Notes under the pieces: generated by a model
Seen by the model: the letters and a program-made list of their open reading frames with translations, nothing else
The model's database searches: none
Told to the model about the DNA's origin: nothing
Shown: positions 1 through 64,000 of the stretch, piece after piece
How the letters are laid out: the number at the start of each line of letters is the position of its first letter
How positions within the stretch are numbered: position 1 is the first letter of the stretch
Made by a program: the position numbers and the translations under genes
NCBI GenBank assembly: GCA_903924465.1
Contig: CAIYBN010000090.1
Span: 1-64,000, forward strand
Reading direction: 5' to 3'
DNA length: 64,000 nt
DNA from: an uncultured Myxococcales bacterium
GTDB lineage: Bacteria > Myxococcota_A > UBA9042

Positions 1-822
1 GACAACGCGTTCCAGTTTCTCTCCGGCGGCGGCGCAAACTGCCCGAACGGCTCTTTTGGTCCGCTGGGCGCCATGCACATCGTCATCCTGACCGACGGTC
101 CGGACACCTGCGTGGACAGCGACGAGTTCAGCTACATGTCGCTGAAGAACGCTGACACGTCAGGCAAGTGCCGCACCAAATGCGCGACGTCGGACGTGAA
201 GTGGAAGGAGTTGCTGGTCAAGATGGCCAAGCTCAAGTATCCGATCCACGTGCACTTTGTGCAGTTCCAGGCGCCTGGATACCTCGAGCCGGATCCGCGG
301 ATGATCGAGATGGCGTGCCGCACCGATGGCACATACCAGTTCATCAACTCGGAGAATTTCAACAAGTCCTGGCCCGGCGACTTTTCCAACGCGCTCGTTC
401 GAGCGGTCGAGCGCATCCGCGGCGGGTTGTCAGGGACGTGGCGGGTCGGCTTCCGCTGGCCCACGGGACAGGCTCAGCCGCTGTCGGTGGGACAACTTCG
501 GAGTCTCGATGGTGATTTCATGTTTACCGACAATAACTTTCCAAGCCTTGCGTTCGCAGTGAACACGCTGCTCCCCGATGGTTGGCGTTTCGAATTCAGC
601 GGCTACGAGGATCGTCGCCCGCGCTTGCTCCGCGCCTGCGCCAACGACGCCGCATGCGGCGCCAGCGACCCGTGCGCGCTTCATCACTGTGGCGAAGGCG
701 GAGTGTGCGCGCAAGGTGCGGCGCCGGAAGGCCGACCTTGTGATTTGGCAGGTCAGTCTGGACGGTGCCGCGCGGGCGCTTGCGCAGCCGGCCTCACGTG
801 CGAGCAGGCCATCGCGAAGTGA
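1..822 (+). CDS. VWA-domain protein with Cys-rich tail (5' truncated)
   Basis: The reading frame is open from the first base, so the gene begins outside the window; 273 C-terminal residues are visible. The segment IVILTDGPDTC looks like the beta-strand/loop of a von Willebrand factor A fold. The MIDAS DxSxS motif that would confirm this lies upstream, outside the sequence. The last ~60 residues hold about ten cysteines in short CxxxxC spacings, like the small disulfide knots common in secreted myxobacterial proteins. An extracytoplasmic location is inferred from those cysteines. The specific function is unknown. Confidence 0.7.
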   Translation, partial: DNAFQFLSGGGANCPNGSFGPLGAMHIVILTDGPDTCVDSDEFSYMSLKNADTSGKCRTKCATSDVKWKELLVKMAKLKYPIHVHFVQFQAPGYLEPDPRMIEMACRTDGTYQFINSENFNKSWPGDFSNALVRAVERIRGGLSGTWRVGFRWPTGQAQPLSVGQLRSLDGDFMFTDNNFPSLAFAVNTLLPDGWRFEFSGYEDRRPRLLRACANDAACGASDPCALHHCGEGGVCAQGAAPEGRPCDLAGQSGRCRAGACAAGLTCEQAIAK

Positions 823-825
823 CGT

Positions 826-1389
826 CTATCGCCATAGACCTGCCAGCTTCAACGCGAGCGCGCCAAACGGTGGCAATCGTACGACGTCGATGCCCTCCAC
901 CGCCGCCACGCGCCGCCAAGCTGTGTCGTCCCGTTCAAATACCTCAATCGATCGCGCGTCCGGGTCGACGATCCAGACCCAGTGCACGCCGGCCTCATGG
1001 TAGATCCGCATTTTGACAATACGATCGCGGCTGGCCGTCGATGGCGAGGATACTTCACAGGCCCAATCGGGCGCGACTTGCGTGAAGGGACCATCGATAT
1101 CGTCCGGCAAACGCGTGCGTTGCCATGCCGCTACGTCTGGAACCACGATCTGACGACCGAAATGCAACTCAGGCTCGAACAGGAAATACCAGCCACCGGG
1201 ACCGTCACTGTCCTCACCGTCGCCATCAAATCCACCCAAGGCGACCGTCAGACGCGTTGCGGGACGCCCGTGCTTGCCCGATGGCCGGGGTGACAACTCC
1301 AACTGGCCGTCGAGAATTTCCGCGACCACATGGTCGGGCGCCTCAAGTACGTCCTGATAGGTCGCTTCGCGCTTGCTGGGAATCGGCAT
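826..1389 (-). CDS. Uma2-family (DUF820) PD-(D/E)XK nuclease-like protein
   Basis: 187 residues from the ATG at 1389, chosen because GGAGGTG precedes it by the right distance and because the longer frame would run into lipB. The pattern PDVAAW ... EVSSPST..RDR..K...YHEAGV.W.WIVDP is the usual Uma2 signature, including the acidic and Ser/Pro residues of the PD-(D/E)XK-like core. The family is common in multicopy in cyanobacteria and myxobacteria. Its real substrate is not established. It lies 16 bp after lipB on the same strand and converges on the VWA gene with a 3-bp gap. Confidence 0.8.
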   Translation of the reverse strand: MPIPSKREATYQDVLEAPDHVVAEILDGQLELSPRPSGKHGRPATRLTVALGGFDGDGEDSDGPGGWYFLFEPELHFGRQIVVPDVAAWQRTRLPDDIDGPFTQVAPDWACEVSSPSTASRDRIVKMRIYHEAGVHWVWIVDPDARSIEVFERDDTAWRRVAAVEGIDVVRLPPFGALALKLAGLWR

Positions 1390-1405
1390 CCGCGCACCTC
1401 CAGCT

Positions 1406-2146
1406 TCAGGATAGCGCCAAGCCAACGTCGTCGCCAGCATCTCTTCGCCGCAACACCTCACGCAACTGCCGCTCCAGCACCTGCTGAACTTCGGTCAGCT
1501 CCGGTCGCGTCGCGCCGCGCTCGTCGCACACCTGCCACATCGACGTCATCCGCACGCCATCCAGCCCGCACGGCGTGACCGCGAAGCCGTCCAGCCGCGG
1601 ATTCACGTTCAACGCCAGACCGTGAAACGTCCAGCCGTTGCGCAGCCCCAGGCCCAAGCTGGCGATTTTCCGCTGCGCGTCGATCCACACGCCCGATTGC
1701 CCCGGCTTGAGCACCGTCGCCACGCCGAACTGCGCGCAGGTCGCGACGATGCACTGTTCCAGCAGCCGCACGAACTCCGGCAAATCGCCGAGCGGACCGT
1801 TGCCCCACGGTCCTTGCTGCTGGCACAACTGGACGATCGGGTAGACAACCAGTTGCCCCGGCGCGTGCCAGGTCACCGATCCGCCGCGTGCCACCTCGCG
1901 CACCGGCACTTCTACCGGCGCTTCGCCAACCGGCTGCCAGCGCGGCGATGCGATGTGCGCCAAGCCGCCCTTGCGCCCCAAGGTCAACGTCGGCGGATGT
2001 TGCAGGCTCAGCAGCACGTCTTCCGCATGCTTCGGCCGGGCAACGAGTTCGTCCATCCGCTGCAGCGCCACATCGTAGTCGCACAGCGCCACTCCGTCTT
2101 GCACATGGGTTTGCGGATGTTCGAGCCGAGGCGACGCAGGGATCAT
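1406..2146 (-). CDS. lipB: Octanoyl-[ACP]:protein N-octanoyltransferase
   Basis: LipB transfers the octanoyl chain from acyl carrier protein to the lipoyl domains of 2-oxoacid dehydrogenases and GcvH, the first step of endogenous lipoate synthesis. The 246 residues contain the family signature RGGSVTWHAPGQLVVYP, the lysine in RKIASLG, and the acyl-accepting cysteine in VTPCG. Length is normal with a short N-terminal extension. Its ATG overlaps the stop of the upstream RelA-like gene by 4 bp, so translation is probably coupled. lipA is not in the window. Confidence 0.95.
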   Translation of the reverse strand: MIPASPRLEHPQTHVQDGVALCDYDVALQRMDELVARPKHAEDVLLSLQHPPTLTLGRKGGLAHIASPRWQPVGEAPVEVPVREVARGGSVTWHAPGQLVVYPIVQLCQQQGPWGNGPLGDLPEFVRLLEQCIVATCAQFGVATVLKPGQSGVWIDAQRKIASLGLGLRNGWTFHGLALNVNPRLDGFAVTPCGLDGVRMTSMWQVCDERGATRPELTEVQQVLERQLREVLRRRDAGDDVGLALS

Positions 2147-3549
2147 TTGGAATCGGTCGGCAGCATCGCGCGCAATTCTTCCAGCGTTGCGTTGGGCAAG
2201 ATGCCCGTCGACGCAAACGCCCGCCGCAACGGAATTGGTTTGGTCGTACCGACGTCGGGCGCCGCATGCTCGCGCTCCGGCCGCGGATCTTCCGGCAGAC
2301 CGAGCAATTGCAGCACCCGCGGCAGGACGCGCCGTCGCACCGACGCAATTTGCCGCGCCTTGTATTCACCGTAGGAAGCACGGCCTTCGGTCGCTGCCTG
2401 ATAGCTCGCCACGTCCATCACTTGGACTTCATAGGGAAAGAAGAACTGAATCTCCGGATCCACGCCCTGGGTCGTGAGCGCGGTCAGCATTTCCTCCAGC
2501 GCCGGTCCTTCCAGATGTTTCTGGGCGATCGCTTGGGCCTCGCGCATCCGCGTGAACAGCGGATTGGCAAAGCGGATCATCTGCCGGCAGGTGAACTGGA
2601 TCGACTGGTACTTGTCGGAGCTGTAGGGATTCCAATCCACCTGATCGTGGCTCTGCGGCTTGTGGTCAAAGCCATGAATGGCCCGTACCGTCGCCATTTC
2701 ATCCAGCTCGCCGCGCTGGTAGCGCTGCAGGCACGAACGGACGTGGATATCGTAAGCATCCAAATCCACGAGCGTATTGCGCGATCGCGTCGGCTTCACG
2801 TTCGGGTACATGATCGTGTGTTCTTCACGCAAGGCGCGGACCGCGAACAGCGCGTCCACGGGATTGCCGACGATGATCCGCACGCCGATGTGGTCAAAGA
2901 GATCGTACGCGACGTTTTCCTGCTTTTGCAGCAGCTTGACCACCACCGAGCGCAGCGGCTTGGTCTCCTTGACCTCAAAACGCACGATCGGCACGTCGAA
3001 ACTCTGGGCGTGCAGGTACTGGCTCCCGTCCTCGCGCGTGCGGACCTGCGCGACGAAGCGGTTGAGGATGCGCTCGCGGATTTCGTGGTAGTAGTTGTTC
3101 TGAAAGTAGTTCACCGCGTGGGCGACGGTATGCATCACCCGCAGCAGGCCGCACGCCCAGCCCATGCGCACTTCAGACGACATGCCGTCCTTCGCCACCG
3201 CGATCTCGCGATCGCCGGCCGCCAGGCGAAGGACGCTGAGAATCGGCATCGTGTCGAATTCACTGGGCATTTCAACGGGCAGACCCGGCAGCAGCACGCC
3301 GCGAATAAAGCCCAAGGCTTCCGTGCGAATGCGCTCCACATCCTGGAACTGCACCGGATTGTCCAGATCGTAGCCGTAGCGGGCGAGAAATCCCGAGGCC
3401 TCTGCCTCGCCGCTTTGCGTCAACCGCAGATGCGACAGGTCAATCGCCGACTGCCCACCCATGATGGTGTGCATCGTCTCCCACGAGAAGACATACCGCG
3501 CCAGCAGCGGCGGCAAAGGTCCAGCACGAAGGGTTCCCAGCTCAGCCAC
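2143..3549 (-). CDS. Uncharacterised protein with RelA/SpoT-like motifs (TIGR04552-like)
   Basis: 468 residues from a GTG at 3549 preceded by GGAG. I recall this as a family largely restricted to myxobacteria and relatives (TIGR04552); not verified. Three motifs in order recall the (p)ppGpp synthetase fold: DHIGVRIIV at ~219-227 (compare DxxGxRII), DKYQSIQ at ~312-318 (compare GYQSLH), and EVQVMD at ~374-379 (compare E[IV]QIRT). No TGS or ACT domain is visible, and the ~210-residue N-terminal part is unfamiliar. Synthetase activity is inference only. It overlaps lipB by 4 bp. Confidence 0.7.
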   Translation of the reverse strand: MAELGTLRAGPLPPLLARYVFSWETMHTIMGGQSAIDLSHLRLTQSGEAEASGFLARYGYDLDNPVQFQDVERIRTEALGFIRGVLLPGLPVEMPSEFDTMPILSVLRLAAGDREIAVAKDGMSSEVRMGWACGLLRVMHTVAHAVNYFQNNYYHEIRERILNRFVAQVRTREDGSQYLHAQSFDVPIVRFEVKETKPLRSVVVKLLQKQENVAYDLFDHIGVRIIVGNPVDALFAVRALREEHTIMYPNVKPTRSRNTLVDLDAYDIHVRSCLQRYQRGELDEMATVRAIHGFDHKPQSHDQVDWNPYSSDKYQSIQFTCRQMIRFANPLFTRMREAQAIAQKHLEGPALEEMLTALTTQGVDPEIQFFFPYEVQVMDVASYQAATEGRASYGEYKARQIASVRRRVLPRVLQLLGLPEDPRPEREHAAPDVGTTKPIPLRRAFASTGILPNATLEELRAMLPTDSK

Positions 3550-3630
3550 ACGCAGCTCCAGGACAAGGGCCAGAAAAAGCCGCGCGTTTGTAACCGATCA
3601 CGCGGCATTTGTCTTCCCTGAAATGCAAAG

Positions 3631-5595
3631 TTACGTTGCGGTCACGGCCAGTTCCAATAGGCCGCGGCTCGGATGCACCGAGCGCACCACAAGCAGGACG
3701 TGATCGCCGACGTGGAGCATCGGTGCGCGCACAGGTGTGTCGAGCGCCAGCTCGGTGAGAAACACGAGTCGATCTCCGTTAGCCAGCGTGCGCACGACCT
3801 GGCCATGGAGCGGTCTGCCGTTCACCCGCCCAGCCAGCCAGAGCAGCTTGAAATAGTGATTGCCCTTGCGCTGCCACTGCCGCGCGTCGCGGGCGGCTTC
3901 ATCGGCCACATGCGCCAACTGCGTCACTTCCTGCAGCGTATGTGGCGCGGCGACCCCACGCAGCCACGCCACAAGCTGTCGGTGCGCCAGCACGTCGCCA
4001 TAACGTCGCAGGGGTGACGTGAATTGCACGTACGCCGCGACGCCCATCATACCGTGGGGCGCTGGAGCGGCCTGCATCGTGCCGGCCTCGAGGACGCGAA
4101 ACATCGCAAAGCAGTCAGCGGGTTGATCGTACAGGCCCGGCGGCAGCGGCGCATTTCCCGGCCTCGGCTGGGTACGATAGGGCAGCGCGATGCGATGACG
4201 TGCGCCCAGCTGTGCCACCGCCGCGCACGCTTGGACCATCAGCTCCGTCACGAGGCGCCGGCCCGGGCTTGTCTGCTGCACCTGGCGAATCACCACCGGC
4301 TGGAACGGCGGCGCGGTCAGTTCGCAATCCGGCCGGTAGAGCAGCCACGCGCCGTTGCGAATCCGCGCGCCCTCTGCCCGCAGGCCCGCCGCGAGCAACT
4401 GGTCCAGCACCGCGCGATCCACGCCTGGCTCGACCGCGCCCGCCAGCACGCGCTCGACCAGGCTGTACGACCACACATGCGCCACGCGCACCCACGCTTC
4501 CTGCAACGTCTCGTCGCGGGCCACGCCCGTTGCATCCAGGGTCAGCGACACGACCAGCGCCGGCTTCCATGTGTGCAGCGTGAGCGAGGCCACGTCCCGC
4601 GCAAGTGCGTCCGGCAACATCCCGATGACGTGACGCGGATGGTACAGCGTCGACCCGCGCCGCCGCGCTTCCAAATCGGCCAGACTGTCCGGCACGATCC
4701 ACGCCGACGGGTGGGCAATCGCCACGTGCACACGCAGGCCGTCGGGCGTCTCCTCCACGCAAATCGCGTCGTCCACTTCATGCGGCGCGTCGTTGTCCAT
4801 CGTCACGAATGGCAGTTCCAGATGCGGCGCATCCGGCGGCATGTCTGGCTCAGGGCGCAACGACGCGATGGCGTCCGCGGGCCAGGGATCCAGCCGGCCG
4901 GAACGCCAAAGTTCGATGTCCTCGTGGCCATCCCACAGGCCAAGTTCGTTCAACAGATCCGCGGCATCGCGGGCGTCGGCCTGCTTGTGGCGGCCGTCCA
5001 ACTCCAGCCAGTGCGCCGCTGCCGCATCCGTTTCGCCCCGCACGATCGCGATCAGCCGGGGCGCGATACTACCCAGAGCGACTTTGCGTCCGGCGCGGTG
5101 TTGCAGCAACGCTTGGCGCCATGTGGCGACGTCGACATCGAGTTCCGCCTGGCGCTGCCGCTCCTGATCCAGCGCACGCCGCGCCGCCGCATCGTTCCGG
5201 GACAGCCGTCCGTGCGTCAGCGCGAAGCCGGTGTGGGCAAAGACCGCGAGAACGATGGCTGCGTCGCGCGTACCCGCGTCGTCCCGACCGAACAGCACTT
5301 CCGCCAACTCGCCGATCCCCACCGGGCGATCGGCCAGCAGCGTCCAAGCGATATCCAGTTCCTCCGGCGTGGCCCGCTTTTCCAACCCAGCGACGGCCTG
5401 CTCGGCGTCCAACAGCGACGCGGCACACACGCTCAACTCGCCCGCGAGCTCCGGCCTCTCGATGCGGATCACCGCCACGTCGCCGCCAAAGGCCCGCACC
5501 TGCACGCGCATCGGCCGGCCAGGTTTGTACGATTGCACCCAGCCAATCTTCAGCGACGCGCTTTCGGCCACAAGGACGACTTGACCTTCCGTCAT
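3631..5595 (-). CDS. RNB-domain exoribonuclease (RNase II/R family)
   Basis: 654 residues. RNB enzymes degrade RNA 3' to 5' using two metal ions held by an Asp cluster. Here the cluster reads MDNDAPHEVDDA around residue 265: the first and last two Asp are kept and the intermediate Asp is Glu. A Glu at that place also occurs in cyanobacterial and organellar RNB proteins, so activity is likely retained. The distal motif QFTSPLRRYGDVLAHRQL is intact. A C-terminal S1-like segment is suggested. The start codon overlaps the recD2 stop by 4 bp. The length is closer to RNase II than to RNase R. Confidence 0.88.
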   Translation of the reverse strand: MTEGQVVLVAESASLKIGWVQSYKPGRPMRVQVRAFGGDVAVIRIERPELAGELSVCAASLLDAEQAVAGLEKRATPEELDIAWTLLADRPVGIGELAEVLFGRDDAGTRDAAIVLAVFAHTGFALTHGRLSRNDAAARRALDQERQRQAELDVDVATWRQALLQHRAGRKVALGSIAPRLIAIVRGETDAAAAHWLELDGRHKQADARDAADLLNELGLWDGHEDIELWRSGRLDPWPADAIASLRPEPDMPPDAPHLELPFVTMDNDAPHEVDDAICVEETPDGLRVHVAIAHPSAWIVPDSLADLEARRRGSTLYHPRHVIGMLPDALARDVASLTLHTWKPALVVSLTLDATGVARDETLQEAWVRVAHVWSYSLVERVLAGAVEPGVDRAVLDQLLAAGLRAEGARIRNGAWLLYRPDCELTAPPFQPVVIRQVQQTSPGRRLVTELMVQACAAVAQLGARHRIALPYRTQPRPGNAPLPPGLYDQPADCFAMFRVLEAGTMQAAPAPHGMMGVAAYVQFTSPLRRYGDVLAHRQLVAWLRGVAAPHTLQEVTQLAHVADEAARDARQWQRKGNHYFKLLWLAGRVNGRPLHGQVVRTLANGDRLVFLTELALDTPVRAPMLHVGDHVLLVVRSVHPSRGLLELAVTAT

Positions 5596-7874
5596 GCGCC
5601 CTCCCGCTGGCCAGTCGCTCGCTGAAGCGCCTGCCGCAATTGGGTATATCGATGAATCGGCGCGTCATTTTGCACCGCTCGCTCAATCGCCCGCATGGGC
5701 CCGACCAGTACGACAAAGCGCCGACCGCGCGTCAGCGCCGTGTACAGCAAGTTGCGCTGTAGCATGATGTGGTGCTGCGGATGCAAGGGCAGGACCACGG
5801 CCGGATACTCGCTGCCCTGCGATTTGTGCACCGTCACGGCGTAGGCCAGTTGCAGGTTGTCGAGCGCGCTGCCTTCGACGTCGACCAAGCGCTCGCCAAA
5901 GCGAATCTGCACGGTCGGCGCCAGAGGCAGCCCAGGCTGGCGATTGTCCGCGCGCCCCTGGCCGCGACCGACCACGACGCCGATATCGCCGTTGAACACC
6001 TCCAAATCATAGTCGTTCTTCAGCTGCTGCACCTTGTCGCCGACGCGCAAGCCATTGCCCAACGGTTCGCCGTCCGGATTCAGCGCCTGTCGCAATGCCT
6101 CGTTCAGTGCCTGCGTGCCCAGCGGACCGCGATGGACCGGCGCAAGCACTTGAATATCGCGAATTGGCTCAAAACCGCGTTGTGGCAAGCGATGTTGCAC
6201 AATTTCCAGCACGCCCGCGAGGATGTCTTCCGGCTGCTCGCGTGGCACCAGAAAAAAATCGCCCTCGGCGTTGCGCGGCGAGGAATGCGGCAGTTGGCCC
6301 ATGCGAACCCGGTGCGCGTTCAGGGCGATTTGCGAGCCCTCGCCTTGCCGGTAAATGCGATCCAGCGCCACGACCGGAATGCAGTGCGACTGAATCAGGT
6401 CGTCCAGCACCGCGCCCGGCCCGACCGACGGTAGCTGATCCGCGTCGCCGACCAGCAGGACGCGCGCACCCAGCGGCGTGGCGTCAAAAAGCGCCGCCGC
6501 GAGCGTGACTTCCATCATCGATGTCTCGTCCACGATGATGAGGTCGGCGTCCAGCGGCGTCTCCTTGTTGCGCAGGAAGCGGCCGGTCCGCGGCTCGAAC
6601 TCCAGCAGCCGATGCAGCGTCTTGGCCTCGGCGCCCGTGGCCTCCGCCAGCCGCCGCGCCGCCCGACCCGTCGGCGCCGCCAGAGCCAGCCGCGGTTGGT
6701 CGCGGGCCATCGCCGCCAGAACGCCGCGGATGATCGTCGTCTTGCCGGTGCCCGGACCGCCGGTCACCACCAGCACGCCGGTCTGCAAGGCGCGCGTCAC
6801 CGCCTCGCGTTGGCTGCCCTCCAGGGTAAACCCCAACGCCGCTTCTGCATCCGTCAGCCGCGCTGGCAAATCGGGCCGCGCCGCCGACGCCGCGCCCAGG
6901 AGTTCCGCCAGACGTTGGGCCAGCCGCTCCTCCGCGTGCGCCAGTTCGGCCAGGCACAGCGCGTCACCGGACCGCACGAGCGTTTCCTCGGCCAAAAGCG
7001 CCGCGATCGCCGCGGCCAACGGCGCCTCCGTCACTTCCAGGATCGTCATCGCGTTCGCCATCACCAGCGTCTCTGGCGGCGCCGTGTGTCCCTGTTGGGC
7101 GAGCTCGTGCAGCGCGTGCGTCAGCCCCGCCCGCATGCGATCGGGCGAGGTCGTCGGCACGCCCAGCTCGCGCGCCAGACGATCCGCGGTCTTGAAACCG
7201 ATGCCGGGCACGTCCTCCGCCAGCCGGTACGGCCGCTCGCGCACCTGCCGCACCGTATCCTTGCCATAGCGCTGTTCAATTCGCGCGGTCAGCAGCGGGC
7301 CCAGTCCAAGCCCGTAGAGGAAAACCGCGTTCGCCGCGGCTTCGGCATGTTTCTCCACCTGCTCCACAAGCGCCGCGCGGACTTTGCGATTCAGCCCTTT
7401 CACGCCCTTCAGCACGTCCGGGTCGGTGCGAATTCGCGCCAACGCGTCGTCACCGAGGTGGTCGACGACGCGCTCCGCCAAGGTCGGCCCGAGCCCGGCG
7501 ATCTGGCCCGACTTCAGGTAACGCAGGACGCCAGCGCGCGTACCAGGCACGACCGGACGGGCCGAGAGCACCTTGACCTGCCGTCCGTGGCGCGGGTCGT
7601 CCTCCACAACGCCGTCGATGGCGATCGCGTCGCCTTCCGTGAGGCCCCACAGCGGACCTTTGATCGTTGCCGCGATTCCGTCGTCGCGGCGCAGCAGCGC
7701 GATCCCGAACCCGTTGTCAGCGTTGCGGTAGACGAATCGCTCCAGCAGGCCCGACCACGTGACACGCTCGCCGGCCACCGCAGGTGTTGGCACCGGTTGA
7801 GACTGCCGCATCGTCAGGCCGTCCTGGGCAAACTCAAAAATGGCTCCCTGACGCGGGCGACTCGGCGGGCTCAT
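5592..7874 (-). CDS. recD2: ATP-dependent RecD2-like DNA helicase
   Basis: 760 residues from the ATG at 7874, which overlaps the stop of the upstream lipoprotein gene. RecD2 is a 5'-3' SF1B helicase that works without RecBC. After an N-terminal OB-like region come helix-hairpin-helix motifs (GIGFKTADRLARELG), then Walker A GGPGTGKTT at ~370, Walker B IIVDETSMM, GDADQLPSVGPG (motif III), and the C-terminal motif VI LYTALTRGRR. No RecB or RecC is nearby. It is translationally coupled to the RNB nuclease downstream, which hints at co-expression of nucleic-acid processing enzymes. Confidence 0.93.
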   Translation of the reverse strand: MSPPSRPRQGAIFEFAQDGLTMRQSQPVPTPAVAGERVTWSGLLERFVYRNADNGFGIALLRRDDGIAATIKGPLWGLTEGDAIAIDGVVEDDPRHGRQVKVLSARPVVPGTRAGVLRYLKSGQIAGLGPTLAERVVDHLGDDALARIRTDPDVLKGVKGLNRKVRAALVEQVEKHAEAAANAVFLYGLGLGPLLTARIEQRYGKDTVRQVRERPYRLAEDVPGIGFKTADRLARELGVPTTSPDRMRAGLTHALHELAQQGHTAPPETLVMANAMTILEVTEAPLAAAIAALLAEETLVRSGDALCLAELAHAEERLAQRLAELLGAASAARPDLPARLTDAEAALGFTLEGSQREAVTRALQTGVLVVTGGPGTGKTTIIRGVLAAMARDQPRLALAAPTGRAARRLAEATGAEAKTLHRLLEFEPRTGRFLRNKETPLDADLIIVDETSMMEVTLAAALFDATPLGARVLLVGDADQLPSVGPGAVLDDLIQSHCIPVVALDRIYRQGEGSQIALNAHRVRMGQLPHSSPRNAEGDFFLVPREQPEDILAGVLEIVQHRLPQRGFEPIRDIQVLAPVHRGPLGTQALNEALRQALNPDGEPLGNGLRVGDKVQQLKNDYDLEVFNGDIGVVVGRGQGRADNRQPGLPLAPTVQIRFGERLVDVEGSALDNLQLAYAVTVHKSQGSEYPAVVLPLHPQHHIMLQRNLLYTALTRGRRFVVLVGPMRAIERAVQNDAPIHRYTQLRQALQRATGQREGA

Positions 7875-8929
7875 GGTGTCGTGGCGGGCACCAGCGGGCC
7901 GTGCAAGGCCACTTCGACGGTTGCGCCGCTCCGCAGGACTTGAGCGCGGCAGCCCGCGGTGCCAGCGACTTGCAGTGCGCGGTCGATTTGATACGCCGCA
8001 GTCACCGGTCGGCCGTCGATCGCGGTCACCAAGTCGCCGGCTTGCAGCCCGCCTTGCGCTTGGCGCACCAGCACACCGCGATTTTTCGAGGCCACGGCGC
8101 GCTCCTTGTCCGGCAGTCCCGGCGCGACGCGGTCCCACAGCGCAAACGTGGCGACTTCGCGCATCATGTCGCCTTTGGCTTTGTTCGCGTCATTCCAACT
8201 CTGCTTGCCCGGCGCGACCCAATCGAGCGTCGCCGGAAGACTATCCAGAAGACCGTCACCGCGCGTTTGTCGGACACCGGATTCGCCCAACAGCGGCCCC
8301 GCGATCGCCAGCAGCTTGTCGAGCGCAAGCTGAATCGCCAGCGTCAGGCCCGGTCGCGGATCGCCACCCGGAACCACGTCGGTCGGGTCATCCGTCGTTT
8401 CCACCACCAGCCCCGCCAACCGCCGACCGCGCAGCGCATCCGACAACCACACTTCCGTGCGCAGATGGGCTTCCAGACCATGCTGTCGGAATGTCTGCTG
8501 TTTTTTCGGATCGGCGTTGCGGATGTCCTGAATGTCGCGGGTGTTGGTCGCGCGTTGTTCGGTCACCAGGATGTGCAGCGCGACGGCTTCCCGCACCGGG
8601 ATGCGCAGATCGGTGCCGTGCGACATCAAATCCGTATCGGCGGACACCACGGACACTTCGTCGACGGGCCGCAGGACGGTGAAATCCGCAGGGCCGACCA
8701 GCGCTTGCGGCGTCTTGTTCAGCAGCCAACGCGCGACGCTGTCGGTGCGCATCGCGATGTCCAGCGAAGTCGAGTCCTGCATGGCCAGCGCCACCGGGAG
8801 GACGACGAGCGCCTTGGCATGGACGGCAGGGTCAGGCACCTGAATTTCGCTGATCTGCGGTCCACTCGCGCCGCAGCACGCGAGAAGCAGGAAACTCGTG
8901 TGTCTCAGCCAACGGATCGTCTGGTTCAT
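7871..8929 (-). CDS. Lipoprotein with C-terminal PDZ domain
   Basis: 352 residues from the ATG at 8929, preceded by GGGAGGGAG. The N-terminus has a short hydrophobic stretch and an LLACC lipobox, so it is probably a lipid-anchored envelope protein. The final ~90 residues (GVLVRQAQGGLQAGDLVTAIDGRPV...) form a PDZ domain. The middle is unfamiliar and has no trypsin-like catalytic triad that I can see, so this is not an HtrA protease. Its stop overlaps the recD2 start by 4 bp. It is transcribed divergently from mutS. Confidence 0.8.
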   Translation of the reverse strand: MNQTIRWLRHTSFLLLACCGASGPQISEIQVPDPAVHAKALVVLPVALAMQDSTSLDIAMRTDSVARWLLNKTPQALVGPADFTVLRPVDEVSVVSADTDLMSHGTDLRIPVREAVALHILVTEQRATNTRDIQDIRNADPKKQQTFRQHGLEAHLRTEVWLSDALRGRRLAGLVVETTDDPTDVVPGGDPRPGLTLAIQLALDKLLAIAGPLLGESGVRQTRGDGLLDSLPATLDWVAPGKQSWNDANKAKGDMMREVATFALWDRVAPGLPDKERAVASKNRGVLVRQAQGGLQAGDLVTAIDGRPVTAAYQIDRALQVAGTAGCRAQVLRSGATVEVALHGPLVPATTP

Positions 8930-9028
8930 GACTCCCTCCCTTTCGGCGCCGCAGGATCGCACGTCTCGGCGCCGATGGGCAAGTCCGCGTTGACGCAGCC
9001 GGCCTGCATCGCGCATCCTCCGTCGGCC

Positions 9029-11719
9029 ATGAACGACACCCCGGCTCCGCACAACGCAAACCCACACTGGCTGACGACGCCGGACGTGGATCTGGCCGCG
9101 CTGACCCCGGTGATGCGTCAGGTCGTGGATGCCAAGCGCCAGCATCCCGACGCGCTCATCCTGTTTCGCTTGGGCGATTTCTATGAGCTGTTCTTCGAGG
9201 ACGCGCTCGAAGGTTCGCGCCTCTTGGACTTGGCACTGACGTCCCGCAACAAGAACGATCCGCGGCCGATTCCGATGTGCGGCTTTCCCCATCACGCCAT
9301 GGCGCAGCACGTGCAGCGTGTGCTGGAGGCCGGGCGGCGTTGTGCGGTCGTGGAGCAGCTGGAGGACGCGGCGCTGGCCAAGGGGCTGGTGGCGCGCGGC
9401 GTGACGCACGTGGTGACGCCCGGGGTGGTGCTGGAGCCCGAGGCGCTGGATCCGCGCGCCGATCACCGCGTGGCTGCGCTGTGGCCGGGCAAGCACGGTG
9501 GTCTGGGCGTCGCCGTTGCCGACGTGACCACCGGCGTGCTGCAAGTGGGCGAAGTCGCGCATCCGATTGCTTTGGGCGTGCTGCTGGTGCGCCTGGAGCC
9601 GCGCGAACTGGTGCTGCCCGCCTTGGCTGAGCCTTGGCTGGAAACTGTGGGCGCCGCGCGGGACCTGCCGAAGACGCTGCGCGAAGTGCCGGGCAACGAT
9701 GCGGCGACGCTGGCCGAGGCAGCGGAATTCGCGCTGCGGCGCTATCTGGACGAGGTGCGACCGGGTGCCGCGAAACTGTTGCAGCCGCCGCAGCCCTTGG
9801 AAACGACGCCGCATTTGACGCTGAACCGCGAGACGGTCCTGCATCTCGAGCTGATGACGACGGCGCGGCAGGGCCGGCGGCAGGGCGGACTGCTGCACGC
9901 GGTGGATCGCACGCTCACGTCGGCCGGGGCGCGGTTGCTGCGCGGGCTGATTCTGGCACCGCTCGGCGATCGTCGGGCGCTGGAGGTTCGCCACGGTGCC
10001 GTGGAAGCGCTGTTGCAGGATCGACCGACGCGGGAGTCGATTCGCAGTCTCTTGAAATATCAGGGTGATTTGGCGCGGCTGACCACGCGCGCGGCGGCGG
10101 GTCTGGCGACGCCGCGGGAAATGACGGTGCTGCGCGAAACGCTGCGTGGCCTGCCGGAAGTGCAGCATTGGCTGGCTCAGGCGAGTCACAGTCTGGCGCT
10201 GGCGGGCGTTCTGGCGGACACGCAGGGTGCGGAAGAACTGACGGCGCATCTGGAAGCGGCGCTGGCCGATGTGCCACGCGCGGTCCTGGCCGATGGCGGC
10301 GTGATGCGTCCGGGCTTTGACCCGCAGCTCGATGGCCTGCGCGAGCTGAGTGAGGATGCCCACGCGTGGCTGGTTCGCTTTGAGGCGCAGGAACGCCTCG
10401 CATCGGGCATTGCCACGCTCAAGGTGACCTACAACCGCGTCAGTGGCTATGGCATTGAGATTGTCCGCAGCCGCAGCGATCAGGTGCCGGAGCGGTATCA
10501 CCGCAAGCAGACGCTGAAGAATGCCGAGCGGTATACGACGCCGGAACTGGTCGACTTTGAGCGACGGATTCTGACCGCCGACAGCGACCGGCTGTCCCGC
10601 GAGAGCGAACTGTACCGGGCGTTGCTGGCGCACGTCGGCGCGCACGCGGGACTCTTGCGGCGGATTGCCGCGGCGCTGGCGGAACTGGACGTGCACGCGG
10701 GCTTTGCCGAGCTCGCGGCGCAGTGGCGGCACGTGCGGCCGGTGTTGGTCGATGAGCCGATCGTCCGGCTGGTCGGCTCCCGGCATCCGGTCATTGAGCA
10801 GACGCTGGCGCCGGGCGCTTTTGTGCCCAACGACGTCTGGCTGCAAGGCGGGCTGACGGATGCCCAGTCGGCAGACGCCGCACAAGTGCTGCTGATCACC
10901 GGGCCGAACATGGCCGGCAAGTCGACGTTGATGCGTCAGGTCGCGCTCGCGGTGGTCTTGTCGCAGGCAGGCGGATTCGTTCCTGCTGATTCGGCAGAGC
11001 TGGGTGTGTTGGATGCCGTGCACACGCGCATCGGCGCGTCGGATGACATCAGCCAGGGTGCGTCGACGTTCATGGTTGAGATGCGCGAAACGGCGACGAT
11101 CCTGGCGCAATCGACGGCGCGCACCCTGGTGCTGCTGGACGAGATTGGCCGTGGGACGTCGACCTGGGATGGTCTGGCGATCGCCTGGGCGGTAGTCGAA
11201 GCGCTGCACGATCGCACGCGAAGCCTGTGTCTCTTTGCCACGCACTACCATGAATTGACGTCGCTTTCCGAGACGCTGCCGCGCTTGCGCAATGCGCATG
11301 TCGCCGTGCGCGAGTGGGCGGGAGACATCGTGTTCCTGCACCGACTGCAGAACGGCCCGACGAATCGGTCGCACGGTATTGCGGTGGCACGGCTGGCCGG
11401 GCTGCCGGCGGACGTCGTGGAGCGGTCGCGCGGCCTGCTCGCCGAATTGGAACGGGGCGCGGCGGGGCAGGCGACCGGGCCGCTGGCGCGGGCGCGACGC
11501 AAGCAACTGGAACTCTTTGAACTGGTGCCGGTGCCGTCGATTGCGACTGGGACATCGATGGAACCGTTGCCCGAAGAAATGACCGCGATGCTGCAGGCGC
11601 TGAGCAGCTTGGACCCGGATGACCTAACGCCGCGTCAGGCGCTGGCGTGGCTGGGCGAATGGCGTACGCGGTTTGCCGCGCTGCCGGAAGGCGTGCGGGC
11701 CAAGCTGTTGCAGCGTTAG
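9029..11719 (+). CDS. mutS: DNA mismatch repair ATPase MutS
   Basis: 896 residues from the ATG at 9029; an in-frame ATG at 8975 is an alternative with no better ribosome site. The mismatch-wedging FxE motif is in FRLGDFYELF near residue 46. The ABC-type ATPase has Walker A TGPNMAGKSTLMRQ (~623), the TFMVEM signature, Walker B DEIGRGTSTWDG, and the switch histidine region FATHYHELT. The length matches full MutS1. It stands alone and is divergent from the PDZ lipoprotein. mutL is not seen in this window. Confidence 0.97.
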   Translation: MNDTPAPHNANPHWLTTPDVDLAALTPVMRQVVDAKRQHPDALILFRLGDFYELFFEDALEGSRLLDLALTSRNKNDPRPIPMCGFPHHAMAQHVQRVLEAGRRCAVVEQLEDAALAKGLVARGVTHVVTPGVVLEPEALDPRADHRVAALWPGKHGGLGVAVADVTTGVLQVGEVAHPIALGVLLVRLEPRELVLPALAEPWLETVGAARDLPKTLREVPGNDAATLAEAAEFALRRYLDEVRPGAAKLLQPPQPLETTPHLTLNRETVLHLELMTTARQGRRQGGLLHAVDRTLTSAGARLLRGLILAPLGDRRALEVRHGAVEALLQDRPTRESIRSLLKYQGDLARLTTRAAAGLATPREMTVLRETLRGLPEVQHWLAQASHSLALAGVLADTQGAEELTAHLEAALADVPRAVLADGGVMRPGFDPQLDGLRELSEDAHAWLVRFEAQERLASGIATLKVTYNRVSGYGIEIVRSRSDQVPERYHRKQTLKNAERYTTPELVDFERRILTADSDRLSRESELYRALLAHVGAHAGLLRRIAAALAELDVHAGFAELAAQWRHVRPVLVDEPIVRLVGSRHPVIEQTLAPGAFVPNDVWLQGGLTDAQSADAAQVLLITGPNMAGKSTLMRQVALAVVLSQAGGFVPADSAELGVLDAVHTRIGASDDISQGASTFMVEMRETATILAQSTARTLVLLDEIGRGTSTWDGLAIAWAVVEALHDRTRSLCLFATHYHELTSLSETLPRLRNAHVAVREWAGDIVFLHRLQNGPTNRSHGIAVARLAGLPADVVERSRGLLAELERGAAGQATGPLARARRKQLELFELVPVPSIATGTSMEPLPEEMTAMLQALSSLDPDDLTPRQALAWLGEWRTRFAALPEGVRAKLLQR

Positions 11720-11870
11720 CCGAGCGTTTTCAAGCTATACACTCCGACCGAAGTTCAAGATCAAACCGTTTTCATCCGCGGCGCGCACCGGAGGTGCACA
11801 CTCGCGGATCCAGTCCGAAATGCAACAGGACTGACCGAAAGAACTTGATGTTGGACACAGGTCAGCATGC
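11720..11870. other. Convergent intergenic gap after mutS
   Basis: About 150 bp between the stops of mutS and the glycosidase-like lipoprotein gene. I see no ORF and no convincing stem with a T-run. GGTGCACACTC and neighbours form only weak dyads. Confidence 0.5.
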
Positions 11871-13850
11871 TTAGTACAGGAACTCAAAGTAATGCATCGA
11901 CGGCACGCCGACACCGGTGATCGGCGAGAAGTGGAAGGTGCCATCGGAGATATCCAGCAGGCCCTGCTCGGGGAATTCGAATTTGCAGACCATTGGGTTG
12001 CCGGCCTGCGACAAGTCCGGTTTGCACCACGTGTCGTCGGTCCCGTCCATGTACGCCCAGCGGTAGCCGACCGTCTTGGTGCCCTTTGGCAGCCCTCTGA
12101 CCTCGATGCGCAGCGCGTGTTCCAGAATGCCCAAACCGGAGACCGGATCGTCCTGGCTGACGTCCAGGTCGACCAGGAACACGTGCATCCGATGCTGGCG
12201 ATTGGCGTCGACCGCCGGGTAATTGGACGTGCTCGGATCGTCCACGCAGTTCTTGATCTTACCCACGGCGTCCACACAGGTTTCCCGCGTCGCCATCAGC
12301 AGCAAGCCCGAATCGCGTCGCGAATCCGGCGTGCCATTCAGGCCAAATGCGTCTGGCCCTTCGAGAACGCTAATCTGCTGCGCGCCGGCCATGAAGCCGT
12401 CGTTGAACCAGAACTGATACCACGCGGCTGGCTTCAACAGCGTGTTGGCGATGCCGTCCTGGGCAAACCACATGAAATTCGAATCGTGCGTCGTCAGCAG
12501 TGCTTCCGCCTTGTTGGTTGGATTCAACTGGATGGACGGAAAGCGCGGCGCGGTGCCAATCGTGGCGTGCGAGACCAAGCCCTGCCACAGGATCTTGGAA
12601 CCGGCGTAAAAAGCACCCAAATAGGCGGACTTGCGCGACGGGTCGGCTTCAATCGAATTCGCCACTTTGCAGTTCAGGCGCAGGTCGGTGACCCAAATCG
12701 GAATCGGCTCGCTGCCGTCTGACCGGTGGCCAACGACCTGGCCGGTCGAGTCCGTGACCGGGATCTTGCCCGTGTCGAGGGAGAAATTCTTCTCGTGCTT
12801 CAAGCCCTTCTTGGCCGCGTACGCCGCGACCGACTGCACGATCGTCCGGGCTTGCAGCGGCGTGCACGCTTCGATTTCAATCGACAGGTCGGTCAGCGGC
12901 AGGGCGTTGGCCACCACGAAATCGATGAAATCGTAGATCGGCGAACGGATGGCACCGTCCGCGTTCAGGTTCGTCGGATCCGTGCTCATGACCACCGACG
13001 GCGCGACGAGGCGCACATCATTGCCAGGCAACGGGAATTCCTGACGCAACTCGCCGGCAAATTGCTGATAGGCCGCGAGCCAAGCACCTTTGGTGGCCTG
13101 CGTGTAGCCGCCCGCGCCGAACGGATCGCGGCCGAATTCGACGTTGAAGATCGACGGGAAGCAGTCCCAAGGGAGCCCGGTCGTGCCTTTGCACGCGGCG
13201 GTTTGGCTGTTGGTGGTGACGACGTCCTTGTCGTAATGCCGCATGATCTTGCGAACGATTTTGGCCCACTTGGCCGGGTCGGCGATCGGCTTGCCGGTCT
13301 GTTCACCAGCGGCATAGGTGCACGCGCCGCCTTCGGCCAGATCGTAGGCAGCGGTCCACAGCGGCGTGCCATTCGCGTCGCGTACGGCCTTCAGTACGGA
13401 CTCGAATGCTGCGAGGTCGTAATTGGCGATGTCGTCGGTATTGCCCGCAGCGCCGCCTTTCCAGATGCCTTGCAACGAGTACGCGCAGCCGTAGCCGACC
13501 GGAATGCGCATGTTGGTCGAGCTGAGCTGGTTGAAGTTGGCGACAAGTGCGGAGGCATAGTCTTCGATGAACACGGTCATCGGTGCGCCATTGACGCCGC
13601 GCATGCCGGCGCCGGTCAAGCCACCCGTCGGCACGGTGTCGTCCGGGCACGCAACCGGGCCGTCAATGCCTTTTGCCGCCAGATAGCAGGCGGAATTGTC
13701 GATGATGACCGAGCGATTGCGTTGGGCGTTCGCGCCTTCAGGCAGGATCACCGACGGATCGGAGGAACAGGCCGGAGCGACAAACGCGAGAGCGGTCGCC
13801 GAAAGGACCACTGATCGCAGAGCAGGGGAGAGCACGAGCAAGCCACGCAT
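11871..13850 (-). CDS. Secreted lipoprotein, glycosidase-like (TIM-barrel type)
   Basis: 659 residues from the ATG at 13850, which has GGAGG upstream and follows a good promoter. The signal peptide ends in a VAPAC lipobox (Cys28). The body looks like a GH-A-clan (GH39-like) barrel: MRIPVGYGCAY early, then FNVEFGRDPF with a candidate acid/base Glu, then DLSIEIEAC with a second strand-end Glu. The C-terminal ~170 residues look like beta-sandwich. No family-level match can be claimed by eye. Role inferred: carbohydrate handling at the cell surface. Confidence 0.6.
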   Translation of the reverse strand: MRGLLVLSPALRSVVLSATALAFVAPACSSDPSVILPEGANAQRNRSVIIDNSACYLAAKGIDGPVACPDDTVPTGGLTGAGMRGVNGAPMTVFIEDYASALVANFNQLSSTNMRIPVGYGCAYSLQGIWKGGAAGNTDDIANYDLAAFESVLKAVRDANGTPLWTAAYDLAEGGACTYAAGEQTGKPIADPAKWAKIVRKIMRHYDKDVVTTNSQTAACKGTTGLPWDCFPSIFNVEFGRDPFGAGGYTQATKGAWLAAYQQFAGELRQEFPLPGNDVRLVAPSVVMSTDPTNLNADGAIRSPIYDFIDFVVANALPLTDLSIEIEACTPLQARTIVQSVAAYAAKKGLKHEKNFSLDTGKIPVTDSTGQVVGHRSDGSEPIPIWVTDLRLNCKVANSIEADPSRKSAYLGAFYAGSKILWQGLVSHATIGTAPRFPSIQLNPTNKAEALLTTHDSNFMWFAQDGIANTLLKPAAWYQFWFNDGFMAGAQQISVLEGPDAFGLNGTPDSRRDSGLLLMATRETCVDAVGKIKNCVDDPSTSNYPAVDANRQHRMHVFLVDLDVSQDDPVSGLGILEHALRIEVRGLPKGTKTVGYRWAYMDGTDDTWCKPDLSQAGNPMVCKFEFPEQGLLDISDGTFHFSPITGVGVPSMHYFEFLY

Positions 13851-13878
13851 GAGAAAGCCTCCAGTCGAACCGGTCGTC

Positions 13879-13907
13879 AGTATCCCGGAGGCAGGGAACT
13901 CGGTCAA
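13879..13907 (-). promoter_or_regulatory. Sigma-70-like promoter of the glycosidase-like lipoprotein gene
   Basis: Read on the minus strand: TTGACC, 17-bp spacer, GATACT. This puts the start of transcription near 13872, about 22 nt before the ATG at 13850, which supports that start over the longer frame. Confidence 0.55.
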
Positions 13908-13932
13908 GCAACTGGCACGGACGCGAGGGAAA

Positions 13933-14607
13933 TCAGCGCGTGGGCCAGTTGGCTGAGGCCCGCAATCCGTGCGGTACGTTGGCTTGCAAGGTCAGCCGAC
14001 CACCACGCGCCGCCAGAATCGCCGCTGCGACGGGCAGGCCCAAGCCCAGATGCGCGCCACCTGCGCGTTGCCGTTGACCGCTTGTTGCGGCCGCCAGATC
14101 GTCACACCCGGGGCCGTCGTCGCTCACCACGAGCCCTTGCTCGGCCGCGTCAGCGTCCGCGAGCCACGACACGGCGACCGTCACACCTGCTTCGGCCGCG
14201 TCAAGCGCATTCGTCACGAGCGCGATCACGACCGGCCGGAGCGGAGCATCGGCCGTCATCTGTTGCAGCACCTCGGTTTGCCAGATGAGCGAAACCCGAT
14301 CCGCGTTCGCCCGTGCGTCCAGCTGTTGGCGGGCGTCCTGCCAGCGCATCGGGGCACTCTCGGACAGGGGCAAGCTCGCGGTCAGCCGCCGCAATTCGTG
14401 GAACGGCCGCAGCAGCCTACCCCGGGTGTCCTGGAGGCGCTCGGCCAACGCATGGTCCTCGACGTCGCTCGCCAGAAGCTCCAATTCGCCCATCGCAGCG
14501 ACCAAGCTATTGGACAAGTCGTGTTTCAGCTTGTGCAGCATCCGCGCCACCTGATGCAGCAGCGCAGGGTCGAGCGGCTGGACCGCAAAAGGCGGCGGCG
14601 GAACCAT
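13933..14607 (-). CDS. Histidine-kinase-like ATPase (HisKA-like helix plus HATPase_c)
   Basis: 224 residues from the ATG at 14607, one base after the stop of the giant lipoprotein gene, so translation is probably coupled. LHKLKHDLSNSLVA resembles an H-box with the phospho-accepting His. ALVTNALDAAEAG is the N-box, DDGPG the G1 box, and LGLGLPVAAAILAARGG the G2 box. There is no membrane segment, PAS or receiver domain, so it is a minimal soluble kinase. The sensory partner is unknown and no response regulator is adjacent. Confidence 0.8.
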   Translation of the reverse strand: MVPPPPFAVQPLDPALLHQVARMLHKLKHDLSNSLVAAMGELELLASDVEDHALAERLQDTRGRLLRPFHELRRLTASLPLSESAPMRWQDARQQLDARANADRVSLIWQTEVLQQMTADAPLRPVVIALVTNALDAAEAGVTVAVSWLADADAAEQGLVVSDDGPGCDDLAAATSGQRQRAGGAHLGLGLPVAAAILAARGGRLTLQANVPHGLRASANWPTR

Positions 14608-14608
14608 A

Positions 14609-17600
14609 TTAGTTGCCGCACGTTTCAGCGAGTTGCCACAACCCAGACGCCACGCTGCCGTCGGGTTCCAGGCCGCCAAAGAGCCACGCGCTTTGGGTCT
14701 GCACGTGAAAATACGCCGCCGCGTGGATGAGCGCCGTCGGCGCCTGAATGGTCTGCTGCTCCAGCTTGGCCTGCACCGACAGTGGGTTCATCGGCTGGCA
14801 CATGCCCACGGCAAGTGAGACCTGAACGCCCGCGGTCGTCCACGCCTGGTCCGTCCAATTGGCGCACGCGCTGCCACCCGGGCCGCCCCACTGCGGAATG
14901 GCGCGCGCTTGCGGTGCGAGCCACGCGCGACCGCCCAGCCAGTCGAACAGCACGGGCACAAAAACCGGGCCGCCAAAATACTGCTGCAGCAGCGGCTTGG
15001 TCAGCGCGTCGTCGGCAAAATTGGTCACGTAGATGGGCATGAAGGACGGGGTTCCGGTCAGCACGCCTGTTGATCCCAGCCACAGCGTGTTGCCTTTGAA
15101 GCCCTGACAGCCCGCGTCGCCCATCGTGCCGGTGTCTTCGCCGAGATTGCCATCTGGCGCGCGAATCGAGCCCGCGGTGATGGCCAGCAGGTCGTGGACC
15201 GGATCGTAGACCATCGGCGCGCCGTAGCGATCGACCGGGTGACATTCTCCGCCACAGACGCCCAGCGCTGGCACCTTTGCGCCCAAATCCGTCCACGCAA
15301 GCGTCGCCAAATCCAGGGTCAGGAACGCGTGCGTTTCCTTCTTCGCGTCAAAGCCGCCGGAAATGATCAAGCGGTTGCGCAGCGGATCCATCGCCACGGA
15401 GGGTGCTGTGAGCCCGAACGCGTCGGTCGACGGCGTCGTCTGCAGCGCGTGGCTCTGCAAGTCGAGGGTGCGCACAGCCTTGGTTGGCACCCAGAGCGTT
15501 TCCATCGCACCGTTGCTCGTCGGCAAATTGCCGGTCCACATGCGTTGCAAATCGGGCACTTCTTCCTTGTCCACCAGGTTGAAGCCACCGGCGAGGATGA
15601 ACCGGTCGGCCGTTTGATCGATGCCGGCCATGCCAAATGCATACAGCACGCCGCTGCCGACCTGGGTCCACGCGCCGTTGCTCGCCACGCACCACGCGTC
15701 CGCAACGGGTACCGCACGCGGACTGCCCCACGCGACGTCCGGCAAGTCGTAGGTCAGGCCGCCAGCGATGCACCATTGCGCTGAAGCCGGCCGCCAAGCT
15801 TGCGCCGCGCCGATGCGTCCGGCGGGAACGGCGGTGTCCAGACGCGTTGCCGTCCCGGTGGTGGGCGAAAAAGCCCAGACTTCAGCATTGCCCGCCGGAT
15901 GTGTGCCCGACGGCGCGACAACGGGTTGCCAGCCGCCGCCGATCACGATCGTGCCACTCGCTTGGTGCCACGTGGCAAAGCCGCCGACGCGATTCAGCGC
16001 GTCCAGCGTCACGCCCGCGTTCGTCCACGTGATGTCGTTCGGCAACGTCGGTGTCACGGCATTCGGAATCGTCGCGAGGTCGGCCGTGAGGTAAACGCCC
16101 AGCGTCCCGTCCGTTCGCTCGCCGCCGAGCAGATGCAACTTGTCGCCGGCATCGATCGCGCACTGCGCACTCGTCCGCGCCACTTGCGCCAGCTCGCCCT
16201 GTCCGGCAATCCGATGGAATACAGGCGTCTCGCCATCATCGACAATCCACCACGTTGTACCGTCCGCTTCGACAAGCACTGCGGCTGCGCCATCCGGCGT
16301 CGCGGTCAGGCACGCGGCATCCAGCACGGGGTTTGGCGGCTGCACGAGGCCGTCGACCAGCATCGGCGCCATCTTCCACTCCACCACCGCGGTCGGCGAC
16401 AGCGGCAGCTCCATCGGCGCCGGCAAGTTTGGCGCCACGACCAGCAGCGACCGATGGCCCCCCGGTCCCGTCAAAATGATCGCCTGCGTCTGTCGCTGGT
16501 CCTGTTCGTTCGGCAGGTTCGTTCCGGTCAGCGCGGGAATCGCCAAGGGATCGCTGAGCGTCAGCGCGCTCACTTCGGTCACGGCGCCACTGGGTGCCAA
16601 GGCCCAGATGTCCGACTGCCAGTTCCCCGCATCGCCGCCGATCAGCAAGGAGCGGTTGTTCGGCGCGTCCCAGACCATCGCGGCGTGGGCGCGCGGAGCC
16701 GGACCCGGCTTGAATTCATGGTGCCACGGCGCAGAAACGGCCTGTGCACTCGCGAGTGGCGTTACATCCAGCGACCACGTCTCGTCGCGCAGCACCATCC
16801 CTTCCGCGGCCGGCGTCTTGCCGCTGAACAGCACAATCTTGTCCGGTCCCACGAGCCCCGCGGTCCATTCGCGCCGAGCCTGTGGCGCGCCCTGACCCAT
16901 TTGCACAAAGCCGCTCGCCCACGGCTTGCCCGCACACATCGCGGTTTTGTCGTCCAGGCACCGCACAACGGCGCCGCCGATCGACGTCTTCTTGTCGTCG
17001 CAGAAGAGCGCCGTGCCGCCGCACGTGTCCGCGCAGCTGTCGCCAACGTGGTGCCCTTGCCAGAGGAAATCCTCGTCCGTCTGCCCGTCGCAGTTGTCGT
17101 CCAGGCCGTTGCATGATTCCTTGTTCGCCAACGATTCAGAGCCGTCGCCGAGCGTCGAGCACGTGGCGACTTTGTCCGTGCCGCATTCCACCTTGCCGGC
17201 TTTTTGCACCACGCCGGCCGCGGAGACTGCGCAAATGCCCTTGTCGGCGTGGCACGGCGCGCCAAGCGGGAACTTGTTCCAAGTCAGGCCCTCGTCCGTT
17301 TGGCCATCGCAATCGTTGTCCAGGCCATCGCAGAACGTCTCGGTCGCCTGCCAGTCTGCCACGCCGGGTGCCTCGCAGACGCAACCCGTGCAGCCTTCGG
17401 CCAGCCCGACAGTGCTGGTCCCTTGTGCCTTGACGTCGCAGCTCAGCTTGGCCTGGCTGATCGCGACCGCACACACACCTTGATTGCAGATGCCCTGAGC
17501 GCTGGGCAGCGGGTCGGCGGCTTTGGGATCCTTGTCGAAGGCGTCGACGATGCAATCGCCGTCCTTGTCCTTCACATTGGATTCCAGCGCGTCCGGAATG

Positions 17601-18040
17601 CCGTTGCCGTTGGTGTCCTTGGGATGGCTTGGGTCGGGGCCCACTTCGGTGCCGTCATCGATGCCGTCGCCGTCCGTGTCAGGATTGCTCGGGTCCGTGC
17701 CGATGGTCTTTTCCTGGCCGTTCAACAAACCGTCGCCGTCGAAGTCGCTGTCCGACTGCTGGCACGTCGATTCGATGCACAAATCTCCGCCGCAATCGCT
17801 GTCGGCACCGCAGGATTGGCTGCAGACGCCGTGGCTGCAGACGCCAGATTCGCACTCGGTGGAGTTGCCGCAGGTGGAGCCGAACTTGCGCTTTTTGTGA
17901 TTGATCAAGTCCGCGCACCCGAACAGGCCAAGCATCGCGAACAATGCCATCCATTGCGTCACCCGACGCGAAGTCCCGCGCTGGGTGGTGGGACAAGCGG
18001 GACAGATCACGTTCGCGGAAGATTTGCGGTTGGCGGACAT
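14609..18040 (-). CDS. Giant lipoprotein with T3/MopE motifs and kelch-like propeller
   Basis: 1143 residues from the ATG at 18040 (GAGG six bases upstream, promoter just before). An in-frame ATG at 18052 would leave almost no leader. A hydrophobic stretch ends in a GLFGC lipobox, preceded by an unusually long Arg-rich n-region. Then follow: Cys-rich EGF-like knots; thrombospondin type 3-like calcium repeats (DSDFDGDGLLNGQE, DTDGDGIDDG, DTNGNGIPDA); two MopE-type metal motifs (FCDGLDNDCDGQTDE, SCNGLDDNCDGQTDE); and from ~residue 380 repeated kelch-like blades with diglycines. It is most likely a surface-exposed, Ca-stabilised adhesin or binding protein. Confidence 0.8.
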   Translation of the reverse strand: MSANRKSSANVICPACPTTQRGTSRRVTQWMALFAMLGLFGCADLINHKKRKFGSTCGNSTECESGVCSHGVCSQSCGADSDCGGDLCIESTCQQSDSDFDGDGLLNGQEKTIGTDPSNPDTDGDGIDDGTEVGPDPSHPKDTNGNGIPDALESNVKDKDGDCIVDAFDKDPKAADPLPSAQGICNQGVCAVAISQAKLSCDVKAQGTSTVGLAEGCTGCVCEAPGVADWQATETFCDGLDNDCDGQTDEGLTWNKFPLGAPCHADKGICAVSAAGVVQKAGKVECGTDKVATCSTLGDGSESLANKESCNGLDDNCDGQTDEDFLWQGHHVGDSCADTCGGTALFCDDKKTSIGGAVVRCLDDKTAMCAGKPWASGFVQMGQGAPQARREWTAGLVGPDKIVLFSGKTPAAEGMVLRDETWSLDVTPLASAQAVSAPWHHEFKPGPAPRAHAAMVWDAPNNRSLLIGGDAGNWQSDIWALAPSGAVTEVSALTLSDPLAIPALTGTNLPNEQDQRQTQAIILTGPGGHRSLLVVAPNLPAPMELPLSPTAVVEWKMAPMLVDGLVQPPNPVLDAACLTATPDGAAAVLVEADGTTWWIVDDGETPVFHRIAGQGELAQVARTSAQCAIDAGDKLHLLGGERTDGTLGVYLTADLATIPNAVTPTLPNDITWTNAGVTLDALNRVGGFATWHQASGTIVIGGGWQPVVAPSGTHPAGNAEVWAFSPTTGTATRLDTAVPAGRIGAAQAWRPASAQWCIAGGLTYDLPDVAWGSPRAVPVADAWCVASNGAWTQVGSGVLYAFGMAGIDQTADRFILAGGFNLVDKEEVPDLQRMWTGNLPTSNGAMETLWVPTKAVRTLDLQSHALQTTPSTDAFGLTAPSVAMDPLRNRLIISGGFDAKKETHAFLTLDLATLAWTDLGAKVPALGVCGGECHPVDRYGAPMVYDPVHDLLAITAGSIRAPDGNLGEDTGTMGDAGCQGFKGNTLWLGSTGVLTGTPSFMPIYVTNFADDALTKPLLQQYFGGPVFVPVLFDWLGGRAWLAPQARAIPQWGGPGGSACANWTDQAWTTAGVQVSLAVGMCQPMNPLSVQAKLEQQTIQAPTALIHAAAYFHVQTQSAWLFGGLEPDGSVASGLWQLAETCGN

Positions 18041-18065
18041 GCTGCGCCTCATGAAGTTCCCGGCG

Positions 18066-18095
18066 ATTGTAGCAACGCGCGCTCTGGACCGCCAA
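18066..18095 (-). promoter_or_regulatory. Sigma-70-like promoter of the giant lipoprotein gene
   Basis: Minus-strand TTGGCG, 18-bp spacer, TACAAT. Transcription would start ~18 nt before the ATG at 18040, leaving room for the GAGG ribosome site. This favours 18040 as the start. Confidence 0.5.
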
Positions 18096-18106
18096 CCCTT
18101 GCGCAA

Positions 18107-18432
18107 GTGTTTGTCTCGTCCGTGGTCGTTGATCAGTCCCGGAATGCGCGGCTGGAGTCTCGCCGTCCCGGTTGAGTCACGTGATCTTCAGCAGATGGCC
18201 AACACGAAGTCGGGTCAAGCGGTCGCTTTGGGGCCAGATGTGGGTAGGTAACTGCCTGTGTCGAAACGGAAAAATGACCACCAGTGAGACTTTTGATACC
18301 AATGTGACCAACTCAGACTGCCTTTGAGAGTCTGGTAACCACGGGAATATGCGACTGATCGATTGAAATTCGCATGCTGGCACGGCTCCTGCACTGGTCG
18401 GCTTTGAGCGCCCGGTGCGCACGAGGCAAGAC
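18107..18432. other. Divergent regulatory region between giant lipoprotein and comM
   Basis: About 390 bp separate the two start codons, with no credible ORF. It holds the lipoprotein promoter on the minus side. On the plus side it holds paired TGACCA repeats (18275-18280 and 18305-18310), a six-base dyad (CAGACT 18314-18319 / AGTCTG 18329-18334), and a sigma-54-type promoter at 18378. Confidence 0.6.
18378..18393 (+). promoter_or_regulatory. Candidate sigma-54 (RpoN) promoter of comM
   Basis: TGGCACGGCTCCTGCA matches the -24/-12 consensus TGGCACG-N4-TTGCA except for one base. The invariant GG (18379-18380) and GC (18391-18392) are exactly ten bases apart. The predicted start is near 18404, giving a leader of ~29 nt to the comM ATG. 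The TGACCA repeats 70-105 bp upstream sit where an enhancer-binding activator would bind. Confidence 0.65.
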
Positions 18433-19962
18433 ATGCTGGCAAAAGTCGTAGGCGCAGCCGTGGTCGGTGTGGACGCGCAACCCATTGACGTGGAATGCGA
18501 CGTGACGGGAGGCTTCCCATCGTTCGATACCGTCGGCCTGGCTGAACTGACGGTACGCGAAGCCCGCGTGCGTGTGCGCAGCGCGATCCGCCATAGCGCG
18601 CTGCCTTTTCCCAAAACGCGCGTCGTGGTGAATCTGGCACCGGCGGACCTGCGCAAGGATGGAACGAGTTTCGACCTCCCGGTGGCTCTCGCCGTGCTGC
18701 AGGCCGACGGTGCCATTCCCATGGACGCGTTGGACGGCTGGGCAGTGCTGGGCGAGCTGTCGTTGACCGGCGCGGTGCGACCGGTTTGCGGTGTACTGGC
18801 GGTTGCCGAAATGGCGCGACGGATCGGACTGCGCGGCTTGCTCTGCCCGTTCGACAATGTCGCCGAAGCGATCGTCGTGCCCGGCGTTGAGGTGCGCGTG
18901 GCGGCGACGCTGGGGGAAGTGGTGCAGTGTTTGCGCGGGGAACAGCCGTGGCCGGAACCCGTGTGGCCGGAGCCGCCGGCAGCGCGGCGAACGACACTCG
19001 ACTGGTCTGATGTCCGTGGTCACGCCGTCGCCAAGCGCGCGCTGGAGATCGCAGCGGCGGGCGGTCACAACGTCGTGATGGTGGGTACGCCCGGCACGGG
19101 CAAAACCATGCTGGCCCGGCGCATTCCGACGATCCTGCCGCAGCTCGAACCGGCTGAATCGATTGAAGTGACCAAGGTCCATTCCGTCGCGGGCCTGCTG
19201 CCACGCGGGTTGGGGCTGCTGACGGAGCGGCCCTTTCGGGCGCCGCATCACACCGTTTCCGGCCCGGCATTGGTCGGCGGTGGCTCGGTGCCGAAACCGG
19301 GCGAAGTGTCGTTGGCGCATCGCGGCGTGCTGTTTCTGGATGAATTGGCCGAGTTCCCGCGCAACGTATTGGAAACATTGCGTCAACCTATGGAGGAAGG
19401 CGTCGCGCATGTGACCCGCGCCCGCCAGACGACGCGCTTCCCGGCGCGATTCATGATGGTGGCGGCTTCCAATGGGTGTCCGTGTGGCAACCTTGGCTCC
19501 CTGCACAAGGCCTGCATTTGCTCGTCAGTGGCGCTTGAACGCTACCGTGCTCGGCTCTCGGGTCCGATTCTCGACCGCATCGACATCCAGATCCAATTGC
19601 GCGCACTGCCCGCCGAAGCGCTGCGGCAAGGGCCGGCGAGCGAAACGTCTGCGGACGTGCGGGCGCGTGTCGCACGGGCGCGTACGCGTCAGCGGGATCG
19701 GTACGGGCACCTTGGCGGTGGCGTGAACGCCGAGATCCCCATGCGTCGACTGCAGGAACTGAGTCCGCTGGGCCCGCCGGTCCACGACTTGCTGTTGCGC
19801 GCGCTGAGCCGCTTTGGTCTGTCGCCACGCGCGCACGACCGCATTTGGCGGGTGGCGCGCACCATCGCCGATCTCGACGGCCAAGCGCAGATCGGCGCCG
19901 AACACGTCGCGGAAGCACTGCAATATCGCCATTTCGATGAGCCGGTGCGGCAGCCCGCATAA
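18433..19962 (+). CDS. comM: YifB/ComM-family AAA+ ATPase (Mg-chelatase-like)
   Basis: 509 residues from the ATG at 18433. ComM is a hexameric branch-migration helicase that helps integrate transformed DNA in Gram-negative bacteria. The N-terminal ChlI-like domain begins MLAKVVGAAVVGVDA. Walker A is VGTPGTGKTMLARR (~residue 217), Walker B is GVLFLDELAEF. A Cys cluster NGCPCGN...CICS precedes the SGPILDRIDIQI sensor region. It lies directly upstream of recA, its functional partner in recombination, but an intrinsic terminator separates them. Confidence 0.93.
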   Translation: MLAKVVGAAVVGVDAQPIDVECDVTGGFPSFDTVGLAELTVREARVRVRSAIRHSALPFPKTRVVVNLAPADLRKDGTSFDLPVALAVLQADGAIPMDALDGWAVLGELSLTGAVRPVCGVLAVAEMARRIGLRGLLCPFDNVAEAIVVPGVEVRVAATLGEVVQCLRGEQPWPEPVWPEPPAARRTTLDWSDVRGHAVAKRALEIAAAGGHNVVMVGTPGTGKTMLARRIPTILPQLEPAESIEVTKVHSVAGLLPRGLGLLTERPFRAPHHTVSGPALVGGGSVPKPGEVSLAHRGVLFLDELAEFPRNVLETLRQPMEEGVAHVTRARQTTRFPARFMMVAASNGCPCGNLGSLHKACICSSVALERYRARLSGPILDRIDIQIQLRALPAEALRQGPASETSADVRARVARARTRQRDRYGHLGGGVNAEIPMRRLQELSPLGPPVHDLLLRALSRFGLSPRAHDRIWRVARTIADLDGQAQIGAEHVAEALQYRHFDEPVRQPA

Positions 19963-19970
19963 ACCCTCGA

Positions 19971-19991
19971 CCAGCGAAAGCTGGCGTTTTT
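19971..19991 (+). terminator. Short intrinsic terminator after comM
   Basis: CCAGC-GAAA-GCTGG hairpin with a GNRA-type tetraloop, followed by CG and five T. The stem is only 5-6 bp, so termination may be partial. Confidence 0.55.
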
Positions 19992-20055
19992 CCCAAATCG
20001 AATGCAGCCAAATGCGCTGATGCCGAGGCGGGACTTTGTGCAGCAGGAGTTCCTC

Positions 20056-21099
20056 ATGGCGGAGAAGAAAGACAAGAAAGACGGCATCATTCCCGGGCTG
20101 AAGGCGTTGGACGACCTGATCCATTCGGCGGAGAAAAGTTTCGGTCGGGGCATCCTGATGGCGGCCGATGGCGCCGCCGTGGAGCAAGGCGTTGAAGTCA
20201 TCCCGACCGGTTCCTTTGCCCTCGATCGCTGCCTCGGCATCGGCGGTCTGCCCAAGGGCCGGATCATCGAAATCTACGGTCCGGAGTCGTCTGGCAAGAC
20301 CACGATGGCGCTGTCGGCGATCGCCCAGGCGCAAAAGCAGGGCGCGATCGCAGCGTTTGTCGACGCCGAGCATGCGCTGGATCTGAAATACGCCCGCGAT
20401 TTGGGCATCGACGGCGCGCGCATGCTGGTCAGTCAGCCGGACTGCGGCGAGCAGGCGATGGACGTGGTCGAGGCGCTCGTGCGCTCCGGTCAGGTCGGCG
20501 TGGTGGTGGTGGATTCTGTGGCGGCGCTGACGCCGAAAGCGGAGTTGGACGGTGAAATGGGTGACAACCACGTTGGCCTGCAAGCGCGGCTGATGAGTCG
20601 GGCCATGCGCAAGCTGGCGAGCCTGGCGCACCAGACCGGGACGACGCTCATCTTCATCAACCAAATCCGCATGAAGATCGGCGTCATGATGGGCAGCCCG
20701 GAAACGACGACGGGCGGCAACGCGCTGAAGTTCTACGCGTCGGTGCGGTTGGACGTCCGCCGCATCGGTTCGCTCAAGCGCGACGAGGCGATCTACGGCA
20801 ACCGCTGCAAGATCAAGGTGGCCAAAAACAAGATGGCGCCACCGTTTCGCCAGTGCGAGATCGATCTGGTGTTCGGCAGCGGCTTCTGCCGGGAGGCGGA
20901 AGTGTTCGACGCCGCCGTGGCCGAGGGCGTCATTTCGCGCAGCGGAGCGTTCTTCAAGCTCGGTGACGAAGCGATTGGCCAGGGCCGTGATCGCGCGGTC
21001 AACGAGCTGAAGGCCAAGCCGGAATTGTGCGATCGCATCGCCAGCTTGTTGGGCGACGCGCCGGTGGACGCGAGCGTGGCGGAAGACCTCGCGGCGTAG
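20056..21099 (+). CDS. recA: Recombinase RecA
   Basis: 347 residues from the ATG at 20056 with AGGAG upstream. RecA forms filaments on single-stranded DNA, drives strand exchange and activates the SOS response. Walker A is GPESSGKTT, Walker B region VVVDSVAALTPKAE, loop L1 around MGDNHVGLQARLMSRAMRK, and loop L2 region FINQIRMKIGVMMGSPETTTGG. The length is standard, but the C-terminal tail is short and little acidic. No LexA box of the types I know is evident upstream. ssb follows after 51 bp and is probably co-transcribed. Confidence 0.98.
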   Translation: MAEKKDKKDGIIPGLKALDDLIHSAEKSFGRGILMAADGAAVEQGVEVIPTGSFALDRCLGIGGLPKGRIIEIYGPESSGKTTMALSAIAQAQKQGAIAAFVDAEHALDLKYARDLGIDGARMLVSQPDCGEQAMDVVEALVRSGQVGVVVVDSVAALTPKAELDGEMGDNHVGLQARLMSRAMRKLASLAHQTGTTLIFINQIRMKIGVMMGSPETTTGGNALKFYASVRLDVRRIGSLKRDEAIYGNRCKIKVAKNKMAPPFRQCEIDLVFGSGFCREAEVFDAAVAEGVISRSGAFFKLGDEAIGQGRDRAVNELKAKPELCDRIASLLGDAPVDASVAEDLAA

Positions 21100-21150
21100 G
21101 TGAGAGGGGTCGTGGATGCCGGGATACAGAAGCCCGGAAAGGAGTGAGTC

Positions 21151-21501
21151 ATGGCGGATTTGAACAAGGTGATGCTGATCGGGCGTTTGGGCGCGAAGCC
21201 GGAACTGCGGAAATTGCCCACGGGCGACGCGGTGACGCGGCTGAACGTCGCGACGTCCTGGCAGAGCAAGAAAGATGGCGTTCGCGAGGAGCGGACGGAG
21301 TGGCACTCGGTGTCCGTGTTCGGCAAGAGCGCAGAGAACTGCGTGCGCTTTCTGGACAAAGGCAAACTCGTGTTTGTGGAAGGGCACTTGCACAACACGC
21401 ATTGGAAGGCGAAGGATGGCACGGAGCGCTATGACCGGGAGGTCAGGGCTGAAACCGTGACGTTCCTGAGCGCGCGCAGCGAGCAGGCCAAGGCGGCGTA
21501 G
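21151..21501 (+). CDS. ssb: Single-stranded DNA-binding protein, tail-less
   Basis: 116 residues with AAGGAG before the ATG. The OB-fold signature is clear: LNKVMLIGRLGAKPELR, then TEWHSVSVFGKSAENC and KGKLVFVEGHL. It is shorter than most SSBs (~150-180) and ends SARSEQAKAA. It lacks both the Gly/Pro-rich linker and the conserved acidic DDDIPF-type tip that recruits partner proteins. It may therefore be a secondary SSB, with a full-length one elsewhere. Placement behind recA suggests a role in recombination. Confidence 0.92.
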   Translation: MADLNKVMLIGRLGAKPELRKLPTGDAVTRLNVATSWQSKKDGVREERTEWHSVSVFGKSAENCVRFLDKGKLVFVEGHLHNTHWKAKDGTERYDREVRAETVTFLSARSEQAKAA

Positions 21502-21519
21502 CTGCCCGTTGGTCACACG

Positions 21520-21557
21520 CCAGGAGCCCGTCGCCGACAGATGCGGCGGGTTCCTGG
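21520..21557. terminator. Hairpin between convergent ssb and radical SAM genes
   Basis: Arms at 21520-21534 (CCAGGAGCCCGTCGC) and 21543-21557 (GCGGCGGGTTCCTGG) pair over 15 bp with two non-Watson-Crick positions and an 8-nt loop. There is no long T-run, but the location between two stops fits a bidirectional terminator. Confidence 0.6.
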
Positions 21558-21576
21558 TGCGCTGAGCGTGTTGCGA

Positions 21577-22905
21577 TCAGGTGTCCAGATCCATCGCCAG
21601 CTCCGAGCCCGGCAGTGGCCCCGGTCGCCCAAACTTCGTCTTGGGCGGATTGAAATAGCCGAATCGCAGCTTGGGAAACCGTCGCCGCAGTTCATGGACC
21701 ATGGCCAGGATACCGGTGGGCTCCTCCACCGCGCCGTCACCCAGCACGCGCAGGTAGAGCTCCGGGTCGATGTTCAGGTTGCGCAACTGGATCAAATGGA
21801 CGCCGCCGCTTTCGATGAATTGGCTGAGCGCGTCGATTTCACGCGCTGAGTCGGAGACACCGGCGAACACGAAGTAGTTGAGGCTGACGTACCTGCCGCG
21901 TTCGGACATTTCCTTGGCCGACTGAAGGACGTCGGAAAAATCGTAGCCACGCGGCTTGTAGTAGGCGCGGTACAACGCAGGCTGGGCGGAATTGAGGCTG
22001 ATGCGCATCGAGTCCAGCCCGGCTTCGGCCAATCGCGCGACGACCCGCGGCAGACTGGCGTTGCTGTTCAGGTTCACGACACCCGCAGACGTGCGCGCAC
22101 GGATGCCGCGCACGGTGTCTTCCAGAACCTTGGGCTGCATCAGTGGCTCGCCTTCACAGCCTTGGCCGAAGCTGACGACCCCGTTGGGGACGCGCGCCAA
22201 ATGCAAGCAGGCGAGTTCAATCAAATCCTCCGCGCGCGATGGAATCTTCATGCGTTCGTGGTTGGCGACAAAGGTTGAACCGGACTGATCGCTGATACAG
22301 CCGACGCATGCGGCATTGCACTGCGAGGCCGCCGGCAAGGGCGCCTCCCAGCGGCCGAGGAAGAAGTTTTGCGCCGCGCGGCAGTGGTAGACCAGCGCGC
22401 AGTGTTCCACGTGCGCGATCGCGCGGTTGTCGGGATGATCCGTGCGCATTTGTCGCACGCCAGCTTCGACCTGATCCATATCAAAACGATAGGGATCCTG
22501 ACGCTTGTCCGCATCCACGCGCACGGCCGGCACGACAAAATGACCATTTTGCCAACCGACGGCCGCGTACGAGTACAGGGTCAGATCCGGCGCGCCTTCC
22601 TGGGTGTCGTACGCCGGGTGCAGCAACTTCAAGTACGCCGGGGCGATAAACGCCGCCACGGTTTGCAGGATCCCGGTATCTTCATCGCCCTCGACCGGCA
22701 CGGGTTCGTCGTTCTCGACGTCCACTGCGTACGGTGTCCGCCCCGGCATGACGAACAAATCCGAACCTTTGGGCAACTGGATCAGTTCGTTTGGCTCCGG
22801 TTGCCGCCAGCAATCGCCATCCCAGGCCAGCATCGCCAGGGTGGGATGATCAAAGATGCGCCCATCAGCGGCGGCGACAACAGCGCGGGGATACGAATCG
22901 GCCAT
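21577..22905 (-). CDS. Radical SAM protein with ~190-residue N-terminal domain
   Basis: 442 residues. The cluster motif CNAACVGC (Cys196, 200, 203) is the CxxxCxxC that binds the SAM [4Fe-4S] cluster. GQGCEGEP follows, close to the usual GGE motif, and later strands read LNSNASL and MRISLNSAQPALY. The N-terminal 190 residues are not a domain I recognise. No SPASM-like cysteines are seen at the C-terminus. The substrate is unknown. It is divergent from the membrane protein at 22993. Confidence 0.85.
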   Translation of the reverse strand: MADSYPRAVVAAADGRIFDHPTLAMLAWDGDCWRQPEPNELIQLPKGSDLFVMPGRTPYAVDVENDEPVPVEGDEDTGILQTVAAFIAPAYLKLLHPAYDTQEGAPDLTLYSYAAVGWQNGHFVVPAVRVDADKRQDPYRFDMDQVEAGVRQMRTDHPDNRAIAHVEHCALVYHCRAAQNFFLGRWEAPLPAASQCNAACVGCISDQSGSTFVANHERMKIPSRAEDLIELACLHLARVPNGVVSFGQGCEGEPLMQPKVLEDTVRGIRARTSAGVVNLNSNASLPRVVARLAEAGLDSMRISLNSAQPALYRAYYKPRGYDFSDVLQSAKEMSERGRYVSLNYFVFAGVSDSAREIDALSQFIESGGVHLIQLRNLNIDPELYLRVLGDGAVEEPTGILAMVHELRRRFPKLRFGYFNPPKTKFGRPGPLPGSELAMDLDT

Positions 22906-22992
22906 GACCAGTCCTTGCGTTCAAACCGCTGCGGATTGTACACGAGCGGCGCGCTGCGGGTATCCTGTTGGTGGCGCGGTCGCCAGTGCCGC

Positions 22993-24933
22993 ATGAAACG
23001 GATGACTCTTCCTCCCAAAATGGCCAAGGCGCCCCGCCACGATCCGCTGCTCGTGATCCTCGCGGTCGCGTTGACGGTCATCGGCGTCGCGCCGATTTGG
23101 CTCTGCGATCTGCTGCCGCTCGTCGACATGGCTGCGCACCTGCACTTGATGACGGTGATGCACGACATGGCGCGGTCGCCGCTGATTCAGCAGCATTACC
23201 AGGAAGTTCATGCGCTCGTGCCGTACCTGAGCTACTACAAGGCAGTTGACTGGCTCGCGTACTTGATGACCGTGGAACAAGCCAACCGGGTCGTGCTGAC
23301 GCTGACGCTCGCGGCGATGCCGTGGTCGGCGTATGTGTACTTGCGCGCTGTTGGCCACAGTCCGTGGCTGTTGTTGGGCGTGCTGCCGTGGCTTCTGCAC
23401 TGCGATTTCTTCATGGGCTTCTTCAGCTATCTGCTGTCGATCCCGGTCTTCCTGCTGATCCTTGCGGCCCACGTGCGCTGGCTCCAGTCGCCGACGCGCG
23501 GGCGCGGCCTCGTGCTGGTCGGGCTGCTTGGTCTGCTGGCGTTGACCCACTATTTGCTCTGGGCAGTTGCTCTGGTACTGCTGCCGACCATCGCCCTGGC
23601 TTTTGGCAGCCGCCAAGGGTGGCGCCGCGCGATCGGCTGGCCGCTCCGCGATTGCCTGATGCTGCTGCCGTCGCTCGCTTTGCTGCTGCCCTGGTTTCTC
23701 CGCTACTTTGTGTTTGCCGAGGGCGTCAAGACGTCCGATGCGGCCATTCACCGCGGAGGCGGCACGTTCCTGCAACGCCTGTCCAACGTCTATCTGGGTG
23801 AACATATTGGGCCTTTGGCCAATTTACGACAAATTCCGGACGTCATGTTCGATGCCGTCTACCGCGTCGACGCGCCCATGTCCTTGCGCGAACGGCCTGG
23901 TGAATGGGTGACTGCGCTCTGGTTGATTGCGCTGATCCTGTGGCTGGTCGGTAGTGCACGCACGCCGCAGCCGCCGATCGAGCCGTCGCGACGGGTTGGC
24001 AACGGCGTGTCCGGTAGTGCTTACGCGGCCTGGGCCGTGGCGATCCTCGCGGTCGAGTACTTCCTGATGCCGCGCAACTTGAGCCGTCCGATCGGTCTGT
24101 ATGGCGTCAACTTTCGCCTGATCGAAGTGGCGATGGTGCTGCTGATCTGCGCGCTCCCTCTCGACCCGCTGCGGCCACCGCGGTCCACGCGCCTGCGGGT
24201 GTGGCTGGGTGCGTGCCTGATGGTGACCTGCGCCATCTTCCTGCCGCTCGCGACCCTGCGCGAGTTCCGCGAGGACCGCGCGCTGATGGGCGATGTCCGC
24301 GAGGCCTACGACCACATTCCCATGGGCCAGCGCGTGTTGACGCTGCGAGGCCGCCGGCCAAGTCGCTGGTTTCTGTTCAATATCGGCGAGTATTACGCGG
24401 TGTTTCGCCACGGCTACGTACCGTATTCGTTCGCAGACACGAGCTCCAAGCCTGTCGTTGTCAACCGGGACGCTGCCTTGCCCGCGCCGCCCGCCATCGA
24501 TCTGGAATTCTTCAACTGGCAGCAACAAGGGCGCTACTACGACTACATCGTGCGATTTGATGAGCCAGGCCTGCTCCATCCGTGGACGCCGACGATGCCG
24601 AACCTGCCCGTTGTTTGGCGTGGCCGCGGTTGGACAGTGTGGCGGAACCCGCATCCGGATGTCTGGCCGCCGCCGACCGACGCGGCGTACACCGATCGGG
24701 CACTCAGCGCGTTGCCGCACGCCGCGCAAATGGCCATGACCCGGGATGCCATGGTGCTGTTTGGCCTGCCGGACCCACACGTGACGGATACCGAGCAGAT
24801 TCTGACGGCTGCAACCGCGCCGCTGCCTGTTCCTTGGCCCAAACCGGTGCTAATCTGGCGCGAGCCGCCGGTCCACAGTTGGTTGCCGCGGTTGTTCGGC
24901 CGACTGCCGCTGGCCGCGCCGGCACGGCCCTGA
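22993..24933 (+). CDS. Multi-pass membrane protein with C-terminal soluble domain
   Basis: 646 residues from the ATG at 22993; ATGs at 23002 and 23020 are also possible. I estimate 9-11 membrane segments in the first ~430 residues, followed by a ~200-residue soluble part rich in Trp/Pro. An acidic-His segment LLPLVDMAAHLHLM after the first helix recalls the first-loop motif of some GT-C-like or uncharacterised polytopic proteins (PDxPNHLAR type). No further family call can be supported. 87 bp separate it from the divergent radical SAM gene. Confidence 0.7.
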   Translation: MKRMTLPPKMAKAPRHDPLLVILAVALTVIGVAPIWLCDLLPLVDMAAHLHLMTVMHDMARSPLIQQHYQEVHALVPYLSYYKAVDWLAYLMTVEQANRVVLTLTLAAMPWSAYVYLRAVGHSPWLLLGVLPWLLHCDFFMGFFSYLLSIPVFLLILAAHVRWLQSPTRGRGLVLVGLLGLLALTHYLLWAVALVLLPTIALAFGSRQGWRRAIGWPLRDCLMLLPSLALLLPWFLRYFVFAEGVKTSDAAIHRGGGTFLQRLSNVYLGEHIGPLANLRQIPDVMFDAVYRVDAPMSLRERPGEWVTALWLIALILWLVGSARTPQPPIEPSRRVGNGVSGSAYAAWAVAILAVEYFLMPRNLSRPIGLYGVNFRLIEVAMVLLICALPLDPLRPPRSTRLRVWLGACLMVTCAIFLPLATLREFREDRALMGDVREAYDHIPMGQRVLTLRGRRPSRWFLFNIGEYYAVFRHGYVPYSFADTSSKPVVVNRDAALPAPPAIDLEFFNWQQQGRYYDYIVRFDEPGLLHPWTPTMPNLPVVWRGRGWTVWRNPHPDVWPPPTDAAYTDRALSALPHAAQMAMTRDAMVLFGLPDPHVTDTEQILTAATAPLPVPWPKPVLIWREPPVHSWLPRLFGRLPLAAPARP

Positions 24934-24936
24934 GAG

Positions 24937-24964
24937 TTGACAACCACCCGGGAACGGGTAACCT
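24937..24964 (+). promoter_or_regulatory. Promoter of the rrf2 regulator
   Basis: TTGACA (24937-24942), 16-bp spacer, TAACCT (24959-24964). The -35 is perfect and the -10 is weak. The predicted start falls inside the operator at 24965-24991, which fits autorepression. Confidence 0.5.
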
Positions 24965-24991
24965 AAAATCCTACCGTAATGGTAGGAATTA
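24965..24991 (+). promoter_or_regulatory. Rrf2-type operator, copy 1 (rrf2 promoter)
   Basis: A perfect 7-bp inverted repeat TCCTACC (24969-24975) / GGTAGGA (24981-24987) with a 5-bp spacer. The 27-bp element starting AAAAT matches the element before the porin gene at 20 of 27 positions. It overlaps the predicted transcription start. Confidence 0.7.
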
Positions 24992-25006
24992 GGAACAAGG
25001 ATCTCC

Positions 25007-25513
25007 ATGCTGCCCATGAAGTCGCGCTACGCACTGAAGGCACTGGTATTTTTGGCCCGCCACCAGGCCGACGGGCCCATCCCGGTCGCTGGAATCGCGG
25101 CGGCCGAAGCGATTCCGGTCAAGTTCCTGGAAGCGATTCTTCTGGAATTGCGCAACTCCGGCATCCTGACGAGTCGACGTGGCCCGACCGGTGGCTACCA
25201 GCTCCGCGTCGCGCCGCAAACCGTCCATCTCGGCGACGTCATTCGCAATCTGTCCGGACCGATGGCGCCGTTGCCCTGCCTGTCCAAGTCCGCCTATCAC
25301 CGCTGCGGCGAATGCGTGGACGAGACGACCTGCGCAGTTCGGCTACTGATGGCGGACGTGCACGCGGCGACCTTGCGGATTGTCGATGGCACGACGCTCG
25401 CGGCTTTGGTCGCGCGTGTGGACGCGGCGGCGTCCGGCGAGGCAGAAGGCCAGTCCCAGCGTTGTCGACCCCAGGAAGGTCCGCCGTCCGCGAAGCTCGA
25501 CTTTATCGACTGA
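25007..25513 (+). CDS. Rrf2-family transcriptional regulator (Cys-ligand type)
   Basis: 168 residues; AAGGA lies 7 bases before the ATG. The N-terminus MKSRYALKALVFLARH and SRRGPTGGYQL are the winged-helix hallmarks of Rrf2 proteins (IscR, NsrR, CymR, RirA). Cys91, Cys100, Cys103 and Cys109 lie where IscR/NsrR bind an Fe-S cluster, suggesting cluster-dependent sensing. The adjacent porin and sulfate transporter genes suggest control of sulfur acquisition, analogous to CymR, but the ligand is not known. The C-terminal ~30 residues are hydrophilic and look unstructured. Confidence 0.9.
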   Translation: MLPMKSRYALKALVFLARHQADGPIPVAGIAAAEAIPVKFLEAILLELRNSGILTSRRGPTGGYQLRVAPQTVHLGDVIRNLSGPMAPLPCLSKSAYHRCGECVDETTCAVRLLMADVHAATLRIVDGTTLAALVARVDAAASGEAEGQSQRCRPQEGPPSAKLDFID

Positions 25514-25568
25514 CGTAAAGTGAATCGACATGGGCGCAGCAAGAGGCTCGATTTTGCGATTTTTGCCC

Positions 25569-25595
25569 AAAATACGACTATTACGGTAGGAATAA
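25569..25595 (+). promoter_or_regulatory. Rrf2-type operator, copy 2 (porin leader)
   Basis: Begins AAAATACGAC and ends GGTAGGAATAA. It is identical to the rrf2-proximal element at 20 of 27 positions, with an intact right half and a degenerate left half. The AGGA inside it is also the only ribosome-site candidate for the porin ATG at 25601, so a bound protein or an overlapping RNA element would cover translation initiation signals. Confidence 0.65.
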
Positions 25596-25600
25596 TTCAC

Positions 25601-27004
25601 ATGACACGCAACCTCATGATCTTGCTGATAGCATTGGTATGTCCCGGCTTGGCTCACGCTCAGGTCGCTGTGCTCAATCCGCGCCAGGTGACCGAGACGA
25701 CGGCTGCCAGCCTGGAGCAAAAAGTCGCTGCGCTAGACGAAAAAGTGCGCCGGTTGGAGCGGCGAGCGGAGGTGGCCGAAGAAGTCGCGAACGCCCGCAA
25801 TGCGATTGCCGGCACGAGCGGCGACGAACTGGTCTTGAAGTCGAAGAGTGGTGAGTTGACCTTGCAATTCAATGGGATATTGCAGGTTGATGGCCGCCTG
25901 TTCCTCAACGACGACGCGCGCGCGCTGGCGGACACCTTCACGGCGCGGACGATCCGGCCGATTTTTTCCGGCTCCTGGGGCAAGTTGCTGAAATGGCAGT
26001 TCACACCAGACTTTGGCGGCGGCGTGGCGACGATTCAGGACGCTTGGGTCGATCTGGCCTTGGGCGACCACGTCACCGTCCGCGTTGGCAAAATGACCGT
26101 TCCATTTGGCCTTGAGCGCTGGCAGGGCACCGCGGCCCTGCGCTTTGTCGAACGCGCCTATCCGACGCAGCTCGCGCCGAACCGCGACATCGGCATTCAG
26201 GTGTTCGGCGACCTGTTGGACAAACGCGTCGGCTGGTCGTTGGGCGCGTTTGACGGCGGCGTCGACAACAGCCTGACCGACACGGACAACAATGATTCCA
26301 AGGAGATCGCCGCGCGGATCTTTGCCCAGCCTTTTGCCAAGCTGGAGAACGATTGGCTGAATTCGCTGCTGATTGGCGGCGCGGTGACTTGGGGCGACCA
26401 GAACGGCACGGACGCTTCGCCGCAGACGCCGAGTTGGAAAACGCCAGGCCAGAACACGTTCTACAGCTTTCGCAGCGCCGAGAAAGGCAAGGACGCAACT
26501 GGCGCGGCCATCACGTTGCCGAATCCGGTGGCCAACGGCGCGCGCCTGCGCTGGACCGCGCACGCGTGGTGGACCGGTGGTCCCTTGGCGTTTTTGGGCG
26601 AATACACCGCCGTCACCGAACCCGTCAGCCGGGCCGGCACCAGCGGCGACTGGAAAGCAACGGCTTGGCAAAGCGCGTTGTCATACGTCATCGGTGGCAA
26701 GCCGCATTTCTCGGGCACCAAAGTCGAAACACCCTTTCAACTGGGCGCGGCAGGCTGGGGCGCTTTTGAACTCGCCGGCCGGGTGTCAGGGATCGCCGCC
26801 GATGCCGCGACCTCGACGATTTGGGCCGACCCCGCGAAATCGGCACGGCTGGCCACCAGCTTCACCGGCGGCGCCCGCTGGCATTTGTCCGAACATTATC
26901 GGCTCTTTCTCGACTACGAGCACACCATCTTCTCCGGCGGCGCGACAAGCGGCAATCGTGCCACGGAGCAAGCGGTGATCGGCCGGGTTCAACTCGCCTA
27001 CTGA
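25601..27004 (+). CDS. OprO/OprP-like outer-membrane porin
   Basis: 467 residues. A signal peptide ends at AHA. Next is a heptad coiled coil (LEQKVAALDEKVRRLERR), then the phosphate-selective-porin-type barrel: LQFNGILQVDGR, RTIRPIFSGSWGK, DAWVDLALGDHVTVRVGKMTVPFGLER, RFVERAY. It ends VQLAY with the usual terminal aromatic. The family forms anion-selective trimeric channels. Its place directly before cysTWA and the Rrf2 operator suggests it admits sulfate or another sulfur anion. It occupies the slot where a binding-protein gene would be expected. Confidence 0.88.
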   Translation: MTRNLMILLIALVCPGLAHAQVAVLNPRQVTETTAASLEQKVAALDEKVRRLERRAEVAEEVANARNAIAGTSGDELVLKSKSGELTLQFNGILQVDGRLFLNDDARALADTFTARTIRPIFSGSWGKLLKWQFTPDFGGGVATIQDAWVDLALGDHVTVRVGKMTVPFGLERWQGTAALRFVERAYPTQLAPNRDIGIQVFGDLLDKRVGWSLGAFDGGVDNSLTDTDNNDSKEIAARIFAQPFAKLENDWLNSLLIGGAVTWGDQNGTDASPQTPSWKTPGQNTFYSFRSAEKGKDATGAAITLPNPVANGARLRWTAHAWWTGGPLAFLGEYTAVTEPVSRAGTSGDWKATAWQSALSYVIGGKPHFSGTKVETPFQLGAAGWGAFELAGRVSGIAADAATSTIWADPAKSARLATSFTGGARWHLSEHYRLFLDYEHTIFSGGATSGNRATEQAVIGRVQLAY

Positions 27005-27123
27005 CTCACCGCGGGCGCGTCCGGAAACGGAAGCCGACGGCATGGCAGTAAATTCTACTTTGCCGATTGACATACCGGAGCTGAAACGAAAACTGTGCAG
27101 CCACGCATCGTCTGGAGCCACGC

Positions 27124-27960
27124 ATGAGCCTCTCGCGACCGAAACGCGCGCCTGTAGCGCTTCCTGGCCTTGGGCTGTCGTTGGGCATTACCGTGACCTG
27201 GCTCAGCTTCATCGCGCTGATCCCGCTGATCGCACTGGTGATTCGGGCCGGAAGCCTGGGGTGGCACGGCTGGCTGGACGCCATTTCCGGTGAGCGCGTG
27301 TGGTTGTCGTTGCGACTGAGCTTCGGCGCGTCACTCATGGCGGCGACTTTGGACACGCTGGCTGGCCTGCTGATCGCCTGGGTGCTCTGTCGCTACAAGC
27401 TGCCAGGTCAGGCGTTCTGGGATGTGCTGGTCGATCTGCCGTTTGCCCTGCCGACTGCGGTCGCCGGCATCGCGCTGACCGCGCTTTGGGTGCCGGGTGG
27501 CTTTCTCGGGCGGATGGTCGCGCCGTTGGGCTGGAAGATTGCGTTCGCGGAGCCAGGCATCGTCGTCGCGCTGGCGTTTATCGGCCTGCCGTTCGTGGTG
27601 CGCACGGTCCAGCCGGTGCTGCAGAGCGCGGAAAAGGAACTGGAAGAGGCCGCGGAGTCTCTGGGCGCAAGCCCGTCGCAGGTGATCTGGCGCGTCGTTC
27701 TGCCGACGTTGCGCCCGGCGCTGCTGACCGGCTTTGCCCTGGCTTTTGCCCGGGCGGTCGGCGAGTACGGTTCTGTGATCTTCATCTGCGGCAACATTCC
27801 GATGAAGACCGAGATCACGCCACTGCTCATCGTGTCGCGCTTGGAGCAGTACGACTACGCCGGCGCGACGGCGCTCGCGACGATCATGCTGGCGCTTTCC
27901 GCGGTGATTTTGGCGCTCCTGCAAGTGCTGCAGAGCGGTCGACGGCTGGCGTTACGCTGA
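27124..27960 (+). CDS. cysT: Sulfate/thiosulfate ABC transporter permease CysT
   Basis: 278 residues, six predicted membrane helices. The EAA loop reads EEAAESLGASPSQVIWRVVLP. The CysT-specific stretch EYGSVIFICGNIPMKTEITP and LEQYDYAGATALA distinguishes it from molybdate (ModB) and phosphate permeases. It pairs with CysW in the inner membrane. A perfect TTGACA at 27067-27072 lies upstream but without a good -10, so it may have its own promoter or be read from the porin gene 119 bp upstream. Confidence 0.92.
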   Translation: MSLSRPKRAPVALPGLGLSLGITVTWLSFIALIPLIALVIRAGSLGWHGWLDAISGERVWLSLRLSFGASLMAATLDTLAGLLIAWVLCRYKLPGQAFWDVLVDLPFALPTAVAGIALTALWVPGGFLGRMVAPLGWKIAFAEPGIVVALAFIGLPFVVRTVQPVLQSAEKELEEAAESLGASPSQVIWRVVLPTLRPALLTGFALAFARAVGEYGSVIFICGNIPMKTEITPLLIVSRLEQYDYAGATALATIMLALSAVILALLQVLQSGRRLALR

Positions 27961-27963
27961 CGG

Positions 27964-28761
27964 GTGGTGTCGATGATTCGAATTCTCCTCACGTTTCTTG
28001 CGATGGCCTGGCTCACGCTGATGGTACTGGCGCCGGTCGTCATCGTGCTGGTGGAAGCGCTCAGCGCGGGCGTCGGCGCGTGGTGGCAAGCGGTCAGCGA
28101 TGATGAAACGCGCACGTCCGTCGCGCTGTCGCTCAAAATCGCCGCGATCGTCGTGCCGTGCAATGCGGTTTTTGGCGTGGCGGCCGCCTGGTCACTCGCG
28201 CGGTTTCGCTTTCCCGGCCGTTCGCTCCTGCTCGCGCTGCTGGACTTGCCGCTGTCGGTTTCGCCCGTTGTGTCCGGCCTGGTCTTTGTGTTGCTGTTTG
28301 GCGCGCAAGGTTGGTTCGGCGCCTGGTTGCAGGCACACGACATCCAGATCATTTTCGCCGTGCCCGGCATGGTGCTGGCCACCGCGTTCGTCACGCTGCC
28401 GATGATTGCTCGCGAGTTGCTACCGCTGCTGGAATCCCAAGGCGACGACGCGGAACTGGCCGCGCGGACGTTGGGCGCCTCTGGCTGGCAGGTGTTCTGG
28501 CTGGTGGCCTTCCCGCGCATGCGCGGCGCGCTGGCCTACGGCGTGCTCCTGTGCACGGCGCGCGCGCTGGGCGAGTTCGGCGCGGTGTCGGTCGTATCCG
28601 GCCATATCCGCGGGCAAACGGATACGCTGCCGCTGCACGTGGAAATCCTGCACAACGAGTATCACTTCCAGGCCGCATTCGCTGCCGCGTCGCTGCTGTT
28701 GCTGGTCGGCGTGGCGACGCTGCTGCTTCGGCGCTTGCATACGACCGAAGCGGGCCGCTAG
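27964..28761 (+). CDS. cysW: Sulfate/thiosulfate ABC transporter permease CysW
   Basis: 265 residues from a GTG three bases after the cysT stop; an ATG at 27973 is the alternative start. The EAA loop is ELAARTLGASGWQVFWLVAFP. The C-terminal motif ALGEFGAVSVVSGHIRGQTDTLPL followed by HNEYHFQAAFA is diagnostic of CysW. It forms the membrane channel with CysT and is energised by CysA. Tight spacing indicates one transcript. Confidence 0.92.
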   Translation: MVSMIRILLTFLAMAWLTLMVLAPVVIVLVEALSAGVGAWWQAVSDDETRTSVALSLKIAAIVVPCNAVFGVAAAWSLARFRFPGRSLLLALLDLPLSVSPVVSGLVFVLLFGAQGWFGAWLQAHDIQIIFAVPGMVLATAFVTLPMIARELLPLLESQGDDAELAARTLGASGWQVFWLVAFPRMRGALAYGVLLCTARALGEFGAVSVVSGHIRGQTDTLPLHVEILHNEYHFQAAFAAASLLLLVGVATLLLRRLHTTEAGR

Positions 28762-28773
28762 TTGGAGTTGACG

Positions 28774-29736
28774 ATGTCGATTGAAATACTCGGAATCAGC
28801 AAGAACTTTGGCAGCTTCAGGGCGCTGGACGACGTCACGCTGACCATTGCCAAGGGCGAACTGCTGGCGCTGCTGGGACCGTCGGGCTCAGGCAAGACCT
28901 CGTTGCTGCGCGTGCTGGCGGGGCTGGAACTGCCGGACGTGGGCAGCGTGCAGGAGGATGGCCACGACCTGACGTCGCTGGGGGCGCGTGACCGCAATGT
29001 CGGTCTGGTCTTTCAGCACTTCGCGCTGTTTCCGCACCTGGATGTGTTTGAAAACATCGCGTTCTCGCTGCGCGTGCGCAAGCGCCCGGCCGGGGAAGTG
29101 CATGAACGTGTGGAGGAACTGCTGCATCTGGTGCAGTTGGAGGGGCTGGCGCACCGCCGGCCCGCGGAGCTGTCGGGTGGGCAGCGACAGCGCGTGGCCT
29201 TGGCGCGTGCGTTGGCGGCGCGCCCGCGGGTGCTGCTGCTGGACGAGCCGTTTTCCGCGCTGGACGCAAAAGTGCGCCACGAACTGCGCGGCTGGCTGCG
29301 ACGGCTGCATGAAGAACTGGGCACAACGACGGTGTTTGTCACGCACGATCAGGACGAGGCTTTTGAGCTGGCCGACCGCGTCGCCGTCTTTCACCGCGGC
29401 CGCATCGAGCAGATCGGCACGCCGGATCAAATCTACGACGAGCCCAAGAGTCCATTCGTGCTGGATTTTCTCGGGCAAGTGCAGTGGCTGGAAGGCCTCG
29501 GTTTGACGACGCTCGGCGTGCGCCACCGCGACGTGACGCTGCATGCCACCGGCGATATGGGCTGGCCCGCGCGCATCGTGCGCATCCACCGCACGGGCCC
29601 GCGCGTGCGGGTGGACCTGGAACTGGCCACCGGTCAGCCGCTGATCGCCGCGTTGGACCCGCCTGCCGCGCAGCATCTGACGGTCGGCCAGGAGGTGCGC
29701 GCGGTGGCGGAACGGAAGTATGCGTTTGGGCCGTAG
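28774..29736 (+). CDS. cysA: Sulfate/thiosulfate ABC transporter ATPase CysA
   Basis: 320 residues from the ATG at 28774 (GGAG 8 bases upstream). Walker [14 protein letters not shown]-loop [10 protein letters not shown], signature [15 protein letters not shown], Walker [13 protein letters not shown], and H-loop VTHDQDEA are all intact. A C-terminal TOBE-like domain (~230-320) follows. No sbp or cysP gene for the periplasmic binding subunit is present on either side, so a binding protein must be encoded elsewhere or the importer uses a non-standard partner. Confidence 0.93.
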
Positions 29737-29751
29737 CTGATTCCCGGCGTC

Positions 29752-29780
29752 TTGAATCCACGGTCCAATCCGACTACTTT
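29752..29780 (+). promoter_or_regulatory. Sigma-70-like promoter of ftsY
   Basis: TTGAAT, 17-bp spacer, TACTTT. Transcription would start near 29787, about 19 nt before the ftsY ATG at 29806. Confidence 0.45.
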
Positions 29781-29805
29781 GTCGCCCCCGACCTTGGAAG
29801 CGTCC

Positions 29806-31092
29806 ATGCCACAGCACCTGTCCCCGTTTTTCCAGCCGATCCTCGCCGCGAGCGCGCCGGTTGCGGATTCCAATGGCCTGCTGATGGCCGGCATCATTTT
29901 GGCCGTCGTCGCCACCGCCACGTTCCTGCTGCTGCGCAAGCCCGCGTCGCGCCTGCCGAGTTCCGCCGAGAAGCGGATTGTCCCGCAGTCGGAAGCGCCG
30001 GCGCGCGATCGCCACGATCGTTCAGGCGCCCAAGCGACGCTGCGGATTGGCGCGGATGGCAAGGCCCGCAAGCTCACCGCCGATGAGCTGATTCAGGAAG
30101 CCGCTGAGAACGCGATGGCGGAAGCGGCCGCGGCGGCGGAAGCGATCGGCGTGCGCAAGTCGCACAAGGAAGGCGAACGCGCGTTCCTGCAGACCGGCCT
30201 GGACAAGACGCGGTCGGAAGGTTTCATCGCGCGGCTGGGCAAGCTGTTCGCGGCCAAGCAGATCGACGAAGCGGTGCTGGCCGAGGTCGAAGAAGTGCTG
30301 TACCGCGCCGATTTGGGCGTCAAAGCGACGCAGACCTTGCTGACCGCGATTCGCGAGGCGTCGTCGCGCAAGGAGCTGAGCGATGCGTCGCACGTGTGGC
30401 AAGCGCTGCGCCAGCGCAGTCTGGAAACGCTGCAGGCGGCGGGCACGGAGCCGATGAAGCTCCGGGTGGCGAACGGTCCGGCGGTGCTGATGGTGGTCGG
30501 CGTCAACGGTTCGGGCAAGACGACGACGATCGGCAAGTTGGCGCATCGCTACGCCGGCGAAGGCCGCAAAGTGCTGGTGGCGGCGGGCGATACGTTCCGC
30601 GCGGCGGCGGTCGATCAGCTGGAAGTCTGGTGCCAACGCGCCGGGGTGCCGATTCACCGCGGGAAGGACAATCAGGATCCGGCGAGCGTCTGTTTTGCCG
30701 CAATCGAGCGCGCCAAGGCGGAAGGTTTTGACCTGGTGATCGTCGACACGGCCGGGCGCCTGCACACGAACGCGGGGCTGATGGCCGAGCTGCAAAAATG
30801 CGCCCGCGTCGCCGACAAAGCGCTGCCCGGCGCGCCGCACGAGGTGCTGTTGGTGCTCGATGCGACGATGGGCCAGAACGCGGTCAAGCAAGCCGAGCAG
30901 TTCCGCGAGAGCGTACAGGTCTCGGCGATCGCGCTGACCAAGCTGGACGGCACGGCCAAGGGCGGCGTGGTGCTGGCGATCGCGGAAACGCTGAAGATTC
31001 CCGTGCAGTTGGTCGGCGTGGGTGAGAAGATGCAGGACCTGCGCGATTTTGACGCGGAGCTGTTTGTGGAGACGCTGTTTGCCGGGCATTAG
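29806..31092 (+). CDS. ftsY: Signal recognition particle receptor FtsY, membrane-anchored
   Basis: 428 residues. FtsY docks SRP-ribosome complexes at the membrane through reciprocal GTP hydrolysis with Ffh. The NG domain is complete: G1 GVNGSGKTTTIGKL (~residue 232), AGDTFRAAAVDQL, DTAGRLHTNAGLM, TKLDGTAKGG, and GVGEKMQDLRDFD. Unlike E. coli FtsY, it begins with a predicted transmembrane helix (LLMAGIILAVVATATFLLL, ~residues 25-43) and has a short Ala/Glu-rich linker rather than a long acidic A domain. Confidence 0.96.
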   Translation: MPQHLSPFFQPILAASAPVADSNGLLMAGIILAVVATATFLLLRKPASRLPSSAEKRIVPQSEAPARDRHDRSGAQATLRIGADGKARKLTADELIQEAAENAMAEAAAAAEAIGVRKSHKEGERAFLQTGLDKTRSEGFIARLGKLFAAKQIDEAVLAEVEEVLYRADLGVKATQTLLTAIREASSRKELSDASHVWQALRQRSLETLQAAGTEPMKLRVANGPAVLMVVGVNGSGKTTTIGKLAHRYAGEGRKVLVAAGDTFRAAAVDQLEVWCQRAGVPIHRGKDNQDPASVCFAAIERAKAEGFDLVIVDTAGRLHTNAGLMAELQKCARVADKALPGAPHEVLLVLDATMGQNAVKQAEQFRESVQVSAIALTKLDGTAKGGVVLAIAETLKIPVQLVGVGEKMQDLRDFDAELFVETLFAGH

Positions 31093-31110
31093 TCCCGACG
31101 GAGACCCGGC

Positions 31111-32973
31111 ATGAAGCGCGTGATTTGGGGGATGGCGGTTTTGCTGGTGTCCGTGCTGGCTTCAGGCTGCAACCACGTCGTGACCTCGTCAAATGACCCC
31201 ACGGTGCTCACCTTCTTGCCCGCCGTTCGCGTGGGCGGCGTATGGCACGGGGGCGGTCGTGATGGTCAGTGCACAGGCTTGTTCGTGCCGGTCGTGTGTC
31301 CGGCGGGTCCAGGGATAACGGTCACATTGGACACTGTCGGTGAGTCCGATGAGACGAAGTTCCGCGTTGCCGTCACGCTCGCCGAGCCGGCAACGGTGGA
31401 AGCGCTCGCGATTGAGCGAACGGTGGTTGGAACGGGTGCGAAAGCATGGCTTTCGAACGGTTTTCAGTCATGGTCCCAATCAGGTGCGCTGGCAATCGGG
31501 CCGGAGCCGTCTGAAGCAGATACCGAAGCAGCGTTGGCGGCATTTGGCGACGTAGAGACGATTCGCAGCGGTGCCGAGCTGTCGTGGTGGTACACGGTGG
31601 TTGGCGGCGGGAACTGGACGATCCTTGCTGCAGTGCTGAAGCCCGAATCGCAAAAGGCCTGGGCTCAAGTCTGGCGTTCGCCGGGCGAAGAAGACACCGT
31701 GCACCTGCGCCTCGTAAGCGGCGGTGTTGGACCTCAGATCATCGCTCCGGCGGGATCGACTATCGTTGGGGAAAGTTGGTTTTTGAGCGAGGGCAAGCTC
31801 GAACAGTCGCAGATCGATTCGATGGGCACGAAACTGTGGCAAGGCAGCAGGTCGGTGCAGTCGCGCCTCCTCGGCTGGAACTCCTGGTACGAATTCTGGG
31901 ACTCCACCGACGAAAAGCACGCCCGCGCCAACTTCGGCCTCGCCAAGACCGCGCTCGATCCACTCACCGCGCCGGCGGGCCGCTGGCTGGTCATCGACGA
32001 TTCCTGGCAGAACGCTTGGGGCGATTGGACGCCGAATGGCAAGTTCCCCAGTGGCCTGGACAATCTCGCCAAGGACGTCAAAGCGCAGGGCTGGCACTTT
32101 GGCGTGTGGCTGGCGCCGTTCCTCGTCTCCGCCAAGCTGCCGCTGGTCACGCAGCATCCCGACTGGTTCCTGCCGGGCGTGAGCTACCTGCACCTGAAGA
32201 ACGGCGAGATGAAGATTCTGGATGTGACCAATCCCAATGCTGCGGCGCACTTGACCGGCGTGATCGAGCAGCTGGCGACTTGGGGCTGCGAAATTCTGAA
32301 AATCGACTTCCTCTTCGCCGGTTTGTACGAAGCGCCACGTTTTGACGGCAAGTCGACGCCGGTGCAGTCGTATCGCGCGGCGCTGCAACTCATTCGCGAT
32401 GTTGCGAACAAACATGGCATTCGCCTCGTCGCCGTCGGTGCGCCGCCGGTGCCGACGCTGGAATACGCCGATGGCTGGCGGTCGGGCACGGACATCGCGG
32501 TGGAGAATTTTGGCCCGTCGTGGCCATTTTTGCCCAACCAGCTGCGGGCGTTCGCGGCGCGGATTCCGTACTGCCAGGTCATCGCCTGCGACGTCGATCC
32601 GCCGATTTTGCGCACTTTGCCGAGCAACGAAGTCGACTTTGGCCTGTGGACGGTGGCTTTTGCCGCGGGCGGTTTCTTCCTGAGCGACAACCTGGAAGTG
32701 CTCTCGCCGGATCGCCTGGCCCAAGGCTTGGTCGCCAAGCGGGTCAATCTCGCGCTGGGCGGGCAATTGTCGCTGCCGCAATCGATCTTCCCGGACAATC
32801 CGCCGGCGACGCTGTCGAGCGCGATCTTCGATCAGATTTCGCTCACGACCACGCAAATTGTGCCGCAAGTCTGGAACACGCCGGATGGTCAGCGGGTTCT
32901 GATGAACGCGAGCGACGTCACGGCGACGATCGCCGGCGAGCAGGTGCCGCCGCATTCCGCCCGCGCCTTGTAG
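31111..32973 (+). CDS. Lipoprotein alpha-galactosidase-like (GH36/melibiase)
   Basis: 620 residues; GGAG precedes the ATG. The signal peptide ends in a LASGC lipobox (Cys20). An N-terminal beta-supersandwich is followed by the barrel: LLGWNSWYEFW, WLVIDDSWQ, FGVWLAPF, LKIDFLFAG with the nucleophile candidate Asp399, and GWRSGTDIAVE with the acid/base candidate Asp461. This order is typical of clan GH-D retaining enzymes that cleave alpha-galactosides. Being lipid-anchored, it probably acts at the cell surface or in the periplasm. Exact specificity cannot be read from the sequence. Confidence 0.82.
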   Translation: MKRVIWGMAVLLVSVLASGCNHVVTSSNDPTVLTFLPAVRVGGVWHGGGRDGQCTGLFVPVVCPAGPGITVTLDTVGESDETKFRVAVTLAEPATVEALAIERTVVGTGAKAWLSNGFQSWSQSGALAIGPEPSEADTEAALAAFGDVETIRSGAELSWWYTVVGGGNWTILAAVLKPESQKAWAQVWRSPGEEDTVHLRLVSGGVGPQIIAPAGSTIVGESWFLSEGKLEQSQIDSMGTKLWQGSRSVQSRLLGWNSWYEFWDSTDEKHARANFGLAKTALDPLTAPAGRWLVIDDSWQNAWGDWTPNGKFPSGLDNLAKDVKAQGWHFGVWLAPFLVSAKLPLVTQHPDWFLPGVSYLHLKNGEMKILDVTNPNAAAHLTGVIEQLATWGCEILKIDFLFAGLYEAPRFDGKSTPVQSYRAALQLIRDVANKHGIRLVAVGAPPVPTLEYADGWRSGTDIAVENFGPSWPFLPNQLRAFAARIPYCQVIACDVDPPILRTLPSNEVDFGLWTVAFAAGGFFLSDNLEVLSPDRLAQGLVAKRVNLALGGQLSLPQSIFPDNPPATLSSAIFDQISLTTTQIVPQVWNTPDGQRVLMNASDVTATIAGEQVPPHSARAL

Positions 32974-33012
32974 CGGCTTTGACATTTGGCCCACGCGCCG
33001 CAAGCTATCGCC

Positions 33013-34971
33013 ATGAAGTTGTCCGCTCGATTGCTGCTGTTCCTCCTCGCCACGACGCTGGCGCTGTCGGCGCACGCTAAAAATCCGCGCTGGGGCAAGG
33101 TGTCGAACGCACAGATCCACGGCGTGGAATCGTCGCGGCAGCCGGAAGCGCCAGGCAATACGCCGGTGGCGCTGCCGCTGACCACGACCTTGGAGACCGC
33201 GTCGCAGTGCACGCGGGCGATCGTGGCGTTCCGCAATGCCAGCCGGTCGACGCTGACACTGACGATTGGCGATGCCGCGCCGGTGAAGATTTTGCCCAAG
33301 CAAGCGCAGCGGTTCTGTGCGCAGGATGACGTCGTCGGCTGGCAGGTGAATTCCGCCGATGGCTGGCAGTACGGCGGACGGATGGAAGTGGCGGGGCTCC
33401 GGCTGCGCGAGGAGACGCTGATCGAGCCGGGCGCATCGCTGGTGGTGGTGAACGGCACCGGCGAGACGCAGCGGCTGCAGCTGGACGGACGCGCGGTCGG
33501 CAAGGTCGATCCGGGCAAGCAGAAGACCTTGGGGCCGCTGAGTGCGGGCGTGCATGAGCTGTTGGCGCGCGGCAAAATCAGCAAGCGCAAGGACACCAAG
33601 CGTGTGCGGCTCGCGGCGGGCGATACCGTCACCGTCACTTGGCAGCCGCCGCCGACGTGGACGCAGATCCGCAACCACGACCAGGAAGGCGCGCACGTCA
33701 TCGTCGATGGCGCGGGCTTTGGCGATGTGGCGCCCGGCGGTGAAATTCGCGTGCTGGGTCTGGGTACCGGCAAACATCAGGCGCTGCTGACGTATTTCCC
33801 ATCGGGCCGGACCAAAAAGATTGAGATCTTCGCGTCGCCAGCGGGTGAGCCTGCGGGCAAGTCGCCGGAGATTGAGGTTACGGTGGTCAACCAGACGGGC
33901 GAAACGCTGGTGATTCCGTTGGGTCTGCGGGAATGGGGTACGACGCTGGACGATCTGGGGATCCTGCGCGTGCGGGTGCCGCGGCGGACGTTTGGCGCGG
34001 TGCTGACGGGGCGCGATTCAGCCTTCAAGTACCATCAGGATTTCCATGCCAAGACCGACCCGGACACGATGCTGTGGCGCATCATCCGGCCGCGGGGCAT
34101 CGTGCGGGTCAAGAACGCGACCGGCGTGCCGATCGTGGTCAACCTGCCGGACGACCAGACGATGGCGGTGGCGGTCGGCAAGACGGCGGAGACGAGTCTC
34201 GCCGCGGGTCGGGTGTCGCTGGTGGCGAAAGCGCAGGGCAGCGACCGGCAGTGGAAGCGCGGGCTGACGGTCAAAGTGGGTCGCGAGCTGTTGTGGCAGG
34301 TCAAGTCGCCGCTGACGGCGCTGCTCGTGGCGTCGGCGTACGCGGAGCCGCTGCTGCTGCGGTTGGACGGCACGGGGCAGTACAAGCTCCTGCCGGGCAA
34401 GTCCGTGCGCATGAACGCGCGGCCAGGCTCGCATCGCCTGGAGACGCGGGCGTTGCGCTCGGGTACGGCGTCGGTGATTGAACTGGACGTGCAGGACGGC
34501 GATCGCCGCAAGCTGACCATCAAGCCGCCGACGGGTTCGCTGCGGCTGACGGCGGGCACCGAGCCGGTGACCGTGCGCGTGCGTGGCATTGAAGTGGCGG
34601 AAGTGCAGCCCGGCGAGCCGGTGGTGGTGCCGGTGACTGCCGGTCAGGTTCAGGTGGAAGTGCGCGATGACAAAGGGAGAAGCGCGAATTTCCTTGGTCT
34701 CGTCGCGCCGACGCAGCAGGTCGAACTGGCGCTGCCCGCGGAGGATCGCGCGGCGTTGGAAATCACCTGGCAAGGTACGGCGGTCGCGCAGGTCGTGGTC
34801 GATGGCGGTGCGGAAGTGGCGCTTCAACCCGGCGCGACGTTGCGCTTGGATGGCGTGAAACGCGGTCCGCACCTGGTCGCGATCACGTCAGGCGGTATTG
34901 CCTGGCGGCGCTGGATGCAGGTGGACGGCCACCAAGCGGTGGCGCGCTTTGTGCTGAAGCCGACAGAATAG
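33013..34971 (+). CDS. Secreted protein built of PEGA-like repeats
   Basis: 652 residues from the ATG at 33013, with a clean signal peptide (LATTLALSAHA). Several ~70-residue modules share the PEGA pattern: a hydrophobic strand, xVxxDGxxxGxVxPG, then LGxLxxGxHxLxA. Clear copies lie at ~160-200, ~235-275 and ~595-640, with more degenerate ones between. PEGA-type domains occur in envelope and surface-layer-associated proteins. No catalytic motif is present. A TTGACA at 32979 lacks a matching -10, so transcription may read through from the GH36 gene 39 bp upstream. Confidence 0.72.
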   Translation: MKLSARLLLFLLATTLALSAHAKNPRWGKVSNAQIHGVESSRQPEAPGNTPVALPLTTTLETASQCTRAIVAFRNASRSTLTLTIGDAAPVKILPKQAQRFCAQDDVVGWQVNSADGWQYGGRMEVAGLRLREETLIEPGASLVVVNGTGETQRLQLDGRAVGKVDPGKQKTLGPLSAGVHELLARGKISKRKDTKRVRLAAGDTVTVTWQPPPTWTQIRNHDQEGAHVIVDGAGFGDVAPGGEIRVLGLGTGKHQALLTYFPSGRTKKIEIFASPAGEPAGKSPEIEVTVVNQTGETLVIPLGLREWGTTLDDLGILRVRVPRRTFGAVLTGRDSAFKYHQDFHAKTDPDTMLWRIIRPRGIVRVKNATGVPIVVNLPDDQTMAVAVGKTAETSLAAGRVSLVAKAQGSDRQWKRGLTVKVGRELLWQVKSPLTALLVASAYAEPLLLRLDGTGQYKLLPGKSVRMNARPGSHRLETRALRSGTASVIELDVQDGDRRKLTIKPPTGSLRLTAGTEPVTVRVRGIEVAEVQPGEPVVVPVTAGQVQVEVRDDKGRSANFLGLVAPTQQVELALPAEDRAALEITWQGTAVAQVVVDGGAEVALQPGATLRLDGVKRGPHLVAITSGGIAWRRWMQVDGHQAVARFVLKPTE

Positions 34972-34977
34972 CAGCGG

Positions 34978-35775
34978 TTACTTGCCGAGAAACTTGGCCG
35001 GGCGCTTCTGCAGGAACGCGGCCATGCCTTCTTTCTGGTCCTGACTCCGGAACAGCTTGCCGAACGCGGCGGCTTCCTTGCGCAGGCCATCGGCGAGCGG
35101 TACGTCCCAGCCTTGATCCACAACTTGACGGGCCGCGGCCAACGCCACGGGACCGCGCGTCGCGATCCGTTGGGCGATTTCCAGCGCCACGGGCAACAGC
35201 TGTTCCGGCTCGACCAACTGCGTCACCAGACCCAGCCGCAGCGCTTCCTCCGCGCTGTGCACATCGCCGGTCAGGATCCAGCGCAGCGCGTTCTGTCGGC
35301 CGATGAGCCGCGCGAGACGCTGCGTGCCGCCAAAGCCCGGAATGACGCCGAGCGTGACTTCAGGCAAGCCGAACTTGGCTTTTTGCGAGGCGATCGCAAA
35401 ATCGCATGCCAGCACCAACTCCAGCCCGCCGCCCAGTGCGAAGCCGTTCACCGCCGCGATCACCGGTTTGCCCAGCGAAGCAATACGACTGAAAATGCCT
35501 TGACCGATCAGGGCAAAATGCTGGGCGGTCGCCGCGTCGTAGTCGGCCATTTCCGCGATGTCGGCGCCGGCCACGAAGCCTTTTTCGCCGGAACCGGTCA
35601 GAACAACCGCGCGCACGTTCGGGTCCGCGCCCACTTCACGCAGACGTTCGGCCAAACGCTGCAGCAGCGGTTGGTTGAGCGCATTCAAGGCTTTGGGCCG
35701 ATTGAGCGTGAGAAGGGCGACGGGTCCTTCGTCACGCCGCAAGACCAAATCGTCTGCGATCGCGTTCAGTTCCAT
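34978..35775 (-). CDS. Enoyl-CoA hydratase/isomerase (crotonase family)
   Basis: 265 residues from the ATG at 35775 (GGGGGAG upstream). Oxyanion-hole motifs are KGFVAGADIAEM and NGFALGGGLELVLACD. One catalytic Glu is present in FGLPEVTLGVIPGFGGTQRL. The position of the second Glu of hydratases (GEKA in rat crotonase) reads SQKA, so proton transfer may differ. It probably acts in fatty-acid or amino-acid-derived acyl-CoA breakdown. It converges on the PEGA gene with a 6-bp gap. Confidence 0.9.
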   Translation of the reverse strand: MELNAIADDLVLRRDEGPVALLTLNRPKALNALNQPLLQRLAERLREVGADPNVRAVVLTGSGEKGFVAGADIAEMADYDAATAQHFALIGQGIFSRIASLGKPVIAAVNGFALGGGLELVLACDFAIASQKAKFGLPEVTLGVIPGFGGTQRLARLIGRQNALRWILTGDVHSAEEALRLGLVTQLVEPEQLLPVALEIAQRIATRGPVALAAARQVVDQGWDVPLADGLRKEAAAFGKLFRSQDQKEGMAAFLQKRPAKFLGK

Positions 35776-35822
35776 CGACTCCCCCGCAGGTCTGCAGTGG
35801 ACGCTGTGATGCGGACGATCGG

Positions 35823-36089
35823 CTACTTGCCGCCGCGCTTCGACGCCTTCAGCGGATTGACGGACTTGGTGTCCTTGGCCTTCTCGACCTTGGCGTGGGT
35901 CGCGAAGTTGCACATGCCAGCGGCCCACTTGGCAGTCGGATTCGCGTAGCTGTTGCAGAAGCCCACGCCGTCATTGCCGCGGACATGAGCGCAGCCGGTG
36001 CACTGGCTGACGATCGGCGAAAAGCCGAACTTCTGGAAGCGGGCGACTGTGGCCGCGTCGGCGGCTGGGGCGTTGAGAGCGTCGGACAT
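35823..36089 (-). CDS. Small four-cysteine, HiPIP-like protein
   Basis: 88 residues from the ATG at 36089. Four cysteines (30, 33, 45, 60) are spaced CX2C-X11-C-X14-C, and the last lies in AAGMCNF. High-potential iron-sulfur proteins have a very similar order (CX2C, then C, then G[WY]Cxx[FYW]). BssB-type subunits share that fold. There is no export signal, unlike classical HiPIPs, and the C-terminus is a Lys-rich tail. Either a [4Fe-4S] or zinc site is possible. It lies 47 bp upstream of the crotonase gene. Confidence 0.65.
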   Translation of the reverse strand: MSDALNAPAADAATVARFQKFGFSPIVSQCTGCAHVRGNDGVGFCNSYANPTAKWAAGMCNFATHAKVEKAKDTKSVNPLKASKRGGK

Positions 36090-36157
36090 GGTAGGAATCC
36101 TGATGCGGTCGGGCCGCGCAAAAGCGGGCAATAAGATACGGGGACTGGGCGGTTCTG

Positions 36158-36949
36158 TCAATCTGCAGTCGCGATCATGTCAGCGAATTCGACGTCCAAG
36201 CGGAAGGATGGGATTTGCACCGCGCGCGCATCCAAGCGCGGCGGATTCGGCGCGTGCGGCCGCAAAATTCGCACGCACAGCGTCTCGGGCAGCACTTCCA
36301 ACGCCATATTGACGATGCCCGGCTCGTTGTCGACGAGACCAACCAGCGGACCATTCTTGACCAATTCGACCAGCGCGGCGCGCTTGAACGCGACGTCGTC
36401 CAGGTGAAAATCCGGCTTCAGCACCACCTGAGCCTGCGGCGTCATCAGCGGAAAACCGTGCGCGTCGAGACTTTGCAGCACGCCGTGCATCATGCCCGGG
36501 CGGTCGCGGCCGGTCAGATAGACGACGCCCAGGCCAGCGTCGACCAGCCGGTGCGCGAATTCTGCCGCGCCTGCTTCGACGTGATCCAGAGGCTGGAAGG
36601 AATTGGTGAAAAAGCGGTCGCGCCAATAGCTGACAAACCGCTCGCCGAGGTCCTTTTGCGGCAACGAGAGCGCGTCGATGGCTTGGGACGGCGTGTAGTG
36701 CAGATCGTCGAGCGTGAGTTTCTGCACGGCTGCAAGCAATTGCGGCAGCGTATCGCGGTGCGCAGTGGCAAAGCTGTGCAGGATCGCCAGCGTTCGCGGG
36801 CGGTTGTCAAAAAGCGTACCGTCCATGTCCAGTGCGACCCAGGAACGACGCCCATGGGAGCGAGCGGATTCGGCGGTGGCGGCGGACAACAGCCGCTCGA
36901 GAACCCGCGGGGCGGAAAGAAGGGGGGCATGCAGGGCGCGCTCAACCAT
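36158..36949 (-). CDS. HAD-superfamily hydrolase
   Basis: 263 residues from the ATG at 36949 with GGAG upstream; the frame is open further 5' but lacks a better start. Motif I is VALDMDGTLFDNRP (nucleophile Asp and acid/base Asp). Motif II is VVYLTGRDR, then a lysine in VVLKPDFHLDDVAFKRAAL and the acidic motif LVGLVDNEPGIV. A cap insertion of ~75 residues follows motif I. It is probably a phosphatase; the substrate is not inferable. Confidence 0.85.
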   Translation of the reverse strand: MVERALHAPLLSAPRVLERLLSAATAESARSHGRRSWVALDMDGTLFDNRPRTLAILHSFATAHRDTLPQLLAAVQKLTLDDLHYTPSQAIDALSLPQKDLGERFVSYWRDRFFTNSFQPLDHVEAGAAEFAHRLVDAGLGVVYLTGRDRPGMMHGVLQSLDAHGFPLMTPQAQVVLKPDFHLDDVAFKRAALVELVKNGPLVGLVDNEPGIVNMALEVLPETLCVRILRPHAPNPPRLDARAVQIPSFRLDVEFADMIATAD

Positions 36950-37191
36950 CCAGGACTCCGGGAACAAAGGGCAAGGGAGCACCGCCCTGCGCTTCGCAAA
37001 TGCGCGTGGCGGGGTTCGGAGCCTAGCGTCTCGGCCGAGCCGCCGCAACGGTTGCCGGGCAGATTCCTTGTGTAGCGAACAGGAAAGGCGCTTGGCCAGC
37101 CGCCGCGGTTCGACTACGCTGTGCGGCGACGCTTGGCGCAGCGACTCCGGATAGTCACTCCGCACCTGACACGGAAGGGAGGCAGCCTCAG
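36950..37191. other. Divergent intergenic region
   Basis: 242 bp between the HAD gene and the PEGA membrane protein gene. It must carry both promoters, but I see no strong -35/-10 pair and no ORF of interest. AAGGGAGG lies before the 37192 ATG. Confidence 0.4.
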
Positions 37192-38061
37192 ATGTTGTAC
37201 CGCGCACTTTTCACCGTCCAAGTCGGCGTGTTTTTGGCCATTTCCGTTCCGTCGGTTGCCGCACCCGGCAAAAAGGCGGTCAAGGTTCCCGCGGCCGAGG
37301 TCGTTGTTCCTGCGCCAGTGCCGTTGCCAGCGCCGGCGACTGCCGAAGCGCCGCTTGCGTCCGGCGCGCTGATCCTGGTCGTCGATGCGGATACGGACGA
37401 GGCAACCGTCGGTGGTCAGGGCGCGTCGTTGAAAAAAGGCGAGAACAAGCTGGGGCTACCCGCCGGCAAGGTGGCATACGCCGTCAAATTCCCGAGCGGT
37501 CTCGTGGTCAAAGGGGAAGCGTCCGTGCCTCCCGGCGGCGAAGTGCGGGCGGAAGTGTGGTCGGCCGGCAAATTGCTGCTGCACGTCGGTGAAGGCGCCA
37601 AGGTGGAAATCGACGGCAAAGCGGCTCAGGTCGCTTCCGGCCAGGTGCTACAGGAAGCGGGCATCGGTTCTCACACCGTGATCGTGACCCAGCCAGGATT
37701 CATCGGCCGCAAAGCGGCAATCGACGTGACCGGCGGGCATACCACGGAAATCACAGCCAACCTTGAGAAATTCGAGACGCCAGTCGACGACACCCTCGCC
37801 TGGATCGGCATCATCGGCGGCGGGGCGCTCGTCGTCACGGCGCTGGTCATCGACGCCGTCACCCAGTACGACAAGGTCGGCGGTGAAACCACGCGCTGGA
37901 GTCTGCTCGGCGTCGGCACCGCAGGCTTCGTCGGCGGTACGCTTTTGCTCAAGCACAACATGGATGAAGTCGGCACGCCGCCCACGCAGGATGGCACCTT
38001 CAACGTCAAAGTCACACGCTGGGGCAACGGCGCGATGGCGCTCCTCGGCTGGCGGTTCTGA
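37192..38061 (+). CDS. Secreted/membrane protein with PEGA-like domain
   Basis: 289 residues. A signal peptide (LAISVPSVA) is followed by a Pro/Ala-rich linker and a region rich in strand-turn-Gly patterns. A PEGA-like module (GAKVEIDGKAAQVASGQVLQEAGIGSHTVIVTQPG) sits at ~130-165. Two hydrophobic segments come at ~200-220 and ~240-258, separated by a short polar loop. The layout suggests a periplasmic domain anchored by a C-terminal hairpin. The last base of its stop codon is the first base of the phosphatase ATG, so the two are coupled. Confidence 0.72.
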   Translation: MLYRALFTVQVGVFLAISVPSVAAPGKKAVKVPAAEVVVPAPVPLPAPATAEAPLASGALILVVDADTDEATVGGQGASLKKGENKLGLPAGKVAYAVKFPSGLVVKGEASVPPGGEVRAEVWSAGKLLLHVGEGAKVEIDGKAAQVASGQVLQEAGIGSHTVIVTQPGFIGRKAAIDVTGGHTTEITANLEKFETPVDDTLAWIGIIGGGALVVTALVIDAVTQYDKVGGETTRWSLLGVGTAGFVGGTLLLKHNMDEVGTPPTQDGTFNVKVTRWGNGAMALLGWRF

Positions 38062-38519
38062 TGGCATTTGAAATCGATGAAGTGGCCGACGGTTTGTGGG
38101 TCGGTCCGGTGCCGGACTCGCCGGAACGCATTGCACTGCTGCGGGAAAAAGGCATTACCGGGCTTGTCAGCGTGCAGACGGATCGCGATTTGCAGTCCGT
38201 CGGCGTGCCGTGGCCGCTGCTGTGGAAGTTTCTGATGGCACAGGGAATTGCCGCCCATCGCCAGCCGATCGTCGACTTTGACGAAACCGCGTTGGTGCGC
38301 GGCCTGAGTCCGGCGGTTGCCGCTGTTCAGGACATGCGCGCGGACCAACGCATCACGTATCTGCATTGCACCGCCGGCGTGAACCGCTCGCCGACCGTCG
38401 CGATCGCCTGGCTCGTGGTGCACGGAGGCCTGGATCTGGAAACCGCCTGGGAGCAGGTGACGTCGCGTCGGCCATCGGCGCCACACCGCTCAGCATTGGA
38501 AAGATGGCTAAAAAAGTAG
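38061..38519 (+). CDS. Dual-specificity protein phosphatase
   Basis: 152 residues. The active-site loop HCTAGVNRS is the HCX5R signature of cysteine phosphatases, and a general-acid Asp candidate lies in the PIVDFDET segment ahead of it. The size fits a minimal DSP domain without additional parts. The gene overlaps the PEGA protein gene by one base. A regulatory link to that membrane protein is plausible but unproven. Confidence 0.88.
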   Translation: MAFEIDEVADGLWVGPVPDSPERIALLREKGITGLVSVQTDRDLQSVGVPWPLLWKFLMAQGIAAHRQPIVDFDETALVRGLSPAVAAVQDMRADQRITYLHCTAGVNRSPTVAIAWLVVHGGLDLETAWEQVTSRRPSAPHRSALERWLKK

Positions 38520-38557
38520 TGATTGCCTAGAGATGTGACGCTGCTGCCAAACCATCA

Positions 38558-38585
38558 TTGCCGTCGAACGCGGCGCGTGTATGCT
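38558..38585 (+). promoter_or_regulatory. Possible promoter of the second radical SAM gene
   Basis: TTGCCG, 16-bp spacer, TATGCT. The upstream in-frame ATG at 38581 would fall inside the -10, so translation from 38617 is more likely. Confidence 0.35.
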
Positions 38586-38616
38586 CCAAGAGCGTTTCGT
38601 TGTGCGCGGATGGGTC

Positions 38617-40302
38617 ATGGCTGAGCCGAATTTGCAAGTTGAAGTCCAGCTCGGCCACTTGTGCAACAACCGGTGTGTGTTCTGCGTGAGCGGTCAGCTG
38701 AGTGAAGCGAAGCGTGCGCCGCAATTGCCAGCCGAGCCGATCCGCCAACAAATCCAAGCGGCACGGCAGTCGGGCGCGACGAAAATGACGTTCCTGGGAG
38801 GCGAGCCGACGATGCAGCGCTCGTTTTTCGACTTGTTGCAGTTCGCCGTGGATCTCGATTTCCAGGAAATCGTCATTTTCACCAACGGCACTATGACGCC
38901 GCGTGAATCCTTCCGCAAACGCGCGCTGGACATTCTCGCAGGCCTGGGCGCGGACATGCGCAGCCGGGTGATTTGGCGTTTTTCACTGCAAGGCGGCACC
39001 CGTGACGAGCACGACGCGACGACGATGAATCCGGGCGCCTGGGATCGGATTGTCCAGAGCATGGACGCGTTGAAAGGCATCGGCGCGCGCCTGACGGGCA
39101 ACATGTGCGTTGTCGAATCGAACTGGCGGTCCATCGACACGCTGGCGGACATGGCCGAGGCCTATGGCTTTGAGAACCTGCACTTGGACATGGTGCGACC
39201 GCGCGACGCGGGCGCGCGAACGGATGCGCATCTGCGCGCGATCATGGTGCGGTACACCGAGATGGCGCCCAAGTTTGCCGAGCTGCTGGCGCGTTGCGAC
39301 GAGAAACTGGGCGCGGATTTTGACCTGAATTTCGGCAATGTGCCGTATTGTACCGCGCCGCTGATCAGTCATCGCATCCACCACGACGGCGAATTGACCG
39401 TGACGGTGGCTGCCGATGGCGAAGGTGGCACGCAACTCGGCTTCAACAAGTACGAAGACAAGCGTGCGGACAAGCACAAACCGCTGGGCTGCGAGCGCTG
39501 CGTGTTCAATCACTCTTGCTCCGGCGTCTTCGACAAGTATCGGGAATTCTTCGGTGACGACGAGTTTCGGCCCATCAGCGTGGACGAATTGTGGCGGAGC
39601 GACACGGCTGGCCACCATTTCATGCTGCTCGCGCGGCACGCGATCGAGATGCTGGCGCGGCAAGGCGCGTGGCGGATCACCCGGACCAACGACACGACGG
39701 TGGAAATCGAAGTGGCGGTGCCGGTGCACGCCAGTGAACCCGAAGGTCCGCAATGGCGCCTCAGTTTGCGTCGTCCCGGGCGACGTGGCGCGCATGTCGG
39801 CTGGTACGCGGTCGCCAGTGATCGCCTGGAAGCAGCGTTTTTTGGCCCGAATCCACATGCGAATGACGCGATCGACCGTGTGAACGACGCGCTGCAGCGT
39901 CTGGCGGCCGCGCTGGGGACAACGCTTCCCCAAGTCAACGCGGATGCGCTGGCGCGCGCGTGGCAACGGCAACAGCAGCAGCAGGCGCTGGCCATGCAGC
40001 GGGAAACGCAGGCCTGGCGTCACTTGGCGGGCGTAGCGGATCGTCTGCGCGCCGAGCCGCTGGCCGATCTGCGTCCGGGGGCGCTGCGCAAACATGTGGA
40101 TCAGGTGGCGATGGACCTGGAATTCGCCGGACCGAGCGGCCGCCTGACGTTGACGGTGCTCGCTGGCGAAGCGCCGGATGGTCGATTTCGTCCGCGTTTT
40201 CAGCATGTTGCGGATGGGTTGAGCGCCGTTGCGGTTGCGCAATTCAGTCAAGCATTGGGTCGACGGCTGCGTGGCGTGCAGGTCGCCAGTCCGACCGTCT
40301 GA
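38617..40302 (+). CDS. Radical SAM protein with C-terminal extension
   Basis: 561 residues from the ATG at 38617. The cluster motif CNNRCVFC is near residue 15, followed by GGEPTMQRSFF and the usual TIM-barrel strands. A Cys group CERCVFNHSCSG at ~300-312 looks like an auxiliary-cluster (SPASM-like) site. Beyond ~350 the protein has an extra ~210-residue domain I do not recognise, including a Gln-rich helix (WQRQQQQQALAMQ). Such proteins often modify peptides or act in cofactor synthesis, but no precursor peptide is obvious unless it is the 40-residue protein that follows. Confidence 0.85.
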   Translation: MAEPNLQVEVQLGHLCNNRCVFCVSGQLSEAKRAPQLPAEPIRQQIQAARQSGATKMTFLGGEPTMQRSFFDLLQFAVDLDFQEIVIFTNGTMTPRESFRKRALDILAGLGADMRSRVIWRFSLQGGTRDEHDATTMNPGAWDRIVQSMDALKGIGARLTGNMCVVESNWRSIDTLADMAEAYGFENLHLDMVRPRDAGARTDAHLRAIMVRYTEMAPKFAELLARCDEKLGADFDLNFGNVPYCTAPLISHRIHHDGELTVTVAADGEGGTQLGFNKYEDKRADKHKPLGCERCVFNHSCSGVFDKYREFFGDDEFRPISVDELWRSDTAGHHFMLLARHAIEMLARQGAWRITRTNDTTVEIEVAVPVHASEPEGPQWRLSLRRPGRRGAHVGWYAVASDRLEAAFFGPNPHANDAIDRVNDALQRLAAALGTTLPQVNADALARAWQRQQQQQALAMQRETQAWRHLAGVADRLRAEPLADLRPGALRKHVDQVAMDLEFAGPSGRLTLTVLAGEAPDGRFRPRFQHVADGLSAVAVAQFSQALGRRLRGVQVASPTV

Positions 40303-40360
40303 ATCCGCGCTGCAAACTGCCAGCAGTTTCCATCGCTTTGGCAAAATGCGATCGAATTTC

Positions 40361-40388
40361 TTGCGGTTACAAAAACCGATCGTACTGT
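40361..40388 (+). promoter_or_regulatory. Possible promoter of the 40-residue membrane peptide gene
   Basis: TTGCGG, 16-bp spacer, TACTGT. A transcript from ~40395 would leave ~23 nt before the ATG. Confidence 0.35.
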
Positions 40389-40417
40389 CGCCCTCGGGTT
40401 CGTACCGGAGGTGTCAG

Positions 40418-40540
40418 ATGGGTAGCGCAGTTCTGATTGGCACAATTGCCAGTGGCGTCGGCTTGGCGGTTTTGACGGCACGCGTGAGTCTCGCGGCGCT
40501 GGTGAATGCGATGCCGCAGAAGCACAAGAAGATCGCGTAG
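40418..40540 (+). CDS. 40-residue single-span membrane peptide
   Basis: The ATG follows a strong GGAGG at the right distance. The product is one hydrophobic helix (VLIGTIASGVGLAVLTARVSL) and a basic tail ending PQKHKKIA, which predicts a small membrane protein with the positive end in the cytoplasm. I do not recognise a family. A possible promoter precedes it, so it may be transcribed on its own. Confidence 0.55.
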   Translation: MGSAVLIGTIASGVGLAVLTARVSLAALVNAMPQKHKKIA

Positions 40541-40563
40541 TTTTGGATCGGCGGCGGCGATCG

Positions 40564-41841
40564 CTAGGCCCGGAAGACGACCTTACCGCGAAACACCGTC
40601 AAGATCGTGCGCCCAGTCAATTCCCGGCCCCATAGCACGGTATTGCGGCTCTTCGACTTGTTGGTCGTGGCATCGAGCGTCCATTTCGCTTGCGGGTCCA
40701 GCAGCGTCAGGTCGGCAGCCGCGCCGGATTCGATCCGCCCGTCGCCCATGTTCAGCACCCGCCGCGGACCGCGCGTGAGTGCATTCAGCGCCACCGGCAG
40801 CGCCAGCTCGCCCGCGCGCACGCACGCCAGCACTTGTGCGAGCGTGGTCTGGATGGCAATCGCCCCTGACGCCGCGTAGTCGAACTCCAGCGCCTTGCCG
40901 GCGATGTTGACCGGCATGTGATCGCTGCAAATCGCGTCAATGGTGCCGTCCGCCAGACCCGCGAGCAACGCCAATCGGTCGGCTTCTGTGCGCAAGGGCG
41001 CGACGAGCTTCAGGTTCACGTCGTAGTCGACCATCGCTGCATCGGTCAGCGTCAAGTGCCAAGGGGTGACGCTTGCAGTGACGCGAATGCCTTCGGCCTT
41101 GGCGGCGCGAATCAGGTCCACGGACTTGGCGGTTGTCACGCGGGCGAAATGCAGTCTGGAATGAGCCAGTTGCGTCACAGCGATGTCGCGCGCGACTGTC
41201 ACGTGCTCCGCCGCCGCGGGAATCCCGCGCATGCCCAGGCGCGTGGACCACGGCCCTTCGTGGATCGTCCCCGTCCCGGCCAAGTCCGGATCGATCGCGT
41301 GGGTGAAAATCGGCCGGTCAAAGCCGCGCGCATACTCCAGAGCACGGCGCAACAGGCGTGCGGACGTCATCGGCCGATCGCCGTCGCCAAAGCACACTGC
41401 GCCTGCTTCACTCATCTCGCCCATCGGCGCCAGCGTTTCGCCCTTCAAACGGTGGCTGAGCGCGCCCTGAGGCAGCACGTCGCAATGGCCGTACTCGCGG
41501 GCGCGCCGCAGGATCAGCTCCGTCACCGCATGGTCGTCGTTACCGGGCGTCGTGTCCGGATTGACGACAACAGCTGTGAAGCCACCGGCGTTCGCCGCGT
41601 CGGACAGGGAAATCAGGTCTTCCTCGTGTTCATCACCCGGCTCGCGTGCGCACGCCCGCAGGTCGACAAAGCCCGGCGCCAGAATCAGGCCGTTGCAGGC
41701 AAAGACTTCCTCATCGCGGACCGGCAAGTGAGCGCCGATCGCCGCAATCCGACCGTTCGCGATCAGCACGTCGGTGAGCGGACCGATGCCGGTCTCGCTG
41801 TCGAACACGCGCACTTGACGCAGAAGCAGTTGTTGACTCAT
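40564..41841 (-). CDS. pyrX: Non-catalytic dihydroorotase homologue (PyrX/PyrC')
   Basis: 425 residues, clearly class I dihydroorotase by fold (PGFVDLRACAREPG, IHEGPWSTRLGMRGIPAAAE, GLADGTIDAICSDHMP). The metal-binding HxH of active enzymes (DxHxHxREPG) is Arg62 and Cys64 here. The second His of the HxxH motif is Arg (HFAR), and PHHL reads PWHL. Such inactive homologues are known from Pseudomonas, where PyrC' holds the aspartate transcarbamoylase dodecamer together. Position right after pyrB supports that role. An active dihydroorotase should exist elsewhere in the genome. Confidence 0.88.
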   Translation of the reverse strand: MSQQLLLRQVRVFDSETGIGPLTDVLIANGRIAAIGAHLPVRDEEVFACNGLILAPGFVDLRACAREPGDEHEEDLISLSDAANAGGFTAVVVNPDTTPGNDDHAVTELILRRAREYGHCDVLPQGALSHRLKGETLAPMGEMSEAGAVCFGDGDRPMTSARLLRRALEYARGFDRPIFTHAIDPDLAGTGTIHEGPWSTRLGMRGIPAAAEHVTVARDIAVTQLAHSRLHFARVTTAKSVDLIRAAKAEGIRVTASVTPWHLTLTDAAMVDYDVNLKLVAPLRTEADRLALLAGLADGTIDAICSDHMPVNIAGKALEFDYAASGAIAIQTTLAQVLACVRAGELALPVALNALTRGPRRVLNMGDGRIESGAAADLTLLDPQAKWTLDATTNKSKSRNTVLWGRELTGRTILTVFRGKVVFRA

Positions 41842-41853
41842 CCAGGCCTCCTG

Positions 41854-42849
41854 CTAACCCTGCGGCTCAAGCCCGCGACTCGCTGCGACCAAGTACAGCA
41901 CCGCCATCCGCACAGCCACGCCGTTTTCCACCTGTTGCAGAATCACCGACTGGTCACCATCGGCCACTTCCGGGGCGATTTCCACGCCGCGGTTCATCGG
42001 CCCCGGGTGCATCACCAGCGCGCCGGGCTTGGCCAGCTTCAGCCGTTTCTCATCCAGGCCAAAGAAGCGGTGGTACTCGTGCGACGACGGAATCAGGTCA
42101 TTGCCCTGTCGTTCCCGCTGGATTCGCAGCATCATCACTGCGTCCGCACCTTCCATCGCCGGCTCCACCCGCGGCCAGGCAGTGCAGCCCAGTTGTTCAA
42201 TCGCGTGCGGCAGCATCGTCGCCGGCCCCGCGACGTGAACGTCCGCACCGAGTTTTTGCAGGCCAAAGATGTTGGAGCGCGCCACGCGGGAGTGCGCAAT
42301 GTCACCGACAATCGCCACTTTCTTGCCGCGCAAGTCGCCGAGCCGCTCGCGCAGCGTGAACATGTCCAGCAGCCCTTGGGTCGGATGCTCGTGCGAGCCG
42401 TCACCCGCGTTGACGATGCCGCAGTTCACCGTGCGGGCCAGCAAAGCCGGCGCGCCCGAGCAGCTGTGACGGATGATGATGATGTCCGGCGCCATCGCTT
42501 CCAAATTCCGCGCGGTGTCGATGAGCGTTTCGCCCTTGGCCAAGGACGACGAGGAAGCCGTGAAGCTCATGGTATCCGCGGACAACCGCTTGGCGGCCAA
42601 CTCGAAGCTCATGCGCGTCCGCGTCGAATTCTCAACAAAGAACGTCAGCACCGTCACGCCGCGCAACGTCGGGAGCTTCTTGATGCGCCGGGCGTTCACC
42701 GCCTTCATGTGCGCGGCCAGATCCAGAATGTGGAGAATTTGCTCCGCGCTCAGGTGTTCAAGGCCGAGCAAATGGCGCAACGGTTCCTGCGGCGCTTGCG
42801 GCAAACTGTCGGCGCCCGGCGTGTGACCTGGTTCAACCTGCGGCAGCAT
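41854..42849 (-). CDS. pyrB: Aspartate carbamoyltransferase catalytic chain
   Basis: 331 residues. The enzyme joins carbamoyl phosphate and aspartate in pyrimidine synthesis. Motifs are complete: carbamoyl phosphate site ENSTRTRMSFE, catalytic-loop SSSSLAKGETL, DGSHEHPTQ, and the domain-closing HPGPMNRGVE. The N-terminal ~35 residues before the core are longer than in the E. coli enzyme, as in Pseudomonas-type ATCases, where the extension helps form the complex with PyrC'. No pyrI regulatory-chain gene is present. Confidence 0.95.
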   Translation of the reverse strand: MLPQVEPGHTPGADSLPQAPQEPLRHLLGLEHLSAEQILHILDLAAHMKAVNARRIKKLPTLRGVTVLTFFVENSTRTRMSFELAAKRLSADTMSFTASSSSLAKGETLIDTARNLEAMAPDIIIIRHSCSGAPALLARTVNCGIVNAGDGSHEHPTQGLLDMFTLRERLGDLRGKKVAIVGDIAHSRVARSNIFGLQKLGADVHVAGPATMLPHAIEQLGCTAWPRVEPAMEGADAVMMLRIQRERQGNDLIPSSHEYHRFFGLDEKRLKLAKPGALVMHPGPMNRGVEIAPEVADGDQSVILQQVENGVAVRMAVLYLVAASRGLEPQG

Positions 42850-42864
42850 CGGAGCCTCGTTGGA

Positions 42865-43464
42865 TCAAGGGTTTTTGGGACGGACCATGACGCTGTGCAG
42901 GCGGTTTTGCCCGTCCACGCACAGTTCAGCGGACTCGTTGCGCGCCACGTCCAGCTTGCGACCGGTCAGGTCCGCTGCCACCGGCAACTCCCGACCGCCG
43001 CGATCGGCCATGACCACCAGCCGCACTGCTTCCGGTCGGCCGAAGTCCATCAGCACGTTCAGCGCCGCGCGAATCGTCCGGCCGGTGTACAGCACGTCAT
43101 CGACCAGCAGCACGCGTTGGCCGCTCACGTCGCCGGGCAGCCGGGTCACGCCTTCCACCGCGCGCGGACCTTTCAGCCACGTGTCGTCGCGGTACAGCGT
43201 CACGTCGATCGTGCCCAGTTCGGGCATCCAACCGAAGTCGCGGGCGATCACGTCCGCCAGCTCCCTCGCCAACGCCACGCCGCCGCGCTGGATGCCGCAA
43301 AGCCACGGTTTCGGGCGATCCGCTGGTGCCAACTCCACATCGCGCGGCCAGGCCATCGCTTGGATGTCAGCGGCCATTTGCGTCAGCACGGCGTCAATCG
43401 CCGCACGATCGAGCAGCACGCGCGCATCGGTCGGCAAATCACTGGCGCTCAGAAGTTGTCGCAT
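42865..43464 (-). CDS. pyrR: Bifunctional pyr operon regulator/uracil phosphoribosyltransferase
   Basis: 199 residues from the ATG at 43464 (CCGGAGG upstream). The PRPP-binding loop VLLVDDVLYTGRTIRAAL is intact. IQRGGVALAREL and DVTLYRDD match PyrR rather than other phosphoribosyltransferases. In Bacillus, PyrR attenuates pyr transcription by binding mRNA in response to UMP. No antiterminator/terminator pair is evident between pyrR and pyrB (15 bp), so any RNA target would lie upstream in or before lepB. It overlaps lepB by 16 bp. Confidence 0.92.
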   Translation of the reverse strand: MRQLLSASDLPTDARVLLDRAAIDAVLTQMAADIQAMAWPRDVELAPADRPKPWLCGIQRGGVALARELADVIARDFGWMPELGTIDVTLYRDDTWLKGPRAVEGVTRLPGDVSGQRVLLVDDVLYTGRTIRAALNVLMDFGRPEAVRLVVMADRGGRELPVAADLTGRKLDVARNESAELCVDGQNRLHSVMVRPKNP

Positions 43465-44570
43465 GTGCCTCCGGGGGCGCTCTGATGCACCAAGCTGAAC
43501 ATCCGGCTCATGTCTGGCGCGCAGAGCCATTCGCAATTCTGATCCTGCGTGGCAAACCACAGCACGCCCGCTTTGCCTTTGATGGTGTCCATCGGAATCA
43601 GGCCGAAAAACCGGCTGTCCTGCGAGTTGTCGCGGTTGTCGCCCATGCCGAGCACGTAGCCCGGAGGCACGACGAAGTCCGGAAAATCCTTGTTCGCGGG
43701 CAGCGAATAGATCGCCGCGTTCTCTTCCGCGCTCGTCGGCACCGTCGCCGTGGGCCAATCCGGCCGACCATCCCAGGAGGATTCCCCCGGTCGCGCAATG
43801 TGATGCTGCGTCGTGTAGACCACGCCGTCCAGGCACTCCCGCGCCATCTCGCAGCGCGCCCCCGAGTCTTTCTGGCCGCAATCCGCGCTCTCGCCGATCA
43901 CCTTGCGCGGAATCGCCTTGCCGTTGATATGCAGCACGTTGTCGATCAGTCGAATCCGGTCGCCCGGCACGCCAATCACGCGCTTGATCAGATCCTTGTC
44001 TTCCGAGCCCGAGCCGTCCTTGTATGGATATTCGAACACGACGATTTCGCCGCGATGCGGTTCGCGCAGCGTCAGGAATTTCACCCGGGTAAACGGAATC
44101 TTCAGGCCGTACAGGAACTTGTTGACGAAGAGATGGTCGTGCACCTGCAAGGATGGAATCATCGAGCCGGTTGGAATCTTGAACGCTTCGAACACAAAGA
44201 TCCGGATCAGGAGCGTCAGTACCACGGCCCAGACGATCGAATCGAAGTACTCACGCGTCGCCGATTTGCGCCACTTGCCGAGATGCCGGTCGAGCGCCTG
44301 ATCAAACGGTTCCGCGACCGCCAGCAGCGCGTGGGTATCTTTCGACTTCTGCTTGAGCAGGTCGTGCAGCGCTTGCCACTGACTTTCCAGGCCCTGCGCG
44401 ACCTCATCGGACAATTGCTTGCGGTATTTGCGCAGCAGCCGACCGCCGGATTCATCCAGGTACGTGCAGCGTTCGCGCAGTTCTGCGTGAAACCGCTTGC
44501 GTTTCGCCGGATCAGTCGGAATTAGCGGTGGCGCGTCGGGCGTTTCGGATGGGGAGCGGGGCTGCGACAT
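43449..44570 (-). CDS. lepB: Signal peptidase I
   Basis: 373 residues from the ATG at 44570 (GAGGAG upstream). LepB removes signal peptides of exported proteins on the outer face of the inner membrane. The catalytic Ser is in IPTGSMIPSL, the catalytic Lys in DKDLIKRVIGVPGD, and box E is GDNRDNSQDSRFFG. One membrane span precedes the serine. The N-terminal ~110 residues are a charged cytoplasmic extension with coiled-coil character, longer than usual. It leads the lepB-pyrR-pyrB-pyrX run. Confidence 0.95.
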   Translation of the reverse strand: MSQPRSPSETPDAPPLIPTDPAKRKRFHAELRERCTYLDESGGRLLRKYRKQLSDEVAQGLESQWQALHDLLKQKSKDTHALLAVAEPFDQALDRHLGKWRKSATREYFDSIVWAVVLTLLIRIFVFEAFKIPTGSMIPSLQVHDHLFVNKFLYGLKIPFTRVKFLTLREPHRGEIVVFEYPYKDGSGSEDKDLIKRVIGVPGDRIRLIDNVLHINGKAIPRKVIGESADCGQKDSGARCEMARECLDGVVYTTQHHIARPGESSWDGRPDWPTATVPTSAEENAAIYSLPANKDFPDFVVPPGYVLGMGDNRDNSQDSRFFGLIPMDTIKGKAGVLWFATQDQNCEWLCAPDMSRMFSLVHQSAPGGTCDNF

Positions 44571-44658
44571 GAACTCCTCAAGGTCCCAAGGCCGGGGGAG
44601 CGTAGCCGTCCGCTGGGGCAGTTGCAACAGCAGCGGCGCCCGATCCATTCCGCGTGCC

Positions 44659-44687
44659 TTGACATGCGCCGTGTGCCGCGCCATACG
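44659..44687 (+). promoter_or_regulatory. Promoter of zapA
   Basis: Perfect TTGACA, 17-bp spacer, weak CATACG. A GAGGAG ribosome site and the ATG at 44706 follow. Confidence 0.5.
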
Positions 44688-44705
44688 GGAACTGAGGAGC
44701 CACCG

Positions 44706-45005
44706 ATGAGCAAAGCCGTCAAAGTCACATTGCAGGGCAAGACTTTCACGCTGCAAACCGATGAGGACGAGTCGCACATTCTGGCCTCAGCGGCGTTGGT
44801 CAACGACCGGATCGACGCGCTGCGCAAGAAAGCGGCGCTGCCGGAAAGCACGTTGGCGATGCTCGTCGGCATGGAATTGGCCGGCGAACTGTTGAAAGCG
44901 CAAGGTTCCGGTGAGCGGTTCGCGCCGCTGAAGACGCGAGCGGAGCGGTTGCGCGACCGGCTGAAGTCGTCGCTCTCGTCGCGCGGAGCCGGCAATGGCG
45001 GGTGA
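44706..45005 (+). CDS. zapA: Cell division protein ZapA
   Basis: 99 residues. ZapA cross-links FtsZ protofilaments at the division ring. The N-terminal strand region VKVTLQGKTFTLQTDEDE and the following helix with VNDRIDALRK are typical, and the coiled-coil tail is basic. It overlaps the cyclo-ligase gene by 11 bp. In Proteobacteria zapA is also commonly linked to this cyclo-ligase gene, but there is no room here for the 6S RNA that sits between them in gammaproteobacteria. Confidence 0.88.
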   Translation: MSKAVKVTLQGKTFTLQTDEDESHILASAALVNDRIDALRKKAALPESTLAMLVGMELAGELLKAQGSGERFAPLKTRAERLRDRLKSSLSSRGAGNGG

Positions 45006-45630
45006 TCGCGCTGCCGTGACCGGACTGCCCAGGGCCATGGAAGCTGCATCACCGGACCCGCAGCCGCAGGACAAACGGGCGTGGCGGGCGTGGGCTGACA
45101 GTCTGCATCGCGCGCGCTCGGCGCAGGCGCGTCAGCAGCATTCGCGCGTGCTCGTGACCCAGGTGACGCAGCGCGTGGCGCAGATCGGTGCGCATGTGGT
45201 CGGGCTGTATAGTCCGATTGGTGCCGAACTGGAGACCCGTGAGCTGGCGCACGCGCTGCTGCTGCAAGGTGTCCAGCTTGCCTACCCGCGCGTCCGACCG
45301 ACGGGTGAGGCCATGGACTTCGCGCTGACGACGGCTCCCGCCGCGCTGCAACCGCGGCCGCGCAGTCGGTTGTTGGAGCCCGTTGGGCCGGCGTTGGCGC
45401 CTGAACAGCTCGATTGCGTCGTCGTGCCGGCGCAGGCCGTGCGCCCGGATGGCAAGCGGCTCGGGCGTGGTGGCGGCTACTTTGACCGATACCTGCCGTT
45501 GTTGCGCGCAAACGCCGTCACGATTGCGGTTTGTCCTGCGGCGTGTGTCGTTGCTTGGCAGCCAACTGAACCGCACGACCAGGCGCTCGATCTCGTCTGC
45601 ACTGAACACGGCCTCGCCGCGCTGAGCTGA
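44995..45630 (+). CDS. 5-formyltetrahydrofolate cyclo-ligase
   Basis: 211 residues; GGAG lies 7-8 bases before the ATG at 44995. The enzyme converts 5-formyl-THF to 5,10-methenyl-THF with ATP. The ligand-binding signature LGRGGGYFDRYL and VVVPAQAVRPDGKRLG are clear, and YSPIGAELETREL lies in the N-terminal half. It belongs to the zapA transcript and is followed 6 bp later by gtrA. Confidence 0.92.
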   Translation: MAGDRAAVTGLPRAMEAASPDPQPQDKRAWRAWADSLHRARSAQARQQHSRVLVTQVTQRVAQIGAHVVGLYSPIGAELETRELAHALLLQGVQLAYPRVRPTGEAMDFALTTAPAALQPRPRSRLLEPVGPALAPEQLDCVVVPAQAVRPDGKRLGRGGGYFDRYLPLLRANAVTIAVCPAACVVAWQPTEPHDQALDLVCTEHGLAALS

Positions 45631-45636
45631 ACTTCG

Positions 45637-46104
45637 ATGGCAGATTCGCAAACGGTGACGAGCCTACACAAGCGCCAATTCATTCTGTTTTGCATCGTTG
45701 GCGCGTCTGGCGTGCTCGTGAACATGGCCGTCTTTGCCGCGGTGCTGTGGGCGTTGCCCAAGGACGCGCTGGGTTCGGCAACGACCCATGTCGCTGCCGT
45801 CGCTGGCTGGATCGCGTCGGTGACCAGCAACTTCATCCTGAACGACCGTCTGACATTTGCCGCCCACGACTTTCACCATGTCGGCGTGCAGCGGCTCTGG
45901 CGCTATTACCTGGGCGCGTTGAGTGGTCTCGGCCTGCAACTGGGGATTCTGACGCTTGCGCTGCGCTGGCTGCCGGTGGAGATGCCGCTGCCGATGTGGA
46001 ATGCCGCGCGCAAGCTCCTTGGCAACCTGACGGGCATCGGCGTCGGCACCATCGCCAACTACGTCGTCGCGCGATTTTGGGTCTTTCGCAAGCGCGCGGT
46101 CTAA
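45637..46104 (+). CDS. GtrA-family membrane protein
   Basis: 155 residues with four predicted membrane helices. The first helix region FILFCIVGASGVLVNMAVF and NYVVARFWVFRK at the end are GtrA hallmarks. Family members are proposed to flip polyprenyl-linked sugars or help surface polysaccharide assembly. The substrate here is unknown. The stop overlaps that of the GGDEF-like gene on the other strand by 4 bp. Confidence 0.9.
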   Translation: MADSQTVTSLHKRQFILFCIVGASGVLVNMAVFAAVLWALPKDALGSATTHVAAVAGWIASVTSNFILNDRLTFAAHDFHHVGVQRLWRYYLGALSGLGLQLGILTLALRWLPVEMPLPMWNAARKLLGNLTGIGVGTIANYVVARFWVFRKRAV

Positions 46105-46982
46105 CCCAGCAACGTCTCGACGTCTTTCAGCATTTGCCGCGCCCACAGGACTGGCGGTGGCGGCGATTCTGGCGCGCCACTTGCGACGATACCGGCGCGC
46201 ATGCGCACAGCGCGACCATCCGCGAGCGGCGCCAGCGCCATCGCGGTATGCACGCGCTGCGAGGCCACTTCGCCGCCGGCGCCATCCGTGTGTGTCAGCA
46301 CGACGTGAAGTCGATTCGGCTTCAGGCGAAACACGACATCGGTCTGGCGCAACGCGGTCTGCACGCGCTCGCCGAGCTCCCGCAGGATCGCCGCGTCCAC
46401 CGCCGCCGCAGTGAACTTGCCCTTCACCTCGATCTCCGGCTGCAGCCCCAGCAGCGTTGTCTGAATGCCGTAGCGTTGGCCACGACGCAGCTCGATTGGC
46501 AGCAGAAACTCGAATTGGCGCAGGCCAAACAGGCCGGTTTCCACATCGCGCAGGCTCTGATCGCCTGTCTCGCCGAGCGCCGCGGCCAGCGCCCGCTCCA
46601 TCGTCTTGCGCGGCGTGTCGTCCTCGATCACGGCCAACGCAGTCGCCGCACCCAGATCTTCGACCCGCCGCAGCCGGACACGCACGTCCATGGCCACGCC
46701 GCCCAGAGTTATCCGCAGCGCTTCGTCTAAATCCAGAATTGTATCCGGATCTTCCATCGCGACCGTAAACGTGCCAGCCAGCCGTTGCGCGGCGTCGCTC
46801 GGCAGGACGTCGCCAAAAAACGTCTTGCCGCGCGCATCCCGGTGCAGGGAACGCGCCAGCAGCGGCGGCACAGGACCGTGAGCGATCACCGTACCTTCCT
46901 GGTCGAGCAACCATGCGCCGGGCCATTGGGCGACGAGCCGGACCGCCTCGCTCTGCTGGATTCTCTCGACGTGTCTCTTCAT
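46101..46982 (-). CDS. PAS plus degenerate GGDEF-like protein
   Basis: 293 residues from the ATG at 46982 (GGAGG upstream). Residues ~10-120 look like a PAS sensor (AWLLDQEGTVIAHGP). The rest follows the GGDEF fold order: DVETGLFGLRQFEFLLPIELRRGQRYG, LREL..RVQTALRQTDVVFRL. However, the catalytic R.GGDEF loop is replaced by RLKPNRLHVVL and no RxxD inhibitory site is seen. It should not make cyclic di-GMP. It may be a nucleotide-binding or purely structural effector. Confidence 0.72.
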   Translation of the reverse strand: MKRHVERIQQSEAVRLVAQWPGAWLLDQEGTVIAHGPVPPLLARSLHRDARGKTFFGDVLPSDAAQRLAGTFTVAMEDPDTILDLDEALRITLGGVAMDVRVRLRRVEDLGAATALAVIEDDTPRKTMERALAAALGETGDQSLRDVETGLFGLRQFEFLLPIELRRGQRYGIQTTLLGLQPEIEVKGKFTAAAVDAAILRELGERVQTALRQTDVVFRLKPNRLHVVLTHTDGAGGEVASQRVHTAMALAPLADGRAVRMRAGIVASGAPESPPPPVLWARQMLKDVETLLG

Positions 46983-47054
46983 CCTTGCCTCCGCACGGAC
47001 CATAGCATTGCCGTCCCGTGCTTGGCAGTCCAGAATTGCGGTTGGAGGTGTCCG

Positions 47055-47426
47055 ATGGCCCATTCTGCCGAGTTCGAAGCGCTGTGTCAGGCCGCGCGCG
47101 ACCACATTCGCGAAGCCTCGATTGCCGAAGTGCGCGGCCGCCTGTCGATTGGCGCGCCGTTTGTGCTGGTCGATGTCCGCGAGGACAATGAATGGCAAAA
47201 GGGTCATATTTCCGGAGCGATCCATCTGGGCCGCGGCATTCTGGAGCGGGACGTCATCGAGGCGATTCCGGCCAAGAACACCGAGATCGTGCTGTACTGC
47301 GGCGGCGGCTTCCGCTCGGCTTTGTCCGCAGAAAGCTTGGAAAAAATGGGCTACACGAACGTGTGGTCGATGGCCGGTGGCTGGCGATCGTGGACCGCGG
47401 CCGGCTTGCCGACGACCGTTCCCTGA
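47055..47426 (+). CDS. Rhodanese-domain protein (sulfurtransferase)
   Basis: 123 residues with TTGGAGG before the ATG. The rhodanese fold reads FVLVDVREDNEWQKGHISGAIHLGRG, and the active-site cysteine loop is YCGGGFRSALSAESL (Cys in CGGGFR). A GWRSW stretch closes the domain. Single-domain rhodaneses deliver sulfane sulfur to various acceptors; no dedicated partner is adjacent. It converges with hflX. Confidence 0.92.
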   Translation: MAHSAEFEALCQAARDHIREASIAEVRGRLSIGAPFVLVDVREDNEWQKGHISGAIHLGRGILERDVIEAIPAKNTEIVLYCGGGFRSALSAESLEKMGYTNVWSMAGGWRSWTAAGLPTTVP

Positions 47427-47429
47427 CCG

Positions 47430-49133
47430 CTATGCTGCATCGTGCGGCGTCCATTCTTCTACGATTTCAGTCATGTGTGGAACGCGCTGGCGTGCGGCCA
47501 GCACGGCTGCTTCCACCGTCGCCATCAGCTCCGGCAAGCCCTCACGCGTCACGCTCGACGTCAAGAGCGCCCGCCGCTGCGACGCCACTTCGCGCACGGT
47601 CGCCGGATCGTCGATGGCGTCGCACTTGTTCAGCACCACCAGGCGCGCTTTCTCAGCCATGTCGTGTTCCGACAGAATCCGTTCCACAGCGCGGAGTTGT
47701 GCCTCAAGCTGCGGATGGCTCGCATCGCACACAATCAGCAGCAAGTCGGCGTTCTGCGCCTCCTCCAGTGTCGCTTCAAACGCACCCAGCAGCTCCTTGG
47801 GTAGATCGCGAATGAAACCAACGGTATCCGTCAGCACGACGGTCGTGCCTTCAGGCATCCGCACGCGCCGCGACGTCGGGTCCAGCGTGGCAAACAACAG
47901 GTTCTCGATGTAGGCGTCCGACTTGGCCAGGGCATTCAGCAGGCTCGACTTGCCGACGTTGGTATAGCCAACCAACGCGGCGCTCGGCGTGTCGTTGAGC
48001 GTGCGGCCTTTGCGCCGCGTCGCGCGGTCCTTGCGCAGCTTCTTCAACTGCTCCTCGATGCGGTGAATGCGCTCCCGCGCCCGCCGCCGATCGACTTCCA
48101 GCTTTGTTTCACCCGGACCAATCGCGCCGATGCCGCCAGTCAGCCGGCTGAGCGCATTGTCGCGATCGCCCAAGCGCGGCAGGGAGTAACGCAGCTGCGC
48201 GAGCTCCACTTGCAGTCGACCATCCGCTGACTTGGCGCGCCCGGCGAAGATGTCGAGAATGAGCTGCGTGCGATCGAGAACCTTGGAATCGGCCTGGATG
48301 GAAATTGCCTTGGCCTGCGATGGGCTCAACTCGCGGTCAAAGATCAGCAGCGTCGCGTCCGTCTGCATCGCCTTCAGCTTGATCTCACTGAGCTTTCCTG
48401 CGCCGAGCAAGGTGCGCGCGTCCACCTCGCGTTTGCGTTGGATCACCCGTCCGACAACCTGCACCCGCGCCGTGCGCGCCAATTCCTCCAATTCGTTCAA
48501 GCTGTCCTCGGCGTCGGTCCGCGACTCGGGCCCCACATGGATGAGCAGCGCCGTCTCGCGGGCATTGACCACGCGCCCCGCCGGCCGCGTTCGTCCGAGC
48601 TGTTCGTCCAGCGACTTCAGCAATTCCTGGACGTCCAGCGATTCCGCTGGCCACCGCATCGGCGCCAACAGGGTCACCGGCCGCACGGATTTGTGGTCCG
48701 CCGCCAGCGAATCGGCCGCCAGATGACCGACGTACGCCAGATCGGGCACGCCACGACGGTGGGTCACAGCGCAGATCAGGTCCAGGCCAAGGCGCGCCAG
48801 ATCGTTCTGATCATCCTCGGAGAGCGGCTCGTTCTTCAGGTGGACGTGGACCAGCCGCAGCCCGCGCAGACGACCGCTTTCGGCGCCCCAGCGTCCCAGA
48901 TCGGGCAGCAGCAGTTCGTGATCATCGCCACACAGGACGTGCGTCACTTCGCCGCGCCGATCGATCAGCACACCCACCTGCCGGCCAATGCGCACCGCCA
49001 GCCCGACCATGCGTTGCACCAGCGCGTCCGACGCCAGCTCGCGCGCTTCCGACGGGTGGTGGTACAGACGTTCCAGCCCAGCGCGCTCGATCGCACCCAG
49101 ACCACTCAGGTTTCCATGAATTCTTTGTGACAA
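47430..49133 (-). CDS. hflX: Ribosome-associated GTPase HflX
   Basis: 567 residues. HflX splits stalled or stressed 70S ribosomes. The subdomain RDATLLIFDRELSPSQ-like stretch, GIGAIGPGETKLEVDRR, and G1 GYTNVGKSSLLNAL (~residue 390), G3 DTVGFIRDLP and G4 NKCD are present. An N-terminal ~190-residue extension is of the kind seen in myxobacterial HflX. The only plausible start is TTG at 49133, since a stop lies 8 codons upstream and no ATG or GTG intervenes before IHGNLSGL. It follows the spike gene by 45 bp. Confidence 0.92.
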   Translation of the reverse strand: MSQRIHGNLSGLGAIERAGLERLYHHPSEARELASDALVQRMVGLAVRIGRQVGVLIDRRGEVTHVLCGDDHELLLPDLGRWGAESGRLRGLRLVHVHLKNEPLSEDDQNDLARLGLDLICAVTHRRGVPDLAYVGHLAADSLAADHKSVRPVTLLAPMRWPAESLDVQELLKSLDEQLGRTRPAGRVVNARETALLIHVGPESRTDAEDSLNELEELARTARVQVVGRVIQRKREVDARTLLGAGKLSEIKLKAMQTDATLLIFDRELSPSQAKAISIQADSKVLDRTQLILDIFAGRAKSADGRLQVELAQLRYSLPRLGDRDNALSRLTGGIGAIGPGETKLEVDRRRARERIHRIEEQLKKLRKDRATRRKGRTLNDTPSAALVGYTNVGKSSLLNALAKSDAYIENLLFATLDPTSRRVRMPEGTTVVLTDTVGFIRDLPKELLGAFEATLEEAQNADLLLIVCDASHPQLEAQLRAVERILSEHDMAEKARLVVLNKCDAIDDPATVREVASQRRALLTSSVTREGLPELMATVEAAVLAARQRVPHMTEIVEEWTPHDAA

Positions 49134-49178
49134 GAGTGAACAACTCGCTCAGCCAATGATGGCCGGATTCAAGGTAGG

Positions 49179-49973
49179 TCAATTCAGGTTGATCGTCGCG
49201 CCTTTGAGCGTCATCGTCGCGGAAGATTTCACGTCCATCGTCGCGCCCGCCTTCAATTCCGTTGCCTCGCCCGATTCCTGTTTGATGGACGCTGACGCCT
49301 TGACCACGAGATCCTTGCAGTCCAGCGTCAGCGTCTTCTCGGTCTTCAGCAGCATATCGCCGGTCTTGCACGCGATCGTGATCTTCTTCGCCTTCGTGTC
49401 GATCAGGATGTAGTGCTCCTGCGTGTGGTCGTAAATCTCGATCTGGTCCACATCGCCTGACTGATCGAGGCAAATCCAGTGGCCGTCGCGCTGCTTCGGG
49501 TTCTTCTCGGTGTCCGCTGGCGGCACTTTGGTCTGCAAAACGATGCGCTCGGTCTGGTCGTCCTTCTTGTCGACGAACTGGAGCATGTGCCCGGAACGGC
49601 TGCGGATATCGCGAAAATCGTTCTTGCCGCTCTGGCCTTCGTTGTTGTGCGTCGGCAGATCGACGCCGTTCCACAGCGAACCCAGCACGAATGGCCGGCG
49701 CACATCGCCGTGTTCAAAAGCGACCAGCACTTCATCGTCGACTTCTGGCAGCCAGAAGGCGCCGCGCTGGTGGCCGGCCATGAAAGAGGTCATCCGGCAC
49801 CACGTCGAGCGAAAGTCCTCGGCGTCGGCCTTGTCCGTGTACTGGCCCGCTTCGCTGACCCACGGGTACTTGACCTTGATGCGGTAGTGCTTGTCCGGGT
49901 CTTTGTTGTCGACCACGACGCCAACGACGACGCCTTGCACTTTGAACGGCTCGCGTTTGCCGCGGTCAAGCAT
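49179..49973 (-). CDS. Phage baseplate V/VgrG-like spike protein
   Basis: 264 residues. The first ~100 form the gp5/gpV OB-fold domain: VVVGVVVDNKDPDKHYRIKVKYPW, FWLPEVDDEVLVAFEHGD, RRPFVLGSLWNG are standard in VgrG and contractile-tail spikes. Then comes a repetitive strand region, ending in the triple-beta-helix pattern (ATMDVKSSATMTLKGATINLN). The N-terminal VgrG gp27-like half is absent. No sheath, tube, ATPase or effector gene lies nearby, so it is an orphan part of a contractile injection system or an independent spike module. Confidence 0.85.
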   Translation of the reverse strand: MLDRGKREPFKVQGVVVGVVVDNKDPDKHYRIKVKYPWVSEAGQYTDKADAEDFRSTWCRMTSFMAGHQRGAFWLPEVDDEVLVAFEHGDVRRPFVLGSLWNGVDLPTHNNEGQSGKNDFRDIRSRSGHMLQFVDKKDDQTERIVLQTKVPPADTEKNPKQRDGHWICLDQSGDVDQIEIYDHTQEHYILIDTKAKKITIACKTGDMLLKTEKTLTLDCKDLVVKASASIKQESGEATELKAGATMDVKSSATMTLKGATINLN

Positions 49974-50028
49974 GGACAGGTCCCCCGCCCCAAAGCGTAC
50001 GCGCGCCGAAGTCCGCTCGCAACCGCGC

Positions 50029-50358
50029 TTACTTCATGTTGGCCGGGCCCTTGGCCTTCAAGCAATCCGCTTTGAACTTCTTGAACTCGTCGCCCTTCTT
50101 GCCCTTGGCCGCTGCCATGCACGCCTTCATCGCGTCCTTGCCGGACAACGGACCAGCGGCTGGAGCCTCGGCCGCAGCAGGCGCGCCGGCTTTGAGACAC
50201 TCGGACATGAACTTCTTGCGTTCGTCGCCCTTCAGCGCTTTGTCCGCAGCCTCTTTGTTGCAGGTCTTCATCTTCTCCTGCTGGGCATTGGCGGCAAACG
50301 CCGGCACGGCGGAAAGAGCGAACGTTGCGGCGATAACAGTGGCGAACAACTTCTTCAT
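50029..50358 (-). CDS. PsiF-repeat exported protein
   Basis: 109 residues from the ATG at 50358 (AGGAG upstream). A signal peptide ends at AFA. Two PsiF-type repeats follow: KMKTCNKEAADKALKGDERKKFMSECL and AMKACMAAAKGKKGDEFKKFKADCL, each with paired cysteines, separated by an Ala/Pro linker. The family is known from E. coli as phosphate-starvation-inducible. Function is unknown; regulation by phosphate here is not shown by the sequence. Confidence 0.82.
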   Translation of the reverse strand: MKKLFATVIAATFALSAVPAFAANAQQEKMKTCNKEAADKALKGDERKKFMSECLKAGAPAAAEAPAAGPLSGKDAMKACMAAAKGKKGDEFKKFKADCLKAKGPANMK

Positions 50359-50496
50359 GACGAACTCCTGACGATAGGTCTGCGGCCCCAAATGACGATC
50401 GCGCGGCGACGTGCCAGGCGCTCATGGTAGCGAATGCAAGCGTAGCGGATTTGATTCCGCCGTCTACCCGCCAAGCGCCGATCAGCGACCCGAGCC

Positions 50497-50525
50497 TTGA
50501 CGCAAGCGCGTCACTGCGCTATCTC
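50497..50525 (+). promoter_or_regulatory. Candidate promoter of the nuo operon
   Basis: TTGACG, 17-bp spacer, TATCTC. Transcription would start near 50532, about 28 nt before the nuoA ATG. It lies in a 201-bp divergent region shared with the PsiF-type gene. Confidence 0.45.
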
Positions 50526-50559
50526 CGCCGCGGCCTTCGAGAGGCCTTCCTGGAGCACC

Positions 50560-50943
50560 ATGCTCGCCAGTCAATACGGCTACATTTCCATCCTCGTCAT
50601 GCTTGCGGTCGTCGCGGCGATGGGCGTTGGTATTCTTGTGATCAATCGCTTGGTTGGACCGCGCAGATCGTCCGCCGTCAAGGACGCGCCGTTTGAATGC
50701 GGCTCGGAATTGATCGGCGACGGCCGCCATCGGTTCAGCGTCAAGTTCTACCTCGTCGCGATCTTCTTCATCGTGTTCGATATCGAATCGGTGTTCATGT
50801 ACCCGTGGGCATCGCTGTTCCGCGAGATGGTCGGCGAGCCGCTGATTGGCTGGTCGACCTTTGGCGAAATGTTTATTTTCATTGGTATTCTCGGCGCTGG
50901 CTTGGCCTATGTATGGCGGCGCGGCGCTCTCGACTGGGAATAG
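50560..50943 (+). CDS. nuoA: NADH-quinone oxidoreductase subunit A
   Basis: 127 residues from the ATG at 50560 (TGGAGC upstream). Three membrane helices. The conserved loop FECGSELIGDGRHRFSVKFYLVAIFFIVFDIE contains the Cys of the loop near the quinone site and the invariant acidic residues of helix 2. It forms part of the junction between the membrane and peripheral arms of complex I. nuoB, which normally follows, is missing: 92 bp lead straight to nuoC. Confidence 0.93.
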   Translation: MLASQYGYISILVMLAVVAAMGVGILVINRLVGPRRSSAVKDAPFECGSELIGDGRHRFSVKFYLVAIFFIVFDIESVFMYPWASLFREMVGEPLIGWSTFGEMFIFIGILGAGLAYVWRRGALDWE

Positions 50944-51035
50944 GACGCAGGCGGAGAATCGGCCACGCGCGGGTATGACCGTAGCGCGGCGCCAAACGCC
51001 GGCGGGCGACGCTTCCTGGCATCGGAGCTGATGAC

Positions 51036-51602
51036 ATGTCCCAATCGCTAATTGACCTGCTGCGCACCGTCAAACCCAGGGCCATCCTGGGCAGCCACAG
51101 TCAGGCTGGCGACGCCACCGTGCTGGTGCCGCGCGAGCAACTGCTCGATGTCATGACGTTTCTGCGCGACGATCCGCGCTGCCGCATGGATGTCCTGATC
51201 GACGTCACGGCCGTGGATTACTCGGAATACGACCCGGCGCTGCGCCATTGCGTGACGCCGCTGGATGCCGGCGATTCGGCGCAGCTGCCGCGCTTTGAAG
51301 TCGTGTACCACCTGCTGTCGATGCCGCACCGCAATCGCATTCGCGTGAAAGTGGCGTTGGCGGAAGACGATTTCCACCTGCCGACGATGTGCAGCCTGTG
51401 GATCGCAGCCAACTGGGGCGAGCGCGAGGCGTACGACATGTTCGGCGTCCAGTTTGACGGTCACCCCGATCTGCGGCGCGTGCTGATGTACGACGAGTTC
51501 GTCGGCCATCCGCTTCGCAAGGATTTTGCCCAGCGCGGCTACCAACCGCTGGTGCCGATGCCGAACCTGGCGGACTACGCCGACAACGAGACTTACCGCT
51601 AA
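51036..51602 (+). CDS. nuoC: NADH-quinone oxidoreductase subunit C
   Basis: 188 residues; GGAGC lies before the ATG. The 30-kDa subunit signature is present: NWGEREAYDMFGVQFDGHPDLRRVLM and GHPLRKDF. It belongs to the peripheral arm next to NuoD and NuoB. It is not fused to NuoD. Spacing to nuoD is 48 bp. Confidence 0.95.
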   Translation: MSQSLIDLLRTVKPRAILGSHSQAGDATVLVPREQLLDVMTFLRDDPRCRMDVLIDVTAVDYSEYDPALRHCVTPLDAGDSAQLPRFEVVYHLLSMPHRNRIRVKVALAEDDFHLPTMCSLWIAANWGEREAYDMFGVQFDGHPDLRRVLMYDEFVGHPLRKDFAQRGYQPLVPMPNLADYADNETYR

Positions 51603-51650
51603 CACGCGGACCACAGCCAGCACGCGATCAGCCGGAAAGCGGAGCCGAAG

Positions 51651-52886
51651 ATGACCATGACCGCCAGCCAAAAGCTCACGCAAATCCGCTCCGAACTGCG
51701 CACGGAAGAAGCGGAAATCGTCAATGACAAGATGATCATCAACATGGGCCCGTCGCATCCGGCGACCCACGGTACGGTGAAATTTGTTCTGACGCTGGAC
51801 GGCGAGACCGTGGACGACGTGGCGATCACGATCGGTTACCTGCACCGCGGTTTTGAGAAGATGGCCGAAGCGGGCACGTGGCAGCAGGTCCTGCCGTACA
51901 CCGATCGCCTGAACTACGTGTCGCCGCTCATCAACAACGTCGGCTACGTCGGCGCGGTGGAGAAACTGTGGGGCGTGGAGATCACGCCGCGCGCCAAGTA
52001 CATCCGCATGCTGATTTCCGAGCTCAGCCGTCTGACGGATCACCTGACGTCGATCGCCGCGGGTGCGCTGGAACTTGGCGGATTTACACCGTTTCTCTAC
52101 GCGGTTGAAGCGCGCGAAGCGCTCTACCCGCTGGTGGAAGAATTGACCGGCGCCCGCCTGACCGCCTCGTACACGCGCATCGGCGGCCTGGCGAAGGACC
52201 TGCCGGATGGCTACGAGCAGCACATGAACGCCGCGCTGGCGCACATGGAAGGCCTGATGATCAAGGTCGACAAGCTGTTGACCAAGAACCGAATTTTCTA
52301 CGATCGCATGATGCACACCGGCGTGCTGAGCCAGGAAGACGCCATCAGCTCCGGCTGCACCGGCGTGATGCTGCGCTGCACCGGCGTTGACTGGGATTTG
52401 CGCAAGCATCAGCCCTATTTGGCCTACAACGAGCTGGATTTTGACGTCATCGTCGGTTCGCGCGGCGACAACTACGATCGCTACCTGTGCCGTTTCGAAG
52501 AAATCGGTCAGTCGGTCAAGATGATTCGGCAGATCTTCAAGCAGCTGCCCGGCGGGCCGATCAACGTCGGCGATTGGCACGTGTGCTTGCCGCCGAAAGA
52601 CGCGGTCTACAACTCGATTGAGGGCATGATCGCTCACTTCAAGTTGGTCACGGAAGGTCATCAAGTGCCGCCGGGCGAAGCCTATTTCGCCGTGGAAGGC
52701 GGCAATGGCGAAGTGGGTTTCCACATCGTCAGCCAGGGCAACGGTCGGCCGTATCGCGTCAAGGTGCGCCCGCCGTGCTTCTATGCCATGGGCATTCTGA
52801 AAAAGATGATTGTCGGCCATATGTTGGCGGACATCATTCCGACCTTTGACACGTTGAACATGATCGGCGGCGAAGTCGATCGTTGA
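51651..52886 (+). CDS. nuoD: NADH-quinone oxidoreductase subunit D
   Basis: 411 residues. This 49-kDa subunit lines the quinone cavity. Diagnostic stretches are NMGPSHPATHGTVKFVLTLDGE (with the quinone-binding His pair), IGYLHRGFEKMAE, and the C-terminal FDTLNMIGGEVDR. No NiFe-hydrogenase cysteines are present, so it is complex I rather than a group 4 hydrogenase. nuoG follows after 30 bp. Confidence 0.96.
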   Translation: MTMTASQKLTQIRSELRTEEAEIVNDKMIINMGPSHPATHGTVKFVLTLDGETVDDVAITIGYLHRGFEKMAEAGTWQQVLPYTDRLNYVSPLINNVGYVGAVEKLWGVEITPRAKYIRMLISELSRLTDHLTSIAAGALELGGFTPFLYAVEAREALYPLVEELTGARLTASYTRIGGLAKDLPDGYEQHMNAALAHMEGLMIKVDKLLTKNRIFYDRMMHTGVLSQEDAISSGCTGVMLRCTGVDWDLRKHQPYLAYNELDFDVIVGSRGDNYDRYLCRFEEIGQSVKMIRQIFKQLPGGPINVGDWHVCLPPKDAVYNSIEGMIAHFKLVTEGHQVPPGEAYFAVEGGNGEVGFHIVSQGNGRPYRVKVRPPCFYAMGILKKMIVGHMLADIIPTFDTLNMIGGEVDR

Positions 52887-52916
52887 CCCTTTCCGGGTCC
52901 GTTGCGCGAGGCAGTG

Positions 52917-54599
52917 ATGGCGAAAGTAACCGTAGACGGCGTTGAAGTGGAGGTTCCGGCTGGAACCACCGTGCTCCGCGCTGCAAAGCAAGCTGGCGTC
53001 GATGTGCCGGTATTCTGCTACCACCCCGGCCTGACCATTCCGGCCAATTGCCGCATGTGCTTGGTGGACATCGAGAAGGCGCCGAAGCCGCTGCCGGCGT
53101 GTTACACGGAAGTGGCCGATGGCATGGTCGTCCGCACCAAGTCGGACAAGATCAAGGCGACGCAAGCTGCGGTGCTGGAATTCATCCTGCTGAACCACCC
53201 GGTCGATTGTCCGGTCTGCGATCAGGCCGGCGAGTGCGTGCTCCAGGAGCATTACATTCAATACAGCGCCAAGCCGTCGCGTTTGGACACCGAGAAGGTC
53301 GGCAAGCCCAAGGCGAAAATCCTCGGACCGACGGTCGTGCTGGATGCCGAGCGCTGCATCGTCTGCACCCGCTGCGTGCGTTTCTGCGAGGAAATCAGCA
53401 AGTCCAACGAGTTGACGGTTGAGTCGCGCGGCGAGCACAGCGAAATCACCACGCCGGAAGGCGTTGAGTTGAACAACCCGTACAGCCTGAACGTCGTGGA
53501 CATCTGCCCGGTCGGCGCGCTGACCTCGCGCGATTTCCGCTTCCGCCAGCGCGTGTGGTTCCTGGACATGAAGGACAGCGTCTGCACCGGTTGCGCCCGC
53601 GGCTGCTCGGTGCGCGTGGACAGCCACAAGAACAAAGTGGATCGCATTGTGCCGCGGTACAATCCGGACGTGAACCAGTACTGGATGTGCGATGACGGAC
53701 GCGCGAGCCTCAACACGCGGCGCGAAAAAGCGTTGACGCTGGGCGTGGTGCCGGGCCCGAACGACACGACGCGTGAGACGCCGGCGTTGGACGGTCTGCG
53801 GGCGATCGCCGGCTGGCTGAAGGAATCGCAGGAAGGTGTGGGCATCGCGCTTTCGGCCTCGCTGACCAATGAGGATGCCTACACCTGGGCGCGGTTGGCC
53901 AAGGAGCTTGGCGCCAAGCTGTACCTGCTGAAGCGCGCGGCGTGGCAGGGCGATGCTATCCTGCGTACCGCCGATCGCGACTGCAACGATGCCGGCGTTC
54001 GGGCCATCCTGACAGCGCTGACGCCCGGCTTTGGCGACGCGGCGCAATTGGCCAAGGATGCGGAATCGCTGGACACGCTGATCGTCCTGGACAACGAAAT
54101 CGCCGCGACGGATGCGCTGGTTGAGGTCATCTCCGACATCGCCAACGTCGCTGTCTTGACGGATCTGGCCGGAGCGCTGTCGAACGCCGCGACGGTCGTG
54201 GTGCCGCTGACGCCACTGCACGCGCGGGATGGGACGATCGTGAACACCGCGGGTTGGGTCCAACGCCTCGCAGCGCCGCTCAAGCCGGCCGTGACCACGG
54301 TGACGCCATCGGCCGCGGCGGCCAACATCGCTCATGCGGTGCTGGGTCACGGCGAGCATCCGCTCGTCCTCGACTTTGCCGAGAAGACGCGGTCCTCGGA
54401 GCTGTTTGATCGGCTCGCGGCGACGGTGCCTACGTTCACGGGTCTGTCGTACTCGGAAATCGCCGACCACGGTCGTGGTTTGCCGCAGGACGGCGTGCTG
54501 GCTCCGGCCCGCTCCCACCTCAACGGCACGCGCGAGTGGGAACCAGATCCGGTCTCGCCGACGTACCAACGGCCGTTCCACCTCCGTCGTGGCGCCTGA
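52917..54599 (+). CDS. nuoG: NADH-quinone oxidoreductase subunit G (short form)
   Basis: 560 residues from the ATG at 52917 (GAGG upstream). N-terminal [2Fe-2S] ligands (VFCYHPGL...CRMCLVD...PACY), the His-Cys3 [4Fe-4S] site HPVDCPVCDQAGEC, and CIVCTRCVRFC...CPVGAL are complete. CTGCARGC plus a later Cys (WMCDDGR) resembles the N7 cluster site. The molybdopterin-like domain is cut to ~300 residues, so the protein is much shorter than E. coli NuoG (~900). nuoE and nuoF, its usual electron-input partners, are absent from the operon. Confidence 0.93.
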   Translation: MAKVTVDGVEVEVPAGTTVLRAAKQAGVDVPVFCYHPGLTIPANCRMCLVDIEKAPKPLPACYTEVADGMVVRTKSDKIKATQAAVLEFILLNHPVDCPVCDQAGECVLQEHYIQYSAKPSRLDTEKVGKPKAKILGPTVVLDAERCIVCTRCVRFCEEISKSNELTVESRGEHSEITTPEGVELNNPYSLNVVDICPVGALTSRDFRFRQRVWFLDMKDSVCTGCARGCSVRVDSHKNKVDRIVPRYNPDVNQYWMCDDGRASLNTRREKALTLGVVPGPNDTTRETPALDGLRAIAGWLKESQEGVGIALSASLTNEDAYTWARLAKELGAKLYLLKRAAWQGDAILRTADRDCNDAGVRAILTALTPGFGDAAQLAKDAESLDTLIVLDNEIAATDALVEVISDIANVAVLTDLAGALSNAATVVVPLTPLHARDGTIVNTAGWVQRLAAPLKPAVTTVTPSAAAANIAHAVLGHGEHPLVLDFAEKTRSSELFDRLAATVPTFTGLSYSEIADHGRGLPQDGVLAPARSHLNGTREWEPDPVSPTYQRPFHLRRGA

Positions 54600-54617
54600 T
54601 AGGCCAAGGAATTTGCC

Positions 54618-55673
54618 ATGCACCTGGTTGACAATGTCCTTCTGAACATCGTGCTGATGACGCTCATCAAGTTCGCCGGCTTTGTGCTGGCGTTCGTGAT
54701 GGGTGTGGCCACGGTGCTGACGTGGGCCGAGCGCAAGTACTCGGCGTTGCTGCAGAATCGTATCGGGCCAAACCGCGCCAATATCGGCAGCATCCGCGCG
54801 GGCGGTCTGCTGCACATGCTCGCTGACCCGATCAAGATGCTGACCAAGGAGGATTTCGCGCCGAACACGCCGAATCCAGTCCTGTTCCGCATCGCGCCGC
54901 TGCTGGCCTTCGTTCCCGCGCTGGTCGTGTTCGCCGTCATCCCGTTCGGCCCCGGCGAAGGTTTCCAGATTTCCAACACCAGCCTCGGCATCCTGTTCAT
55001 CTTCGCGATTTCGTCCCTGAACGTGTACGGCTCCGTCATCGGCGCCTGGGCGTCCAACAACAAGTGGTCGCTGATCGGCGGCCTGCGCATCTCGGCGCAG
55101 ATGATCAGCTACGAGGTCGCCATCGGCCTCTCGCTGTGCGGCATCTTCATGATCTACGGTTCGCTGGACCTGCAGGACATCGCCGCGCGCCAGGGCGAGC
55201 TGATCTGGGGCTTTCTCCCCGCCTGGGGCGTCGTGCTGCAGCCGGTGGCATTTATCCTCTACCTCACCTGCGCCATCGCCGAGAACAAGCGCGCGCCGTT
55301 TGACGTCGGCGAAGCGGAAGCGGAATTGACCGCGGGTTGGTGGACCGAATACTCGGCCATGGGCTTCGCCGTGTTCGCGCTGTCCGAGTTCATCGAAATC
55401 ATCCTCATCGGCTGCGTCGGCACGACGCTTTTCCTCGGCGGCTGGACCATTCCCGGCCTGCACGGCGATGCGTGGTGGATCGTGGTGCTGGAAATCGGTG
55501 CCTTCCTGTTCAAGACCCTGTTCCTGGTTTGGCTGCAGATGACCATTCGCTGGACGCTGCCGCGTTTCCGCTACGATCAAATCATGCGTCTCGGCTGGCG
55601 GATCATGCTGCCGATCGCGTTGCTCAACCTCGTGGTCACGGGCATCGTCCTGACCTTTATCGAACGCGCGTAA
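54618..55673 (+). CDS. nuoH: NADH-quinone oxidoreductase subunit H
   Basis: 351 residues, about eight membrane helices; AGGAA lies before the ATG. Conserved loops AERKYSALLQNRIGPNRA and AENKRAPFDVGEAEAELTAGWWTEYSAM contain the acidic residues that line the quinone entrance and connect to the proton channels. It is the membrane-arm subunit that contacts NuoA and the peripheral arm. Confidence 0.96.
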   Translation: MHLVDNVLLNIVLMTLIKFAGFVLAFVMGVATVLTWAERKYSALLQNRIGPNRANIGSIRAGGLLHMLADPIKMLTKEDFAPNTPNPVLFRIAPLLAFVPALVVFAVIPFGPGEGFQISNTSLGILFIFAISSLNVYGSVIGAWASNNKWSLIGGLRISAQMISYEVAIGLSLCGIFMIYGSLDLQDIAARQGELIWGFLPAWGVVLQPVAFILYLTCAIAENKRAPFDVGEAEAELTAGWWTEYSAMGFAVFALSEFIEIILIGCVGTTLFLGGWTIPGLHGDAWWIVVLEIGAFLFKTLFLVWLQMTIRWTLPRFRYDQIMRLGWRIMLPIALLNLVVTGIVLTFIERA

Positions 55674-55700
55674 CGGCACGGAACACCTGGAGACCCGCCA

Positions 55701-56258
55701 ATGGCCAAAGTCGTCAACCGCATGCACCCCGATTTCGCGACGCAGTCGTATGTCATCGAGGTGTTCAAGGGCGTCGCGCTGACCACGCGGCAGTTCGCCC
55801 GCAACCTGTTCGCCCGCAAAGACGTCGTGACGGTGCAGTACCCCGACGACCGCCGGCCGTACACCCCGCGCTTCCGCGGCAAGCACCGCCTGATGCTGCG
55901 CGACGACAAGTCCGTGCGCTGCGTCGCATGCATGCTGTGCGCAACCGCATGCCCGGCGAACTGCATCACGATCGTCGCCCAAGAAATCGACGATCCGACG
56001 ATCGAGAAGGCACCGTCGCGCTTTGAGATTGACTTGCTCAAGTGCATCTACTGCGGCTTTTGCGAAGAAGCGTGCCCGTGCGATGCCATCCGCTTGGACT
56101 CGGGCGTGCACTCGATTCCTTCTTTCACGCGCCGCGACCAGAAGGCCGGCGTCATCAATCTGATGTCACTCGGCAGCGCGTCGATCGCGTCGCAGGGCGG
56201 CGAGCACCGGGCCCATTCGCACGAAGGTACCGCGCACGGACAGTCGTCGGGCCACTAG
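55701..56258 (+). CDS. nuoI: NADH-quinone oxidoreductase subunit I
   Basis: 185 residues; GGAG precedes the ATG. Two ferredoxin-type sites CVACMLCATACPANCI and CIYCGFCEEACPCDAI bind clusters N6a and N6b, which pass electrons towards NuoB. It has a His/Ser-rich C-terminal tail (~25 residues). This is the last nuo gene here; nuoJKLMN are not downstream. Confidence 0.96.
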   Translation: MAKVVNRMHPDFATQSYVIEVFKGVALTTRQFARNLFARKDVVTVQYPDDRRPYTPRFRGKHRLMLRDDKSVRCVACMLCATACPANCITIVAQEIDDPTIEKAPSRFEIDLLKCIYCGFCEEACPCDAIRLDSGVHSIPSFTRRDQKAGVINLMSLGSASIASQGGEHRAHSHEGTAHGQSSGH

Positions 56259-56285
56259 TCTCAGCTCCGACCAAAGGTCAGCACC

Positions 56286-56852
56286 ATGGTGAGAGACCGC
56301 GAACCGCGTGACGCAGAGGAAGGCGGCTTCATCCCCGAGATGATCCGCCGCACCGTCGAACGCAGCGTCAATGCCGTGTTGCACAGCGAGGATGAGCGCC
56401 GCCGGTTCTTCTCCTCGCTCCTGCCGCGCGACTTCATGAACAACGTCGCCGCGACGGTGGACAGCACCAAGCGCGACGCCGTGGCGATGATCGGCCGCGA
56501 GATGCAGCAGTTCCTGCAGAACCTCAACGTCGGCGAGGAACTGAAGAAGATCCTGACGAGCGTGAGCTTTGAAGTCGCGACCACCATTCGGTTCGTGCCG
56601 AACGACGAAGGCGGGCTGAAACCCGAGATCAAGCGGACGAAGAAGCCGCTCGTGCGCTCGCAGCGGCCGAAGAAGCCGACGAAGAAGGCGACCAGGCCGC
56701 GCAAGACGGTGGCGCCGGTCGTGGTGGCAGAACCGCCGCCGGGTACGCGACGTCGCCGTGGGCGCGTGCAGCGCGTGGTCGATGCGATTGGCGAGACGGC
56801 GGAGATGATTGTCCGCAGTCGTGACGACGACGATGACGACGACGACGCGTGA
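56286..56852 (+). CDS. Uncharacterised protein with Lys/Arg-rich linker and poly-Asp tail
   Basis: 188 residues. The first ~115 are probably helical (RRTVERSVNAVL, RFFSSLLPRDFMNN, MIGREMQQFLQNLNVGEELKKIL). Then comes a basic Lys/Pro/Arg linker, a short helix RVQRVVDAIGETAEMIVRS and a tail with eight consecutive Asp. The charge layout recalls histone-like or phasin-like proteins, but no family is identified. It sits 27 bp after nuoI, and the LOG gene starts inside its stop (GTGA overlap), so it belongs to that transcript. Confidence 0.7.
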   Translation: MVRDREPRDAEEGGFIPEMIRRTVERSVNAVLHSEDERRRFFSSLLPRDFMNNVAATVDSTKRDAVAMIGREMQQFLQNLNVGEELKKILTSVSFEVATTIRFVPNDEGGLKPEIKRTKKPLVRSQRPKKPTKKATRPRKTVAPVVVAEPPPGTRRRRGRVQRVVDAIGETAEMIVRSRDDDDDDDDA

Positions 56853-57445
56853 GCCGCCTGAAGACGATTTGCGTATTTTGTGGTTCATCGTCCGGTAGCG
56901 GCGAGACCTATCGTCACGCCGCAGCTGAGCTGGGCGCGCTGCTGGCGCAACGGAATCTCACGCTTGTGTACGGTGGCGCGCATGTGGGCACGATGGGCGC
57001 GCTGGCGGATGCGTGCCTGGCCGCGCACGGCAAGGTCATCGGCGTGATGCCGCAACGGCTGGTCGATCGCGAAGTGGCGCACGGCGGCTTGACCGAGCTT
57101 CACGTCGTCGACACGATGCACACGCGCAAAGCCAGGATGGCGGATCTCGCCGACGCGTTCATCGCCCTGCCTGGCGGCTTTGGCACGTACGATGAGCTGT
57201 TCGAGATCCTGACCTGGGCGCAGATCGGCCTGCACGAGAAGCCGATCGGCCTCCTCAACATCGCGGATTTCTACACGCCGCTGCTGACGTTCTTGCGGTC
57301 TTCGGTCGCGGCGGGCTTCATCCAGCCGCGTCATCTGGCCATGCTGCACGTGGCGGCGACTGCAGAGGACCTGCTGGCGCAGTTGGCGGCCGCGCAAGAC
57401 GGTGCGCCGGTGCCTGGCAAGTGGACGGTGGAGACGGACGCGTAG
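56849..57445 (+). CDS. LOG-family nucleotide phosphoribohydrolase (cytokinin-activating type)
   Basis: 198 residues from a GTG that overlaps the previous stop by 4 bp. The Rossmann-like nucleotide site is CVFCGSSSGSG, and the defining PGGxGTxxE motif reads PGGFGTYDELFE. GGAHVGTMGALAD is also typical. Family members release free bases from nucleoside 5'-monophosphates; in bacteria the physiological substrate (AMP, iPMP or others) is often unclear. Confidence 0.92.
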   Translation: MSRLKTICVFCGSSSGSGETYRHAAAELGALLAQRNLTLVYGGAHVGTMGALADACLAAHGKVIGVMPQRLVDREVAHGGLTELHVVDTMHTRKARMADLADAFIALPGGFGTYDELFEILTWAQIGLHEKPIGLLNIADFYTPLLTFLRSSVAAGFIQPRHLAMLHVAATAEDLLAQLAAAQDGAPVPGKWTVETDA

Positions 57446-57480
57446 GGCGGCGATCACCTGCGGATTTGCCCAACGAACGG

Positions 57481-58245
57481 CTATCGCGCGCCGTGTCGAC
57501 CCTTGCCGTCCCGAAAAGCCGACGCCCCGAGCTCGGCGTCGCCGCTCGCCAGCGATTGTGTCCCATGGCGAAATTCGTTGTGCAGCGCTTCAGGCAATGA
57601 AAGCCCCCATTGTTCGTAGCTGGACAACCGGTCATGACGCAGACACGTTTGCGGAAACAGTGCGATTTCTGCGGCCAACTGCTCCGCCGCCGCTTGTGAA
57701 GTGCCGTCGGGCACCACGCGATTGGCCAGTCCGATCGCGAGCGCTTCGTCCGCGTGCACCGCGCGACCTGTTAGAATCAGATCCAGAGCGCGCGACTGTC
57801 CAATGAGCCGCGCGAGCCGAATCGTTCCGCCGTCAATGAGCGGCACGCCCCAACGGCGACAGAAGACGCCAAAGACCGCCGATTCCTCGACCACGCGCAA
57901 GTCCGCCCACAGCGCGAGTTCAAGACCGCCGGCGACCGCGTGACCTGAGACGGCCGCGATGACCGGTTTGGACAACAGCATGCGCGTCGGTCCCAAGGGG
58001 CCGTCGCCGTCTGCGGCAAGCGACCAGGCTTGCGGTTCCGTGGCGAAGGATTTGAGATTCGCACCCGCGCAAAACGTGCCGTTAGCCCCGCACAGAACCG
58101 CGACATCGGCGTCGGCATCCGTGTCAAAATCGCGAAATGCTTGGGCCAGTGCCCGTGCCAGCGCTGGATCGACGGCATTGCGCGCGGCGGGACGGTCCAT
58201 GATCAGTGTGGTCACGCGGGCATTGCGTTGCACGTGCAGCGTCAT
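57481..58245 (-). CDS. Enoyl-CoA hydratase/isomerase (crotonase family), second copy
   Basis: 254 residues from the ATG at 58245; no good ribosome site is visible. Oxyanion motifs are GTFCAGANLKSF and SGHAVAGGLELALWADLRV. The later segment FGVFCRRWGVPLIDGGTIRL is typical of an EchA-type subgroup that lacks the canonical PE[IV] glutamate. It is probably not a standard beta-oxidation hydratase. It differs clearly from the crotonase at 34978 and has no acyl-CoA genes beside it. Confidence 0.87.
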   Translation of the reverse strand: MTLHVQRNARVTTLIMDRPAARNAVDPALARALAQAFRDFDTDADADVAVLCGANGTFCAGANLKSFATEPQAWSLAADGDGPLGPTRMLLSKPVIAAVSGHAVAGGLELALWADLRVVEESAVFGVFCRRWGVPLIDGGTIRLARLIGQSRALDLILTGRAVHADEALAIGLANRVVPDGTSQAAAEQLAAEIALFPQTCLRHDRLSSYEQWGLSLPEALHNEFRHGTQSLASGDAELGASAFRDGKGRHGAR

Positions 58246-58387
58246 GGCCGGACCGCGCGGGCGCCGGGGACGGTGTCTGGAAAGGCAGGATTGCACATGG
58301 AAACTCCGGGTTGGCCACACCCGATGCGGAGCCGACTCAAGGATAACGGTGTGCTGCCGGTTGGCAAGGCGCAGCCCGTGCCACGCG
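58246..58387. other. Intergenic gap
   Basis: 142 bp between the crotonase start and the stop of the DUF2786 gene, both on the minus strand. I see neither a clear terminator nor a promoter. Confidence 0.4.
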
Positions 58388-59101
58388 TCAACGCCGACGC
58401 GCCGGCAATCCTCCCTGTTTGGCGCGGCTGGGCGCCACGTCCAAGGTCTCCGCGGCCGTCCTTCCTGCCTCCCAAGCCGCAGCATCGACCCGTATCCCGC
58501 GCCCTTTGGCCAATTTCAGCCGTTCCTGGGCAAATCGCTCCAGCGCCTCGCGCTCGGCCCGAACCACCGGATCCACGCGCATCAGGGCGGCCGCACCGAG
58601 CTCCGCGCGCACTTCGCCCGCCACACGCGCGAGCTGCTCGGCCACCGTCGCCACACAACCGATGCGAAAGGCCTCATGCCACTGTCGATCCTGCCCCGCG
58701 CCGTGCGTCGCCGAGAGCCACGCGATGCGCGCGACGAGCCAACTCCACAGTTCACCTACAGCCGCGCGATCCCGCGCCCGACCGATCAGCACGATGGCTT
58801 GATCCGCGCCGCGATCCAACGTGTAGGCCATGCAGCCATTGGCGTCGGCCAGCGCCGCGGCCAGCACGACCTTCCACTTGCGCAGGCGCTTGGAGATTTC
58901 CAACGGCTGGTCGCGCGCGTCCGTGATGGGGTCGGGATCACCGCTCACCGCCTCGTCCGCGTCGAGCCAACCCTGCAACTTGTGCCGCGCGATGAGGGCC
59001 TGAGCCAGCGCCGCCGCGGATGTCGCTTCGTGGACGTTTGGCGACGTCGTGAGTGCCAGGAGCTTGCGGACACGGCTGAGCAGGTTGGCGTCGACGGTCA
59101 T
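58388..59101 (-). CDS. DUF2786-domain protein
   Basis: 237 residues. The N-terminal ~45 residues (LSRVRKLLALTTSPNVHEATSAAALAQALIARHKL) are the DUF2786 helical motif, found in many bacterial and phage proteins of unknown role. The rest is helical with several Trp, without a zinc-ribbon or obvious catalytic motif. It is divergent from trpS across 121 bp. Confidence 0.78.
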   Translation of the reverse strand: MTVDANLLSRVRKLLALTTSPNVHEATSAAALAQALIARHKLQGWLDADEAVSGDPDPITDARDQPLEISKRLRKWKVVLAAALADANGCMAYTLDRGADQAIVLIGRARDRAAVGELWSWLVARIAWLSATHGAGQDRQWHEAFRIGCVATVAEQLARVAGEVRAELGAAALMRVDPVVRAEREALERFAQERLKLAKGRGIRVDAAAWEAGRTAAETLDVAPSRAKQGGLPARRR

Positions 59102-59222
59102 GTCCGGCTGTCGCTCCTCAGGGCAATTTGCCTGCCGACCGTCGCTGCGGCGTCACAACCTTGCAAATCCGCCCAAATGTGCTTCCCTTGGGCCCCAGCG
59201 ATTTCCGCCCCGAGCCTGCGCC

Positions 59223-60269
59223 ATGTCCACGCCGCCTGTCCAGCCCCGCCTTCGCTCGCTTTCCGGCATCAAGCCGACCGGCCAGCCGCATTGGGGCAAC
59301 TATTTCGGCATGATCGAACCGGCCGTGAAGCTCGCCGACGATCACGACGCGTTCTACTTTGTCGCGGATCTCCACGCGCTCACCACGGTGCGCGACCGCG
59401 CCGCGCTGCAACGCGACAGCCTGGGCATCGCCGCAACGATGATTGCAGCTGGCCTGGATCCGGACAAAAGCACGCTGTGGCGGCAGTCCGACGTGCCCGA
59501 AGTGCTGGAGCTCACCTGGCTGCTCGGCTGCGTGACCAGCATGGGCCTGATGGAGCGCGCGCATGGCTACAAGGACGCCAAAGCCAAGGGCAAGGACCTC
59601 GGCTTTGGCGCGTTTGCCTATCCAGTGCTCATGGCCGCGGATATCTTGCTGTACGATTCCGACGTGGTGCCGGTGGGCAAAGATCAGGTCCAGCACCTGG
59701 AAATGGCCCGCGACATGGCGACCTGGTTCAACGTGGCGTTCATGGGCGCGCCAGCGGGTGGCACGGTGGACGAAGCGAAGTGGGATGGCCGGATGCTGAA
59801 GAAACCCGGCGCGCTGGTGCAGACGCAGACGGCCATTGTGCCGGGCGTGGACGGCCAGAAGATGTCCAAGTCCTACGACAATTACATCGCAATCTTTGCC
59901 AGCCAAAAGGAGCTGAAGAAGGGCGTGATGGCGATCAAGACCGATTCCAAAGGCCTGGAAGAGCCCAAGGATCCGGATACCTGCAATGTGTTCCAGCTGT
60001 ACAAGCTGTTTGCCAGCAAGGCGCAGCAGGCGGAACTGGCGGCGAAGTATCGCGCTGGCAACTTTGGCTACGGCCACGCGAAACTGGAACTGCTGGCATT
60101 GGCGGAAGCGCATTTTGGTCCGAAGCGGGCGCGCTACGATGAACTGATGGCGCGGCCGGACGATTTGCGCGACATCCTGGCGCACGGAGCGCAGAAAGCG
60201 CGCGCGGTGGCTCGGCCGGTGATCGAGCGTGTCCGCGATGCGACGGGCCTGCCGGCGCGGGCGTGGTGA
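59223..60269 (+). CDS. trpS: Tryptophanyl-tRNA synthetase
   Basis: 348 residues from the ATG at 59223. Class I synthetase that charges tRNA-Trp. The HIGH-type motif is PTGQPHWGNYFG, KMSKS reads GQKMSKSYDN, and VLMAADILLYDSDVVPVGKDQVQHLE forms the tryptophan pocket region. Length is normal for the bacterial enzyme. It leads an apparent operon with the VTT protein (3-bp gap) and the GH31 lipoprotein. Confidence 0.96.
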   Translation: MSTPPVQPRLRSLSGIKPTGQPHWGNYFGMIEPAVKLADDHDAFYFVADLHALTTVRDRAALQRDSLGIAATMIAAGLDPDKSTLWRQSDVPEVLELTWLLGCVTSMGLMERAHGYKDAKAKGKDLGFGAFAYPVLMAADILLYDSDVVPVGKDQVQHLEMARDMATWFNVAFMGAPAGGTVDEAKWDGRMLKKPGALVQTQTAIVPGVDGQKMSKSYDNYIAIFASQKELKKGVMAIKTDSKGLEEPKDPDTCNVFQLYKLFASKAQQAELAAKYRAGNFGYGHAKLELLALAEAHFGPKRARYDELMARPDDLRDILAHGAQKARAVARPVIERVRDATGLPARAW

Positions 60270-60272
60270 ACC

Positions 60273-61133
60273 ATGGCTGAGCCGCGTGACGTCGAAATTC
60301 TGCCGCCTGATCCCGAATGGCGGCCGCCGCACGAGCAGGTGCGGGTGTATGAAGTCATCGAAACGACCGTGGGCGACGAGCCGGCGCGGGTGAAGCCGCA
60401 ACGGCAGGGCGATCCGCGGATCGTCGCGCGTTGGGCGCGTTGGGCGCTGCGGCTGTACCTGCTGGCGGTGGGGTCGATGCTGCTGGTCTGGCTGTTCGAG
60501 CCGTTTGGCCCGGATCTGCTGCGGCGCCTGACGACCTGGCTGGCGGCGCTCGGTATCTTTGGCAAACTGCTGATTGTGGCTGGCGTTGCGATTGGCTGCC
60601 CGATGTTCCTGCCGGTTGGACCGCTCGCGGTCATTCCCGGCTATCTGTACGGCTCGGTGGAAGGCACAGCGCTGGCGATCGCGGGTGCGAGCATTGGCGG
60701 CCTCATCAATTTCTACCTGGCGCGCTGGTATCTGGAGCCGCACGTGCACGCGTGGCTCGACAAGAATCCGGTGCCGGCGACGCTGTACCGCACGATTGAT
60801 GCCCGCGGTGTGCGAATCGCGCTGGGCATGCGCGTGACGCCGATCATGCACTACGGCGTGCTCAGCTTTCTGTGCGGCCTGACGACCATGCGCTGGTGGC
60901 AGTTCGCCGTGGCGATGGCGGTGGGCGGCCTGCCGTGGACGACCGTGTGGGCGAGCGTGGGCGAAATGCTGCACGAGGCGCTGAAACCGATTACTCTCAA
61001 TGCGTTGGATACGAATCCGTACGCCTGGCCGATGCGCTGGGGCGGGCTGGTCGTGCTGGTGTTGCTCGCGGTGTGGGTGGGCAGACTGGCGCGACGCGAT
61101 CTGGCCAAGGCGGCCGCGGAGGCACAGCAATGA
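60273..61133 (+). CDS. TVP38/TMEM64-type (VTT/DedA-like) membrane protein
   Basis: 286 residues: a Pro-rich cytoplasmic N-terminus of ~60 residues, then about six membrane segments. The VTT core reads FLPVGPLAVIPGYLYGSVEGTALAIAGASIGGLINFYLAR with the characteristic Pro and Gly residues, and VTPIMHYGVLSFLCGLTTM later. Proteins of this fold are implicated in lipid scrambling or membrane homeostasis. The stop overlaps the next ATG by 4 bp (ATGA), so the GH31 gene is coupled to it. Confidence 0.87.
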   Translation: MAEPRDVEILPPDPEWRPPHEQVRVYEVIETTVGDEPARVKPQRQGDPRIVARWARWALRLYLLAVGSMLLVWLFEPFGPDLLRRLTTWLAALGIFGKLLIVAGVAIGCPMFLPVGPLAVIPGYLYGSVEGTALAIAGASIGGLINFYLARWYLEPHVHAWLDKNPVPATLYRTIDARGVRIALGMRVTPIMHYGVLSFLCGLTTMRWWQFAVAMAVGGLPWTTVWASVGEMLHEALKPITLNALDTNPYAWPMRWGGLVVLVLLAVWVGRLARRDLAKAAAEAQQ

Positions 61134-63805
61134 CTTGGAAATGGGCTTGCCTGGCGACCTCTTGTCTTGTGGCAGCTTGTGGCGCCAAAACGACTGCACT
61201 CGACGATGCCACCGTCACGGCCGATGACGTGGCAGATGTTGCGGGGGAAGTGACCGCGACGACCGGGCTGCCGATCCCGACGTCGGATGTCGTCACGCTC
61301 GCGACGTTCAGCAATGCGGTGCTGGTGATCGATCGCAAGAACCTGCACGTGGCGTTGCACCGCAGCTTGGAAGCCAGTGCGCCGACGATCCAGCAGATGG
61401 ACCTGACCCGCGTGCGTATCGGCCGGGTCGCGCAGTGGGATTCCGAGTTCAACTACAGCCCGGAGAACCTCAAGGAGCAACCGCCCGATGGCTTGACGTG
61501 GTTTCATCCGGTGACAGCGACCTGGACGCAGCACGTGCTGCAAGGGACGGCGACGACCGGCGTGACGCTGCTGCTTGCGACCCAGGACGATGCGGGCAAG
61601 CCGGGGCCGGACTACCAACTGAGCGTGGAGCCGGTGGAGCCATCGGGCTTTCGGGCGCGCATCGAGCCCGCGGATGCCGCGCTCGCCGACAAGCTGGCGC
61701 ATGACCAGGTGCCGACGGACGCGATCGTGTACGTGGGTCTGCGCGCGCAAGTGCCGACGACCGAACGCTTCTATGGCTTGGGCGAGTACTTCGACTCGCC
61801 GCAGCACCGCGGCAAGACGCGGCTGATGCAGTTCATCACGCTGGGCATCGACTCGTCGAACAACGAAGCGCACGTGCCAATTCCGCTGCTGATCGGTACG
61901 CAAGGCTGGGGGCTATTTGTCGAGGACCGCCACCCGGGGCTGTGGGATGTCGCGGCGAGCAAGGACGACGAAGTGGAGGCACTCTTTGCCACGCACGCCC
62001 TGACGTTCTGGCTGTTCGCGGCGCCGACGCCGGTGGAGATTACCGGGCTGTACACGCAGGTGACTGGCGCTCCGGTGCTGCCGGCGAAGTGGGCCTTTGG
62101 CACGCTCATTTGGCGCAACGAGAACAAGGATACCGCAGAAGTGCTGGGCGACATGCAGGCAATCCGCGACAACGATCTGGCGATTTCCGGCATGTGGCTG
62201 GATCGGCCGTTTGATGTGAAGGTCAACGATTTTGGTTTTGATCCCGCGAAATTCCCGGATCCGAAGGTGCTGGTCGATGGTATCCACGCCAAAGGCTTCC
62301 GGATGGGCGAGTGGTCGACGCCGTACACGGAAAAAGGCGCGCGCGAGCACGACAAGGTCGTCGCCAATGATTGGTACGTGCACGTGGCGGACGTCCTGGG
62401 CGCGATTCTCAAGTGGGGCCCGCCGTTGGATTTGACGAATCCCGATGGCATGACGTTCTGGAAAGGGCAAATCAAGCTGGCAACCGACGCGGGGGTGGAA
62501 GGCTGGAAAATGGACTATGGCGAGGACATCCAGCTCGGCCTCGGCAGTGCGCGCCTCCATTCGACCTTCCACGACGGCAGCGACGAGCGCACGATGCACC
62601 ACGGCTTTGAGCTGTTCTACCACAAGCCCTACGCCGAAAGCCTGCCACCGACCGGTGGCTGGATGCTCGACCGCAGCGGTACGTATGGCGACCAAATCTA
62701 CTCGAGCATCATCTGGCCAGGCGACTTGTGCGCGAACTGGTCGCACCATCAGGAATGTGACCCGGGCGGCAGTCCTTGCCACGCCGGCGGCTTGCCCGCG
62801 TCGGTCTCGGCGTCGATTTCCCTGCCCGCCAGCGGCTACCCGCTGTTTGGCCCGGACACCGGCGGCTATCGCCATGGCCGCGCCGGCAAAGAGCTGTTCA
62901 TCCGCTGGCTGGAACACTCGGCATTCTCAGGCATTTTGCAGATCGGCGGCGGCGATCAGCACAATCCTTGGGATTTCACCAAGTACACCGGTAATCCGTA
63001 CAACCTGGAAGGTTTCAGCCAGTTCGATCAGGAAGTGCTCGATATTTCGCGCTATTTCATCCGCCTGCACACGCGGCTGTTTCCGTACATTTACAGCTAT
63101 GCGCAAAACGCCCACGACCACAAGCCGGGTCTGACCCGCGGTCTGGGCTTGCAGTTTCCCGAGCTGAACGACCGGCCGGACATCGCGGATTTCGAAGCGA
63201 CGGAGTACCTGTTTGGCGAAGACATTCTGGTCGCGCCGTTCACGCAGCCAGGTGGCAAGCGCAAAGTCCTGATTCCCAAAGGCCCGTGGCTGGACTGGTG
63301 GACGCATCAGCCGGTGGGCTTGGCGGATACGGCGACGGTCATCGATGTGGACCTGCCGCTCACGCAGTCGCCGATGTACGTGCGGGCTGGCGCACTGATC
63401 GCGATGCTGAGGCCGACAATCGACACGTTGGCGCCGACGACGGACGCGAGCGTCGACAGTTTCGTCGGCAATCCGGGGCGGCTGTACGTCACGGTCACGC
63501 CCGGCAAGCCCAGCGCGCGGACGCTCTACGACGGCACGCAGATCGCCACGACCGCGCTGACTGGATTCGATGCGGCCAATGCCTTTTCTGTGACCAAAGG
63601 CTCTGAATTCACAACGGACGTGGAGTGGCAGCTCTGGCTCGCCTACACCGCGGCCAAGCCCAAACCGACGCTCCAGGGCGGCACTGCGTTGACCGAAAGC
63701 GGCGCTGACTCGACATGGGCCACGTGCAGCAACTGCTGGCGCTGGGACGCCACAGCCCACGTGGCCGAGATGCGCGTCGCCATCGGCTCGGTCATCGTCC
63801 TATGA
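61130..63805 (+). CDS. Lipoprotein alpha-glycosidase of family GH31
   Basis: 891 residues from the ATG at 61130. Signal peptide ends in LVAAC (Cys17). An N-terminal beta-sandwich contains ERFYGLGEYFDSPQHRG, followed by the barrel: ISGMWLDRPF, nucleophile region GWKMDYGED with Asp462, and acid/base region IIWPGDLCANW with Asp532, then FGPDTGGYRHG. Distal beta domains follow. GH31 covers alpha-glucosidases, alpha-xylosidases and sulfoquinovosidases; which applies is not clear. It is probably anchored outside the cytoplasm to digest external oligosaccharides. Confidence 0.9.
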   Translation: MTWKWACLATSCLVAACGAKTTALDDATVTADDVADVAGEVTATTGLPIPTSDVVTLATFSNAVLVIDRKNLHVALHRSLEASAPTIQQMDLTRVRIGRVAQWDSEFNYSPENLKEQPPDGLTWFHPVTATWTQHVLQGTATTGVTLLLATQDDAGKPGPDYQLSVEPVEPSGFRARIEPADAALADKLAHDQVPTDAIVYVGLRAQVPTTERFYGLGEYFDSPQHRGKTRLMQFITLGIDSSNNEAHVPIPLLIGTQGWGLFVEDRHPGLWDVAASKDDEVEALFATHALTFWLFAAPTPVEITGLYTQVTGAPVLPAKWAFGTLIWRNENKDTAEVLGDMQAIRDNDLAISGMWLDRPFDVKVNDFGFDPAKFPDPKVLVDGIHAKGFRMGEWSTPYTEKGAREHDKVVANDWYVHVADVLGAILKWGPPLDLTNPDGMTFWKGQIKLATDAGVEGWKMDYGEDIQLGLGSARLHSTFHDGSDERTMHHGFELFYHKPYAESLPPTGGWMLDRSGTYGDQIYSSIIWPGDLCANWSHHQECDPGGSPCHAGGLPASVSASISLPASGYPLFGPDTGGYRHGRAGKELFIRWLEHSAFSGILQIGGGDQHNPWDFTKYTGNPYNLEGFSQFDQEVLDISRYFIRLHTRLFPYIYSYAQNAHDHKPGLTRGLGLQFPELNDRPDIADFEATEYLFGEDILVAPFTQPGGKRKVLIPKGPWLDWWTHQPVGLADTATVIDVDLPLTQSPMYVRAGALIAMLRPTIDTLAPTTDASVDSFVGNPGRLYVTVTPGKPSARTLYDGTQIATTALTGFDAANAFSVTKGSEFTTDVEWQLWLAYTAAKPKPTLQGGTALTESGADSTWATCSNCWRWDATAHVAEMRVAIGSVIVL

Positions 63806-64000
63806 GCGAACACCACGGCATTCCGCGGGCGCTGGGCAAGCCGCGACGCGACACGGGGCTGCCGCCGGTGGAGCAGGTTCAGGAGAGTTGGCTGCTGGAG
63901 CTCCTCGGCTGGCAACGCCACCAGCGGCTGCCGGCGAAATTGGACCTGCACGGCCACCGTGCGACGCGGCCGCCGTGCCTGCTGAACAGCCAGGATGCAT
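63802..64000 (+). CDS. Unidentified ORF (3' truncated)
   Basis: An ATG overlaps the GH31 stop by 4 bp (ATGA) and the frame stays open to the window edge, giving 66 residues beginning MSEHHGIPRALGKPRRDTG. It is Pro/Arg-rich at first and then helical (VEQVQESWLLELLGWQRHQ). Translational coupling supports a real gene of the trpS transcript, but the fragment is too short to classify. Confidence 0.5.
   Translation, partial: MSEHHGIPRALGKPRRDTGLPPVEQVQESWLLELLGWQRHQRLPAKLDLHGHRATRPPCLLNSQDA

Follow-up and report, generated by a model that had tools for sequence, protein, structure and literature searches.

In enteric bacteria CysB-type LysR proteins control the assimilation of sulfate; in Firmicutes this falls to CymR, whose complex with CysK responds to O-acetylserine. 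The type 1 operator of the Rrf2-family regulator IscR has the form YYGACT-N5-AGTCRR. The sites that I read upstream of E. coli iscR are CCGACT-AAATC-AGTCAA and TTGACC-AATTT-ACTCGG. Bacillus CymR represses cysteine synthesis, sulfur-source uptake and cysK (PMC3828012, PMC3519770), and CymR binds no Fe-S cluster (PMC9338935). In Myxococcus xanthus, RisR recognises GAC-N7-GTC (PMC9973013). In the literature searched I found no Rrf2 sulfate regulator outside Firmicutes, and no sulfate-assimilation operator or regulator for Myxococcota, Binatota, Acidobacteria, PVC bacteria or many Alphaproteobacteria; most subscription journals and RegPrecise lay outside that search, so the novelty of the regulon described here is stated with caution.

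A sulfate-uptake locus and its Rrf2 protein

The locus lies in a 64,000-nucleotide stretch of DNA, analysed whole and called the window, from a 5.8-Mb metagenome assembly (G000) of an uncultured Myxococcales bacterium. It is a sulfate-uptake locus with the gene order rrf2, porin, cysT, cysW, cysA and then ftsY (Table 1), an order kept in all four myxobacterial genomes of the same genus (G001-G004), with an sbp gene inserted ahead of cysT in G002. A Porin_O_P-like porin also stands between rrf2 and sbp or cysT in several phyla (L099, L102, L105 and L107, besides the window), and by this position it is a candidate sulfate-specific outer-membrane channel.

Table 1. Genes, predicted promoter and operator copies of the locus (window positions).
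Feature	Position	Strand	Evidence
Predicted rrf2 promoter, TTGACA-N16-TAACCT	24937..24964	+	Congeners: TTGACA/G-N17-YARNCT, equal distance to operator
Operator copy 1 (rrf2), core CCTACC-GTAAT-GGTAGG at 24970-24986	24964..24992	+	Model 18.0 bits, genome E 0.02
Rrf2-family regulator, 168 aa	25007..25513	+	Pfam PF02082, 3e-32
Operator copy 2 (porin), core ACGACT-ATTAC-GGTAGG at 25574-25590	25568..25596	+	Model 15.9 bits
Porin_O_P outer-membrane porin	25601..27004	+	PF07396, 5e-21
Operator copy 3 (cysT), core TCTACT-TTGCC-GATTGA at 27054-27070	27048..27076	+	Model 15.9 bits
CysT, sulfate ABC permease	27124..27960	+	TIGR02139, 358 bits (cut-off 246)
CysW, sulfate ABC permease	27964..28761	+	TIGR02140, 349 bits (cut-off 329)
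CysA, sulfate ABC ATPase	28774..29736	+	TIGR00968, 358 bits (cut-off 343)

The regulator belongs to the Rrf2 family by both general profiles (PF02082, 112 bits against a cut-off of 30; NCBIfam rrf2_super, 98 bits against 73), but it falls well below the equivalog cut-offs for IscR (TIGR02010, 65.4 bits against 207.6), NsrR (NF008240, 31.9 against 182) and CymR (NF047409, 72.5 against 195), although the last is its best specific NCBIfam match; it also fails the RirA equivalog. Its loop carries four cysteines, C91-x8-C100-x2-C103-x5-C109, and the corresponding subfamily pattern, PC-x8-C-x2-C-x5-C, has all four conserved in almost all homologues. In Rrf2 proteins that bind an Fe-S cluster, the ligands are cysteines of this loop.

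Compared by protein and targets, the window protein resembles CymR in its Rrf2 fold and in its association with sulfur-source uptake and cysK, the latter through the sites alone (at cysTWA, sbp and cysK). It departs from the cluster-free CymR in its four clustered cysteines, where CymR has a loop with no cysteine cluster, and in a promoter architecture found in diderm bacteria and including a porin. With E. coli IscR and its type 1 sites the likeness extends to family, the cysteine-loop region, autoregulation, operator length and the 6-N5-6 spacing of the half-sites. However, the window subfamily has TAC where IscR has GAC, IP(R/V/T)KFLEA where the recognition-helix segment of IscR reads ISLSYLEQ, four cysteines instead of three, and sulfur-uptake targets in place of isc and suf; the window rrf2 itself is linked to the porin and cysTWA rather than to isc or suf. 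The initial annotation had stated that the motif matches no known IscR, NsrR or CymR site, which has to be amended for IscR: the spacing is that of its sites, with TAC replacing GAC in the half-site. RisR is likewise a myxobacterial Rrf2 regulator whose palindrome has equal spacing, but it controls isc and suf, has three cysteines and recognises G/C half-sites. The best reading is that the window protein, which belongs to none of CymR, IscR and NsrR, would act as a four-cysteine autorepressor of sulfur uptake, with a role like that of CymR.

The operator in the window and in the genus

Two elements had been proposed as a shared operator of rrf2 and the porin, and both are present (24965-24991 and 25569-25595), agreeing at 20 of 27 positions as counted on the sequence; the first does contain the perfect palindrome ascribed to it, TCCTACC-GTAAT-GGTAGGA, at 24969-24987. 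A scan with the suggested pattern, AAAAT-N11-GGTAGGAAT, matched the window without mismatch at two places only, starting at 24965 and 25569, and found the same two in the whole 5.8-Mb genome, where no further position reached even one mismatch. Thus the many unrelated copies that would have counted against the proposal do not exist as near-identical sequences elsewhere in the genome, and the loss from close relatives with the same gene order that would also have counted against it is not seen either, the motif being retained in 4/4. At looser thresholds chance matches swamp the motif (40 matches with up to three mismatches against 47 in a reversed control), so the decision had to rest on comparison between genomes.

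Side-by-side comparison of the upstream regions of the window genome and its four congeners yielded the conserved core CCTAYY-N5-RRTAGG. The suggested pattern, though exact in both copies, is therefore not the invariant part: the left flank is AT-rich and AAAAT itself varies. The comparison also added a third copy, before cysT, to the two first reported. The operator occurs at rrf2 in 5/5 genus genomes (in the congeners CCTATC-GCGAT-GATAGG, CCTACC-GCGTT-GGTAGG, CCTACT-ACGCC-GGTAGG and CCTACC-GGAAA-GGTGGG), at the porin in 5/5 (CATACT-ATAGC-GATAGG, CCTACT-TACAC-GATAGG, CCTAGT-TTTAT-GATAGG and CATACT-AATGC-GATAGG), and ahead of cysT or, where inserted, sbp in 5/5, copy 3 being conserved in G001, G003 and G004 and the G002 site ahead of sbp reading CCTACT-TTTGC-GATGTG. 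In eight genomes of the same family outside the genus (L065-L072; Rrf2 66-72% identical) I found no convincing operator upstream of rrf2, and in these genera rrf2 is unlinked from cysTWA, which suggests that autoregulation there was lost or never gained. Contig CAMDBH010000003.1 (L091, G005) falls in the window's family, its Rrf2 gene being 72% identical to that of the window; its title, Klebsiella pneumoniae, looks wrong.

The sites are placed in a consistent manner. At rrf2, the operator follows within 4-7 nt of the predicted -10 element in the window genome and the four congeners, and since the promoter-like element and the adjoining operator are repeated in these relatives, the earlier placement of copy 1 on the predicted transcription start is reasonable; a generic promoter scan reported no rrf2 promoter site and is uninformative. 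At the porin, all five genomes have exactly 10 nt between the end of GGTAGG or GATAGG and the ATG, so that the right half of the operator also serves as the ribosome site, and copy 2 does cover the only evident one, as had been claimed. The cysT and cysK sites abut or overlap a TTGACA-like element, and at cysK, by a count on the sequence, the TTGACA of a TTGACA-N17-TATT promoter begins inside the right operator half, taken in the direction of cysK. The positions at rrf2, the porin and cysK fit repression. The arrangement of a TTGACA-type promoter with the operator recurs in Omnitrophica, PVC bacteria and Thermoanaerobaculia.

Sites beyond the locus and beyond the genus

A model built from 18 genus sites was run over the five genus genomes, scoring 150 candidates per genome. 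The window sites came back with E 0.02-0.10 per genome, and the model also found, outside its training set, a site at the promoter of cysK in G001 (identified by TIGR01139, 447 bits). The scan was not exhaustive, since it missed sbp sites later found by hand: G000, G004 and G001 have sbp away from the locus, and in all three CATACT-N5-GATAGA lies upstream of it at 21-24 bits, which was checked as a prediction. In another genus (G010), rrf2 and cysTWA are unlinked and the operator TCTACT-ATTCC-GATAGG still precedes sbp-cysTWA. Two further genomes with cysTWA (G013 and G020) showed no strong site in the stretch read, the G020 contig starting inside sbp.

The operator also heads operons for a YeeE/YedE protein, an SrpI encapsulin and a cysteine desulfurase (NF041166) in G001 and G003, by the model, and in G004, by a position matrix. 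The encapsulins are of the SrpI-like family 2A, and the operator-like sites suggest that the storage of sulfur answers to this control as well. Such sites, in front of the operon and behind it, lie at L210:6304-8342 and 9877 (G004), L211:11600 and 7803 (G001), L215:2179 and L213:2246 (both G003) and L209:10290 (G000), the G000 operon having no YeeE genes at that place. A genus-model match was found at a TauE/SafE gene in G002. A search upstream of cysH/cysD-type genes gave no operator within about 1.5 kb of them, and sulfate reduction may therefore lie outside the regulon in this genus.

Several other matches deserve mention in their own right. An orthologous site of 28-29 bits (L208:7926 on G000:C39 and L216:9183 on G004:C79) precedes a large secreted lipoprotein-like gene belonging to a TonB/TonB-dependent-receptor cluster, possibly an uptake system for some sulfur compound. 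The site CATACT-ATGCA-GATAGA (L208:13512, G000:C39; 24 bits) lies between the genes for a sigma-54 activator and a TauD-type dioxygenase, and the top score among the further regions read, 30.6 bits, belongs to an intergenic site near livKHM-like ABC genes (L214:6315, G003:C782). A site in G003:C396 (L192) and two matches inside a coding region of G000:C144 (L223:3077 and 3413) were taken as chance.

For the comparison across phyla, genome contigs were searched with an Rrf2 alignment, which gave 52 loci; the search patterns included E[GA]IP[RTV]KFLE, which biases the matches towards that helix. The rrf2 homologues stand beside sbp-cysTWA, often with the porin, in Binataceae, Acidobacteria, Thermoanaerobaculia, one planctomycete, one PVC bacterium and Oleisolibacter; beside cysK in Omnitrophica; beside sulfite reductase and siroheme synthase (CysG) genes in Bacteroidota; and beside TauE in Jiella, Pseudoroseicyclus and Defluviimonas. 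With a model trained on the genus alone and the best match taken per whole locus, 25 of the 48 loci outside the genus had that match no more than 160 bp from rrf2, as had 17 of the 20 sulfur-linked ones, the loci being partly dependent (several Binataceae, two Jiella); 100 column-permuted models, which keep the AT content, gave on average 8.7 and 5.2 such loci and never more than 17 and 11, respectively. Distant operators include CCTACT-TATCC-GATAGG (Thermoanaerobaculia), CCTATT-AAATC-GATAGG (Omnitrophica) and CATACT-AATTT-GATAGG (Jiella). Upstream of rrf2 in three Binataceae loci (L099, L102 and L105), a diverged palindrome like TATCGAC-N5-GTCGATA replaces the TAC motif and may be a step on the way to the GAC half-site of IscR.

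A predicted switch for sulfur supply

What does this element do? Very probably it serves the Rrf2 protein encoded beside it as operator, through which rrf2, the porin, cysTWA, sbp and cysK would be controlled by sulfur supply. The sites, their conservation and placement and the sulfur identity of their neighbours are established directly, and from them I infer that the window Rrf2 binds the sites; the earlier proposal of a shared, autoregulatory Rrf2 operator is, at this comparative level, well supported by conservation in relatives and by the uniqueness of the motif in the genome. An Rrf2 dimer would bind CCTAYY-N5-RRTAGG, covering the transcription start at rrf2 (hence autoregulation) and the promoter end and ribosome site at the porin, and overlapping or adjoining the promoter at cysTWA, sbp and cysK. 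When sulfur suffices, the protein would repress these genes; when sulfur is short, it would release them, and the porin, sulfate-binding protein, sulfate pump and cysteine synthase would be made, together with, in relatives, the operon for the YeeE-type transporter, encapsulin and cysteine desulfurase. Sensing would presumably run through the four-cysteine loop, by an Fe-S cluster, zinc or thiols.

Operator position suggests repression rather than activation. That the protein instead activates, or does both, recruiting polymerase at promoters when sulfur is short, is unlikely but deserves the most weight among the alternatives: the cysT and cysK sites touch TTGACA-like elements, and IscR, annotated as a dual regulator, can also activate, but a site after the -10 element at rrf2 and one over the ribosome site at the porin are blocking positions. 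It is still less probable that the sites belong to another Rrf2 paralogue, an IscR- or RisR-like Fe-S regulator, with the locus answering to iron-sulfur status and not to sulfur supply. Paralogues do exist in G000, and the spacing equals that of two E. coli iscR promoter sites and of the M. xanthus RisR motif (PMC9973013); against this, the half-site is TAC and not GAC, the G000 paralogues are only 25-37% identical with different recognition helices, and the motif accompanies the window subfamily beside sulfur genes over many phyla. An action of the repeat as RNA, whether as a hairpin hiding the ribosome site or as a riboswitch, could be read from the palindrome of copy 1 and the position of copy 2, but it is very improbable, given that many sites are imperfect palindromes, that the cysK and cysT sites overlap predicted promoter elements well before the start codon, and that Rfam gave no match, which led me to reject a riboswitch. 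Despite the many matches at loose thresholds, a resemblance by chance or through the AT-rich composition of promoters is hardly credible in view of the conserved spacing, the permuted-model control and the sites found outside the model, and is in practice refuted by the sbp, cysK and cross-phylum tests.

If the element is indeed the operator of the adjacent Rrf2, a wider generalization can be offered tentatively, as one that may well claim too much: an undescribed four-cysteine, pan-phylum Rrf2 subfamily with a TAC-N7-RTA operator of its own could be the master switch of sulfur supply in many diderms, sensing cysteine or Fe-S status through its loop and, in this genus, also coupling the storage of sulfur in family 2A encapsulins to the uptake of sulfate and thiosulfate. 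With an operator defined and held-out tests made, the predicted regulon is directly testable in cultivable Jiella, Oleisolibacter and Azospirillum, and the finding would tie to the regulator both the encapsulins that store sulfur and a candidate channel for sulfate in the outer membrane.
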